41,949 bases of DNA, from positions 1 to 41,949 of the forward strand of contig DATJSI010000096.1 in assembly GCA_035504215.1 (NCBI GenBank), written 5' to 3'. Under the pieces are notes generated by a model, which saw only the letters and a list, made by a program, of their open reading frames with translations, was not told the origin of the DNA and ran no database searches. Both the position numbers and the translations under genes were made by a program. The DNA is from Mycobacteriales bacterium (GTDB lineage Bacteria > Actinomycetota > Actinomycetes > JAFAQI01). Position 1 is the first letter of the stretch, and each line of letters starts with the position of its first letter. Positions 1-41,949 of this stretch are shown piece after piece.

Positions 1-1
1 C

Positions 2-118
2 TGGACCACCAACACCGCCCGACGCCGAGCCCTGGACAACTTCATCCGGCACTACAACACTCGACGCGGCCACTCCGCCCTCGGCGGACACCCACCCGCC
101 AGCCGGCTCGCCGCCTGA
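2..118 (+). CDS. IS481-family transposase, C-terminal fragment
   Basis: The frame open from base 2 encodes 38 residues ending at TGA 116-118. The tail FIRHYNTRRGHSALGGHPP followed by ASRL is the conserved C-terminus of integrase-core (rve, DDE) transposases of the IS481/IS3 type, which carry a YN-x-x-R-x-H-x-x-L-G-x-x-P-x-x-R signature. The catalytic DDE residues lie upstream of the window and cannot be judged, so whether the element is intact is unknown. The gene is truncated by the window edge, not visibly broken. Confidence 0.8.
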   Translation, partial: WTTNTARRRALDNFIRHYNTRRGHSALGGHPPASRLAA

Positions 119-133
119 CAACAACGTGTCAGG
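114..133 (+). terminator. Stop-codon hairpin of the transposase
   Basis: CCTGACA (114-120) and TGTCAGG (127-133) are perfect 7-bp inverted arms around a 6-base loop. The transposase stop TGA lies in the left arm. No U-run follows. It may stop transcription out of the element, or be part of the sub-terminal repeat used by the transposase. Confidence 0.4.
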
Positions 134-248
134 TCACGACAACTAGGCGGGCGACGCCCCAAGTGAGCAGGACGGAATGCTGCGAAGGCGTCTTTGTCGC
201 ACAACCGTGGGGGAACGCCGGGTAGAGCGACGCGCGCGACCTTCGAGG

Positions 249-2801
249 TCAGCGCACCGTGATGCGCACGAGGTGCAGCCGGCCGTGGATGCGGACGCCG
301 ATGTCCCACAGCTTGTAGCGCTTGCGCATCGCCTTGTTGATGTGGAAGGTCATGCGCCACACGCCCGGTCGGACCTGGGTGAAGGCGTCCCCGCCCCCGC
401 GCGGCCGATGCTTGGTGTTGGCCGGCACCGCCCACTCATAGTGCGGGGTGCTCTGGCTCGCGGCGTACACGTGGTAGGTGCCGACCTTGAGCTGGAACCC
501 GGTCTTCTGCGTGTAGCGGACCTTGGGGATCCAGATCGAGAGCAGGCGGTACTTGCCACGGATCGTGGCCTTCAGGCCGGCCCGGTTGACGGCGGTCGCG
601 ACGTAGTGCCGGACGCCGTTGCGTCCCACCTTCGTGCGCAAGGTGCACTTGACGATGCCGGACTGCTTGTCCCGGCCTGCGCAGCGCCCGCGGTTGAACC
701 GGCCCGCGTAGACCCCGCCGTTCTTGACGCCCTTCACGGTGACCTTCGGGGCGCTGCGGTCGATGTTGATGCCCTTGACCTTCGCCGTCGCTGCGCCGCC
801 GTCGAGATCGGTGACGGTGCGGCTCACGTGCTGACCGGCGCCGCTGTGGGTCAGCTTGACGGCTGCCGGGCACGGTGCGCTGAAGCTGGCGCTGCCTGCG
901 GTGCAGGTGAACGTGACGGTCACCGGTGTCGAGTACCAGCCGTAGGCGGTCTTCGGCTTCGTGCTGTGCACTGTGGCGTGGATCGTGGGATCCGTGCGCT
1001 GTGCCGACGTGGTGGACGTGTCGAAGTCACCGTTGCCCAGGTAGTTGGCGGCGACGTCGTACGACGCTCCGGGCGCCAGGCTGTGGCTCAGTGTCGCGGT
1101 GCCGTTGCTCAGCGCAGCCGATCCGGCGTCGTTTCCGTCGACGGTGAACTCGACGGTTCCGGTGACGGTCACATTGGAGTGACCGGGCACGGTGACGGTT
1201 GCCGACAGCGAGGACGGCTCGATCGAGAGCGCCGTACTGGTGGCAGCCTTGCCGACGGAGACTTGCTGTTGCGCGGTGGGCGCGTCGGTGTAGTCGGCGT
1301 TGCCGGTCTGGTCGGCGTCGATCACGCAGGTGCCGGCGTGGTCGAAGCTGACCGTGCCGCTGTTGATCGAGCAGGCGTTGTTGGTGGTCGAGGCGTCGAT
1401 GCTGAACGTGACCGGGTTACCCGACCCGCCGCCGGTCGCGGTCGGGACGTAGGTGTCCCCGAGACCAGGCGAGGTCGGCCCGATCGAGGTGAACTCGACC
1501 TGCTGCGCAGCCTTGGCGACGTCGAGGTCGCCGGAAGCAGTGGCCGACGAGTAGGTGCCGTCACCCGCGAAGTTCGCGACGACGTCGTCGGGGTAGGTGC
1601 CCGCCTCGGACGAGCCGATGCTCACGCCGGTGAGGCTTGCGACACCGCTGCCGTTCGTCGTCGCCGTCCCGACGTCGTTGCCGTCGAGAGTGAAGTCGAC
1701 GGTTTCGCCCGACAGGCCCAGGCCGTCGTCCTGCAGGGTTGCGGTGAGCGTCGCGTTGCCACCGTAGGTTGCCGATCCGGAGACATCCGACATGACGGGC
1801 GCGGGAGCCGCGAACGCGCTGCTTCCGTTCGACGCCACGTCGACGTACAGGGTCTCGCCAGCGGTCACGGGGATCGTCGTGGTCACCACGGCGCCGTAGC
1901 CACCGAAGCCATCGTTCTCCGCGTTGTTGCCGCCCGTGCCACCGGTCGCGACCACTGCGACGCTCGTCACACCGCTGGGCACGACGAAGGTCTGCTCCGG
2001 CCCGGGGTTGTAGCTCTGCACGGTCGGCCCGCTGCCGTAGGACAGCGAGACGCCCGGGGTCGCGGTGGTGTCGTTGCCCACCGTCATGGTCGCGACCGAG
2101 AAGCTCGAACCAGCGCCGCCGCCGTTGCCGAACTCGTCGCAGTTGTTGGTCGCCCCGCCGCCACCACCGCCGTAGTAGCCACCGCCGCCACCACCACCGC
2201 CGCCGTTGCTGGCCTGCGAGGTGTAGCCGTCGCCGCCGATCGCGCCGGTTCCGTCGGTTCCGTTCTCCTGTCCGGCCTCGCCGGCTCCGCCGGTCCCTAC
2301 TGCGGTAGGCGTGGCTCCACCGCCACCGGTCGTGCCGTCGGTGCAGTTCAGCTGCTGGCCGCCGCCGCCGGTGCCATTGCCACCGCCACCACCGCCGTTG
2401 CAGTTGCCGTAGTACGACCCTGGCGCGGTCCCGCCACCGCCGCTGCCGCCCGAGCACCCGTCGTATCCGCCGGCGCCACCGCCACCGCCCGCGACCACGA
2501 GGCGCGGCTCTTCGCCGGTGTAGTACTTGTCGACACAGGTCGGATCGGTCGCCGAACAGGTCTGTACGGACGAGGCGCCACCGCCGCTACCCGCGACGGT
2601 GGAGGGGCCGCAGCCGGCGAAGAAGCAACCGCCGTTGCCGCCGCTCAGCGCCGTACCGTTCGTGCCGGCGATCGACCCACCGCCCGCAGGAGTCGCCGAC
2701 GCCTCCGCGCCGGTGAGCCAGAACGAGGCGATCACGAGTACGGCGGCGATCAACGCGCCGAGGATCGAACGGCGACCGGATATCCGGAGCTGGGAGGTCA
2801 T
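249..2801 (-). CDS. Secreted glycine-rich, Ig-like repeat surface protein
   Basis: This 850-residue protein starts with a Sec signal peptide (basic residues 6-11, hydrophobic 12-30, likely cleavage after ASA near 36). Residues 38-235 are extremely Gly-rich with runs up to nine Gly and scattered Cys, and include LVVAGGGGGAGG, typical of Gly-rich adhesin domains. Residues 270-330 contain VPSGVTSVAVVATGG and a GETLYV strand, the usual opening of that same domain. Bacterial Ig-like (Big) modules follow at about 335-430, 433-515 and 517-600, then a module starting GWYSTPVTVTFTC and a basic C-terminal domain (700-850). No LPXTG or C-terminal membrane anchor is seen, so it is probably released or held non-covalently. 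An adhesive or matrix role is inferred from architecture. The start has no strong ribosome binding site. Confidence 0.75.
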   Translation of the reverse strand: MTSQLRISGRRSILGALIAAVLVIASFWLTGAEASATPAGGGSIAGTNGTALSGGNGGCFFAGCGPSTVAGSGGGASSVQTCSATDPTCVDKYYTGEEPRLVVAGGGGGAGGYDGCSGGSGGGGTAPGSYYGNCNGGGGGGNGTGGGGQQLNCTDGTTGGGGATPTAVGTGGAGEAGQENGTDGTGAIGGDGYTSQASNGGGGGGGGGYYGGGGGGATNNCDEFGNGGGAGSSFSVATMTVGNDTTATPGVSLSYGSGPTVQSYNPGPEQTFVVPSGVTSVAVVATGGTGGNNAENDGFGGYGAVVTTTIPVTAGETLYVDVASNGSSAFAAPAPVMSDVSGSATYGGNATLTATLQDDGLGLSGETVDFTLDGNDVGTATTNGSGVASLTGVSIGSSEAGTYPDDVVANFAGDGTYSSATASGDLDVAKAAQQVEFTSIGPTSPGLGDTYVPTATGGGSGNPVTFSIDASTTNNACSINSGTVSFDHAGTCVIDADQTGNADYTDAPTAQQQVSVGKAATSTALSIEPSSLSATVTVPGHSNVTVTGTVEFTVDGNDAGSAALSNGTATLSHSLAPGASYDVAANYLGNGDFDTSTTSAQRTDPTIHATVHSTKPKTAYGWYSTPVTVTFTCTAGSASFSAPCPAAVKLTHSGAGQHVSRTVTDLDGGAATAKVKGINIDRSAPKVTVKGVKNGGVYAGRFNRGRCAGRDKQSGIVKCTLRTKVGRNGVRHYVATAVNRAGLKATIRGKYRLLSIWIPKVRYTQKTGFQLKVGTYHVYAASQSTPHYEWAVPANTKHRPRGGGDAFTQVRPGVWRMTFHINKAMRKRYKLWDIGVRIHGRLHLVRITVR

Positions 2802-2845
2802 GAATTACTCGCAAACCGTGGTTGGTGAAACGGTGGACAGCGCTA

Positions 2846-2860
2846 CGAAGGCAACCTTCG
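2846..2860. repeat. Perfect short inverted repeat upstream of the Gly-rich gene
   Basis: CGAAGG-CAA-CCTTCG is a perfect 6-bp stem with a 3-base loop, 45-59 bases upstream of the start at 2801. It could be an operator or a 5' UTR hairpin. The 2802-3039 gap otherwise holds only the direct repeats at 2977-2996. Confidence 0.4.
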
Positions 2861-2976
2861 GCGACTGACGGCTTGCCCTTGAGTCATCTCGACTCGTCAA
2901 TGAATGTTGGGATAAGTGTTGCGGTCCGGCGGCCCCGCTGAGCTCGCTCGCCCGCGATCATGGCCGGGCTGGCGGC

Positions 2977-3010
2977 CTGCAAACGGACTGCAAACGCGCT
3001 CACCCACGCT
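2977..3010 (+). promoter_or_regulatory. Candidate SARP-type site: 11-bp-period direct repeat and -10 box
   Basis: CTGCAAACG occurs at 2977-2985 and again at 2988-2996, exactly 11 bases apart (one helical turn). A weak -10 box, CACGCT, lies at 3005-3010, eight bases after the second copy. SARP activators such as ActII-ORF4 and DnrI are known to bind heptamer direct repeats at 11-bp spacing, with the last copy about 8 bp before the -10. The next operon converges on a SARP gene. Assignment to that protein is inference. Confidence 0.4.
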
Positions 3011-3039
3011 GTCCACAACCGATGCACGAGGAGGGCGTG

Positions 3040-3429
3040 ATGATCGAGGCAGTGACGAGGTTTCTGGACGCGGTGCAGGCGGGGCGGCCGGTCCCGGCCG
3101 GGGTGTTCGCCGACGACGTGCAGCTGGACGCGACGGTCCCGAACTGGCGGCTCAGCCGGTCCGGCGCCGATGCGGTCCGCGACGAGTTCGCGCGTTGGTA
3201 CGCCGACCCGGGCGCGTTCGAGAGCGTGACCCGGACCGAGGTGCCCGGCGGCGAGCTCGTGACCTTCCTGCTGACCTGGACCGAGGGTGGCGTTCCGTTC
3301 GCGGCACACCAGGCACACGTCATCGAGGCCGACGGCGGGGTGATCGCCAAGGACACGGTGTGGTGCGGCGGTCGGTGGGACGCTGGGCTCCTCGCCGAGA
3401 TGGAAGAGGCGGACCGTGCCCGTGCGTGA
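3040..3429 (+). CDS. NTF2-like / SnoaL-type small protein
   Basis: This protein of about 129 residues has the cone-shaped NTF2-like pattern: an N-terminal helix (VTRFLDAVQAG), a VFADDVQLDATVP segment, a middle helix (VRDEFARWYADPG) and alternating strands (ELVTFLLTWTEGG, QAHVIEADGGVIAKDTVW). SnoaL-type members include polyketide cyclases, isomerases and binding proteins of unknown role; the substrate cannot be told here. The start at 3040 is preferred over 3022 because GGAGG (3030-3034) sits five bases before this ATG. It overlaps the downstream kinase by 14 bases, so translation is probably coupled. Confidence 0.75.
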   Translation: MIEAVTRFLDAVQAGRPVPAGVFADDVQLDATVPNWRLSRSGADAVRDEFARWYADPGAFESVTRTEVPGGELVTFLLTWTEGGVPFAAHQAHVIEADGGVIAKDTVWCGGRWDAGLLAEMEEADRARA

Positions 3430-4423
3430 GAACACCACCGGTCGTGAGGTCGCGGGGAGCGCAGAGGAGCTGCTTGCTCGCGCGACAACGCGGACTCCGA
3501 TGGCCACCATCGACGGCAAGTCGGCGGTTCCGATGGAGCGGGTGGTGATCGACGGCGCGGCGTACGTGGTGAAGCGACTCGGTCCCTCGCTCGACTGGAT
3601 CGCGCGTGCCACCGGTGACTACGTCGCGCGGGTCGGAACCTGCTGGCGAATGGGCATCCTTGACCGGCTGCCGGACTGCTTCGATCACGCGATCGAGGCG
3701 GTCGCGTTCGACCCGGCGGACGGTACGACCACGCTGCTGATGCGCGACGTCGCCGAGGCGCTCGTGCCGGAAGGCGACGAGCCGGTGCCGTTCGAGCAGC
3801 ACCGGCGCTTCCTCGACCACATGGCGCAGCTGCATGTCAGGTTCTGGGAGCTCGCCACGATGCCCGAGCTGACCGCGATGTCGGTGCGTTACACAGCGCT
3901 CAGCCCGTTGACCGCGCAGACCGAGGCCGCGCTCGGCAGCGGTGCCGGGGTGCCGGCGATGCTGCCGGGGTTCTGGGCCGCCCTGGACGACGCCGCGCCC
4001 GCGGCCGCCCGGGTCGCCCGAGAGCTGGCCGGCGATCCGTGGCCACTCGTGCGCGCTCTCCAGCGGACGCCCGCCACCTTCGTCCACGGCGACTGGAAGA
4101 TGGGCAACCTCGGTTCGCACGCCGACGGCCGCACGGTGCTGCTCGACTGGCAGTGGCCGGGCGTCGCGCCCGGCTGCGTCGATCTCATGTGGTACCTCGC
4201 GATCAATGCCGCCCGCGTGCCCGAACCGAAGGACGACGCGATCACGGCGTACCGCAATCGCCTGGAGTGGTACGGCGTTGCGACCGACCCGTGGTTCGAC
4301 GAGCAGCTGTCGCTGGCCACGCTTGGAGCGTTCGTTCAACTGGGCTGGAACAAGGCCGACGACGCCGACGAGCTCGAGTGGTGGACCTCCCGCGCGATGA
4401 AAGCAGCGACGACTTTGTCGTGA
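3416..4423 (+). CDS. APH/choline-kinase-like phosphotransferase family protein
   Basis: This 335-residue kinase-fold protein carries the catalytic loop HGDWKMGN (residues 224-231, Asp226 and Asn231) and the metal-binding LLDWQ (Asp244) that replaces DFG in aminoglycoside/choline-type kinases. The probable ATP-site lysine lies in YVVKRL (residues 50-55). The family phosphorylates small molecules (aminoglycosides, macrolides, choline, sugars); nothing here fixes the acceptor. It starts at a GTG inside the NTF2-like gene, with GGAAGAGGCGGA just before it. Its TGA overlaps the methyltransferase GTG. Co-transcription with a cyclase-like protein and a methyltransferase suggests tailoring or inactivation of a metabolite. 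Confidence 0.8.
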   Translation: MPVRENTTGREVAGSAEELLARATTRTPMATIDGKSAVPMERVVIDGAAYVVKRLGPSLDWIARATGDYVARVGTCWRMGILDRLPDCFDHAIEAVAFDPADGTTTLLMRDVAEALVPEGDEPVPFEQHRRFLDHMAQLHVRFWELATMPELTAMSVRYTALSPLTAQTEAALGSGAGVPAMLPGFWAALDDAAPAAARVARELAGDPWPLVRALQRTPATFVHGDWKMGNLGSHADGRTVLLDWQWPGVAPGCVDLMWYLAINAARVPEPKDDAITAYRNRLEWYGVATDPWFDEQLSLATLGAFVQLGWNKADDADELEWWTSRAMKAATTLS

Positions 4424-5214
4424 GCACCGTCGACGATCCGGCCGCGGCCTACACGAGCGGCGAGGCTTGGGCGCGCGGCCCGCAACTGGTCTACGACCGG
4501 CTGGCGGAGGTCGCGTTTGCCAGGCTGCCGCCGGACCTGTCCGGCCTGACGGCCGCCGACGTCGGTGCCGGAACGGGAGCCGCGACTCGCGTGTTGGTGG
4601 GCAGGGGAGCGAGCGTGCTCGCCGTGGATGCCTCGTCAGCCATGCTTATCGAGCTGAGCCGACAGGTTGGTGCCCGGGTCGCGACGGTGCTGGGCGATGT
4701 TCGCGCTCTTCCGGTCGCAAGCCGCAGTCACGACCTCGTCGTTGCAGCGTTCGTCATCAACCATCTGCACGAGCCCTCTCTCGGGTTGAGCGAACTGGCG
4801 CGCGTCTGCCGACCAGGCGGCCGGATCGTGACAACGACGTTCGGTGCGGATGACCATCCGATCAAGGCCGCTGTCGACCGCGTGCTGGCGTCGTACGGTT
4901 TCGTTGCGCCGGCTTGGTACGTCGCGATGAAGAAGGAGGTCTTGCCGAGATTCGGTACCGTGCCCGCCCTCGACTCGATGGCGCGAGGTGCTGGCCTCCA
5001 GCACGTCGCCGTGCACGAGGTGCGGGTGGCCTTCGACGACCTGCCGTTGCGTGCGGTCATCGACTACCGGCTCGGGCTGTCGCACATCTCGGCGTTCGTT
5101 CGTGACCTGCCGCCGCACACGCAGCAGCAGATCGACGTCGACCTGCATGCGGCGATCGCGCCGTTGCCGCCGTTCGAGCTGCCGATGCTCGTACTGGACG
5201 CGGTCGCGAGCTAG
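4420..5214 (+). CDS. Class I SAM-dependent methyltransferase
   Basis: This 264-residue Rossmann-fold methyltransferase has the SAM-binding motif I ADVGAGTGAATR (residues 46-57), then AVDAS, and the post-motif HDLVVAAFVINHL and RVCRPGGRIVTTTFG, typical of Methyltransf_11/25 enzymes acting on small molecules. The GTG start overlaps the kinase stop (GTGA, 4420-4423), so it is translated by coupling. The frame is open far upstream, but that part is only the kinase gene read out of frame. The stop TAG shares a CTAG palindrome with the stop codon of the convergent regulator. The acceptor is unknown. Confidence 0.85.
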   Translation: MSTVDDPAAAYTSGEAWARGPQLVYDRLAEVAFARLPPDLSGLTAADVGAGTGAATRVLVGRGASVLAVDASSAMLIELSRQVGARVATVLGDVRALPVASRSHDLVVAAFVINHLHEPSLGLSELARVCRPGGRIVTTTFGADDHPIKAAVDRVLASYGFVAPAWYVAMKKEVLPRFGTVPALDSMARGAGLQHVAVHEVRVAFDDLPLRAVIDYRLGLSHISAFVRDLPPHTQQQIDVDLHAAIAPLPPFELPMLVLDAVAS

Positions 5215-8200
5215 CCGAACTCGCGATCGGCCAGCCGCGCGAACGACTCGGCGTAGCCACCGGCTGCGCGGCGCCAGTCGTCGGCCCAGCTACGGGCAAG
5301 CGCCGCGAGCCGGTCGTTGCGCGCTGCCGCTGCCAACCGTGCTGTCAGCAACCACGCCTCCGGTCGTGCGACGTTGTGCAGAGTGTGCGCGAGCGAAGCG
5401 AGGCCGTCCGCCGGTACGTCGCTGCCCGAGAGCAGCCGCACGCGGGTACGAAGGGCGTCCGCGAGAGCGGCGTGGCGGTGCATCCCTTCGGCTGTCGCGC
5501 GCTGATGAACCTCACCGGCGGTCGCTGTCGCGGAGCCGAGATCGCCAGCGGCGAGCGCAAGGCACCCGGAGATGTATCGGCGGCGCAGATCGATCCGCCA
5601 GCCATTGGAGATCGGGCCGCCCTCGAGCAGCGCGCCCACCTCGTCGAGCAGCGCGGCCGCTTCGTCGAGACGGTCGGCCCGCAGCAACAGAGCGGCCAGG
5701 TCGAGCGTCCCCTGGCCGTAGGGTTCCCGCGCTCCTGCGCTGCTTGCCAGCTCGCGCGCGGCGGCGAGTGCATCGCCGGCCTCGGGCGCCCCGAGCAGGG
5801 AGAGCACCCAGCCGCGGTAGACCTCGGCCCGCCCAGTGAAACGGTCGGCGTGCTGATCCTGCACGGCCGCGGCCATGCGCTCGGTGATGGCGAGCGCGTG
5901 TAGCGGTCGGCCGAAGAGCACCTGGGCATGCGCGGTGATCTGGTCGGCGTACACCCCGGAGAACGGGAACGGCGCACGGCGGGCGGCCGTTTCCTCAGCC
6001 AGACACGCCTCGGCGTGCTCGACGTCGCCGCGATGCAGGTGCAGGAAGCCGGTCCAGATGACGACGAACGGTCGCAGCGGTGAGGCCGGCGCGGCATCGG
6101 CGGCCGCGCGCAGCCGCTGCTCGCATTCCACCAGCCGGCCCGTGGTGTGCAGCGCCTTCGCGGCGAGGAACTGACAGGTGAGGCGTACCTCGGGATCCGC
6201 GGTGCGAGCGGCCGCCTGGTTGGCCAGCGCGAGGGTCGCGGGCCAGTCGCGCCCGTAGTACGCCGCGTACGTCGCGACCTGCAGGGCGCCGTCATCGCTG
6301 TCCTTTCCGAGCGCCAGCGAAGCCTCGTCGCGCGCATCGTCGTACCGACCGAGGAAGAGCAGCTGGCGCGACCGGTCGATGTGCCCGTCGGCGCAGTCGT
6401 CCAAGGCAAGGCTCTCGTCGACCAGGCGGAGTGCGTCGACGTGGTCGTAGCGTTCGGCGGCGAGGCCGGCGGCCGTGCGCAGCGCACGGGCAGCAACCTG
6501 GAGGTCGCCGCCGAGCCGGGCGTGGTCGGCGACCACGAGCGGGTCCGAGCCGGGCCGATCGTTGAGTACGCGAGCCGCCTCCCGGTGCAGCCAGGCGCGT
6601 CGGGCCGACGGCAGATCGGCCGCAAGGGCATCCCGGAGGAGGTCGTGGCGGAACACGAAACCGGTGCGCGCGTCCTCCAGCACGTGGCGGCGCATACCGA
6701 GCTCCAGGTCGTCGAGCAGGTCGGGCACCGGTCGGCGCAACAGGCTGCTGAGCACGTCGACGTCGACGACCGGGCCGAGCGCCGCCGCGGCGCGAAGCGT
6801 CGATGCGGCCTCTTCGTCGCCGGCGAGCCGCGCGAGGACGGCCTGGCGAATGCTGTCCGGCAACTCGGCCTCGGTCGACTGTGCGAGCTCGACCAGGAAC
6901 AGCGGGTTGCCTCCGCTGCGCTCGAGCAGCGCGTCGACGCGCTCGGCCGGGACATCGTCGCCGAGCAGCGTGACCGCGGCCGCGCGGTCCAGTCGCTCGA
7001 GGCGCAGAACCGTGGCCGCTTCCGGCACCCGCCCGGCACCGGAGCGGTAGGCGAGGACCACGAGCAGCGGTAGCCCGGCCGCGCGTTGCGCGACAACCTC
7101 GAGCCAGTCCAGCGTTGCGGCATCGGCGTGGTGAGCGTCGTCGATCGCGAGCACCACCGGCGCGATCGACGCCAGCCTGGTCATGACGTTGAGCAGAGCG
7201 AGCTGGAGCAGGTCCGGAACGTTCGCGCCGGGCTCGCGACTGACCAGCACGTCGCGAACGCTTCCTGAGCCCAGGCCGAGCAGCGGCGCGACGACCTCCG
7301 CGTCGGCGCCGAGCAGCTCGCCGCGCTCGCTCGCCGGTGCGCCGCGAAGCCGCCGGCTGAGGACGTCGAGAACCGGTGCGAACGGCAGCGCTCCCGCCCC
7401 GGACGCGACCGTCCGCAGCACGTCGCAGCGCGGGCCGACCGCGCTCAGCAACGCATCGAGCAGGCGGGTCTTGCCGATGCCAGCCTCACCCTCGATGGCG
7501 AGGATCCGCGAGTTCCCCGCGCAGGCGTCGTCGAACCCGGCCTGCAGCCGGTCCAGCTCGACCTGTCGACCGGCCAGAGTCACCGCCGCCGGGCACGACG
7601 CTGAGGCCGAAGTCGGGTCGCCGGCGTGCAACAGCGAGAGGTGCACGGCCTGGGTATCGGGATGCGGGTCGACTCCGAGGTCATCCGCGAGCCGCTCGGC
7701 AAGTTCGGCGTAGGCCGCGAGTCCGGCGGCCGCCCGGCCGGAGGCGGCGCTGGCGCGCATCAGCACGCGCAGCGCGCCCTCGTCGTACCGGTCGTGGTCG
7801 AGGGCGCGCCGGGCCGCTTCGACCGCGTCGCGGTGACGGCCGGCCGCGGCCGCTGACTCCGCGCTCAAGAGCAGGATCCGCGACCGAAGACGCTCGACCG
7901 CTGCGCGGTCGGCCGCCAGCCACTCGGCGTCCGGATCGTCCGGAAGCAAAGGCCCGCGAATCAGGCGGAGCGCCGCGTCGGCCGCGGCGCTGGCAGCCGC
8001 GCGCCCGCCCTCGGCCAGTCGTATCTCCGCCTCGTCGGCCAGAGCCTCTGCGGCGCTGACGTCGAGCCAACCCATCGACAGCGCGTAGCCGGCGTCCGAG
8101 CGGGAGACGGAATCGATGCCGAGTGCCGCCCGGCACCGGCTGGCAAGGACGGATAGCTGTGCCGCCGGCCTTGCCGGCGCATCACCTTCCGGCCAGAGCA

Positions 8201-8357
8201 CGTCGACCAGTGTGTCGACGCCGACCGGGCGCCCCCGCGCGATGGCCAGGCGCTGGATGAACACGCGTGCCTTCCGGCTGCCGAGCCGGCCGAGGTCGAC
8301 GCCCTCGATGTCGAGCCCGCCGAGCAGCCGCACCCGGAGACCGGGGTCTTCCCCCAT
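5211..8357 (-). CDS. SARP/AfsR-like regulator with BTAD, AAA ATPase and TPR-like domains
   Basis: This is a 1048-residue transcriptional regulator. An OmpR-type winged helix covers about residues 8-90 (LRVRLLGGLDIEG, then VDVLWPEGDAP). A bacterial transcriptional activation (BTAD) domain covers 95-245. An ATPase of the STAND/AAA type carries Walker A GEAGIGKT (290-297) and Walker B VVLAIDDAHHAD (401-412). A long helical, Ala-rich TPR-like region runs from about 600 to the end. There is no C-terminal LuxR-type helix-turn-helix, so DNA binding should be through the N-terminal winged helix. Such proteins activate antibiotic or morphological genes in actinomycetes, with nucleotide binding as a switch. 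Its 3' end meets the methyltransferase operon, the likely target. The upstream gap 8358-8484 separates it from the divergent sigma gene. Confidence 0.85.
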   Translation of the reverse strand: MGEDPGLRVRLLGGLDIEGVDLGRLGSRKARVFIQRLAIARGRPVGVDTLVDVLWPEGDAPARPAAQLSVLASRCRAALGIDSVSRSDAGYALSMGWLDVSAAEALADEAEIRLAEGGRAAASAAADAALRLIRGPLLPDDPDAEWLAADRAAVERLRSRILLLSAESAAAAGRHRDAVEAARRALDHDRYDEGALRVLMRASAASGRAAAGLAAYAELAERLADDLGVDPHPDTQAVHLSLLHAGDPTSASASCPAAVTLAGRQVELDRLQAGFDDACAGNSRILAIEGEAGIGKTRLLDALLSAVGPRCDVLRTVASGAGALPFAPVLDVLSRRLRGAPASERGELLGADAEVVAPLLGLGSGSVRDVLVSREPGANVPDLLQLALLNVMTRLASIAPVVLAIDDAHHADAATLDWLEVVAQRAAGLPLLVVLAYRSGAGRVPEAATVLRLERLDRAAAVTLLGDDVPAERVDALLERSGGNPLFLVELAQSTEAELPDSIRQAVLARLAGDEEAASTLRAAAALGPVVDVDVLSSLLRRPVPDLLDDLELGMRRHVLEDARTGFVFRHDLLRDALAADLPSARRAWLHREAARVLNDRPGSDPLVVADHARLGGDLQVAARALRTAAGLAAERYDHVDALRLVDESLALDDCADGHIDRSRQLLFLGRYDDARDEASLALGKDSDDGALQVATYAAYYGRDWPATLALANQAAARTADPEVRLTCQFLAAKALHTTGRLVECEQRLRAAADAAPASPLRPFVVIWTGFLHLHRGDVEHAEACLAEETAARRAPFPFSGVYADQITAHAQVLFGRPLHALAITERMAAAVQDQHADRFTGRAEVYRGWVLSLLGAPEAGDALAAARELASSAGAREPYGQGTLDLAALLLRADRLDEAAALLDEVGALLEGGPISNGWRIDLRRRYISGCLALAAGDLGSATATAGEVHQRATAEGMHRHAALADALRTRVRLLSGSDVPADGLASLAHTLHNVARPEAWLLTARLAAAARNDRLAALARSWADDWRRAAGGYAESFARLADREFG

Positions 8358-8426
8358 GGCGGCAGTGTCCGTCCGGAGGGCTGGTCTTGTCAGCGGTCAG
8401 GTGGTGGTGAAAGTCGGCTGCAGGAT

Positions 8427-8452
8427 GCAACGTGGAGCTCAACTCGCGCGTT
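8427..8452 (+). promoter_or_regulatory. Possible ECF promoter (GCAAC, 17 bases, CGTT)
   Basis: GCAAC (8427-8431) and CGTT (8449-8452), separated by 17 bases, resemble the GAAC/CGTT core of ECF-dependent promoters and lie about 32 bases before the sigma gene start. CAACG and CGTTG also form inverted arms. Autoregulation would be usual for this class; the match is weak. Confidence 0.3.
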
Positions 8453-8484
8453 GAAGGTCTGACCGGCAACCGCTCGGAGGCGTG

Positions 8485-8988
8485 GTGGACGACAGCTCGT
8501 TTCGCGAGTACGTCGCAGCCCGTGGGCTGGCCCTGACCAGGACGGCGTACCTGCTCTGCGGAAACCAGCACGACGCCGCCGACCTGGTGCAGACGGCCCT
8601 GTCCCGGGCGTACGCCGATTGGGGCCGGGTGTCGCGGATGGGCTCGCCGGATGCCTACATCCGCCGCATCATGGCCAACCAGCGGACGTCCTGGTGGCGC
8701 TCACGCCGTCGCGAGCACCTCACGCCCGGGCCGTTGCTGGACCGCGTCGCGGAGGACCGGACCGACAACGTTGCGATCGCGGATCTGGTCCGTGCGGCGG
8801 TGCGTGCGCTGCCGCCGAAGCAGCGGGCGGCGATCGTCTTCCGGTACTTCGAGGACCTGGATGATGCCGCGATCGCGTACGCGCTCGACTGCTCGCCGGC
8901 GACCGTGCGCAGCCAGATTTCCCGAGCGTTGACCCAGCTCCGTCAACGAGCGGACCTCAGTGAACTCGTGGGAGTGGAGGGATCATGA
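8485..8988 (+). CDS. SigE-type ECF RNA polymerase sigma factor
   Basis: This sigma factor of about 167 residues has only regions 2 and 4. Region 2 spans about 8-80 (LALTRTAYLLCGNQHDAADLVQT, then YIRRIMANQRTSWWR). Region 4.2 spans about 110-160 (LPPKQRAAIVFRYFEDLDDA, then CSPATVRSQISRALTQLR, the helix-turn-helix). This is the SigE family common in actinobacteria. The GTG at 8485 is preferred to that at 8482 because GGAGG (8476-8480) is too close to the latter. The stop overlaps the next gene (ATGA), linking it with a membrane protein that probably controls it. Confidence 0.88.
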   Translation: MDDSSFREYVAARGLALTRTAYLLCGNQHDAADLVQTALSRAYADWGRVSRMGSPDAYIRRIMANQRTSWWRSRRREHLTPGPLLDRVAEDRTDNVAIADLVRAAVRALPPKQRAAIVFRYFEDLDDAAIAYALDCSPATVRSQISRALTQLRQRADLSELVGVEGS

Positions 8989-9842
8989 TCGACCTGGACG
9001 AGCTGCTGCGGGAGACCCTTGCCGGCGATGTTGAAGGGGTCGCTCTGCCGCTGGATCTCGCCGAAATCGCGACCCGGCGAGGTCAGCGGATCCGGCGGCG
9101 GCGCCGCACCCTGACGACGGCCGCGGCGACCGGTTCCGCCGGCGCTGTCGTCGTCGGTGCGGTCGCGATCTCGGCGTGGGCGGGGCGTCCCGCGCATTCG
9201 CAGGTGCTGCTGGGCAGCCGTCCTTCCGAGCCGCCAGTTACCCGCCCGAGCCAGGCCAGCCACCACCACGATGCCGGGCTGGTGTGGACGAACTGGCCCA
9301 CGGACCGCCGGTTCGGCACTGCGCCGAGCCAGGCGTTCCTCGACGCGGTCGACCCGGGCCAGCCGCAGACGGTCTATGCCGAGGGCACGATGTCCGATGG
9401 GACCGAGTTCGTCGTCAGCGACCCGACTGCCGACCGCGGGGAGGTTCCCGGCTTCGTCCAGGGATGGAACAACGTCACCGACTTCGGTGAGTCGGTCAGC
9501 GTCGGCCCGTCGATGACGGACGGGTCGTATCTCGCCTTTCAGACGCCGACGTACGACGCAGGTGATCTGGACACGGCGACCACGCAGTGGCTGGTCGTCG
9601 TCGGTGCGCCGGACACCCGGACTGCGTCGTACTCCGCTGACGGCACATCCTGGACCTCGATGTCGGTGCAGGAGGGAATCGCCGTACTGAAGCTGCCTGC
9701 CATCGCACCGGTCGACGCGCAGATCCGGCTGACCGATGGCTCGGGCCACACCGTGCAAGGTGGACTGGGCGTCACCGGGCCGGTTGCGAGCCCGTCGGCC
9801 GACTCGAGCCCGACGGCGACCGGACCGTCGTCGGCGCCGTAG
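8985..9842 (+). CDS. Single-pass membrane partner of the ECF sigma factor
   Basis: This 285-residue protein has an acidic N-terminal segment of about 30 residues, a basic stretch (RRGQRIRRRRR) that keeps this end inside the cell, one transmembrane helix at about 43-65, and an extracytoplasmic domain (70-250) ending in a Ser/Pro/Thr tail. No zinc-binding HxxxCxxC anti-sigma motif is present, so it is not a classic ZAS protein. The ATGA overlap with the sigma gene and the topology make an anti-sigma or sensing role likely, but this is inference; I do not recognise the external domain. Confidence 0.7.
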   Translation: MIDLDELLRETLAGDVEGVALPLDLAEIATRRGQRIRRRRRTLTTAAATGSAGAVVVGAVAISAWAGRPAHSQVLLGSRPSEPPVTRPSQASHHHDAGLVWTNWPTDRRFGTAPSQAFLDAVDPGQPQTVYAEGTMSDGTEFVVSDPTADRGEVPGFVQGWNNVTDFGESVSVGPSMTDGSYLAFQTPTYDAGDLDTATTQWLVVVGAPDTRTASYSADGTSWTSMSVQEGIAVLKLPAIAPVDAQIRLTDGSGHTVQGGLGVTGPVASPSADSSPTATGPSSAP

Positions 9843-9970
9843 GCCGATCCGCGCCGTCCGCACGAGGGAGAGTTTCGCGGCACCGGTGGATAACGACGAA
9901 GCCGGCCGCTTCCCCGTGGGACGCCGGGTAGGACGCCTCAGCCGGAGCGCAGCCACGCCCCGGCACCTGG

Positions 9971-9993
9971 CGCGCCTGACGCCGGTCAGCGCG
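9971..9993. terminator. Hairpin between convergent operons
   Basis: CGCG-C-CTGAC (9971-9980) pairs with GTCAGCGCG (9985-9993): nine base pairs, one bulge, loop GCCG. It sits between the stop of the sigma-partner gene (9842) and the stop of the protease-like gene (10001). No U-run follows on either strand. It may act as a bidirectional terminator, as often seen in actinobacteria. Confidence 0.45.
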
Positions 9994-10000
9994 TCTGCTG

Positions 10001-12982
10001 CTACGACCCGGGTGGACCCACCGTGTACTCGTAGGGATAGGCAGCCAGCGTCTGCAGGTCGAAGAAGTAACCCTGGCTGTCGAGCAGCGGCGAAAGGGCG
10101 CTGCCGTTGCTCACCACGGCGATCAGCCCGCTGACATCGGTGGCCGGAGCGGCAGTCGGTGTCAGCGTGCCCGTGACGAGCGCGGTGGCGTTCGGTGCGA
10201 TGTAGACGTTCGGCCCGCTGACGTCGCCGTTGGTTGACAGCAGGGTGAACGTCCGGCCGACGCCGGTGGTGTTCGTCACCTGCACGCTTACGGTGTTGCT
10301 GCTGCCCTGCGGCAATACGGTCGCCGAGCTGTCCGGAATCGAGACCGGTGTGGTCCGGGCTGTGTTGAAGCTGATGTCGCCCCGGATCGTCTGGTCGAAC
10401 TCCTTGCCGCTGGTGGTGAGATCCATCATCGCCTGGATCGTCCACACCCCCGGCGTCGGATCGGCAACCACGATCGCCGCGTTGCCGAGCTGATGGCTCG
10501 CGCCGACGCCTTCCGGTGTCGTGCTCGGCGTCCGGTCGTAGTAGCCGTCGAGCCCGTCCGGCTCGACCGCGAAGTAGTCCATGATGTTGTCCGGGCTCGT
10601 ATCCGCGGTGTGGAACGTGATGCGCAGGTCGTTCTCGCCCGGCGGTACGTCGATCTGCATGCTCTTCAACGGACCGAACCCGCGCGCGACGCTGCTACCC
10701 ATCTGCCAGCGGAACCGGCCGCCGGTCGACGGGATCAGGGTGCGCCGCGTCACCGGCACGGACACGCTCGTGCCGCGGTTCGACGTGAACTGCACCGACT
10801 CGGGGCGGTCGCCTGGCTGGTAGGGCAGCCTGACGGTCAGCGGGATCGTGGCACTGGAGTGCGCGGCGATCGTGACCGCCCGGCTTGCGCGGTTGTCGAT
10901 CTCGGCCTGTCCGGTGAAGCGGACCGAGATGTTGCCGCGGTAGCTGCCCGGCGTGGCCGGCGGGTCCTGCAGGTGGCTTCGGCCGTTGTTCCAGACGATT
11001 CGCGCCCGCCACTTGCCCGGCATCGGGTTGTCGATCGAGACATGCTCGTTGTTCGACACCGGCCCGGTCGGGGTGTCCGAGTAGTCGTAGGACACCTGGG
11101 CCAGGTGGCCCCGAGGGTCGAACAGCAGCAGCGACAGGACGGCGTCGTTGTTCGGGTTCGGCGTGATCATGTCGACGCCGAGCTGCGACAGTCCTCTCGG
11201 CACGTTCATCGTGATGTCCCGCGCGGCTTGCGCGCCTTCGGCCGGCAGCGGCTGCGAGGACGGCGGCGCCGTCACCGGCTCAGTGACGGTGCGCCCGATC
11301 TGCCACGGCCGGCTGAACCGCCGGAAGGTCCCGGTCACGGTCTGTGGGCGGTTGGACGCGTTGTACAACGAGACGCTCTGCTGGCTCGAGGTCCCGCCGT
11401 TTCCGCTCACGTTCACCTGGGTCGGGGTCGGCAGCAGCGCGCTCGACGACGAGCGGACGGTGGAGCCGGGTTCCTGCTGAGCCGCACGAACCGCAGCTCC
11501 GACGTCGAGCAGACCGGCACCTTGGCCGTCGCTGGGCGCACCGATGTCCTGCGCGGTCCCGGTCAGGATCTGCTTCACCATCGCGGGCGTGGGCTGTGCC
11601 CCGTCGTGCGAGTCGGCGTAGGCCTGGATCACGTCCGCGGCCGCACCCGCGATGAACGGCGCCGACTCGCTGGTCCCGCCGAATGCTTCGGTCAGCGTGG
11701 TCTGCGGACAGGTGGGCGAGGCGGGACTGCAGCTGGCTTCGCCGCCCTGACCGGGTGCAACGAGGTCGAGGACGTTGTCGTCAGGCGTGGTTCCACCCGA
11801 GGACAGCGCGGCGATCTGGTTGTCGTCCCAGTGCTTGTAGCCCCAGGCCTGCGCGAGCAGCCGGTAGGTCGTCGACGCACCCGCGTCGATCACGTTCGGG
11901 TCGTACGCCGGCACCTCGACCGTCCCGCCGACGCCAGAGTCACCGGCCGACTCGACGACCGTGATGCCGGCCGCAACGAGCTCGTCGTTTGCCTCGGTGA
12001 TGGCGCTGAAGTCGGTCTGGCCCGGAATCGCACCGTAGCCGTAGGACTCGGAGACGACTGACACGCCGTCATCGATCGCCGCGATGTCGAGGCCGGCGAT
12101 CGCCTCCGACTCCGTCGTCGGGACGTCGGACGTGCCCTGTCCGAAGTAGCCGGTGTCGACGATCGAGGCTCCTGGCGCGATGCCCACGATCCGGAACGTG
12201 CAGCCGGCCGGCAGGTTCGAGTACGGGAGCTCCTTGGAGAAGTCGTACGTGACCGTGCCTTGACCGCCGATCGACGAGGCGTCGCCGTACCACTCGTCGC
12301 CGCCGCCGTCGAAGTTCGAGTCGTCCTCATTGGGCGTCGGGCTGTCGATGACGACGTGCTTCCCATCGGGCCGGATCAGGTTGGGGTTGCCGGCAAGCTC
12401 GTTGACGCCGGTGAGGCCGATCTTGACCCCGACGCCGGTCGCGATCCGCGCGGCATCACCCGGCTGCGCGGGTTGGCTCATGAAGTGGGTGACCGCCAGG
12501 GCCTCCGGCTCGAGCAGTGGCTTGTTCGGGTTCGAGGGGCACAGCCGCTGGCTGATGTTGGCCGCCGGCACCTGCGGAGCCGTCCGGGCCACGATCGGCA
12601 TGTCCCGCTGGATGGAGGCGACGTCCGGGTTGCTGCGCAGCCGCTGCACCTCGGCGGCTGTGACCTTGGCCGCGACCGCGTTCACGCTGACCAGGTGGCG
12701 GACCTGGGTGCCGCCGTGCGAGGTGATGCTGGCGGTGACCGACTTTTGCGACGCCAGCGTCGTCGCCTGGCGCTGCCTGCCCTGGGCCTTGATCTTCAAG
12801 CCGTGGTACTGGTTCTTGAGGATGACGATCACCTTGCCGCCGTGCTCTGCGGCATGCGTGACCGGCGCGAGCGACGTGGATCGCGGCGTGGCAGCTGCCG
12901 ATGACGCCGCGGCGCTCCCCAGGGTGAGTGCGGCGGCCGTCGCGACAACCGCGGAAAGGGTGACGAGTGGGCGAGGTTGCAC
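10001..12982 (-). CDS. Secreted S8-like (subtilase clan SB) protein with degenerate active site
   Basis: This 993-residue exported protein has a signal peptide (about 1-32), an I9-type propeptide region (about 48-130) and a subtilisin-fold domain (about 150-470), followed by about 500 residues of beta-rich modules. The serine motif GGTSESAP (Ser438) is intact. The usual DTG aspartate motif reads GLTGVNE (about 189-195), and no HGTH histidine motif is found where a GDASSIGGQG stretch appears instead. The oxyanion position, normally Asn, reads AGDSG (Asp348), as in sedolisins. Similar divergent S8 homologues are, as far as I recall, known in actinobacteria, so it may be a subfamily with altered chemistry or an inactive binder. 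Start GTG 12982 is chosen over one 60 bases upstream because it begins the signal peptide and follows AGGGG. Confidence 0.78.
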   Translation of the reverse strand: MQPRPLVTLSAVVATAAALTLGSAAASSAAATPRSTSLAPVTHAAEHGGKVIVILKNQYHGLKIKAQGRQRQATTLASQKSVTASITSHGGTQVRHLVSVNAVAAKVTAAEVQRLRSNPDVASIQRDMPIVARTAPQVPAANISQRLCPSNPNKPLLEPEALAVTHFMSQPAQPGDAARIATGVGVKIGLTGVNELAGNPNLIRPDGKHVVIDSPTPNEDDSNFDGGGDEWYGDASSIGGQGTVTYDFSKELPYSNLPAGCTFRIVGIAPGASIVDTGYFGQGTSDVPTTESEAIAGLDIAAIDDGVSVVSESYGYGAIPGQTDFSAITEANDELVAAGITVVESAGDSGVGGTVEVPAYDPNVIDAGASTTYRLLAQAWGYKHWDDNQIAALSSGGTTPDDNVLDLVAPGQGGEASCSPASPTCPQTTLTEAFGGTSESAPFIAGAAADVIQAYADSHDGAQPTPAMVKQILTGTAQDIGAPSDGQGAGLLDVGAAVRAAQQEPGSTVRSSSSALLPTPTQVNVSGNGGTSSQQSVSLYNASNRPQTVTGTFRRFSRPWQIGRTVTEPVTAPPSSQPLPAEGAQAARDITMNVPRGLSQLGVDMITPNPNNDAVLSLLLFDPRGHLAQVSYDYSDTPTGPVSNNEHVSIDNPMPGKWRARIVWNNGRSHLQDPPATPGSYRGNISVRFTGQAEIDNRASRAVTIAAHSSATIPLTVRLPYQPGDRPESVQFTSNRGTSVSVPVTRRTLIPSTGGRFRWQMGSSVARGFGPLKSMQIDVPPGENDLRITFHTADTSPDNIMDYFAVEPDGLDGYYDRTPSTTPEGVGASHQLGNAAIVVADPTPGVWTIQAMMDLTTSGKEFDQTIRGDISFNTARTTPVSIPDSSATVLPQGSSNTVSVQVTNTTGVGRTFTLLSTNGDVSGPNVYIAPNATALVTGTLTPTAAPATDVSGLIAVVSNGSALSPLLDSQGYFFDLQTLAAYPYEYTVGPPGS

Positions 12983-13105
12983 GGTGACCCCTAGGTGTCG
13001 GCGAACCCCCCGCCGCGAGCACTGTGCCACGGCCGGACACAACGGACAAGAGGGAACTTCCTACTGCGATCCGACTTGGCCGCACGACCTGGTCTTGAGG
13101 CCGGG

Positions 13106-14086
13106 TCAGTCGATGGCGGCGTCGATCACCCCCTGACCGAGCGGGCTGCGCCAATACCGGATCTGGTGCCCGGCTCGGCGCTTGCTGACCAGGCCCGCTC
13201 CGTGCAGCGCGCCGAGGTGCTCCGACACGGTGCCGAGCCCGAGGGCGAGGTCGGCCGCCAGACCGGTCGTGGTCGCGGGCTGGTCGAGCGCGGCGAGGAT
13301 CGCCGCTCGGCTGCGCCCGAGCAGCCGCGCCAACCGGTCCGGTGGCGGTGGTGCGGCGGTCCACAGCCGGGCGATCCCGCGGGCCGGGTAGACGACGGTC
13401 GGCTGGTACGGCGCGTCGACGATCACCGAAACGTGCGGCCAGTTGAACGCGCTCGGCACCAGGAGCAGGCCGCTGCCGGCGAGATCGCGGTCCGCGTCGG
13501 TTGATCGCTCGGCGACCAGCTCGCCGTCCTCCCAGCCCAGGCCCGGGTGCAGGTCGGCGAACAGCCCGGTCCAACCGGCCCGGACGAGACACTCGCCGCG
13601 GTAGGCGATGTCGTCGTCGAGAATCCGGCGGATCGCCGGCCAGTCCGGCTCGACCAGCACATGCCACGCGCGCTCGAGCACCCCGACGAGCTCGGCGACC
13701 GCCCGCTCCGGGTCGGACACCAGTGGGTCCAGCGCCTCGGCCGCTGGATTGGCGGGCATCTGGTCGCGGCAGCGGGTGAGCTCGGCGACCACCCGGTCCA
13801 GCGGGGTACGCCGGACCCGCTCGAGCTCGGTCCGGACGCTGGTGTTGCTCGCCGTCGGGGGCGGTGACAGAAAGTCCGGGGCGTAGCCGGAGTTTGGCTG
13901 CACGGCGCGTAACAGGCCGAGCTCGGCGGCGTCGGCGGCGTCCCGGCGACGGGCCAGCCAGGGGTCGTAGAGCGGCCGCCGGTGTGGGCCGTAGACCACC
14001 CGCAGCGCGGCGTGGGTCTCCCATAGCGGGGATACGGTGAACCGGCAGCGCAGCGCGTCGCTGTCGCTGAACCGCAGCCGGGTCAT
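13106..14086 (-). CDS. ArsR-type winged-helix transcriptional regulator with DUF5937-like N-terminus
   Basis: This 326-residue protein combines an N-terminal domain beginning MTRLRFSDSDALRCRFTVSP, as in DUF5937 regulators, with a C-terminal winged helix. The helix-turn-helix is around TTGLAADLALGLGTVSEHL and the wing is GLVSKRRAGHQIRYWRSP. ArsR-like repressors of this type commonly sit beside an MFS exporter, and here the gene is divergent from one across 66 bp. The start at 14086 is chosen because the frame continues upstream into the exporter gene but homology-like sequence begins here. A -10 box TACTTT (14112-14117, minus strand) next to an inverted repeat suggests autorepression. Confidence 0.85.
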   Translation of the reverse strand: MTRLRFSDSDALRCRFTVSPLWETHAALRVVYGPHRRPLYDPWLARRRDAADAAELGLLRAVQPNSGYAPDFLSPPPTASNTSVRTELERVRRTPLDRVVAELTRCRDQMPANPAAEALDPLVSDPERAVAELVGVLERAWHVLVEPDWPAIRRILDDDIAYRGECLVRAGWTGLFADLHPGLGWEDGELVAERSTDADRDLAGSGLLLVPSAFNWPHVSVIVDAPYQPTVVYPARGIARLWTAAPPPPDRLARLLGRSRAAILAALDQPATTTGLAADLALGLGTVSEHLGALHGAGLVSKRRAGHQIRYWRSPLGQGVIDAAID

Positions 14087-14097
14087 GAGCCCGGAGA

Positions 14098-14113
14098 TTC
14101 GGCCATTCCCGAA
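14098..14113. promoter_or_regulatory. Candidate operator in the divergent regulator/MFS promoter
   Basis: TTCGG-N6-CCGAA forms a perfect inverted repeat 12-27 bases upstream of the regulator start, overlapping its TACTTT -10 box (14112-14117 on the minus strand). The position fits repression of the regulator and its divergent exporter. Binding is inferred. Confidence 0.4.
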
Positions 14114-14152
14114 AGTATCGCCCTCGCGGCCCATTCTGGCGACCCTGGACCC

Positions 14153-15412
14153 ATGACCACGACCGCCGTACCCGTCGAGCCCCGCGAAGCCCGCGGTTAC
14201 TCGGCCGTGCTGCGGCTGCCCGGTCTGCGCTGGATGTACCTGGCGCATTCGATCTCGATGGCCGGAACGGTCGCGGCCGAGGTTGCGCTGTCGATCCTCG
14301 TCTACGAGCGAAGCCACTCACCGTTGCTGTCCGCGCTCGTGCTGGTCGTGTCCTTCCTGCCGTGGGGGCTCGGCGGCACGGTGCTGTCCGCGCTTGCCGA
14401 CCGGTTCCCAGCCCGGCGGCTGCTGGTCACCTGCGACCTGATCAGCGCGACCTGCATCGCTGCGATGCTGATCCCGCGGGTGCCGGTCCTCGCTCTGCTC
14501 GGCCTGTTGTTGTTGACCGGCCTGGTCGCGCCCCTGTTCCAGGGCGCGCGGGCGGCGAGCCTGGCCTACCTGCTGCCTTCCGACCTGTTCCCCGCGGGCC
14601 GGTCGATGCTGCGGTCGATCAGCCAGATCATGGTCCTGACGGGCTTCGCGGCCGGCAGTGTCGTGGTGGCAGCGGTCGGCCCGAAGTGGCTGCTCGGCGC
14701 CGACGCGGCGAGCTTCATCGCCTCGGCCACCCTGCTGCGCTTCGGTACGCCGCGCACCCCGGCGGCCGTCCACGGCGAGCCCGCCACCGCGGGATCGGTC
14801 GTGCGCCAGTCGCTGTCCGGCTTGCGCGACATCTTCGGCCGGCCGCAGCTGCGCCGCCTCTTGGTTCTGTCCTGGATCGTGCCCGCATTCGCGTCGGCGC
14901 CGGATGGGCTCGCGGTCGCCTACACCGCACAGGCAGGCAGCAAGCCGACCAGCGCCGGCCTGCTGTTCACGGGTTACTCGGCCGGGATGATCCTCTCCGA
15001 GATCCTCGTCGCGCGGACGGCGCCCGCCACCAAACGTCGGCTGCTCGTGCCGCTGGCCATGGTTGCGCTGGTGCCGGCGATCGCCTTCGTCGCCGGCCCT
15101 CCGGTGCTGGGCGCGGCCGGTCTGCTGGTCCTGGTCGGGATGGGATCGGCGTACAACCAGGGCCTCGACCCGTTGGTGCTCGCCGCGAGCGAGCCCTCGA
15201 TCCGTGGCCGGCTGTTCACCATTCAGAGCAGCGGGCTCATGACGGTGCAGGGCATCGGTATCGCGGTGGCCGGCATCATCGGCTCGCTCGTATCCGCCCG
15301 CTACGTGATCGCGGGTATCGGCGCGGTCGGCGTCGTGACGGTCGGCATCGTCGCCGTCCGCGCGGTCGGACTCCGCCCGCCGCGGGCCGAGCCCGACTCA
15401 TCCGTGGGCTGA
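14153..15412 (+). CDS. MFS transporter (drug-efflux type)
   Basis: This 419-residue integral membrane protein has about twelve hydrophobic segments. The MFS loop 2-3 signature appears as GGTVLSALADRFPARRLL, followed by VTCDLISATCIAAML. The fold and length match MFS_3-type multidrug exporters (MefA-like). The substrate is unknown. The neighbouring ArsR-like gene is the likely repressor. The gene ends in a 23-bp tandem duplication (15401-15446) whose first copy holds its stop codon. Confidence 0.88.
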   Translation: MTTTAVPVEPREARGYSAVLRLPGLRWMYLAHSISMAGTVAAEVALSILVYERSHSPLLSALVLVVSFLPWGLGGTVLSALADRFPARRLLVTCDLISATCIAAMLIPRVPVLALLGLLLLTGLVAPLFQGARAASLAYLLPSDLFPAGRSMLRSISQIMVLTGFAAGSVVVAAVGPKWLLGADAASFIASATLLRFGTPRTPAAVHGEPATAGSVVRQSLSGLRDIFGRPQLRRLLVLSWIVPAFASAPDGLAVAYTAQAGSKPTSAGLLFTGYSAGMILSEILVARTAPATKRRLLVPLAMVALVPAIAFVAGPPVLGAAGLLVLVGMGSAYNQGLDPLVLAASEPSIRGRLFTIQSSGLMTVQGIGIAVAGIIGSLVSARYVIAGIGAVGVVTVGIVAVRAVGLRPPRAEPDSSVG

Positions 15413-15446
15413 CGCCCGGCGCGTCCGTGGGCTGACGCCCGGCTCG
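15401..15446. repeat. 23-bp tandem duplication at the MFS gene end
   Basis: TCCGTGGGCTGACGCCCGG plus four bases is repeated head to tail (15401-15423 and 15424-15446) with 22 of 23 bases identical. The MFS stop TGA lies in the first copy. The second copy fills most of the gap to the glycosylase gene. Confidence 0.85.
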
Positions 15447-15467
15447 CGCAGCGGGCAGACTTGACCC

Positions 15468-16328
15468 GTGCCGGAAATGCCCGAGGTCCAGGCGCTGGTC
15501 GACTTCCTCGCCGAGCGGGTGGTCGGCCACGTCGTCGCGCGAATCGACGTGGCGTCGATCGCGGTGGTCAAGACCTTCGACCCGCCGATTACGGCGCTCG
15601 CCGGGCTCACCGTGACCGGCGCGGCGCGGCACGGGAAGTTCCTCGACCTCGACGTCGACGGGCTGCACCTGGTGGCCCACCTTTCGCGGGCCGGCTGGCT
15701 GCACTGGCGCGAGTCGCTCCCGCCCGCGCTGCTCAAGCCGGGCAAGGGACCGATCGCCCTGCGCGTGCACCTCGACGACGGGTCGGGTTTCGACCTGACC
15801 GAGGCAGGCACCAAGAAGCGGCTTGCCGTGTATGTCGTCCGCGACCCGAACGACGTCCCGGGCGTCGCCCGGCTCGGGCCGGATCCGCTGGGTGAGGACT
15901 TCACGCTGGAGCGTTTCGCTGCGCTGCTCGACGGCAACCGCGCCCAGATAAAAGGAGTGCTGCGGGACCAGTCGGTCATAGCCGGGATCGGCAACGCCTA
16001 CTCGGACGAGATCCTGCACGTTGCGAAGATGTCGCCGTTCCGGCTCGCGGCCACGCTCGACGCCGGCGACGTCAAGGGCCTCTACGACGCGATGCGCGAA
16101 ACGATGACCTCTGCCTTGGAGCGAGCTCGCGGGCTGCGAGCGGCCGATCTCAAGGCCGAGAAGAAGTTGGCGATGCGGGTGCACGGCCGGGCCGGGCAAC
16201 CGTGCCCGGTCTGCGGCGACACGGTTCGCGAGGTGTCGTTCGCCACGTCCGCGCTGGACTACTGCCCCACCTGCCAGACCGGCGGCAAGCCGTTGGCCGA
16301 CCGACGGTTGTCCCGCCTGCTGAAGTGA
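15468..16328 (+). CDS. Fpg/Nei-family DNA glycosylase
   Basis: This 286-residue base-excision repair enzyme shows the catalytic N-terminus PEMPEV (Pro2, Glu3 after Met removal), the conserved Lys57 in RHGKFLDL, the helix-two-turn-helix VIAGIGNAYSDEIL, and a C-terminal C4 zinc finger (Cys246, 249, 266, 269). The GTG at 15468 is the right start because it puts Pro at position 2, as the mechanism needs. The zinc-finger tip lacks the Arg of Fpg five residues before the third Cys; Ser261 is there instead. This fits an actinobacterial Fpg/Nei-like branch rather than true MutM, and lesion preference may differ. Confidence 0.88.
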   Translation: MPEMPEVQALVDFLAERVVGHVVARIDVASIAVVKTFDPPITALAGLTVTGAARHGKFLDLDVDGLHLVAHLSRAGWLHWRESLPPALLKPGKGPIALRVHLDDGSGFDLTEAGTKKRLAVYVVRDPNDVPGVARLGPDPLGEDFTLERFAALLDGNRAQIKGVLRDQSVIAGIGNAYSDEILHVAKMSPFRLAATLDAGDVKGLYDAMRETMTSALERARGLRAADLKAEKKLAMRVHGRAGQPCPVCGDTVREVSFATSALDYCPTCQTGGKPLADRRLSRLLK

Positions 16329-16340
16329 GTCCGCTCGGCG

Positions 16341-16346
16341 TACCCT
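16341..16346 (+). promoter_or_regulatory. -10 box (TACCCT) for the TPP-riboswitch transcript
   Basis: TACCCT fits TANNNT and would place the transcription start at about 16352-16354, just at the 5' edge of the riboswitch aptamer. No good -35 is seen. Confidence 0.4.
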
Positions 16347-16351
16347 CGGGC

Positions 16352-16443
16352 TCTACCCGCGGGAGTCCGGGCGACCGGGCTGAGAGGGCGACTGCCGGTC
16401 GCCGACCGCCGAACCTGAACCGGGTCATGCCGGCGTAGGGAGT
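16352..16443 (+). ncRNA. TPP riboswitch (THI element)
   Basis: The conserved CTGAGA (16380-16385) and ACCTGA (16413-16418) boxes are present, followed by GTCATGCCGGCGTAGGGA (16424-16441), matching the THI-box consensus. A GGCGAC/GTCGCC hairpin (16387-16403) is the variable P3 arm. AGGGAG (16437-16442) is both the aptamer 3' edge and the ribosome binding site seven bases before the permease ATG. Ligand binding therefore probably hides the ribosome site (translational control). No terminator hairpin is seen between aptamer and gene. Confidence 0.93.
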
Positions 16444-16449
16444 GGACCG

Positions 16450-17820
16450 ATGGCCATCACAGTCGACAGTCCAGCCGTGCAGAACGAGGTGCCCCTCACC
16501 CTCGACCAACCCGCGCCGAAGGTGCTCGGGTGGCTGGACCAGATCGGGCTGTGGGGAAACCTCGGCGTGACGATCCTCGCTCCGGTAGGTGCGGTCAGCG
16601 TGCTCGCGCCGGCCGGCAGCCCGAGGCTCTCGTTCCTTGCCGCCGGCCTTGCCGTGATCGTCGGCACCGGCTTCGGCGCGCTGCTCATCGCGGCTGCCGC
16701 CGTACCGGGTGCGCAGACCGGAGCACCGTCGATGGTGCTGATGCGAGGGTTGTTCGGCCGGCGGTTGTCCTACTTGCCGACCGCGGTGAACGTCTTGCAG
16801 CTGCTCGGCTGGACGGTCTTCGAAATCGTCGTGATCGCGTCCGCCGCGCAGCAGCTGTTCCCCTGGCATGCGCATCGCTGGCCGTACGTCGTCATCGCCG
16901 GTGGGCTCACCGTCGCGATGACGATCCGGCCGCTCGGGGTGGTGCGGATTCTCCGGCGCTACGCGATCGTGGCGGTGACGGTGGTCACTACCTACCTGTT
17001 CGTGCAGCTGCTGCGGCATCCGCTGCCGTCGTTGACCCATGGTTCGTGGCACGGGTTCTGGGCCGGCGCCGACGTGGCGATCGCGGTCGCGGTGTCGTGG
17101 GCCCCGCTCGCGAGCGACTACACCCGGCACTCGCGGTCGGCGAAGAGCGCGTTCGGCGGCGCGATCGTGGGATACACCATCACGCAGGTCGCGGGCTACC
17201 TGCTCGGCCTGGTCGCCCTCGCCACCGTCGTGACCGCCAGCGACGCCAACCTGCAACACGACATGTTCGGCGCCTTCATCGCCGTACCGGCCGGCTGGCT
17301 GGCGTTCGGCGTCCTGGTGCTGCGCGAGCTCGACGAGTCCTTCGCGGACGGCTACTCCGCGGTCGTCTCGATGCAGAACGTGTGGCCGCGGTTCGACCGG
17401 CGATGGTTCGCCGTGGCAGTCGGTGCGATCGCGACCGTTGGCGCGCTCGCGCTGAACATCAACAACTACATCAACTTTCTGTTGCTCCTCGCCTCGGTGC
17501 TCGTGCCGCTCACCGCCGTCTTCCTGGTCGACTACTACGCCACGCACCGCCTGCGGGCGTGGGACGTGAGCGCGGTTGCGCCGGCGCGGCCGGCCATGGT
17601 GGTTCCGTGGCTGCTCGGCTTCGTCGTCTACCAGCTGATCGAGCCGAGCGCGGGCGGGTGGTGGGCGCGGCTGTGGGTGCACGCTGACCACGGCCTGCAT
17701 CTGAGCGTCCGGTCGTGGATGAGCGCGTCGATCCTGTCCTTCGCGGTTGCCGCGCTGGCCACGGCACCGGGTGTCCTGGCGCGGCGGCGCCGCCTGCGGG
17801 CCGCAATGATGGAGCCATGA
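16450..17820 (+). CDS. cytX: NCS1-family permease under TPP control, probable HMP transporter (CytX-like)
   Basis: This 456-residue protein has about twelve membrane segments and the features of purine-cytosine permeases (NCS1): an N-terminal LDQIGLWGNLGVTILAPVGA and the helix-6 region DVAIAVAVSWAPLASDYTR. A TPP riboswitch directly in front is typical of CytX, the proposed transporter for hydroxymethylpyrimidine (HMP), a thiamine precursor. The substrate is therefore inferred from regulation plus family; a cytosine or allantoin role is less likely. Its stop overlaps the next start (ATGA), so downstream genes should share the regulation. Confidence 0.85.
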   Translation: MAITVDSPAVQNEVPLTLDQPAPKVLGWLDQIGLWGNLGVTILAPVGAVSVLAPAGSPRLSFLAAGLAVIVGTGFGALLIAAAAVPGAQTGAPSMVLMRGLFGRRLSYLPTAVNVLQLLGWTVFEIVVIASAAQQLFPWHAHRWPYVVIAGGLTVAMTIRPLGVVRILRRYAIVAVTVVTTYLFVQLLRHPLPSLTHGSWHGFWAGADVAIAVAVSWAPLASDYTRHSRSAKSAFGGAIVGYTITQVAGYLLGLVALATVVTASDANLQHDMFGAFIAVPAGWLAFGVLVLRELDESFADGYSAVVSMQNVWPRFDRRWFAVAVGAIATVGALALNINNYINFLLLLASVLVPLTAVFLVDYYATHRLRAWDVSAVAPARPAMVVPWLLGFVVYQLIEPSAGGWWARLWVHADHGLHLSVRSWMSASILSFAVAALATAPGVLARRRRLRAAMMEP

Positions 17821-18278
17821 GCCGGTTGACGCGCGGCCAGCGAGCGCTGGTGTACGGCCTGGCGGGATGGTGCAGCGAGATCGTCACCACCTCCGTCCGC
17901 AGCCGGGGACGCGACGGCAACTGGCGGCTGACCGGTACGACGTATGCATGGATGCTGCCGATCTACGGCAGCGCCGCGGTGCTGTTCGAGCCGGCGTACG
18001 ACGCGGCCCGGCGCAGCGGGCGGCCGTGGTGGCAGCGCGGGTTGGCCTGGATGATGGGCATCTTCGCGGTCGAAGCGGTGACCGGCGAAGCGCTCCGAGC
18101 CGTTACCGGCGAGGTGCCGTGGGACTACACGCGGGCGCGCGGCCGCAAGGCGGTACCGGCGAACTGGCGCGGGCTGGTCCGGCCGGCGTACGCGCCGTTT
18201 TGGTTCGCGGTCGGGTTGGGAATGGAGCGCCTGCACGATCTGCTTGACCGGGTAGAGATCGCTCCGGAAGGACGTTGA
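17817..18278 (+). CDS. Small membrane protein, CmpB-like (putative ABC transporter type IV)
   Basis: This 153-residue protein has four probable membrane segments (around 8-25, 42-62, 77-97 and 125-142). The opening YGLAGWCSEI and the following MLPIYGSAAVLFEP resemble the PF06541 family ('putative ABC-transporter type IV', CmpB), whose function is not established. The ATG at 17817 overlaps the cytX stop, and its own stop overlaps the next ATG (TGATG at 18276-18280). It is therefore locked into the TPP-riboswitch operon. A helper role in uptake is inference only. Confidence 0.72.
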   Translation: MSRLTRGQRALVYGLAGWCSEIVTTSVRSRGRDGNWRLTGTTYAWMLPIYGSAAVLFEPAYDAARRSGRPWWQRGLAWMMGIFAVEAVTGEALRAVTGEVPWDYTRARGRKAVPANWRGLVRPAYAPFWFAVGLGMERLHDLLDRVEIAPEGR

Positions 18279-19660
18279 TGCGCCACCGACGATTCGGCAC
18301 CGCGCTGGCATCGTCAGTGCTGCTGCTCGTCGTTGCGGCGTGCGGGACCCGACTGCCCAACAGCGCCTTCAGCTCGCAGGAACATCCGACGACCGGCGCG
18401 AGCAGCCCGACCGGCGCGTCCTCGTCGCCGACCGCCTCGGACGACGGCAACACGGCCTCGGCCGTCGGGGTGACCCCTACGACGATCACCATCGGACAGA
18501 TCGCGAGCATCACGAACCCGTTCGATCCCGAGTCCTTCGTCGGCCCGGAGTACGGCCTGCAGGCGTTCGTGCGCTACACGAACGCTCATGGTGGGATCCA
18601 TGGCCGGCAGCTCGTGCTCCACACCTGCGATGACCAGGGGTCGTCGATCGAGAACAACGTCTGCGCGCACACGCTGATCGACAAGGACCACGTCTTCGCG
18701 TTGGTCTCCAACGCGGCGATCGACTACGCCGGCGCCGGATATGTGAACTCGCAGAACGTCCCCGACATCGGCGCGCAGCCGATCGACAACTCCTACGTGA
18801 CCTACCACAACCTGTTCGACTTGTACGGCGAGTCGTATCCGCGCAACGGCAAGCCTGGGCTCAACGGAATGCTCTACGGCGGCACCGAGGTCTACCGCTT
18901 CTTCAAGGTGCACTTTCCGCACGTACCGCTGAAGGCGGGTGTCGTCGAGTACAACCAGTCCGACTCCGAGCGGTACGGCAACAGCATCGCGGAAGGGCTT
19001 CGTCTCGAGGGCTACAGCGTGTTGACGAAGGTCGTCAACTTCGCGTTGCCGGACTGGAACGCGGTCGCGATCGCGTTCAAGCACGCGGGCGTGCAGTATG
19101 TCTACGACGCGCTCGACAACGGCGGCAACGAGAAGCTCTGCGCCGCGCTGGACGACAACGACGTGAGCATCACCGCGAAGGTGCTGACGACCCAGGCCTG
19201 GAACCAGTCGGTGAATTCGGAGTACGCCGCATCGCCGCATTGCCGCAACGAGCTCTGGGTGACCGGCAACACCCGCAACTACGAGGACACCAAGTATCAC
19301 CAGGTCGCGTTGTTCCGCCAGCAGATGTCGGCCGACGGTGACGGTGGCGCCAAGCAGCTGAGCGAATGGGCGCTGGAGGCCTGGGCAGGTGCCTTGTGGT
19401 TCGCCGACGCAGCGCAGAGCTGTGGCGCGGATCTCACCCGGCCGTGTGTCGAGAAGTACATGTACCGCAAGCAGCTGTTCACCGGCGACGGGCTGCTGAC
19501 GCCAAGAGGATTCTCGGACTCCTCATCGCACCCGAGCGAGGTTCGCAACTGCCTGAACGTCGCGCGTTGGAACAGCGCCAAGGACAGTTGGGTGACCCAG
19601 GTCCCGAACATGGACACCAACTGCTTTCGCGTCCCGAACTTCAGCTACGCCGCGGACTGA
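18278..19660 (+). CDS. Liv-type (type I) substrate-binding lipoprotein of an ABC transporter
   Basis: This 460-residue protein begins with a lipoprotein signal peptide (hydrophobic 10-20, lipobox VVAAC with Cys about 21) and a Ser/Thr-rich linker. It then has a periplasmic-binding fold of the branched-chain amino acid type: TPTTITIGQIASITNPFDP, GLQAFVRYTNAHGGIHGR, and later KAGVVEYNQSDSERYG. The ligand is not readable from sequence. The ATG at 18278 shares a base with the upstream stop, GGAAGGA precedes it, and the gene is third in the TPP-riboswitch operon. It ends exactly where the convergent Liv-type ABC operon ends (TGA|TCA). It is the natural partner of that permease and the link to thiamine regulation is unusual. 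Confidence 0.85.
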   Translation: MRHRRFGTALASSVLLLVVAACGTRLPNSAFSSQEHPTTGASSPTGASSSPTASDDGNTASAVGVTPTTITIGQIASITNPFDPESFVGPEYGLQAFVRYTNAHGGIHGRQLVLHTCDDQGSSIENNVCAHTLIDKDHVFALVSNAAIDYAGAGYVNSQNVPDIGAQPIDNSYVTYHNLFDLYGESYPRNGKPGLNGMLYGGTEVYRFFKVHFPHVPLKAGVVEYNQSDSERYGNSIAEGLRLEGYSVLTKVVNFALPDWNAVAIAFKHAGVQYVYDALDNGGNEKLCAALDDNDVSITAKVLTTQAWNQSVNSEYAASPHCRNELWVTGNTRNYEDTKYHQVALFRQQMSADGDGGAKQLSEWALEAWAGALWFADAAQSCGADLTRPCVEKYMYRKQLFTGDGLLTPRGFSDSSSHPSEVRNCLNVARWNSAKDSWVTQVPNMDTNCFRVPNFSYAAD

Positions 19661-20341
19661 TCAGCCGGCCGCGGTCTTCTGTTGGGCGGTCAGCTCGGAG
19701 GGCTCGCCCGCGAACTCGATCGCTCCGCGGTTGAGCACGTAGACCACATCGGCCATGCGCAGCGCGTCGGAGAGGTGTTGCTCGACCAGGACGACGGTCG
19801 TCCCTGTCTTGGCGAGCGCGGCGACGACGTCCAGCAGCTGCCTGGTCACTCGAGGCGCGAGCCCTTGGGAGATCTCGTCGAGCAGCAGCAAGCGCGGCTT
19901 GTGCAGCAGCGCCCGGCTCATCGCCAGCATCTGCTGCTCGCCGCCGGACATCGAGCCGGCGGGCTGATCCAGCCGCTCGCGCAGGATCGGGAACTGATCC
20001 AGAGCCGGGTCCCATCCCTGCCGGGATCCGGCGAACACCTCGAGGTTGTCGCGCACGGTGAGATCGGGGAACACCCCGCGGCGTTCGGGGATCAAGAGCA
20101 GGCCGGCGGCGGCTCGTTCGTGCGGTGGGAGCGTGCGGATCGACCGCCCCGCCCAGATGATGTCGCCGGAGCGCGCGCGAAGCAGGCCCGCGACGACCGA
20201 GAGCAGCGTGGTCTTGCCGGCGCCGTTCGGGCCGAGCAGCGCGGTCAGCACTCCGGCGGGGACATCGAGGGAGACACCGTGCAGGACCTCGACCGGCCCG
20301 TAGCCGGCACGCAGGCCGCGAAGCGAGAGCTCGACCGCCAT
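19661..20341 (-). CDS. Liv-type ABC transporter ATPase (LivF-like)
   Basis: This 226-residue ATPase has Walker A GPNGAGKTT (about 37-45), signature MSGGEQQ (about 130-136), Walker B LLLLDE and a switch His in VEQHL. The GVFPDLTVRDNLEV region is characteristic of LivF. It energises the fused permease together with the LivG-like protein. The start overlaps the LivG stop (TGATG). It converges with the substrate-binding protein with no spacer. Confidence 0.88.
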   Translation of the reverse strand: MAVELSLRGLRAGYGPVEVLHGVSLDVPAGVLTALLGPNGAGKTTLLSVVAGLLRARSGDIIWAGRSIRTLPPHERAAAGLLLIPERRGVFPDLTVRDNLEVFAGSRQGWDPALDQFPILRERLDQPAGSMSGGEQQMLAMSRALLHKPRLLLLDEISQGLAPRVTRQLLDVVAALAKTGTTVVLVEQHLSDALRMADVVYVLNRGAIEFAGEPSELTAQQKTAAG

Positions 20342-21138
20342 CAGCCGGCCGCAGGCTCGATGTCGAGATATGCCTCGCGTACGGCGGATGAGGCCCGGAT
20401 CTCCTCCGGAGTGCCTTCGGCGATCAGCTGGCCGGCGGCCATCGCGTAGATGCGGTCAGCGATGCCGAAGACGAGGTCGACGTCGTGCTCGACCAGCAAC
20501 ACCGCCACGTCGCGGGAAGCCACGTCACGAAGCACTCGCTGGAAGTTGTCGATCTCCGCGGTGTCGAGTCCGGTCGCCGGCTCGTCGAGCAGCAGCACCT
20601 CCGGGTCATGGCACAACGCCCGGCCGAGCTCGACCAGCCGCAGGGTGCCGGTCGACAAGGTTGCGGCGGGTGCCCGGCGTACCGCGTCCAACCCGAGGAT
20701 GTCGATGACACCGTCGACGCGGCGACGGTGCGCGGCCTGGTCGCCGACGGTGATCCCGATCAGTCCGGCCAGCAGCCCACCGACGCGGCGCACGACGCCC
20801 GCGTTGGTTCGGTGTTCGGCGCCGACCAGCAGGTTGTCCTCGACGCTCATGGTGCCGAAGACCGCAAGCCGCTGGAAGGTTCGGCTGATGCCCAGCCGGG
20901 CACGTGCGTCCGGGCTGCGCGTCGTGATGTCCCGACCGTCGAGCCGCACTCGTCCCTCGTCGGGGCGCTCGACACCGGTGAGGCACTGGAACAACGTCGT
21001 CTTGCCCGCGCCGTTCGGCCCGATCAGCGCGGTGATCGTGCCCGACCGGGTCTCTACCGAGACGCCGTCCAGCGCGGTGAGTCCGCCGAACCGTTTGACC
21101 AGCCCGACACCCTCGAGGTGGCCGTTGGTTGCGCTCAT
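20341..21138 (-). CDS. Liv-type ABC transporter ATPase (LivG-like)
   Basis: This 265-residue ATPase has Walker A GPNGAGKTT (about 33-41), GISRTFQRLAVFGTMSVEDNL as in LivG, Walker B VLLLDEPATGLD and the switch His in VEHDVD. The signature motif reads LSTGTLRLVELGRAL in place of LSYGQQRRLEIARAL, a variant worth noting. The ATG at 21138 overlaps the permease stop (ATGA); longer readings run into the permease gene and are rejected. Confidence 0.88.
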   Translation of the reverse strand: MSATNGHLEGVGLVKRFGGLTALDGVSVETRSGTITALIGPNGAGKTTLFQCLTGVERPDEGRVRLDGRDITTRSPDARARLGISRTFQRLAVFGTMSVEDNLLVGAEHRTNAGVVRRVGGLLAGLIGITVGDQAAHRRRVDGVIDILGLDAVRRAPAATLSTGTLRLVELGRALCHDPEVLLLDEPATGLDTAEIDNFQRVLRDVASRDVAVLLVEHDVDLVFGIADRIYAMAAGQLIAEGTPEEIRASSAVREAYLDIEPAAG

Positions 21139-23129
21139 CGCGCGGTCGCCTTCACGCCGCGCCGTGCCTGGATGGTGGCCCGGGCCTGCTCGCCGCGTGC
21201 GGTCAGGGTGTGTCGGGAAGGCGTGGTCGGGTGCACCGCCTCGTAACGGCGGACCAGCGCCGCCGGGTGGGCCAGCCAGTCCACGAGCCGTCGAGCCGCG
21301 TCCGAGACGCCGCCGGGCAGCAGCCCGATGAAGGTGGCGAAGACGCCGATCACGATCTGGTAGGCGTCCGGGTTGGCGGTCAGCGAGTTCACGAGTACGA
21401 CGAGGGCGGCGCCGAGCACGGCACCGGCGGCGCTGTCCGCGCCGAACACGACCACGACGGCGAACCACGGGATGCTCGAGGCGAGCGGGTCGAAGGAGTC
21501 CGCGGAGAACGCGCCACCCTGCTGCGCCAACAACGCACCGCCGATGCCGGCGATGGCCGCGGAGACCGTGAAGATGAACACCTTGAGCGTGCGCACATCG
21601 ACGCCGACCGAACCGGCACCCGTCTCGCTGTCACGCATCGCGACCAGCGAGCGCCCGATCATGCCCGAGCGCAGGTTGGTCATGATCAGGAAGACCAGGC
21701 CGAGCACGACCAGCTCGAAGCAGTAGAACGCGCGGTCCCCGGACAGCGACAGCCCGAGCACGGACGGCCGCAACACCTGGAGTCCGTTGGTGAAATACGG
21801 CTGCTGGAACACGAAACGGCTCACGAACGCGCCGACCGCGAACGTGGTCAGTGCGAGGAACAGCCCGCGGCGGCGAATCGCCGGATACCCGGTCAGGAAC
21901 CCGACGAGGCCGGCCGCGATCGCCGCACCGAGCAACGCAACCAGCTCGGGGGCGCCGGTGCTGAACCGGCCGAACAGCAACGCGCCGAGTCCGGCGTACC
22001 CCGCTTGACCGAGCGAGATCTGGCCGCTGTAGCCCGTGACCGCGACGATGGACACGAAGATGACGGCGAGCGCGGGCACTTGTTGCGCCTGGCGGAGGTT
22101 CGTGTCGCTGAACAGGAGCGGGCTGACCAGCGCGAGGGTCGCCGCGGTGTAGATGCCGACCCGCCAGCGAACCCCGAACTCGGTTGACCTGCGGCGTGCG
22201 AGCGACGTCGTCGTACCGGCATCGGAGCTGTCACCGCTGTCCGCCCGAATACCGGCGAATCGGTTGCGCGCGAGCAGCGCGGCCAGCAGCGCGACCACCG
22301 GTAGGTTGGCCTGCAAGGCGTCCCAGATGCTGAGGGCGGCGCCGGCGGGTGACCACAGCGACATCTCGCTCGAGCCGATTCCGAGTGCGAGGCCGGCGAT
22401 GATCGCGACCGGCACGTTGGTCAGGCCGGCGATGACCGGCACCGCGAAGGTCTCGAGGACGACGAGCGTGAGCTCGAACGGGGTGAACTGGATCTCCGGG
22501 GCGATGAGGATCCCGGTGAGTGCCGCGATCATCACGCCCGTTGCCCAGCCGATCGCCGCGACCCGGTCGGCGTCGATGCCGGAGAGCTGGGCGAGATCGC
22601 GTCGGTCGACGACGGCGCGGATCGAGGTGCCCAGCGCGGTTCGTCGGGTGATCACACCGAGCAGCACGGTGCCGACGATGACGATCGCGAGATCGCCGGT
22701 CGCGTCCATGTGGATCGTCAGTGACCCCACCTGCCACACGCCCTGCGGGAGCAGGCTCGGTGGCGACTGCGCCTGAAGCCCCCAGATCTCGTAGGCGATG
22801 CCGATCAGCAGCGCGGTGAGACCGATCGTCGCGACCAGCGACTCGGCGGCCGAGGCATCGCGGCGTTGCAGCGGCCGGAACACCAGGCGCTGGACGAGCA
22901 CTCCGAACGCCGGTGCGAAACCGAGCAGGACGACGACCGCCGCAACCGCCTTGGGCCAGTGCCAGTCCTGGACGGCCGCGAGGAAGACGTACGCCGCCAT
23001 CATCGCGATCGCACCCTGCGCGATGTTGAAGACGCCGGTGGCCCGGTAGGTGATGATCAGGCCGACCCCTGACAGGGCAGCGACCGCTCCGAGCGCGAGC
23101 CCCGCGAAGGCGTAGTTGAGGGCGAGCAC
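21135..23129 (-). CDS. Fused LivH-LivM ABC permease
   Basis: This 664-residue protein has two permease domains in one chain. The LivH-like half (about 1-290) starts YAFAGLALGAVAALSGVGLI and includes TGVFNIAQGAIAMMAAY. A charged Ser/Asp-rich linker follows (about 295-330). The LivM-like half (about 330-620) includes VTGYSGQISLGQAGYAGLGA and SEMS/DSETGAGSVGVDV-type segments. A cytoplasmic tail covers about 620-664. In most bacteria these are separate genes. The GTG at 23129 is chosen because it lies one base after the upstream stop and begins the first membrane segment. Confidence 0.85.
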   Translation of the reverse strand: MLALNYAFAGLALGAVAALSGVGLIITYRATGVFNIAQGAIAMMAAYVFLAAVQDWHWPKAVAAVVVLLGFAPAFGVLVQRLVFRPLQRRDASAAESLVATIGLTALLIGIAYEIWGLQAQSPPSLLPQGVWQVGSLTIHMDATGDLAIVIVGTVLLGVITRRTALGTSIRAVVDRRDLAQLSGIDADRVAAIGWATGVMIAALTGILIAPEIQFTPFELTLVVLETFAVPVIAGLTNVPVAIIAGLALGIGSSEMSLWSPAGAALSIWDALQANLPVVALLAALLARNRFAGIRADSGDSSDAGTTTSLARRRSTEFGVRWRVGIYTAATLALVSPLLFSDTNLRQAQQVPALAVIFVSIVAVTGYSGQISLGQAGYAGLGALLFGRFSTGAPELVALLGAAIAAGLVGFLTGYPAIRRRGLFLALTTFAVGAFVSRFVFQQPYFTNGLQVLRPSVLGLSLSGDRAFYCFELVVLGLVFLIMTNLRSGMIGRSLVAMRDSETGAGSVGVDVRTLKVFIFTVSAAIAGIGGALLAQQGGAFSADSFDPLASSIPWFAVVVVFGADSAAGAVLGAALVVLVNSLTANPDAYQIVIGVFATFIGLLPGGVSDAARRLVDWLAHPAALVRRYEAVHPTTPSRHTLTARGEQARATIQARRGVKATAR

Positions 23130-23130
23130 G

Positions 23131-23712
23131 TCAGCCGCTCGTAGGCTGACCTGGTTCGCAGACGGGGCAGGCGTGCAGCGAGCGCGCCGTGATCCCGGAT
23201 CCGTCGACCGGCGCGGCATCGGGCTTGCCTTCGACCAGCTCGCAGTTCGGCCGGTGGTACGTCGTACCGCCCGGGACCGCTACCACCGTGCCGGCGGACG
23301 GCACCTGCGCCGAGGTCGAGGTCGAGGTCGAGGGCGTCGGATCGGTTTGTGCCGTCTCGGGTGGAAGGCCGGCGCCGGCGTCATCGACGGGTTCGGCGAC
23401 GAGCAGTGCGTAGAGGTCGTCGACCTTTCGCTCGACACCGTCGAGCCGACCCAGGTTGCGGCGAAGGTTGTCGGTCGCGAGCAGAACGGCACCGATCAGG
23501 ACCAGTGCGATCCCGGACAATCCACCCGACACCAGGTACGGAAGCTGCTTCGCCGTGAGGGCCTGCCCGGAGACGCCGTACCAGCCGAGGAACAGCGCGA
23601 CCGCGCCGAGGACGACCAGTGCCCAGCCGAGGTACGGGCGAACACCGTCCCCGACCCACCGCCAGAACATACGGCGGTCGGCCGGCGCCAACCTTTCGTC
23701 GCGGGTCGTCAT
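23131..23712 (-). CDS. Two-TM membrane protein with C-terminal Cys/His (Ada-like metal-binding) tail
   Basis: This 193-residue protein opens the Liv operon. Two membrane helices lie at about 27-47 and 57-79, followed by a short coiled-coil-like segment (NLRRNLGRLDGVERKVDDLYALL), a Ser/Thr/Pro linker encoded partly by a GGTCGA-type hexamer repeat, and a tail with YHRPNC then CPVC (last 40 residues). The Y-H-x3-C ... C-x2-C spacing recalls the Ada-type zinc-binding motif found at the end of several uncharacterised actinobacterial proteins. A role in sensing or tuning the transporter is inference. The ATG is preceded by GGGGAAGGG, a strong ribosome site. Confidence 0.75.
   Translation of the reverse strand: MTTRDERLAPADRRMFWRWVGDGVRPYLGWALVVLGAVALFLGWYGVSGQALTAKQLPYLVSGGLSGIALVLIGAVLLATDNLRRNLGRLDGVERKVDDLYALLVAEPVDDAGAGLPPETAQTDPTPSTSTSTSAQVPSAGTVVAVPGGTTYHRPNCELVEGKPDAAPVDGSGITARSLHACPVCEPGQPTSG
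23312..23334. repeat. GAGGTC hexanucleotide repeat
   Basis: About 3.8 copies of GAGGTC lie in frame within the preceding gene and encode alternating Ser and Thr. Copy-number change would alter linker length without a frameshift. Confidence 0.7.
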
Positions 23713-23817
23713 GTCGCCCTTCCCCGTCGGCGCACTCGTGCCGCATGCGACGACACCTTCACTCTAGGTTCACCTACCGGCCGGGCTATGGTGCCGTCCG
23801 CGTGTCACAGTGAGCGG

Positions 23818-24666
23818 GTGCGCATCCGTCCCGACGTGATCGCTCACCGCGGCGCCTCGGCAATCGAGGCCGAACACACCCTTGCGGCTTATCGTCGTGC
23901 GCTCGACGACGGTGCGGACGGGGTGGAGTGCGATGTCCGCCTGACCCGCGACGGTGTGCTGGTGTGCGTCCACGACCGGCGGGTCGACCGCACGTCGAGT
24001 GGGCGCGGGGTCGTCTCGACGCTCGAGCTCGCGGATCTCAGCGAGCTGGATTTCGGGTCCTGGCGACGCGATCCGGGCATCGAGGAGCCCGACCCGTTGC
24101 TGACCGCGAGCTGGGAGGCGCCGGACCTCGATCGCACCGGCGTCCTCACCCTCGAGCGACTGCTCGAAGTCGTGACCGCATCCGAACGGCCGGTGCGGCT
24201 CGCGATCGAGACGAAACATCCCACTCGCTACGCCGGTCTGGTCGAGGAGACGCTGGTCGGGATGCTTCGGCGATTCGGCCTCGCGGATGCCGCCGGCAAT
24301 GGCAAGGACACGGTCCAGGTCATGAGCTTCGCGCCGACCGGCCTGCGCCGGGTCAGGGCGCTCGCGCCGGATCTGGCGACCGTGCACCTGATGAAGCGCG
24401 TGCCGTTGCGGCTGCGGGACGGCGGCATCAGCCCGAGCGCGACGATCGCCGGGCCCTCGGTCGAGGCACTCAAGGCCCACCCGGCGTACGTCGAGCGGGC
24501 GCACGCTCGCGGTCACGAGGTGCACGTGTGGACCGTCGACCGCCTTGATGATGTCGACGCGATGGTCGCGCTCGGCGTCGACGTACTGATCACGAACGAG
24601 CCGGCGGCGGTGCTCGACCACCTTGCACACCACGACGGCCCCGCGCTTCCGCTCGCGGCCACCTGA
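23818..24666 (+). CDS. Glycerophosphodiester phosphodiesterase
   Basis: This 282-residue TIM-barrel enzyme hydrolyses glycerophosphodiesters to glycerol-3-phosphate and an alcohol. It shows the catalytic motifs IAHRGA (residues about 8-13), VECDVRLTRDG and VCVHD, plus the late HVWTVD and LITNEP segments. No signal peptide is present, so it is cytoplasmic, unlike GlpQ. The GTG at 23818 is the likely start; the frame is open upstream but that part is read across the divergent operon. It converges on arginine deiminase 33 bases away. Confidence 0.88.
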   Translation: MRIRPDVIAHRGASAIEAEHTLAAYRRALDDGADGVECDVRLTRDGVLVCVHDRRVDRTSSGRGVVSTLELADLSELDFGSWRRDPGIEEPDPLLTASWEAPDLDRTGVLTLERLLEVVTASERPVRLAIETKHPTRYAGLVEETLVGMLRRFGLADAAGNGKDTVQVMSFAPTGLRRVRALAPDLATVHLMKRVPLRLRDGGISPSATIAGPSVEALKAHPAYVERAHARGHEVHVWTVDRLDDVDAMVALGVDVLITNEPAAVLDHLAHHDGPALPLAAT

Positions 24667-24670
24667 TCCG

Positions 24671-24692
24671 GCCCTTCGCGAGCAGTCAGGGC
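24671..24692. terminator. Weak stem between gdpD and arcA
   Basis: GCCCT (24671-24675) and AGGGC (24688-24692) form a 5-bp stem with a 12-base loop in the short gap between convergent genes. No U-run is present, so this is a weak call. Confidence 0.2.
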
Positions 24693-24698
24693 AGGCGG

Positions 24699-25913
24699 CT
24701 AGAGCGGGTCCCGGCGAATCGGGCACGACATGCACCGCGGGCCGCCGCGGCCACTGCCGAGCTCGCTGCCCCTGATCGGGACCACCTCGATGCCGGCTGC
24801 CTCGAGGCGGGCGTTGGTCTCCACGTTGCGTTCGTAGGCAACCGCCAGCCGCGGACCGATCGCCAGCGTGTTGTTGCCGTCGTCCCACTGCTCGCGTTCC
24901 GCGGTGACGGGGTCGAGCCCGGTGTCGATCACCCGCAGTACATCGATGCCCATCGCGGCTGCCGCGGCATCGAGGAACGGCCGCGGCTCGCTGACCCTCG
25001 GCGGCTCGGCGTCGCGCTTCGTGATGACCAGGGCGGTCAGCGTGTCGGCGACGGCCGGGTACATCACGACCGCGTCCACGTCGACCATCGTCACGACGGT
25101 GTCGAGGTGCATGGTCGCGCGTTCCTGCGCGATCGGTACGACGAGCACGGTGTGGGCCAGCCCGCGGTCGAAGGCCCGGTGCGCGAGGGTCTCGGCGCCG
25201 GCGGCCCGCGTGCGCTGGCCGACTCCGATCGCGAGCACGCCGGGCGCGAGCAGCAGGACGTCACCGCCCTCGAGCCACTCGTCGTGATGGTGGTAGAGCA
25301 GTGGCGTTCCGGCGAACCGAGGATGGTGGCGGTAGATCGCGTCAGTGAGCCAGGTCTCGCGCCGGCGCGCCGACATGCTCGGGCTGGTGACGGCAACCTC
25401 GTCGCCGAGCCACACGGAAGAGTCGCGGGTGAACAGCAGGTTGGGCAGCGGCGGCAGGACGAAGTCGTTCGGCTCCATCAGCCGGCTCACGACCCCGCTG
25501 TCGGCGTGCAGCTCGTCCTTCGTGATCCCGGCGATCAGCAGGTCGGTCAGCTCGGCCGGGGAGAGCCCGGCCAGCCGCGCCGCGAGCTGGCCGCGTAGCT
25601 CGGTGCCGAGCCGCCGGTCCGAGAGCGTCTGCGCGATGACGGAGTCGCGCGCGGCGTCGACCGTCAGCGACTCGCAGAGCAGGTCACGCAGGATGAGAAC
25701 TTCGACGCCGTGCCGGCGCAGGGCCTCGGCGAACTCGTCATGCTCCTGCTGGGCCCGACCCACCCAGGGGATGCCGTCGAAGAGCAGGTCCGCCGAGTTG
25801 CGCGGCGTGAGGCGGGCGAGCTCCGGGCCGGGACGGTGCAGCATGACCGTCCGTAGCCGGCCGACCTCGCTGTTCGCACCCGAGAGCCGGGGCTGGTCGG
25901 ACGCCGCTGCCAC
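24699..25913 (-). CDS. arcA: Arginine deiminase
   Basis: This 404-residue guanidino-modifying enzyme converts L-arginine to citrulline and ammonia. Key motifs are FTRDSS, EGGDV, the MHLDTVV His-x-Asp motif and the C-terminal nucleophile Cys394 in GGPRCMSCP. Length and all catalytic residues match ArcA. No arcB, arcC or arcD gene is in the window, so the complete ATP-yielding pathway is not shown here. The GTG start at 25913 lies six bases after a TAGGCT -10 box (25920-25925, minus strand), suggesting a leaderless mRNA. Confidence 0.93.
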
Positions 25914-25919
25914 GCCGGA

Positions 25920-25925
25920 AGCCTA
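25920..25925 (-). promoter_or_regulatory. -10 box of a leaderless arcA transcript
   Basis: TAGGCT on the minus strand ends six bases before the arcA GTG. It matches TANNNT and leaves no room for a ribosome site, as in leaderless actinobacterial mRNAs. Confidence 0.45.
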
Positions 25926-25990
25926 GGACGAGCCCGCCTGTCTTGGTGCGCGCGAAGGCGGATTGGTGTCATCCGGTTGAATGTCTGCCC

Positions 25991-26890
25991 ATGACGTTGA
26001 TGCAGGACAAGGTGGCGATCGTGACCGGTGCCGGGCGTGGCATCGGCCGTGGCGAGGCGATCGAGCTGGCTCGCCAGGGCGCCGCGGTGGTCGTCGGTGA
26101 AGTCGACGACGCTGCGGCCAACGAGGTCGTTGAGGAGATCCGGTCCGCGGGTGGGAACGCGGTCGCCGCGATCGGCGACTGCAGCGACGTCGAGGTCGCG
26201 AACTCCGTCGTGCAGCAGGCCATCGACGAGTTCGGGCATCTCGATGCGTTGGTCAACAACGCCGGAATCCTGCGCGATCGCACGCTGGTCAAGATGACGC
26301 CCGACGAGTGGGATGCGGTCATCAAGGTGCACCTTCGCGGCCACTACGCCCCGACTCATGCGGCCTGTGACTACTGGAAGGCGGCCGGTCGGCCCGGTCA
26401 CATCGTGTGCACCGCATCGACCTCGGGTCTGCTCGGCAACTTCGGTCAGGCCAACTACGGGGCCGCCAAGTCCGGCATCGCCGCGTTCTCAACGATCGTT
26501 GCCCAGGAGATGAAGCGGTACGACGTGACCTGCAACGCGATCGCGCCGGCAGCCCGCACGCGCATGACCGAGGGGGCCTATGGCGAGATCGCCCGGGAAG
26601 CGACCGAGTTCGATTTCTGGCACCCCGACAACGTCGCGCCTTTCGTCGCCTTTTTGTGCAGCGCCGAGGCCGCACACATTTCCGGCAAGGTGTTCGGCGT
26701 ACAAGGAGACTCGGTCGAGATCTACCGGCCCTACACGTCGGTCGCCGTGATCACCAACGGCGGGAAGCGTTGGGATCCCAACCAGTTCGTCGACGCGGCA
26801 CAGGCGCTGTTCGACGAGTCCGGTATTACACCATCCGCCGAAAACATGATGGCAAAACTGAGATATTCGATGACCAATCGCGGAAGTTAA
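25991..26890 (+). CDS. Short-chain dehydrogenase/reductase (MFE-2/17beta-HSD4-like)
   Basis: This 299-residue NAD(P)-dependent oxidoreductase has the cofactor motif TGAGRGIG (about residues 12-19), NNAG, the catalytic Ser in CTASTSG and YGAAK (Tyr-x3-Lys). The C-terminal extension GVQGDSVEIYRPYTS is like 3-hydroxyacyl-CoA or 17beta-hydroxysteroid dehydrogenases of the MFE-2 kind in mycobacteria. The ATG at 25991 starts just before the first beta strand; an in-frame start 48 bases upstream would add residues unlike the family. The last 60 bases are less GC-rich than the rest. The exact substrate (acyl-CoA or steroid) is unknown. Confidence 0.85.
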   Translation: MTLMQDKVAIVTGAGRGIGRGEAIELARQGAAVVVGEVDDAAANEVVEEIRSAGGNAVAAIGDCSDVEVANSVVQQAIDEFGHLDALVNNAGILRDRTLVKMTPDEWDAVIKVHLRGHYAPTHAACDYWKAAGRPGHIVCTASTSGLLGNFGQANYGAAKSGIAAFSTIVAQEMKRYDVTCNAIAPAARTRMTEGAYGEIAREATEFDFWHPDNVAPFVAFLCSAEAAHISGKVFGVQGDSVEIYRPYTSVAVITNGGKRWDPNQFVDAAQALFDESGITPSAENMMAKLRYSMTNRGS

Positions 26891-27013
26891 GCCTTTCGCG
26901 CTACCGCAAGTTGCACCAAGCGGCGTAACCGCAACACCCGAATCCGGCCATACTTGATTTACCGGCTGATCGCCCAGTCAGTCGTCGGGGGAGCCACCTC
27001 GTCGCTCATGAGC

Positions 27014-27019
27014 GGGGGA
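27014..27019 (+). promoter_or_regulatory. Ribosome binding site supporting the TTG start of the PAS gene
   Basis: GGGGGA lies eight bases before TTG 27028. It is the only well-placed site and decides the start. The 26891-27027 gap holds no clear terminator after the dehydrogenase. Confidence 0.5.
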
Positions 27020-27027
27020 CCATCGCA

Positions 27028-27531
27028 TTGCCGAGCTTGATCCTGCGTCTGGAGAAACTGGAGCCGGAGCCGGCCACTGAGCCGTCCGCCGTGCTTCGGG
27101 TTCCGGACGTCGGAGAGGCGGGCAACGCTCGCGAACCGGCCGGCGGGCCGACCTCGCTGAGCCGTTGGAGCGCCGCGGTGGCGGCCGCACATGACCCGTG
27201 CTTCGTCCTCGACGCCGATGGTTCCGTCATCAGCATCTCGGTCGCCGGTGTCGAGCTGCTCGGCTGCGGTGACGAGACGGTAATCGGCCGGAGCATCCTC
27301 GACATCGTCAACCTGGTCGACCTCGACACCGGAAGCACCCATCCCGAGTACGCCGCGCGGATCACGCCGCTGATCGTGCTGAGCGCCCCTGGTCTGGCTC
27401 GCAGCCTGGTGCGAGTTCGTCACCAAGACGGCATGGTGGTCACCCTCGATACGTCGAGCGCATCGATCCACGACGCCGCCGGCGCGGTCCTCGGCTCGAT
27501 CACGTTCCTGGCGCGCATCTCCGCCCGCTGA
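27028..27531 (+). CDS. PAS-domain-only protein
   Basis: This 167-residue protein has a PAS fold at about 45-165: WSAAVAAAHDPCFVLDADGSV, ISVAGVELLGCGDETVIGRS, then strands ending in AGAVLGSITFLARIS. The first 40 residues are Pro/Glu-rich and probably disordered. No kinase, GGDEF, helix-turn-helix or membrane segment is present, so any output must act through a partner. Ligand or cofactor cannot be predicted. It resembles actinobacterial PAS proteins near sensor kinases, but no kinase is nearby. The start is TTG 27028 with GGGGGA before it. Confidence 0.75.
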   Translation: MPSLILRLEKLEPEPATEPSAVLRVPDVGEAGNAREPAGGPTSLSRWSAAVAAAHDPCFVLDADGSVISISVAGVELLGCGDETVIGRSILDIVNLVDLDTGSTHPEYAARITPLIVLSAPGLARSLVRVRHQDGMVVTLDTSSASIHDAAGAVLGSITFLARISAR

Positions 27532-27570
27532 CACCCTCGCCGCCGTACCTAACTACCCCGCCCCTTCTTT

Positions 27571-27589
27571 CGTGATCGTCAAGATCACG
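27571..27589. terminator. Perfect hairpin between convergent PAS and GDT1 genes
   Basis: CGTGATC (27571-27577) and GATCACG (27583-27589) are perfect 7-bp arms around GTCAA. It lies in the 89-bp gap between the two stop codons. No U-run flanks it, so it may be a bidirectional factor-independent stop or a dispersed intergenic palindrome. Confidence 0.5.
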
Positions 27590-27620
27590 GAGCTGGTCGG
27601 GCAGTAAGGCGGCGCCGAGG

Positions 27621-28226
27621 TCAGCCGATGCCGGCGGCCTCGAGCGCGGTGAAGACGGCCACGGCCGCGAATGCGGCCGCTGCGAGTCGGCGTACCCACA
27701 CCAGCGGGATCATCCGCAGCAGTGCCTTGCCGCCGGTCACCGCAACGGCGGCGACGAGCACCAGCCCGGCGAAAGCGCCGACGAAGACCGATGCCGGCTG
27801 GTGGTACTTCGCGCTCAACGATGCGGTCAGCAGTTGGGTGAGGTCGCCCCACTCGGCGAGGAACAGCACCAGGAAGCTGGTCGCGATCACCCGCCGCGCG
27901 CTGGGTTCGGGCGGGAGCTCGGCGATCTCCTCCTCGACCTCGTGCTGCTCCTCGCGCGGATCCTTGTTCTCGCGCACCATCAGGACCGCGCCGAGTGCGA
28001 AGATCGCGGCGCTGACGGCGAGCACCGGAGTTCGTGGCAGCAGCGAGACCACACTGCCGGCACCGACCGCGATGGCGGCTTGTACGCCGAAGCCGAGCGC
28101 CGCGCCGATCAGCACCTGACCCCCGCGAAACCGGGTGGCCAGCACCAGCGAGGCGATGAAGGTCTTGTCGGGGAGCTCAGCGGGCACGATCAGCACGAAG
28201 ACCGTCGCGACAACGGCAAGGCTCAT
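27621..28226 (-). CDS. GDT1/TMEM165 (UPF0016) family cation transporter
   Basis: This 201-residue membrane protein has six hydrophobic segments in two homologous halves. Each half carries the family motif: ELPDKT (Glu17, Asp20) and EWGDLT (Glu125, Asp128). A charged central loop (KDPREEQHEVEEEIAE) separates them. UPF0016 proteins such as MneA and yeast Gdt1 move Mn2+ or Ca2+. In the second motif Leu replaces the usual Lys/Arg. It follows larC by 15 bases on the same strand, so co-transcription with larBC is likely. A role in metal supply or removal is inference. Confidence 0.88.
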   Translation of the reverse strand: MSLAVVATVFVLIVPAELPDKTFIASLVLATRFRGGQVLIGAALGFGVQAAIAVGAGSVVSLLPRTPVLAVSAAIFALGAVLMVRENKDPREEQHEVEEEIAELPPEPSARRVIATSFLVLFLAEWGDLTQLLTASLSAKYHQPASVFVGAFAGLVLVAAVAVTGGKALLRMIPLVWVRRLAAAAFAAVAVFTALEAAGIG

Positions 28227-28245
28227 CGGTCAGCTCATCGGTCAG
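28222..28245. repeat. 12-bp perfect tandem duplication across the larC stop and GDT1 start
   Basis: CTCATCGGTCAG occurs twice head to tail (28222-28233, 28234-28245). One copy holds the GDT1 start codon and the other the larC stop, so the duplication created the present spacer between them. Confidence 0.85.
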
Positions 28246-29441
28246 CCGTCGAGCGACTGCCGGGCAAGCGCGGCCGCCTCGGCGAGGACATCCTTGGCCG
28301 GGCGCTGCAGCGCCGTGGCGGCAGCAGTCACGTCGTCGAACTCCGGCGAGAGGTTGACGCGGCGCCCGCCGTCGTGGGCGAGCTTGACCCTCACCGGCCG
28401 GCCGCCGACGTCGACCGTGATCCAGGTGCGCTCGAGCGCGCGTTTGTCCACGGGCGAGGAACGGAGGCCGATCGTCGAGGTCTCGCGCAGCAGCACGGCA
28501 CCGATGGCGGCTTCGGTCTCCGTGGCCACCAGCGCGCTGACGGTGTGGGCGGGCCGGCCCTTCTTCATGAGGATGGGAGTGAGCCAGGCATCGGCGGCGC
28601 CCGCAGCTAGCAGGTGCTCGAGCACCAACGGCCAGACCCGCGGGTCGAGGTCGTCGACGTTGGCCTCGACCACCCGCCAGCCGGTCCGATCCGGATCAGC
28701 ACTCGATGCTGCGGTGCCGACAACGAACCGCAGCACGTTCGCGCGGTCGGGCAGATCGCGGCCGCCTGCGCCGGTGCCGATTCCCTCGACGGACATGAGC
28801 GGCATCGGACCGTGCGCCGTGGCCCACTCGGTGAGCATCGCGACCCCCGTCGGCGTTGCGAGCTCGGCAGCGACCGGCCCGCCGTACGACGCAATGCCGC
28901 TGCCTTCGAGCAACGCGAGGACGGCCGGCACCGGCACCGGCAACGTCCCGTGTTCGGTCTGCACGGTGCCTCCACCGAGCGCTACGGGACTGCTGACGAT
29001 GGCGTCGAGCCCGAGCGCATGCAGGCCGAGGCAACCGGCGAGCACATCGACGACGGAGTCGACCGCGCCGACCTCGTGGAAGTGCACCGATCCGGGGTCG
29101 ATGCCGTGGACCGCACCTTCGGCCGCGGCCAGCCGTCGGAAGACGGCGATTGCGCGCTCACGAGCCGGCGCCGGCATCGCCGCGCGGCCGGCGATCGCGA
29201 GGACGTCGTCCAGGCCACGAACGGGCTGCTCTGCGGCGGCGGTCACGGCAATCGCGGTGGCGGCGATCCCGTGACGAGTCGTGGCGGATGGGGTGAACTG
29301 CACGCCGATGTCGGTGAGCGACTCGACCAATGGCGCGAGCCGCTCCAGGGCCCCGAGCTCGTACAGCGCGCCGAGCAGCATGTCGCCGCTGATGCCGCTC
29401 GCGCAGTCCAACCACCCGACGCGGGGTATCGGTTCACCCAT
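28242..29441 (-). CDS. larC: Nickel pincer cofactor biosynthesis protein LarC
   Basis: LarC is the CTP-dependent nickel insertase that completes the nickel-pincer nucleotide used by lactate racemase and related LarA enzymes. This 399-residue protein has the family hallmarks: an N-terminal GWLDCASGISGDMLLGAL, the His-rich VHFHEVGAVDSVVDV, and EANVDDLDPRVWP in the C-terminal half. It is one continuous reading frame; in Lactobacillus plantarum larC needs a frameshift to join two parts. It overlaps larB by 8 bases. Neither larE nor larA is in the window. Confidence 0.92.
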   Translation of the reverse strand: MGEPIPRVGWLDCASGISGDMLLGALYELGALERLAPLVESLTDIGVQFTPSATTRHGIAATAIAVTAAAEQPVRGLDDVLAIAGRAAMPAPARERAIAVFRRLAAAEGAVHGIDPGSVHFHEVGAVDSVVDVLAGCLGLHALGLDAIVSSPVALGGGTVQTEHGTLPVPVPAVLALLEGSGIASYGGPVAAELATPTGVAMLTEWATAHGPMPLMSVEGIGTGAGGRDLPDRANVLRFVVGTAASSADPDRTGWRVVEANVDDLDPRVWPLVLEHLLAAGAADAWLTPILMKKGRPAHTVSALVATETEAAIGAVLLRETSTIGLRSSPVDKRALERTWITVDVGGRPVRVKLAHDGGRRVNLSPEFDDVTAAATALQRPAKDVLAEAAALARQSLDG

Positions 29442-30210
29442 CGGTGCTCGCCGCCGCCCGCCTGGCGACCCGGGCGGCGAAGACGCCTGCGCCGAAGCCG
29501 TTGTCGATGTTCACCACCGTGACCCCCGGAGCGCAGGAGTTGAGCATCGCGAGCAGTGCGGCGAGCCCGCCGAACGACGCGCCGTACCCCACGCTGGTGG
29601 GCACCGCGACCAGCGGGGTGCCGACCAGGCCGCCGACCACGCTCGGCAGTGCGCCCTCCATTCCTGCCACGACGACGAGGCAGTCCGCGCCGGCCAGCGT
29701 CTCGCGCTCCGCGAGCAGCCGATGCAGGCCGGCGACTCCCACGTCGCAGACCCGCCGGACACCCGCCCCGAACGCGCGGGCGACAAAGCCTGCTTCTGCC
29801 GCGACCGGCTCGTCGCTCGTCCCGGCGGAGACCACGACGACGTCGCCGCGAGGCTCCGGTGGTGCACCGACCAGCACGCAGCCAGCATCCGGATCGACCG
29901 TGGCGTCGGGAAAAGCCTCGCGAGCCCGGCTGAGCATGCTCGTGGTGAGCCGGGTGGCGAGCGCCGGGCGCTCGCCCGGGGCGGCAGCCAGCGCGGCCAG
30001 CAGGGCGATGACCTGATCGTCGGTCTTGCCGGCGGCGTAGATCACCTCGGGGTCGCCGGTCCGCAGCCCTCGGTGGTGGTCGAGCTTGGCGAACCCGAGA
30101 TCGGTGAAGCCCGACAGCGGTGCCGCGGTCAGTGCGCGGGACGCGTCGGCGACCGTCGTCGTACCGGCTGCCACGTCCTCGAGCAGCCGCCGCACCTCCT
30201 CGGCGTCCAC
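29434..30210 (-). CDS. larB: Nickel pincer cofactor biosynthesis protein LarB
   Basis: LarB carboxylates and hydrolyses nicotinic acid adenine dinucleotide in the first step of nickel-pincer cofactor synthesis. This 258-residue protein has the PurE-like core: VVVVSAGTSDEPVAAEA, VVVAGMEGALPSVVGGL and SCAPGVTVVNIDNGFGAG. The GTG at 30210 (DAEEVRRLLEDVAAG follows) is chosen over a codon 48 bases upstream because a TAGGGT -10 box (30218-30223) ends seven bases before it. That implies a leaderless mRNA. Confidence 0.92.
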   Translation of the reverse strand: MDAEEVRRLLEDVAAGTTTVADASRALTAAPLSGFTDLGFAKLDHHRGLRTGDPEVIYAAGKTDDQVIALLAALAAAPGERPALATRLTTSMLSRAREAFPDATVDPDAGCVLVGAPPEPRGDVVVVSAGTSDEPVAAEAGFVARAFGAGVRRVCDVGVAGLHRLLAERETLAGADCLVVVAGMEGALPSVVGGLVGTPLVAVPTSVGYGASFGGLAALLAMLNSCAPGVTVVNIDNGFGAGVFAARVARRAAASTDG

Positions 30211-30217
30211 CAGAGCG

Positions 30218-30223
30218 ACCCTA
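30218..30223 (-). promoter_or_regulatory. -10 box of a leaderless larB transcript
   Basis: TAGGGT on the minus strand, seven bases before the larB GTG, matches TANNNT. Confidence 0.5.
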
Positions 30224-30292
30224 ATCGGATCGGAGCCGGGTCGGTGGCCTGGCCTCACCGCGGACTCAGATCGGCCGCACAGGGTCAGGCAT

Positions 30293-30298
30293 TAGGCT
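30293..30298 (+). promoter_or_regulatory. -10 box of the DUF4446-pheA transcript
   Basis: TAGGCT ends eight bases before GTG 30307; no ribosome site is visible. It is the same hexamer as in front of arcA, and divergent from the larB promoter within a 96-bp gap. Confidence 0.45.
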
Positions 30299-30306
30299 TC
30301 GCTGCT

Positions 30307-30807
30307 GTGCTGCCCCTGCATCGCCCGCTGCTCGACGAGATCACGCTAGGAGCATCAGGGGTCGCGATCGTCGGCTTGATCACCGGTTTCGTGGCGAACC
30401 TGCGGGTCAGGCGGCTGCGCCGCTCGCTGGACGTGCTCAATGGCCCGGAAGGACCCGAAGGCGTTCTCGACGCGGTCAATCGCGGCGCTGCAGAGACCCA
30501 CGCGCTGCGACTCGAGCTGGCCCGAGCCAAGAGCGATCTCGATGTCGCGCGCAGCCAGCTTGCGGACGCGCTTCGCCACGTTGCGGTCGTGCGTTACGAC
30601 GCCTTCGGCGACATGGGTGGCCGGATGTCGTTCACTGCGGCGCTGCTCGATGACTCCGGGGACGGTCTGGTGATCACCTCGATCAACGGGCGCACCGAGG
30701 CCCGTGCCTATGCGAAAGGTGTGAAGGAAGGCCAGAGTGACCAGACGCTCTCGCCCGAGGAAACTCAGGCGATCGCGCTCGCGCTCGGCCGCAAGGTCAG
30801 GGCCTGA
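30307..30807 (+). CDS. DUF4446 family membrane-anchored protein
   Basis: This 166-residue protein has one N-terminal membrane helix (about 13-33), a basic and coiled-coil region (about 34-95) and the conserved DUF4446 core VVRYDAFGDMGGRMSF, then a segment around LLDDSGDGLVITSINGR. Function is unknown. DUF4446 genes often stand next to pheA and serS in actinobacteria, as here, with a 5-base gap to pheA. The frame is open upstream but that sequence overlaps larB antisense and is not real. Confidence 0.82.
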   Translation: MLPLHRPLLDEITLGASGVAIVGLITGFVANLRVRRLRRSLDVLNGPEGPEGVLDAVNRGAAETHALRLELARAKSDLDVARSQLADALRHVAVVRYDAFGDMGGRMSFTAALLDDSGDGLVITSINGRTEARAYAKGVKEGQSDQTLSPEETQAIALALGRKVRA

Positions 30808-30812
30808 CCCTC

Positions 30813-31742
30813 ATGGGTACGCGGGGGGCGCGCTATGCCTATCTCGGGCCGGAAGGCACCTTCTCGGAAGCCGCACTACGTTCGTTGCCTGATGCCACCG
30901 ACGTCGAGCCGGTTGCGTGCGTCTCGGTGGCCGATGCGCTGGATGCGGTCCGCCGTAAAGAGGTAGTCGGCGCGCTGGTTCCGTTGGAGAACTCGGTCGA
31001 GGGCTCGGTCGCCGAGACCCTCGATGAGCTCGCCTCCGGCGCGCCGCTGCGGATCGTCCGTGAGGTCCAGCTCACCGTTTCGTTCGCGTTGATGGTTCGA
31101 CCCGGCACACGGGTGACCGACATCACGACCGTGACGACGATCCCGCACGCGGAGGCACAGGTTCGTGGATGGCTGCGCCGCGAGCTGCCGGCCGCCCGGT
31201 TCATCGCCGCGTCGAGCACTGCGGACGGCGCGCGAGCGGTGGCGGCCGGCGAAGCCGATGCGGCCGTCGCTGCACCGATCGCGGCCGCGCACTACGGCCT
31301 CGAGATCGTTGCCGACGACATCGCGGACACGCCAGGCGCAGTGACCAGGTTCGTCCTCGTCGAGGCGCCGGGCCGGCTACCGGACCCGACCGGAGCGGAT
31401 CGGACCAGCCTGGTCGCCTTCATCGCAGACGACCATCCGGGCGCGCTGCTCGAGGTGCTCACCGAACTCGCGGTGCGCGGGGTCAACCTCACCCGGATCG
31501 AGTCGCGGCCAACCGGGGTCGGGCTGGGCCGCTACTGCTTCTCGATGGATGCCGAGGGACACGTCAGCCAGGCGCGGGTCGCCGAAGCGCTGGCCGCGCT
31601 TCGCCGGTTGTGCGCGGACGTCCGGTTCCTGGGCTCGTACCCGAGCGCGGATGGCAACCGCCCGACCGAGCGCCGCGGCACCGCCGACACCGACTTTGCC
31701 GAGGCCGCCGCGTGGGTGGCCGAACTTCGTCAGGGTCCCTGA
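30813..31742 (+). CDS. pheA: Prephenate dehydratase
   Basis: This enzyme converts prephenate to phenylpyruvate in phenylalanine synthesis. The 309-residue chain has the catalytic domain (6-182) with GPEGTFSE (12-19), [10 protein letters not shown] and the TRF motif (178-180), and an ACT regulatory domain (about 198-275) with [19 protein letters not shown] and ESRPTG for phenylalanine feedback. There is no chorismate mutase domain, the usual monofunctional actinobacterial form. It lies between DUF4446 and serS, the common order in this phylum. Confidence 0.95.
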
Positions 31743-31773
31743 TCCGGCCGTCCCGCGGATCTGCTCGGCCGAC

Positions 31774-31779
31774 TAACCT
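31774..31779 (+). promoter_or_regulatory. -10 box of a leaderless serS transcript
   Basis: TAACCT, seven bases before the serS GTG, matches TANNNT; no ribosome site is present in the 44-base gap after pheA. Confidence 0.5.
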
Positions 31780-31786
31780 GCTCTGC

Positions 31787-33049
31787 GTGATCGATCTGCG
31801 GGAGCTGCGCGAGGCGCCGGACCGCTACCGCAGGAGCCAGCAGTCGCGGGGCGAGCAGCCGGCCGTTGTCGATCGCCTGCTCGAGGCGGACGAGCAGCGT
31901 CGCGCCGCGGTGACCCGCGCCGACGCCCTCCGCGCCGACGCGAACCAGGCGAGCAAGGCCATCCAGTCGGCGAGCGCCGAGGACCGGCCGGCGATGATCG
32001 AGCGTGCCAAGCAGCTGAAGGACGAGGTCAAGACCGCGGAGGCCGAACAGAGCGCAGCCGACGAGACGCTACGCGCGGCGGCGTACCTGGTCTCGAACCT
32101 CGTGGAGGACGACGCACCGGTCGGCGGCGAGGACGACTCCGTGGTCATCGAGACCGTCGGTGCGGTGCCGGACTATGACTTCGAGGTCCGCGACCACGTC
32201 GAGCTCGGCGCGATCCTCGGCGCGATCGACCTCGAACGCGGCGCGAAGGTAAGCGGCGCGCGCTTCTACTTCCTGACCGGCGTCGGCGCGTTGCTCGAGC
32301 TGGCCCTGGTCAACCTCGCGATGGAGCAGGCGACTGCCACGGGTTTCATTCCCGTGATCGCTCCCGCGCTGGTGCGGCCGGAGGCGATGGAGGGCACCGG
32401 TTATCTCGGCGCGCATGAGCCGGAGGTCTACCGGCTGCGCGACGACGACCTCTACCTGGTGGGGACCAGTGAGGTCGCACTCGCCGGAATGCACTCCGAC
32501 GAGGTGCTCGACCCGGCAGTGCTTCCCCGCCGGTACGCCGGGTTCTCCTCGTGCTTCCGTCGCGAGGCGGGCTCCTACGGCCAGGACACCAAGGGCATCA
32601 TCCGGGTGCACTGGTTCGACAAGGTGGAGATGTTCTCCTTCGTCCGGCCCGAAGACGCGCGCGACGAGCACCTTCGGTTGCTGGCCTGGGAGAAGGAGTT
32701 CCTCGCCAAACTGGAACTGCCGTTCCGCGTCGTCGACATCGCGACCGCCGATCTCGGTGCAAGCGCGGCGCGCAAGTTCGACTGCGAGGCGTGGTTCCCG
32801 TCGCAGAGTCGGTACCGCGAGCTGACGTCGACCTCGAACTGCACGACCTTCCAGGCCCGCCGGCTGGCGATTCGTTACCGCGACGAGGACGGTCCGACGC
32901 CGGTGGCCACCCTCAACGGCACGTTGTGCGCGATCGCCCGCACCATCGCCTGCCTGCTCGAGGTACACCAGCAAGCAGACGGTTCCGTGCGCGTACCCCT
33001 GGCGCTCCGGCCCTACCTCGGCGGTCGCGAGATCTTCGAGCCGGTATGA
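31787..33049 (+). CDS. serS: Seryl-tRNA synthetase
   Basis: This 420-residue class II synthetase charges tRNA-Ser (and tRNA-Sec where present). The N-terminal coiled-coil arm that grips the long variable loop spans about 25-105. The core holds the TSE loop (GTSE 226-229), motif 2 around [17 protein letters not shown] (257-273) and motif 3 [17 protein letters not shown] (376-392). GTG 31787 gives the family-typical start [17 protein letters not shown]. Its TGA overlaps the HAD gene ATG. Confidence 0.96.
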
Positions 33050-33840
33050 CGCCTTCGGTCGTCGTGACCGATCTCGACGGAACGCTCGTGCACCGTGACG
33101 GCACCATCTCGGATCGGACCCGCGCTGCGCTTGGCCGAGCGAGTGCCGCAGGAGCCTTGGTGGTCATCGCGACCGGCCGCCCCCCGCGGTGGCTTCCTGA
33201 CCTCGCGGAGGCGGCCGGACATCGCGGGTTGGCGATCTGTGCGAACGGTGCGCAAGTCTTCGACCTTGCCACCGAAGAGGTGATCCGGTCCCGCCCGTTG
33301 TCGCCGGAGGTCGTCCGGCAGCTGGCCGCGGACCTGCGGGTCGCCGTACCCGGTATCGAGTTCGGCCTCGAGCTGGTGGACGGCGGGTTCGCCCACGAGC
33401 CGGGCTACCGGCCGCGCTGGACGCCGAAGCCCGGAGCGCGGATCGGCCCGGTCGAGGAGCTGCTCGACCAGCCGGTCTCGAAGCTGCTCGGCCGGCGCGA
33501 GGACCTGACCTCGGACGAGTTGCTGGCCATCGCGCGGAGTGGTCTCGACGGCTCGATCGCCACCTTCACGCACTCCTCGATCGACGGATTGTTGGAGATC
33601 AGCGCGCTCGGTGTCACGAAGGCCAGCACGCTTGAGGCGCTCGTGCGCGAGCGCGGACTGGGGCCGCACGACGTGATCGCGTTCGGCGACATGCCGAACG
33701 ACGTGGAGATGCTGCGCTGGGCAGGGCACGGTGTCGCGGTGGCGAACGCGCACCCGGAGGTCCTCGCCGTTGCGGACCAGGTCACGTCGAGCAACGACGA
33801 CGACGGCGTGGCAGCCGTCCTCGAGCGGTTGTTCCCGTGA
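33046..33840 (+). CDS. Cof-type HAD-superfamily phosphatase
   Basis: This 264-residue enzyme has the nucleophile motif TDLDGTL (residues about 8-14), motif II in VVIATGR, and the C-terminal motif [12 protein letters not shown] with the metal-binding Asp pair. The large cap between about 85 and 190 is of the IIB (Cof) type. Members dephosphorylate sugar phosphates or cofactors; the substrate here is unknown. ATG 33046 overlaps the serS stop (ATGA). It closes the pheA-serS group. Confidence 0.88.
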
Positions 33841-33848
33841 GTGCGCGT

Positions 33849-33881
33849 CGGCGTCAGCGCGCAGCGCGCTTCAGCACGCCG
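33849..33881. terminator. Two-tier hairpin between the HAD and sedolisin genes
   Basis: The outer stem is CGGCGT (33849-33854) with ACGCCG (33876-33881). The inner stem is AGCGCG (33856-33861) with CGCGCT (33865-33870) around CAG. It lies between two convergent stop codons and is the best structured terminator candidate in the window, though without a U-run. Confidence 0.55.
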
Positions 33882-33908
33882 GCCTGACACACATCACGGA
33901 GGGCCCGG

Positions 33909-36900
33909 TTAGAGCTCCTCATTGAGCCGCTTCGGGTACAGCACGAACGCGGCCGGTCCGGCGCCGTGCTTGTTCAGCGCCTTCACCTCCGCGATGTACA
34001 CCTCCGGATGCAGGTGGATCACGTCCGAGCGGACGTGTGGGCCCACCCGGAACTTGACCGGTTTGGGTTGCTTGCGCGAGAACAGGTTCAGCGGCCTGAT
34101 GATGATCCGGTAGCCGGTGATCGGCGCACCGCCGTTGACCAGCGGGCGCACCCACGACACCACGAGTGAGTCGGTCCGCTCCTTCGTCTTCATGCTCTGC
34201 GGTGCCGACGGCGGGCTGACGACGTACCGGTACGTCGTCGTCGCCGTGATCGCGCTCGGTGCGCCGCCGGGGGCGTACTCGCTTTCTGCTGTCGTCACAA
34301 CGACATTGACGACCTTCTTGGGTGTGCCGGGTGGTGGTTGCACCTCGATCGAGTTCGCCGACGCCGACGGACCGAACTCATCGTCGGCGACGACCGCCGC
34401 GCGCTTGCCGAACATCACCGAGACCGGGTTGCTCAGGTTGTGACCCCTGATCTCGACGAGGTTCGCGCCAGAAGCCGGCCCGTGGTGCGGCACGACCGCC
34501 GTCACCACCGGGTTTCCCGGCAGATAGAAGACGAAGCTCGTGCTCTTCGCCGCCGGGCTGTCGGGGTTACCCCTCAGGAACGAACACCCGGAAACGGTGC
34601 ACGCGGTCACCTCGTCCGTGCCCGCGAGCACTTGTGGGGTGGTCGCCGTGAGCGAGGTGCTGCTCGCGACCGTGATTCCGGAGAGCTGGTCGCGGGGCAG
34701 GCCGATGTTGTCGTCCACGTACTCGAGATAGCCGCCGGCGCTCGGCGCGACCGCATCCAGGCCCTCGCCGGTCACCGTGATGGTGGTCCCGCCGCCGGCC
34801 GGACCGGCGGCCGGGCTCACCGAGGTGACCTTCGGGATCCCTGCGTAGATCACGGGTGTCGGCGCGGACGTGCCGGCTGCGGTCACGACTCGCAACGACT
34901 TGTGCAGGCTGTTCACGCTGAAGTTGTTCGTCCCGTTGGGGAGCAGGTCGATCTCGTTCGGAGTCACCGACAGCGCGAAGTAGTTCTGCGAGGCGGCGCT
35001 GGTTGGCGACCCGATCAGCGTCCAGTCGTACCCCGGATAGGCAAAGCCCTGCCCATAGATCGACACGACGTTGAACCCGAGCTCGCTCAAGTAGGTCGTC
35101 GACAGGGACGTCACAGTCGGCGCCGGGGTGTAGTCGTACTCGGTTCGAGCCGGCAACGACGCGCAACCCGTACACGGCGTACTGCCGTCGGTCGAGCCTT
35201 CGTAGAGCGGCACGATGGGAGTCGTCGAGCTCGAACCGGCCGACCCGGTGACGACGAGCTGGGTCTGGCACAGCTCGGTGTCGGGATGAAGGTCGATGCC
35301 CGCGCAGCTGGTCCTGCCGCTCTGGTACGCCGGAATCGTCACGGTCATCTTGTCCGCGGACAGCACGGTGTAGGAGCTCGCAGGCAGGCCACCGACCGTG
35401 ACCGCCTCCACGTCGCTCGTGCCGCTCCGCTCGAAGCCCGAGCCGTAGACCGTCACCGTGTTTCCGCCGGCTTGAGCACCGATGTCGCCAGAGATGAAGC
35501 CGACGCTCGGCACCGAGCTGGATGCAGAGGTGTCGACGTACTCGAGCCGGCTCGCCGAGCCGGCCATCGCCGACGTCCCGCCGGGTCCGGTGACGCTGAC
35601 GATCGCCGGACCAGCGCCGGTCTCGCCGGGGTCGCCGCCGGTCAGGCTCGAGGCCGGTGGCGGCGGGGTGACGTCGATCTCGCTGTCGCTCGCGACCGTG
35701 AAGTCTGCGGTCGGGACCTGGTAGCCGCCGATCGAGACCGCGGTGGCGCCGGTGAAGTTCGTCCCGCTGATCGTGAGCGTCCCGCTCGGATCGAGCGGCT
35801 CGACCGTGGGGCTCAGGCCGCTGATCGCGGGCGCGGTGCTCGGTCCCATCGCACACAGGTAAGCGGCGAGTGCGGGTTTGCCGCTCCGCGCAGTGAGGCG
35901 CGGTGAGCCGAGACCGGAAGCGAGGTCGTATCCGGTCGTCGCCGGGAAGAACTGGCCGCCGCTGATCGCGTAGTCGTCGTTGTTGCCCGTCGTCACGTCG
36001 TTGAACGACGCGGCCGCCTCGCTGGCGTTCGCGCCGATGGCGTAGAGCTTCGGGCTGATGAACCCGAGCGGTCCGGAGGACTGGCACCCCGCCGAGGCCT
36101 GGACGTCGGCGAGCATGGCCGCCCACAACGGGGTGGACGACGACGTCCCGCCGAAGTCGACCCAGCCACCGAACTCGTGGTCGTATATGCCCGGAGCGCC
36201 GGTGTATTCGTCGGCCTCCGCGGTGACGTCCGGAACGGTGCGGCAGACGGTGTCATCCGTTGATGTGGCCTGCGGGCACGGTTGGTCTTCACCGCTACCG
36301 AAGCTTGCGCCGGAGCCGTAGGCAGCGGCGAACACCGACGGGTCGATGCTCGCGATCGCTGACTGCTGCCAGCTCGGCGCGCTCCACAGGGCCGACGTGC
36401 CGCCACCGCCGGAGCCGCCGTAGTTGCCGTCGTTCCATACCTGCTCGGTGGGGCGGTTCGAGTCGTCGATGACTGCGGTGCCGCCGACCGAGGTCACGAA
36501 CGGCTGGCTCGACGGGTCCCCGGCCGACACGTACGGCGACTCCGGGAGAGGGCTGCCGTTGGGGGCGCACTCGTCCGACCCGCTGTCACCGGCCGCGTTG
36601 AGCACCGTCTGGCCCTGGAGGGCCGCCTCTTCGAAGATCTGGTTCTCGGTGTCGACCAGTCCGGGTTCGTAGGCGAGGGTCTGCTGCTCGCACCACTCGC
36701 TGCCGTAGCTGGAAGTGACGAACTGGTCGGTGTCCTGGGTGACGATCTGGTTGTAGGTGTCGAGGTAGCCGGTGTTCGTCGGCGGCCCGGTGTAGACGTC
36801 TATGTCCGCATCGGGTGCGAAGGCGGAGACGTCCTCGACGTCGAGATCTGCCTCGTCGGAGCCTGCGCCCACACCCGTCCCTGCGCCTCCGTCGACGAGG

Positions 36901-37847
36901 ATCGAGTTCAGCCGGCCGACCATCGCCACCGCGCCGGCGGTGCCGAAGTAACAGGTGTCGAAGGTCGACACGTCGGAGGCGGAGTACGGGTAGAGCTCGT
37001 ACACCGCAATGTGTTGTCCGGCGCCGAGGTCGCCTGCATTGAACAGGCCGTCGAGCCCGTAGGCGTGGGCGAGGTGGTCGTAGGTCAGCCCGTTCTCTTC
37101 GTTCGCATTCTCGACCGCCGCTGCGCAGGGATCCGGAGCTCCGGGGGCGTGGGTCAGCAACGGGTGGCGATCCAGCGGGATCTCATGGCCGGCACCTTGC
37201 TTCGTCCAGTGCTCGATGCTGCTGACCGGCCGCGCCAGGGTGCTCAGCCCGATCACACCGGCCACCTGGGACGCGATGGTTGCCGGCAGCTTCGGCGCGG
37301 AGGTCATCTGCATGCCGACCCGCCCGCTGCTGAGCCGGAACGTCGCGAGGCTGCCGTGGAAGGCGGCCTCGGCTTGCGCAGCCGTGCCGCTGAAGGAGAT
37401 GAGCATGCCGTTGCCCGAGACCGAGCCGATCCGCAGATGCGCCGCCCGCAGGGCCGCCTCGACCTCGGCGATCGAGGTCGCGGTCGGGCCGTAGGTCGAA
37501 CGGAACTTCCCCGCCGGTAAGTAATGGCGGTACGCCGGCGAGGACGGCGTCGACACAGCCGTCGCGGCGGCGGTCAACGCGGCCGGGTCGCGAGGCTTGA
37601 GGGCCACGTCACCGCTGACCGCTACCGACGGCGCAACCCGACCCAGCCGGGTCGCGGTCGACGGCACCCGGGGAGCCGCGCTGACCCGCGCCAGGCCCGT
37701 CATCGCTGCACGTGCGCCCTGAGCCGACGCAGCGGGTCGATGCGTGAGCGCAGCGGCGGGCGAGCCCGCCAGGCTCATCAACACGACCGCCGACGCCGCA
37801 CCGGTGACCAACCAGGAGGAACCACGAAGGTTCGGGCGTGCGCGCAT
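33909..37847 (-). CDS. Secreted sedolisin (S53) peptidase with five IPT/TIG domains and an Fn3 domain
   Basis: This 1312-residue exported protease starts with a signal peptide (about 1-34). A Pro-kumamolisin activation domain spans about 65-205. The S53 catalytic domain (about 240-675) has Glu332 and Asp336 (EADLD), oxyanion Asp421 (AAGDSG) and nucleophile Ser569 (GGTSSSTP). A calcium-site segment follows (FNDVTTGNNDDY, later GYDLASGLGSP). Five IPT/TIG modules follow from about 680 (each with a P-x-V-x-x-(I/V)-x-P and GG-x-x-V-x-(I/V)-x-G-x-x pattern), then an Fn3-like domain near the C-terminus. Sedolisins usually work at acid pH. The TIG array is unusual and suggests binding to a polymer or surface. 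GGGGA precedes the ATG. Confidence 0.9.
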   Translation of the reverse strand: MRARPNLRGSSWLVTGAASAVVLMSLAGSPAAALTHRPAASAQGARAAMTGLARVSAAPRVPSTATRLGRVAPSVAVSGDVALKPRDPAALTAAATAVSTPSSPAYRHYLPAGKFRSTYGPTATSIAEVEAALRAAHLRIGSVSGNGMLISFSGTAAQAEAAFHGSLATFRLSSGRVGMQMTSAPKLPATIASQVAGVIGLSTLARPVSSIEHWTKQGAGHEIPLDRHPLLTHAPGAPDPCAAAVENANEENGLTYDHLAHAYGLDGLFNAGDLGAGQHIAVYELYPYSASDVSTFDTCYFGTAGAVAMVGRLNSILVDGGAGTGVGAGSDEADLDVEDVSAFAPDADIDVYTGPPTNTGYLDTYNQIVTQDTDQFVTSSYGSEWCEQQTLAYEPGLVDTENQIFEEAALQGQTVLNAAGDSGSDECAPNGSPLPESPYVSAGDPSSQPFVTSVGGTAVIDDSNRPTEQVWNDGNYGGSGGGGTSALWSAPSWQQSAIASIDPSVFAAAYGSGASFGSGEDQPCPQATSTDDTVCRTVPDVTAEADEYTGAPGIYDHEFGGWVDFGGTSSSTPLWAAMLADVQASAGCQSSGPLGFISPKLYAIGANASEAAASFNDVTTGNNDDYAISGGQFFPATTGYDLASGLGSPRLTARSGKPALAAYLCAMGPSTAPAISGLSPTVEPLDPSGTLTISGTNFTGATAVSIGGYQVPTADFTVASDSEIDVTPPPPASSLTGGDPGETGAGPAIVSVTGPGGTSAMAGSASRLEYVDTSASSSVPSVGFISGDIGAQAGGNTVTVYGSGFERSGTSDVEAVTVGGLPASSYTVLSADKMTVTIPAYQSGRTSCAGIDLHPDTELCQTQLVVTGSAGSSSTTPIVPLYEGSTDGSTPCTGCASLPARTEYDYTPAPTVTSLSTTYLSELGFNVVSIYGQGFAYPGYDWTLIGSPTSAASQNYFALSVTPNEIDLLPNGTNNFSVNSLHKSLRVVTAAGTSAPTPVIYAGIPKVTSVSPAAGPAGGGTTITVTGEGLDAVAPSAGGYLEYVDDNIGLPRDQLSGITVASSTSLTATTPQVLAGTDEVTACTVSGCSFLRGNPDSPAAKSTSFVFYLPGNPVVTAVVPHHGPASGANLVEIRGHNLSNPVSVMFGKRAAVVADDEFGPSASANSIEVQPPPGTPKKVVNVVVTTAESEYAPGGAPSAITATTTYRYVVSPPSAPQSMKTKERTDSLVVSWVRPLVNGGAPITGYRIIIRPLNLFSRKQPKPVKFRVGPHVRSDVIHLHPEVYIAEVKALNKHGAGPAAFVLYPKRLNEEL

Positions 37848-37955
37848 GGAATCCCCGTTTCCGGGCCCGTTCCGAAACGCGGCTGCCCGGACCGACCCGA
37901 ACGGGACGATAGACCCTCAGTTCACGGGATTCCGGTCAAAGATCTTTTTGGTCGG

Positions 37956-37995
37956 CGTGCGCTGTCCTACAGGTACGTGCGCTGTCCTACAGGTA
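37956..37995. repeat. 20-bp perfect tandem duplication at the bpa 3' end
   Basis: CGTGCGCTGTCCTACAGGTA occurs twice in tandem (37956-37975, 37976-37995). The second copy contains the bpa stop and its two last codons (Tyr-Leu). The first copy is a non-coding duplicate just downstream of bpa. Confidence 0.9.
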
Positions 37996-38517
37996 GAGGC
38001 CTTGCTGTTGCTGGCCTTGGCTCTGCCCGGGCGGGAGCGCGCGATGGCGCATCTCCTCCAGCTGCGCGCGTGCTGCCATCTGCTGGGCGAACAGCGTCGC
38101 CTGGATCCCGTGGAAAAGCCCCTCGAGCCAGCCGACCAGCTGTGCCTGGGCGATCCGCAGCTCGGCGTCGGATGGGATGTCGTCCGCCGTGAACGGCAGC
38201 GACAGCCGTTCGAGCTCCTCGCGCAGCTCGGGCGCCAGCCCGCTGGACAGCTCCTTGATCGAGCTCTCGTGGATCTCCTTCAACCGCAGCCGGCTCGCGT
38301 CGTCGAGCGGCGCGGCGCGAACCTCCTCGAGCAACTGCTTGATCATCGAGCCGATCCGCATGACCTTGGCCGGCTGCTCGACCATCTCGCTGACGGCTTC
38401 ACCGTCCGCTTCGGGCTGCGGGCCGTCCGGCGAGTCGGGGTCCTCGACCGGAGCGCCGTCCGGCCCGACGGTGACGACGCGGAACGGCGGCTGGGGGCGG
38501 TCGGTCGGTGCAGTCAT
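37987..38517 (-). CDS. bpa: Bacterial proteasome activator Bpa
   Basis: Bpa (PafE, DUF2587) forms a dodecameric ring that opens the 20S proteasome without ATP. This 176-residue protein matches the family over MVEQPAKVMRIGSMIKQLLE, SDAELRIAQAQLVGWLEGLF and HGIQATLFAQQMAARAQL. The extreme C-terminus ends GLYL, close to the GQYL docking motif that inserts into the 20S alpha-ring pockets. An acidic N-terminal region (about 20-45) is present. The start at 38517 is chosen to match family length (about 174). This shows the organism has, or had, a proteasome. It is divergent from the GNAT gene. Confidence 0.93.
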   Translation of the reverse strand: MTAPTDRPQPPFRVVTVGPDGAPVEDPDSPDGPQPEADGEAVSEMVEQPAKVMRIGSMIKQLLEEVRAAPLDDASRLRLKEIHESSIKELSSGLAPELREELERLSLPFTADDIPSDAELRIAQAQLVGWLEGLFHGIQATLFAQQMAARAQLEEMRHRALPPGQSQGQQQQGLYL

Positions 38518-38578
38518 CTCTCTATCGTCCCCGAGAATCGGTTGGCGCCACACCTCCGGGGTAGGTCAGTCTTGGCTC

Positions 38579-39481
38579 ATGGATGCCGCCGGACGCCTGC
38601 GCTCGGTCACCGCCGAGGACGCGGAGACGATTCTGGACTTGGTCCTCCTTTCCGACCTGGCCGAGGTCGGCGAGCCCAACACCACGATCGACGAAGTGCG
38701 GACCGACCTGGCAAACGACCAGCTCGTGGCGGCGGTCGTCGAGAGCCCCGACGGGGAGCTGCTCGGCTACTCATGGGTGGAACGCTTCCCGGGTCACCCG
38801 AGCCTGTTCGGGGACATCATCGTTCGACCCGGCACCGACGAGACCGTGATGGCGGCATTGTTCGACTGGGTCAGGGCGACCACGAAGGACCTTGGGCGGG
38901 ATCTGCCGATCAACCTGTTCGCGAACTCCAAGAACGCCGTCAAGCGGCAGATCTACGAGCGCGCCGGCGCCACGGTCATCCGGCGCTTCTACCGCATGGT
39001 GGCCACGTTTGACGAACCACCGGTCATCCCCGACCTGCCGGCTGGTGTTCGGTTGGAGCCGGTACGCCGCAGCGACGAGGACCTGCACGACATGTGGGAG
39101 ATCACCGACCTCGCCTTTCTCGACCACTTCGACCCGATCCGCGAGCCGTACGAACGGTGGCTCGCGCACACGGTGAACGGGGTCTGCCCTGACCTCTCGT
39201 TGTGGTGGTTCGCGACCGTCGACGGCGCACGCGTCGCTGGCCTCTATGCGGCGGAGATGCCGGAGGCCGGCTACATCGACGTGCTCGGGACGCTGCGCGA
39301 CTACCGCGGTCGCGGGCTCGGAAAGTTGTTGCTGCTCAACGCTTTTGCCGAGTTCTATCGGCGTGGCTACCGCAAGGTCGCGCTCGGCGTCGATGCGAGC
39401 AGCCTGACCAATGCGGTCCGGCTCTATGAGTCGGTCGGCATGGAGGTCAAGTACGAAGGGCTGCGTTACGAGCTGGCTTGA
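38579..39481 (+). CDS. Tandem GNAT-family acetyltransferase
   Basis: This 300-residue protein has two GNAT modules, like mycothiol synthase MshD in layout. The second (about 155-300) has the acetyl-CoA loop YRGRGLGKLLL (242-252) and the typical ALGVDASSLTNAVRLYES. The first (about 8-145) has a degraded CoA loop and is probably structural. MshD itself has its own signature; I do not see enough to call it that. The start ATG 38579 gives a 61-bp gap to bpa. The last 16 bases overlap the convergent acyl-CoA dehydrogenase gene. Confidence 0.82.
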   Translation: MDAAGRLRSVTAEDAETILDLVLLSDLAEVGEPNTTIDEVRTDLANDQLVAAVVESPDGELLGYSWVERFPGHPSLFGDIIVRPGTDETVMAALFDWVRATTKDLGRDLPINLFANSKNAVKRQIYERAGATVIRRFYRMVATFDEPPVIPDLPAGVRLEPVRRSDEDLHDMWEITDLAFLDHFDPIREPYERWLAHTVNGVCPDLSLWWFATVDGARVAGLYAAEMPEAGYIDVLGTLRDYRGRGLGKLLLLNAFAEFYRRGYRKVALGVDASSLTNAVRLYESVGMEVKYEGLRYELA

Positions 39482-41343
39482 CCCGGCATCATCGGGCCCT
39501 CGCCGGCCGGGTCGATGATGCTGCGCTCGAACATCGTGTAGCGCCCGTCAAGCACCTTGGTCGCTGCGCGGTAGTTGTCCGCGTCGTTGTTGAACCAGAG
39601 GTCGTGCAGGAGCCGGTCGACCCGTCGCCGCGCCTGGTTGCAGAACAGGTCGGCGAGCTCGGCGTACTCCGCCCGGTGCTCGCTGTCCTCGCGACCGAGC
39701 GTGTCGGCATAGACGCATGCGCTCGCGATCGCGTAGAGCTCGGCGCCGATGTCGACGATCCGGCCGAGGAACGCTTGCTTCTTCTCCAGGCCGCCCTGCC
39801 AGCGGCTCATCCCGTAGAACGTCGAGCGGGCCAGCTTGCGGCAGTTGCGCTCGGCGAAGCGCAGGTGCTCGGCGAGCTCGCCGAACTCGGCGTACGACGT
39901 CGGGTTGGTCCCCTTGCCGGCCGCGAGCTTCGGCAGCCAACGGCCGTAGAAGCTGCCGGCCTTCGCAGCGGTCCGGGCCTTGTCGCCGAGCGGCACGTCC
40001 GGCTCGATGATGTCGCCGGCGATCTGCAGGTGCTGGTCCACCGCCTCGCGCGCGATCAGCAGATGCATGATCTCGGTCGAGCCCTCGAAGATCCGGTTGA
40101 TGCGCATGTCGCGGAGCAGCTGCTCGGCCGGCACCGGCTTCTCGCCACGGGCGCGCAGCGACTCGGCGGACTCGTAGCCGCGCCCGCCGCGCACCTGCAT
40201 CATCTGGTCGACCGCCAGCCAGGCCATCTCGGACCCGTAGAGCTTGGCGAGAGCGGCCTCGATGCGAATGTCGTTGCGGTGCTCGTCGGCGAGCCGGCTC
40301 GAAACATCGAGCATGGCCTCGATCCCGAACGCCGTGCCGGCGATCTCGGCGATCTTCTGGGCGACTGCATCGTGCTTCCCGACCGGCACTCCCCATTGGA
40401 TCCGCTGCGTCCCCCACTCGCGAACGATCTTCAGGCAGTACTTGCTCACGCTCGCGCAGATCGCCGGGAGCGACAGCCGGCCGGTGTTGAGGGTGGTCAG
40501 CGCGATCTTCAACCCGATGCCTTCGCCGCCGATCACGTTCGAAGCGGGAATCGTGACGCCATCGAAGACGGTCACCGAGTTCTCGATCCCGCGTAACCCC
40601 ATGAATGCGTTGCGGTGCGTGACGGTGACGCCCGGGGCGTCGCACGGGACGATGAACGCCGTGATGCCGCCGCGGTGGCCCTCGCTCTTCGGCACCATCG
40701 CCATCACGACGACGACATCCGCGAACGCGCCGTTCGTCGCCCAGAGCTTGGTGCCGCTGATCGTGTACGACGAGCCGTCCTCGCTGGGTGTCGCGGTGAC
40801 GGACAGCCGCGCCGGGTCGGAGCCGACGTCCGGCTCGGTCAGCAGAAAGGCGCTGATGTGGGTCCGGGCGAGCTTCGGAAGCCACTCCGACTTCTGCTCG
40901 TCGGAGCCGAACAGCATGAGCGGCTGCGGAAGCCCGATCGACTGGTGCGCCGAGAGCATTGTCGAGATTGCGCTGTGCCAGACGCCGGCCAGCGCGAGCG
41001 CCTTGTTGTAGTAGACCTGGCTGAGCCCGAGCCCGCCGTACTGGGTCGGGATCTTCATCCCGAGGGCGCCGAGCTCCTTCAAGCCCTCGACCACGTCGTC
41101 CGGGATCTTGGCGTCCCGCTCGATCGCGAACGGGTCGACCTTGTTCTCGAGGAACGCCCGCAGCTCGGCGAGGAATGCCTCACCACGCTCGATCATCTCG
41201 GGGCTCTGGGCCGGTTGCGGGTGGATCAGATCGAGCCGGAAGTTGCCGAGGAACAGCTCCTTGCCGAAGCTCGGGAGCTTCCACTCGGTCTCTCGCGCTG
41301 CTTCGGCAACCTGGCGGGCTTGTTTCTCGCTGACCTGGCTCAC
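39466..41343 (-). CDS. Acyl-CoA dehydrogenase, VLCAD/ACAD9-like
   Basis: This 625-residue FAD enzyme of fatty-acid beta-oxidation has the two ACAD signatures, FLLTEPDVGSDPA (about 166-178) with SYTISGTKLWATNGA, and the C-terminal domain with QVRGGRGYESAESLR. The probable catalytic base is Glu420 in RIFEGSTEI, as in the long-chain VLCAD/ACAD9 group. An extra C-terminal domain (about 460-625) makes it longer than the usual 380-residue members. The GTG at 41343 is chosen because GAGGAG lies six bases upstream; a start 144 bases upstream would cross the divergent promoter. The gene converges on GNAT with a 16-base overlap. Confidence 0.9.
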   Translation of the reverse strand: MSQVSEKQARQVAEAARETEWKLPSFGKELFLGNFRLDLIHPQPAQSPEMIERGEAFLAELRAFLENKVDPFAIERDAKIPDDVVEGLKELGALGMKIPTQYGGLGLSQVYYNKALALAGVWHSAISTMLSAHQSIGLPQPLMLFGSDEQKSEWLPKLARTHISAFLLTEPDVGSDPARLSVTATPSEDGSSYTISGTKLWATNGAFADVVVVMAMVPKSEGHRGGITAFIVPCDAPGVTVTHRNAFMGLRGIENSVTVFDGVTIPASNVIGGEGIGLKIALTTLNTGRLSLPAICASVSKYCLKIVREWGTQRIQWGVPVGKHDAVAQKIAEIAGTAFGIEAMLDVSSRLADEHRNDIRIEAALAKLYGSEMAWLAVDQMMQVRGGRGYESAESLRARGEKPVPAEQLLRDMRINRIFEGSTEIMHLLIAREAVDQHLQIAGDIIEPDVPLGDKARTAAKAGSFYGRWLPKLAAGKGTNPTSYAEFGELAEHLRFAERNCRKLARSTFYGMSRWQGGLEKKQAFLGRIVDIGAELYAIASACVYADTLGREDSEHRAEYAELADLFCNQARRRVDRLLHDLWFNNDADNYRAATKVLDGRYTMFERSIIDPAGEGPMMPGQASS

Positions 41344-41372
41344 GGGGACTCCTCGGCTCGATGCTGGATTGT

Positions 41373-41384
41373 TACCCGTGGGTA
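41373..41384. promoter_or_regulatory. Palindromic candidate operator upstream of the acyl-CoA dehydrogenase
   Basis: TACCC-GT-GGGTA has perfect 5-bp arms and lies 30-41 bases upstream of the GTG start, beside a TAACAAT-like -10 (minus strand). The shape suits a TetR-type repressor of fatty-acid genes; the actual regulator is not in the window. Confidence 0.4.
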
Positions 41385-41419
41385 GGTATCCGGCAAACCC
41401 GCTGGTGGGAGCCCTGATA

Positions 41420-41446
41420 CGCCGCTGACAGCCGCTGCCAGCGGCG
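41420..41446 (+). repeat. Nested inverted repeats in the ABC ATPase leader
   Basis: CGCCGCTG (41420-41427) can pair with CAGCGGCG (41439-41446). The inner GCCGCTG at 41431-41437 competes for the same right arm. It lies 40-66 bases before the ABC ATPase start. It could be a leader hairpin or an operator. Confidence 0.4.
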
Positions 41447-41485
41447 TGTGCGTGCCGTGCCAGGACCCGCACCGACGCTATCCCC

Positions 41486-41949
41486 ATGACATACGCGATT
41501 GAGGCTCACGGACTGGTCAAGCGCTTCGGCGACACGCTCGCCCTCGACGGCGTGGACCTGCTCGCCCGGGAGGGCACCGTGCTCGGCGTGCTCGGCCCGA
41601 ACGGCGCCGGGAAGACCACCGCGGTGCGCATCCTGGCCACCTTGCTGCGAGCCGATGCCGGCTTTGCCCAGGTGGCCGGGCTCGACGTGGCGCGCGATGC
41701 GCACCGGGTCCGCCAGCAGATCGGGCTGACCGGCCAGTACGCCTCGGTCGACGAGGACCTCACCGGCCGGCAGAACCTCGTGCTCATCGGGCAGCTGCTC
41801 GACCTCACGACTCGCGACGCACAGCGGCGGGCGGCTGAGCTGCTCGAGTGGTTCGACCTGGGTGCGGCCGCCGACCGTACGGCGAAGACCTACTCGGGTG
41901 GCATGCGACGCCGGCTCGACCTGGCGGCGTCGCTCGTCGGCCGACCCTC
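41486..41949 (+). CDS. DrrA-type ABC transporter ATPase (5' part, truncated by window edge)
   Basis: The first 154 codons are present and the frame stays open to the last base. Walker A GPNGAGKTT (about 35-43), the Q-loop in IGLTGQYASVDEDLTG and the signature YSGGMRRRLDLAASL are seen; Walker B should lie just beyond the window. The GLTGQYASVDEDLTGRQNL segment is characteristic of DrrA-type (daunorubicin-resistance) ATPases, which pair with a DrrB-type permease to export drugs or lipids. The permease is expected downstream. The ATG at 41486 is divergent from the acyl-CoA dehydrogenase gene. Confidence 0.88.
   Translation, partial: MTYAIEAHGLVKRFGDTLALDGVDLLAREGTVLGVLGPNGAGKTTAVRILATLLRADAGFAQVAGLDVARDAHRVRQQIGLTGQYASVDEDLTGRQNLVLIGQLLDLTTRDAQRRAAELLEWFDLGAAADRTAKTYSGGMRRRLDLAASLVGRP

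Follow-up and report, generated by a model that had tools for sequence, protein, structure and literature searches.

What kind of protease, if any, is a protein of the subtilase clan that keeps the nucleophilic serine in place, carries Asp in the oxyanion position and shows neither a DTG nor an HGTH motif? This question is raised by one gene in a 41,949-nucleotide contig of a Mycobacteriales bacterium (the window, hereafter). Our reading, to which we give a probability of about 0.75, is that the gene encodes a secreted serine-carboxyl peptidase built on an S8 scaffold, which would be active and would probably work at acid pH. Sequence and models support it through the subtilisin fold, an I9-type prodomain and the invariant E230, D234, D348 and S438, which fit the S53 pattern.

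The gene and the predicted structure of its product

The gene is real and intact, and it is more than a chance frame, since full-length relatives with the same four active-site residues occur in other genomes. Its frame runs on the minus strand from a GTG start at 12982 down to 10001, stop codon included, and an alternative TTG start upstream would add 20 residues. The features referred to below are the following.

10001..12982, minus: whole gene, 993-aa protease precursor (reading of the open frame)
12890..12982, minus: probable signal peptide, about residues 1-31 (sequence judged by eye)
12599..12832, minus: I9-type inhibitor prodomain, residues 51-128 (Pfam PF05922 and model alignment)
11474..12520, minus: subtilisin-fold catalytic domain, residues 155-503 (Pfam PF00082 and AlphaFold2 model)
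12389..12427, minus: strand-1 segment, residues 186-198, VKIGLTGVNELAG (alignment and eye)
12293..12295, minus: E230, proposed catalytic base in the place of subtilisin His64 (invariance, MAFFT, range starts of the VIA structure search)
12281..12283, minus: D234, proposed catalytic acid one helical turn past E230 (invariance, model helix 230-239)
12044..12046, minus: S313, equivalent of subtilisin Ser125, in an SES tripeptide (alignment)
11939..11941, minus: D348, oxyanion-hole Asp replacing Asn155 (alignment)
11669..11671, minus: S438, nucleophile in GGTSESAP (alignment)
10004..11449, minus: C-terminal beta-rich part, residues 512-993 (secondary structure of the model)

The Pfam match to Inhibitor_I9 lies barely above its cut-off (E 4e-4, 21.4 bits against 21.2). 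That to Peptidase_S8, at residues 259-490 (E 1.9e-20, 73.8 bits, cut-off 21.8), starts only past the Asp and His regions. At E 1 the window protein matches no NCBIfam family; 39 members of its family, described below, match assorted S8 models, SGO_0316 (27) and QhpE (20) being the most widespread and mycosin occurring in 3.

The AlphaFold2 model, made from 46 sequences, has a pLDDT of 81.7 and a pTM of 0.86, with a local confidence below 50 at residues 217-227, just before E230. Its residues 155-499 superpose on residues 1-275 of subtilisins with Z of about 35 and an rmsd of 2.2 (1scj_A: Z 34.9, rmsd 2.2, 265 of 275 residues aligned), and residues 47-503, prodomain included, align with pro-Tk-subtilisin. 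The 500 or so extra beta-rich residues of the initial annotation correspond to about 480 residues located C-terminal of the catalytic domain. This part resembles that of large subtilases, as residues 158-854 of the model align with the subtilase Vpr (Z 40.2, 383 residues aligned). Of 39 relatives, 16 have an fn3_5 domain at E 0.01 (Pfam), which the window protein lacks. When residues 228-505 were predicted alone, pLDDT and pTM were again 81.7 and 0.86, and a helix was placed at 230-239. None of the best 50 matches listed for each structure search is an S53 chain; this is no evidence against a likeness to S53, because subtilisins fill most of these rows.

A discrete, mostly actinobacterial family

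Of 60 genomes searched, six held a match, one being the window's own. The two weakest (G028 and G020) were rejected as family members: they are ordinary S8 proteins, with HGTH in one (L006) and full-length PF00082 matches at both places. Scanning 84,980 species genomes yielded 50 loci. Named carriers are Catenulispora, Kutzneria, Streptomyces, Lentzea, Solihabitans, Actinocrispum and Rugosimonospora, and further loci come from many soil, bog and palsa assemblies. Actinomycetota predominate, and some carrier assemblies are labelled Gammaproteobacteria, Melainabacteria, Dormiibacterota, Acidobacteriaceae or Chloroflexi. One locus (L058, in an actinomycetotal assembly named Kribbella) holds ordinary subtilases and was excluded. 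No relative was found in viral_contigs. At two loci (L026 and L053) the tblastn match crosses a break of the open frame, the longest open stretch covering 0.70 and 0.61 of the match, respectively.

Judged from sequence, the family is discrete and mostly actinobacterial. In a set of 393 genomes from the class, seven hold members, at 345-436 bits, to which a contig-end piece of 104 bits must be added, and the next match after the family, at 106 bits, begins past the E230/D234 helix. The closest relative of the window protein is that of Rugosimonospora (L052), at 51% in the full alignment and with a pairing supported at 100/100 in the 32-row tree described below.

The active-site residues and their conservation

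The initial annotation had described Ser438 in an intact GTS context, an Asp as the oxyanion residue, and unrecognisable DTG and HGTH motifs. All of this holds: the serine lies in GGTSESAP and Asp348 in SAGDSG, and neither of the two motifs is present. What this first reading overlooked is the E230-x-x-x-D234 pair at the start of one helix, in a motif that reads GEAFGDASSI in the family and DEWYGDASSI in the window protein.

Conservation was counted over 49 of 53 aligned sequences, four fragments (L008, L045, L050 and L057) being left out; L053 and L058 are outside the alignment, and L003 and L035 are apparently one gene. E230, D234, D348 and S438 are invariant in 49/49 sequences, most alignment rows having been selected for the E and the D, because both residues are part of one of the two patterns used for scanning. 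The seven members found without that pattern (L002, L003, L007 and L008 by the 60-genome search, L010, L052 and L056 by the other scan pattern) all still have E230 and D234. These two residues and D348 are the only invariant Asp or Glu of the 49 sequences, in which S313, H459, C148, C261, C418 and C425 are likewise invariant. Just past the helix, at residues 241-246 (12245-12262, minus strand), Q241 is found in 49/49 sequences and G242 and Y246 in 48/49 each.

Which residue stands in the place of His64?

In five modes of MAFFT, the catalytic His of the ordinary subtilases falls on E230 in 53/53 rows. The comparison rows come from the same phylum and were picked by HG[TS], [DE][TS]G and GTS motifs, so that their own His (53/53) and Asp/Glu (51/53) hold by construction; 24 of 82 S8 loci were missed or too long for this set. 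D234 stands opposite Val, Met, Ile or Leu68 in 53/53 S8 rows and, in another MAFFT alignment, opposite one of these four residues in 38/39 and Cys in one. When 28 family members were aligned with the 53 S8 sequences, the family showed Ala in the Asp32 column (25/28), Asp/Glu at Thr/Ser33 (27/28), Glu at His64 (28/28), Asp at residue 68 (28/28) and Asp at Asn155 (28/28). D348 is aligned with Asn in 53/53 S8 and with Asp in 9/9 S53, and S313 with Ser in 53/53 S8 and 9/9 S53.

The structure search made with the truncated model (residues 228-505) points to the same register. All 50 VIA rows start at the first model residue, G228, and the residue opposite is subtilisin 62 in 21 of them. G228 thus pairs with subtilisin 62 and E230 therefore falls on His64, the register being taken from range ends only and on the assumption that the first three columns are gap-free. 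In three rows of SpyCEP type the range starts at 277, which fits the catalytic His279 of SpyCEP. In Vpr it starts at 228, which fits His230 (the first His of HGTH by sequence index) if the numbering of the entry agrees. Another 25 rows are left, of which 23 agree with what we take to be the catalytic His numbers, the comparison leaving aside 5fax and 7eox.

A contrary register also exists. Alignment by hhalign with 10 S8 sequences puts Q241-G242 on His64-Gly65, and the HMMER alignment with Vpr also has Q241-G242 on His-Gly. With the 53 S8 sequences, hhalign puts the His on D229, one residue off, and D234 on Val68. Neither MAFFT nor hhalign aligned the S53 helix with the E230/D234 helix. We prefer the E230 register because helix 230-239 is the main candidate for subtilisin helix C and because the VIA rows start at 228 opposite 62.

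A proposed mechanism and its alternatives

How could such a site work? Ser438 would attack the peptide bond, and Glu230, in the place of His64, would serve as the general base. Asp234, a turn further along the helix, would pair with Glu230 and take the role of subtilisin Asp32, while the Ala32 of most relatives would vacate the space that Asp32 fills in subtilisin. Asp348, protonated, would contribute to the oxyanion hole. The I9 domain would hold the protein in a folded, inhibited state up to its self-cleavage, and binding to a surface or to the substrate may be the role of the C-terminal part. The mature enzyme would degrade extracellular protein at acid pH. We propose this mechanism because the family shows the serine-carboxyl pattern set out in PMC11593635, and because Ala32 leaves room for it. 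That paper describes two sets of serine-carboxyl proteinase residues, EWDLD 80-84, SSGD 167-170 and TS 286-287 in the one, EVELD 78-82, AAGD 161-164 and TS 277-278 in the other. In both, Glu is the base, the Asp four residues on the acid, a further Asp the oxyanion residue, and the nucleophilic Ser lies in TS; the acid is said there to 'move' to the segment of the base in these enzymes. The Glu230-Asp234 pairing, the pH optimum and the self-processing are what we infer for the protein itself.

The initial annotation had also entertained an inactive binder, that is, a pseudoprotease whose scaffold binds proteins or surfaces and whose acidic residues are structural. Loss of catalytic residues such as His64 and Asp32 is a common sign of a pseudoprotease; both are gone here, and the window member is also devoid of the strand-1 acid. 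However, a typical pseudoprotease lets its site drift, and here the nucleophile, the oxyanion Asp, the Ser125 equivalent and a Glu-Asp pair in the S53 register are invariant in 49/49 sequences. Because the complete Glu/Asp/Asp/Ser set is invariant, we do not favour an inactive binder and consider it unlikely.

The strand-1 acid itself suggests another mode of catalysis, of the D-E-S type, in which the Asp or Glu at position 33 would be the catalytic acid and D234 merely structural. Position 33 is indeed Asp or Glu in 49/51 family rows. Yet D234 is invariant (49/49) although the window protein has no strand acid, and this acid stands opposite Thr/Ser33 of S8, not opposite Asp32; we regard a D-E-S site as improbable. 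Strand 1 of the window protein has a remodelled sequence (GLTGVNELAG), in which T191, as judged by eye, takes the place of Asp/Glu33. Its relative L052 retains the strand-1 Asp (NDGINALAG), and the subgroup formed by the two has about two residues fewer before the strand-1 DG motif and two more after it.

Could the protein be a true S53 sedolisin that the databases mislabel as S8? The catalytic set is common to both, but the family scores 227 with S8 and 112 with S53 in hhalign, where S8 and S53 score 83 with each other. Pro-kuma_activ (PF09286) is found in 0/39 members at E 0.01, and I9 in 22/39 (Pfam). Furthermore, a regular expression for the C-terminal motif G-x-D-x-x-[TS]-G-x-G finds it in 0/48 members as against 6/7 S53, and the sampled S53 form a separate clade (100/100). 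A sedolisin under a wrong label is thus very improbable. The C-terminal motif presumably sits near the Ca site of S53. As for an ordinary S8 enzyme with displaced Asp and His, its S8 sequence and fold and the invariance of H459 would suit it, but the His inventory and the alignments do not support it, and we regard it as extremely improbable: residues 148-510 hold only H166, H209, H384 and H459, none at the place of His64, all variable save H459, which lies 21 residues past S438, near the end of the long helix (437-458) that also holds this Ser. Ala occupies the Asp32 column in 48/51 rows. The hidden catalytic pair by which the initial annotation would have recognised such an enzyme did not appear.

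Genomic context

The neighbours of the gene, among them a sigma factor, an ArsR-type regulator with DUF5937 and an MFS transporter, give no hint of its function. On the plus strand, convergent with the protease gene, 8482-9842 encodes a sigma-70 family factor and, just behind and overlapping it, a protein of 285 aa devoid of Pfam match, which is possibly its anti-sigma factor. At 177-2828, also on the plus strand, lies an open frame of 883 aa with no Pfam match at E 0.001, which an 850-aa frame overlaps on the other strand.

The window also holds the gene of an S53 sedolisin precursor (33909-37847, minus strand), with Pro-kuma_activ, E-x-x-x-D, GDSG and GGTS, and with TIG and fn3 modules. By motif, at least seven S53-type proteins are encoded in this genome, namely six PF00082 matches that passed the motif filter and the one in the window, and five Pro-kuma prodomains are found, one of them within the window. 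The corresponding loci (L062-L067 and L098-L102) are distributed over contigs C32, C36, C62, C97 and C127, and C97 carries two at a distance of about 4 kb. Of the 14 genomes examined as controls, that of Sulfolobus acidocaldarius alone encodes a Pro-kuma prodomain. PF09286 occurs in 5/7 of the genomes that carry the family and in 65/386 of the others sampled (Fisher p 0.0025). In the taxonomic family of the window, the carriers have 5, 3 and 0 copies and the non-carriers 0 to 7. Since PF09286 does not separate the carriers there, the link to an acid habitat is only suggestive. The abundance of S53-type proteins in this genome fits such a habitat, which is no proof for the protease gene.

Position between S8 and S53

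Trees were built on the region past the helix, with the oxyanion column taken out; the S8 and S53 rows all come from the window's phylum, the Kribbella locus L058 included, and, apart from the window's own S53, were picked by motif. In a quick tree rooted on S53, the family is nested in S8, and once three long rows are removed the S8 set becomes a single clade with a support of 90. More S8 rows bring the nesting back in a quick tree, the tree that holds S8 together being 38 log units better (p-AU 0.92). In a careful tree of 32 rows, which retains 10 of the 53 S8 rows and 13 of the 28 family rows, six long S8 rows having been dropped, S8 (98/96), S53 (100/100) and the family (85/95) form three branches, with the family outside the sampled S8. 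Nesting in S8 was not rejected by five of six tests (p 0.06-0.18) and was rejected by one (p 0.003). Unrooted, the three-group tree is also compatible with the family as sister of S53.

Within clan SB the family may stand as a third catalytic family, a lineage with the full S53 set on an S8 scaffold and a place between S8 and S53; if it is instead nested in S8, Ser-Glu-Asp catalysis would have been invented independently a second time. We hold this proposal in even balance. Should the family branch between S8 and S53, the sedolisin active site would be older than the sedolisin prodomain and C-terminal motif. The family may show how one protease type turns into another. A natural family that joins the scaffold of the one type to the active site of the other would open the switch from His-based to carboxyl-based catalysis to experimental test. 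It might also supply enzymes active at acid pH, built on a protease scaffold that has been much engineered.

Comparison with known systems

Catalytic residues have reportedly changed in nature elsewhere in clan SB: Siezen, Renckens and Boekhorst are said to have described, in 2007, catalytic variants of subtilases forming E-H-S and D-E-S subsets, the latter with its acid on strand 1. The family has such a change in common with both subsets. E-H-S, however, keeps the His, and the strand-1 acid reported for D-E-S contrasts with the invariant acid of the present family, which lies on a helix, beside the Glu. Such variants can be active, since PMC3937732 assigns an active protease to the E-H-S family. 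Among the open-access papers listed, none presents in its title or the opening of its abstract an S8 scaffold with an S53 catalytic set.

In PMC9549277, S8 is defined by D-H-S and S53 by ED-S. With the S8 subtilases (subtilisin, Vpr, Tk-subtilisin and SpyCEP; MEROPS S8A), our family shares the fold, the I9 prodomain and a large beta-rich C-terminal part, and 32/39 members match PF00082 at E 0.01. It lacks the catalytic Asp32 and His64 and the oxyanion Asn155: relative to S8A, Asp32 has become Ala, His64 Glu, Val68 Asp and Asn155 Asp.

With S53 (sedolisin 1GA6, kumamolisin 1GT9), whose members act at acid pH and are insensitive to pepstatin, the family shares a single helix bearing the Glu base and, four residues further, the Asp acid. 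In the register that we prefer, and that hhalign with 10 S8 and HMMER contradict, it is the His64 helix. It also shares the oxyanion Asp and the Ser in GGTS, with a Pro four residues past the Ser. It differs by its S8-type overall sequence, by an I9-type prodomain where S53 has Pro-kuma, by about 20 more residues between the E230/D234 helix and the AP motif, and by Ala at position 32, where 8/9 S53 have Asp or Glu. The initial annotation had seen an intermediate between S8 and S53. This stands for the anatomy, which combines the fold, prodomain type and overall sequence of S8 with S53-type catalytic residues; an intermediate in evolution is one of the readings that the trees allow. As far as sequence tells, the family is built like S8 and works like S53.

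Follow-up and report, generated by a model that had tools for sequence, protein, structure and literature searches.

The window, that is, the whole 41,949-nucleotide stretch analyzed here, carries a TPP riboswitch (THI element) followed by three genes on the same strand, encoding an NCS1-type permease (cytX), a CmpB-like membrane protein (cmpB) and a Liv/HAAT-type substrate-binding lipoprotein (SBP). These face a Liv-type ABC transporter operon, livF-livG-fused livHM-193-aa membrane protein, at 19661-23712 (Table 1). The stop codons of the SBP gene (19658-19660) and of livF (19661-19663) abut as TGA/TCA with zero intergenic bases, and therefore the two transcripts must overlap.

Table 1. Features of the riboswitch locus and the facing Liv operon in the window.
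Feature	Position	Strand	Basis
TPP riboswitch aptamer (THI element)	16349..16459 (core 16363-16442)	+	RF00059; covarying stems in 16-leader alignment
AGGGAG, cytX Shine-Dalgarno within aptamer	16437..16442	+	Sequence; consensus pairs, columns 109-136 and 110-135
cytX, NCS1-type permease, predicted HMP importer	16450..17820	+	PF02133 (Transp_cyt_pur), 7e-17
cmpB-like, 153-aa membrane protein	17817..18278	+	PF06541 (ABC_trans_CmpB), 40.9 bits vs cut-off 25.9, 3e-10
Liv/HAAT-type substrate-binding lipoprotein (SBP)	18278..19660	+	PF13458 (Peripla_BP_6), 117.7 bits vs cut-off 31.7, 1e-33
livF-type ATPase	19661..20341	-	PF00005; under LivF and UrtE equivalog cut-offs
livG-type ATPase	20341..21138	-	PF00005, PF12399
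Fused livH-livM permease, start codon uncertain	21135..23129	-	PF02653 (BPD_transp_2), two stretches
193-aa membrane protein of Liv cassette	23131..23712	-	Conserved with cassettes of this type

The THI-box that a sequence-only reading had placed before cytX is real, although its start lies at 16349, slightly off the 16341 first assigned. In a relaxed Rfam scan of 301 bases the element matches RF00059 with 54.0 bits (E = 4.1e-10), and a default scan of the window leaves it unreported because this score is 0.3 bit below the gathering threshold of 54.3. One further TPP riboswitch occurs in this genome. In an alignment of 16 leaders, 11 preceding cytX and five preceding thiO, the conserved CUGAGA and ACCUGA/GUAGGGA cores are present with covarying stems, the cores CTGAGAGGG and ATGC are invariant, and compensatory changes occur in 7 of the 20 pairs; folding the window leader by itself to its minimum free energy was uninformative (z 0.47). 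The corresponding riboswitch of a genome from another order (G023) scores 61 bits, above the gathering threshold. Five cytX leaders (L056, L057, L053, L054, and L055, from G002, G003, G006, G007, and G009) have an ACCTGA core that is two bases shorter; they score 28-38 bits with the remainder of the aptamer conserved, and are perhaps a variant or decaying aptamer. In the window, the end of the RF00059 match overlaps the cytX start codon (16450). Two G residues of AGGGAG, the sole evident Shine-Dalgarno sequence of cytX, pair with the CC of ACCTGA. Since the Shine-Dalgarno sequence pairs within the aptamer, translational control of cytX is predicted.

The top NCBIfam match of the permease is TIGR02358 (thia_cytX), which beats the ncs1 and cytosine permease models and, at 191 bits, is below its cut-off of 309.85; the protein is thus CytX-like, a label assigned by context. 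The overlaps said to join the three genes were confirmed as four bases (ATGA, cytX/cmpB) and one base (TGATG, cmpB/SBP). Between the genes, neither terminators in excess of chance nor sigma-70-type promoters were found, both being weak tests in a GC-rich actinomycete; an internal promoter and terminator had been named as evidence against the operon. Tight junctions also recur in relatives, with the cmpB-SBP spacing in eight genomes of two orders ranging between an overlap of 4 bases and a gap of ~50 bases. The riboswitch and the cytX-cmpB-SBP operon are very probably real, and SBP expression likely follows thiamine. The identification of a Liv-type binding lipoprotein held up as well, given the Peripla_BP_6 match, a VAAC lipobox and the HAAT fold matches described below. 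The name CmpB-like stands insofar as PF06541 is above its cut-off, but it is a Pfam label only, the gene also occurs without cytX (families f12 and f22), and the literature found on PF06541 is limited to a candidate listing.

No component of the system reaches a Liv or Urt equivalog cut-off in NCBIfam. The 193-aa protein, which has no match in Pfam or NCBIfam, has a C-terminal HxxxC..CxxC motif and is encoded by the first gene of such Liv cassettes across actinomycetes. In family f19 genomes (L169, L170, L172, and L176), one open frame spans LivHM and LivG.

To place the locus in context we compared it with those of related genomes, where genus, family and order denote groupings of the genome collection used, and the samples comprise 12 genomes for the family and 13 for the order. 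Among the family genomes, orthologous SBPs (54-61%) adjoin cmpB and face livF-livG-livHM-193 aa wherever the contig allows. A direct cytX-cmpB-SBP string is found in the window, G002, G007, and G009, and the THI-box/cytX/CmpB/Liv order that the sequence-only reading had proposed to seek elsewhere recurs across genera (G002, G007, and G009) and in a second order, where G023 has Fpg-THI-cytX-cmpB-SBP facing livFGHM-193 aa-GDPD-ADI. Four further genomes (G004, G005, G010, and G011) have THI-cytX-cmpB-GDPD and no SBP cassette. In G001, G003, and G006, cytX and cmpB are separated by genes identified from NCBIfam and Pfam as thiD, thiE (on the opposite strand) and thiO-thiS-thiG; cmpB begins on or just at the thiG stop in all three genomes, and on the codon itself in G001 and G003. 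Only 20-50 bases separate the starts of thiO and the divergent thiE, too few to accommodate a riboswitch, and none was recognized in this stretch ahead of the thiO-thiS-thiG-cmpB-SBP string. Comparison of loci L035-L038 (G001, G003, G002, and G006), L034, L039, and L040 indicates that this block is missing in G002 and genus g5, both without ThiG, as if thiamine synthesis had been lost repeatedly at a single locus. Synteny is just as strong for Fpg upstream and for GDPD/arginine deiminase downstream, and because these neighbors are unrelated to thiamine, conserved order alone is weak evidence. Stronger evidence for a thiamine link comes from the separate thiOSG adjacency, the single clade of linked SBPs and the pattern of ThiG loss.

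None of the 13 genomes of the order has ThiC, vs 13/14 controls, and members of the order should therefore be HMP auxotrophs. In these ThiC-less genomes cytX is linked to THI-boxes or thi genes, the linkage by which CytX-type HMP salvage is recognized, and the occurrence of CytX in organisms without ThiC is a published argument for HMP transport (PMC5874261). Since all 13 genomes lack ThiC, CytX is probably an HMP importer. The second riboswitch of this genome is accompanied by thiO-thiS-thiG and thiE (C88). Full-length ThiG was not found in G002, G007, G008, and G009, where the matches are partial (~31 bits). The linked SBP type occurs in 4/4 of these ThiG-less genomes, and ThiG is kept in 5/5 genomes without a linked SBP, an association with a Fisher p of ~0.10 (70/715) for n = 13 that reflects two apparent losses and ignores relatedness. 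The direction of this pattern fits import of thiamine or thiazole. In addition, neither thiE nor thiD was found in the ~0.93 Mb sampled of the ~3.2 Mb genome of G002.

To assess the history of the cassette, we surveyed SBP-Liv homologues beyond the family. A contig search with the single SBP sequence gave no match, and an alignment profile recovered the relatives. Homologues with 45-50% identity and the same convergent geometry are widespread in actinomycetes; SBP matches at E ≤ 1e-60 occur in 59 of the 394 genomes sampled from the class, own family counted in, and derive mostly from two families with large genomes, while Actinocrinis also has the cassette. At the inspected loci of unlinked cassettes (Actinocrinis and families f18/f19), no cytX, cmpB or thi genes were found nearby. 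Because the same convergent layout exists in actinomycetes without nearby thiamine genes, the pairing of SBP and livFGHM is ancestral. The Liv operon had been read as the partner of the binding protein from their facing arrangement, and this pairing is borne out both in relatives and in unlinked cassettes; the geometry was a sound guide to partnership but, being ancestral to the cassette, is uninformative on thiamine. In a maximum-likelihood tree, the linked SBPs, including that of G023, form one clade (99/98 support) separate from the unlinked ones, with the exact placement of the long G023 branch less sure. The cassette predates its link to thiamine, which arose by recruitment specific to this lineage; on the simplest reading, an Fpg-cmpB-GDPD-ADI base locus would first have acquired THI-cytX and later the SBP cassette. 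Paralogous SBP-Liv cassettes (~38% identity; L041-L046) lie beside genes read from their sequence as enoyl-CoA hydratase, TetR pairs and P450-like genes, neighbors that point tentatively to a lipid or steroid-like substrate in this branch.

The AlphaFold2 model of the SBP is confident (pLDDT 91.8) and has two lobes. The PDB structures closest to it in fold are HAAT proteins (by query length, TM about 0.6-0.7) with diverse ligands, including pyroglutamate, leucine, urea, amides and aromatic acids; similarly, a PDB search with the profile returned LIV-type proteins, and one with the single SBP sequence returned nothing. Residues S79, A100/T102, and E226 of LIVBP, which hold the alpha-carboxylate and alpha-amino groups of the ligand, align to N145, QP/I, and Q306 of the SBP (lobe 2 placed by eye), and by this alignment an amino-acid backbone site is not evident. 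Moreover, 10 fixed substitutions are private to the linked clade (N80, D83, V88, H104, A146, G234, D259, Y274, Y276, and G357), compared with 3 and 1 for two control clades, and several align to loops near the LIVBP ligand cleft. This excess is suggestive only, as the groups differ in size and depth.

Collectively, these data lead us to propose that the locus serves thiamine salvage under TPP control in an actinomycete without ThiC, and that an older cassette has been recruited whose SBP delivers a vitamer, a reading that we credit, as a whole, at slightly short of even. TPP binding would hide the Shine-Dalgarno sequence and stop cytX translation, and cmpB and the SBP gene, co-transcribed with cytX, would follow its control through ATGA/TGATG coupling. 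CytX would import the pyrimidine half (HMP), which to judge from genome content the cell cannot make. The lipoprotein may then pass a second vitamer, likeliest thiamine or a thiazole compound, to LivFGHM, which is the least certain step, and the older actinobacterial cassette would have entered the thiamine locus once. Import of a thiamine-related compound by the SBP/Liv system is a plausible, if still tentative, candidate function, and the gene arrangement suggests, short of proof, an additional route of vitamin B1 uptake of an unexpected kind. More tentatively still, the SBP and LivFGHM, perhaps with CmpB, may form a Liv/HAAT importer for thiamine or a thiazole precursor under a TPP riboswitch, permitting the later loss of thiazole synthesis.

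Another real possibility is that the cassette joined the Fpg-cytX-cmpB-GDPD locus by chance and, even if co-transcribed, imports the non-thiamine solute of its homologues. Its presence in Actinocrinis and f18/f19 in the same convergent geometry without thiamine genes agrees with such hitchhiking, as do the equal synteny of thiamine-unrelated neighbors and the occurrence of cmpB without cytX in f12/f22. However, the co-directional tight junctions persist over two orders, cmpB-SBP still adjoins thi genes in the relatives whose thiOSG block separates it from cytX, and the linked SBPs group in a single clade whose private fixed substitutions outnumber those of the controls.

The remaining alternatives are less favored. 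Expression of the SBP gene from a separate promoter within cmpB, with the translational riboswitch governing cytX alone, is unlikely. A switch that hides the Shine-Dalgarno sequence acts on translation, so that downstream control needs coupling or Rho, and cmpB and SBP are about 27-50 bases apart in G007, G009, and G023; against this stand the overlaps of four and one bases in the window and the lack of a promoter-like site between the genes, itself a weak test. Least probable is an importer of branched-chain or other alpha-amino acids whose thiamine link mirrors the thiamine dependence of amino-acid metabolism. Leucine- and pyroglutamate-binding HAAT proteins are among the top fold matches, but the LIVBP contacts to the alpha groups are not evident in the aligned SBP, the components score under the Liv equivalog cut-offs, and a separate Liv operon exists elsewhere in this genome (C149).

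If the ligand of the proposed salvage system is a thiamine vitamer, a vitamin would join the amino acids, amides, urea and aromatic acids known as substrates of a very large transporter family, and there would be a testable route for vitamin B1 supply to actinomycetes unable to make it. If not, the locus shows how a riboswitch-controlled operon can take in a transporter of unrelated function, which cautions against guilt-by-association annotation. No report of a Liv/HAAT-type system in a TPP regulon or with thiamine was found in the searchable open literature, where CytX is treated as an HMP transporter (PMC5874261) and TPP regulons have been surveyed (PMC3766115).

The locus resembles TPP-riboswitch cytX/thiamine-salvage clusters in its THI-box before cytX, the absence of ThiC and the adjacent thi genes in relatives, and differs from them by the addition of cmpB and a Liv-type ABC importer. 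With HAAT (Liv/Urt/AmiC) importers it shares the Peripla_BP_6 lipoprotein, the LivF and LivG ATPases and the LivH and LivM permease domains; unlike them, it has an SBP gene convergent with the ABC genes, a fused permease and an extra 193-aa protein, reaches no Liv/Urt equivalog cut-off and is thiamine-linked in location. The thiamine-vitamer importers ThiXYZ, ThiBPQ, and YkoEDC rely on ECF S-components or on binding proteins with NMT1-like or other folds, not on Liv-type proteins. Like these systems (ThiXYZ is also covered in PMC3766115), the one described here would be a TPP-regulated multi-part importer, but its binding protein is of the Liv type.
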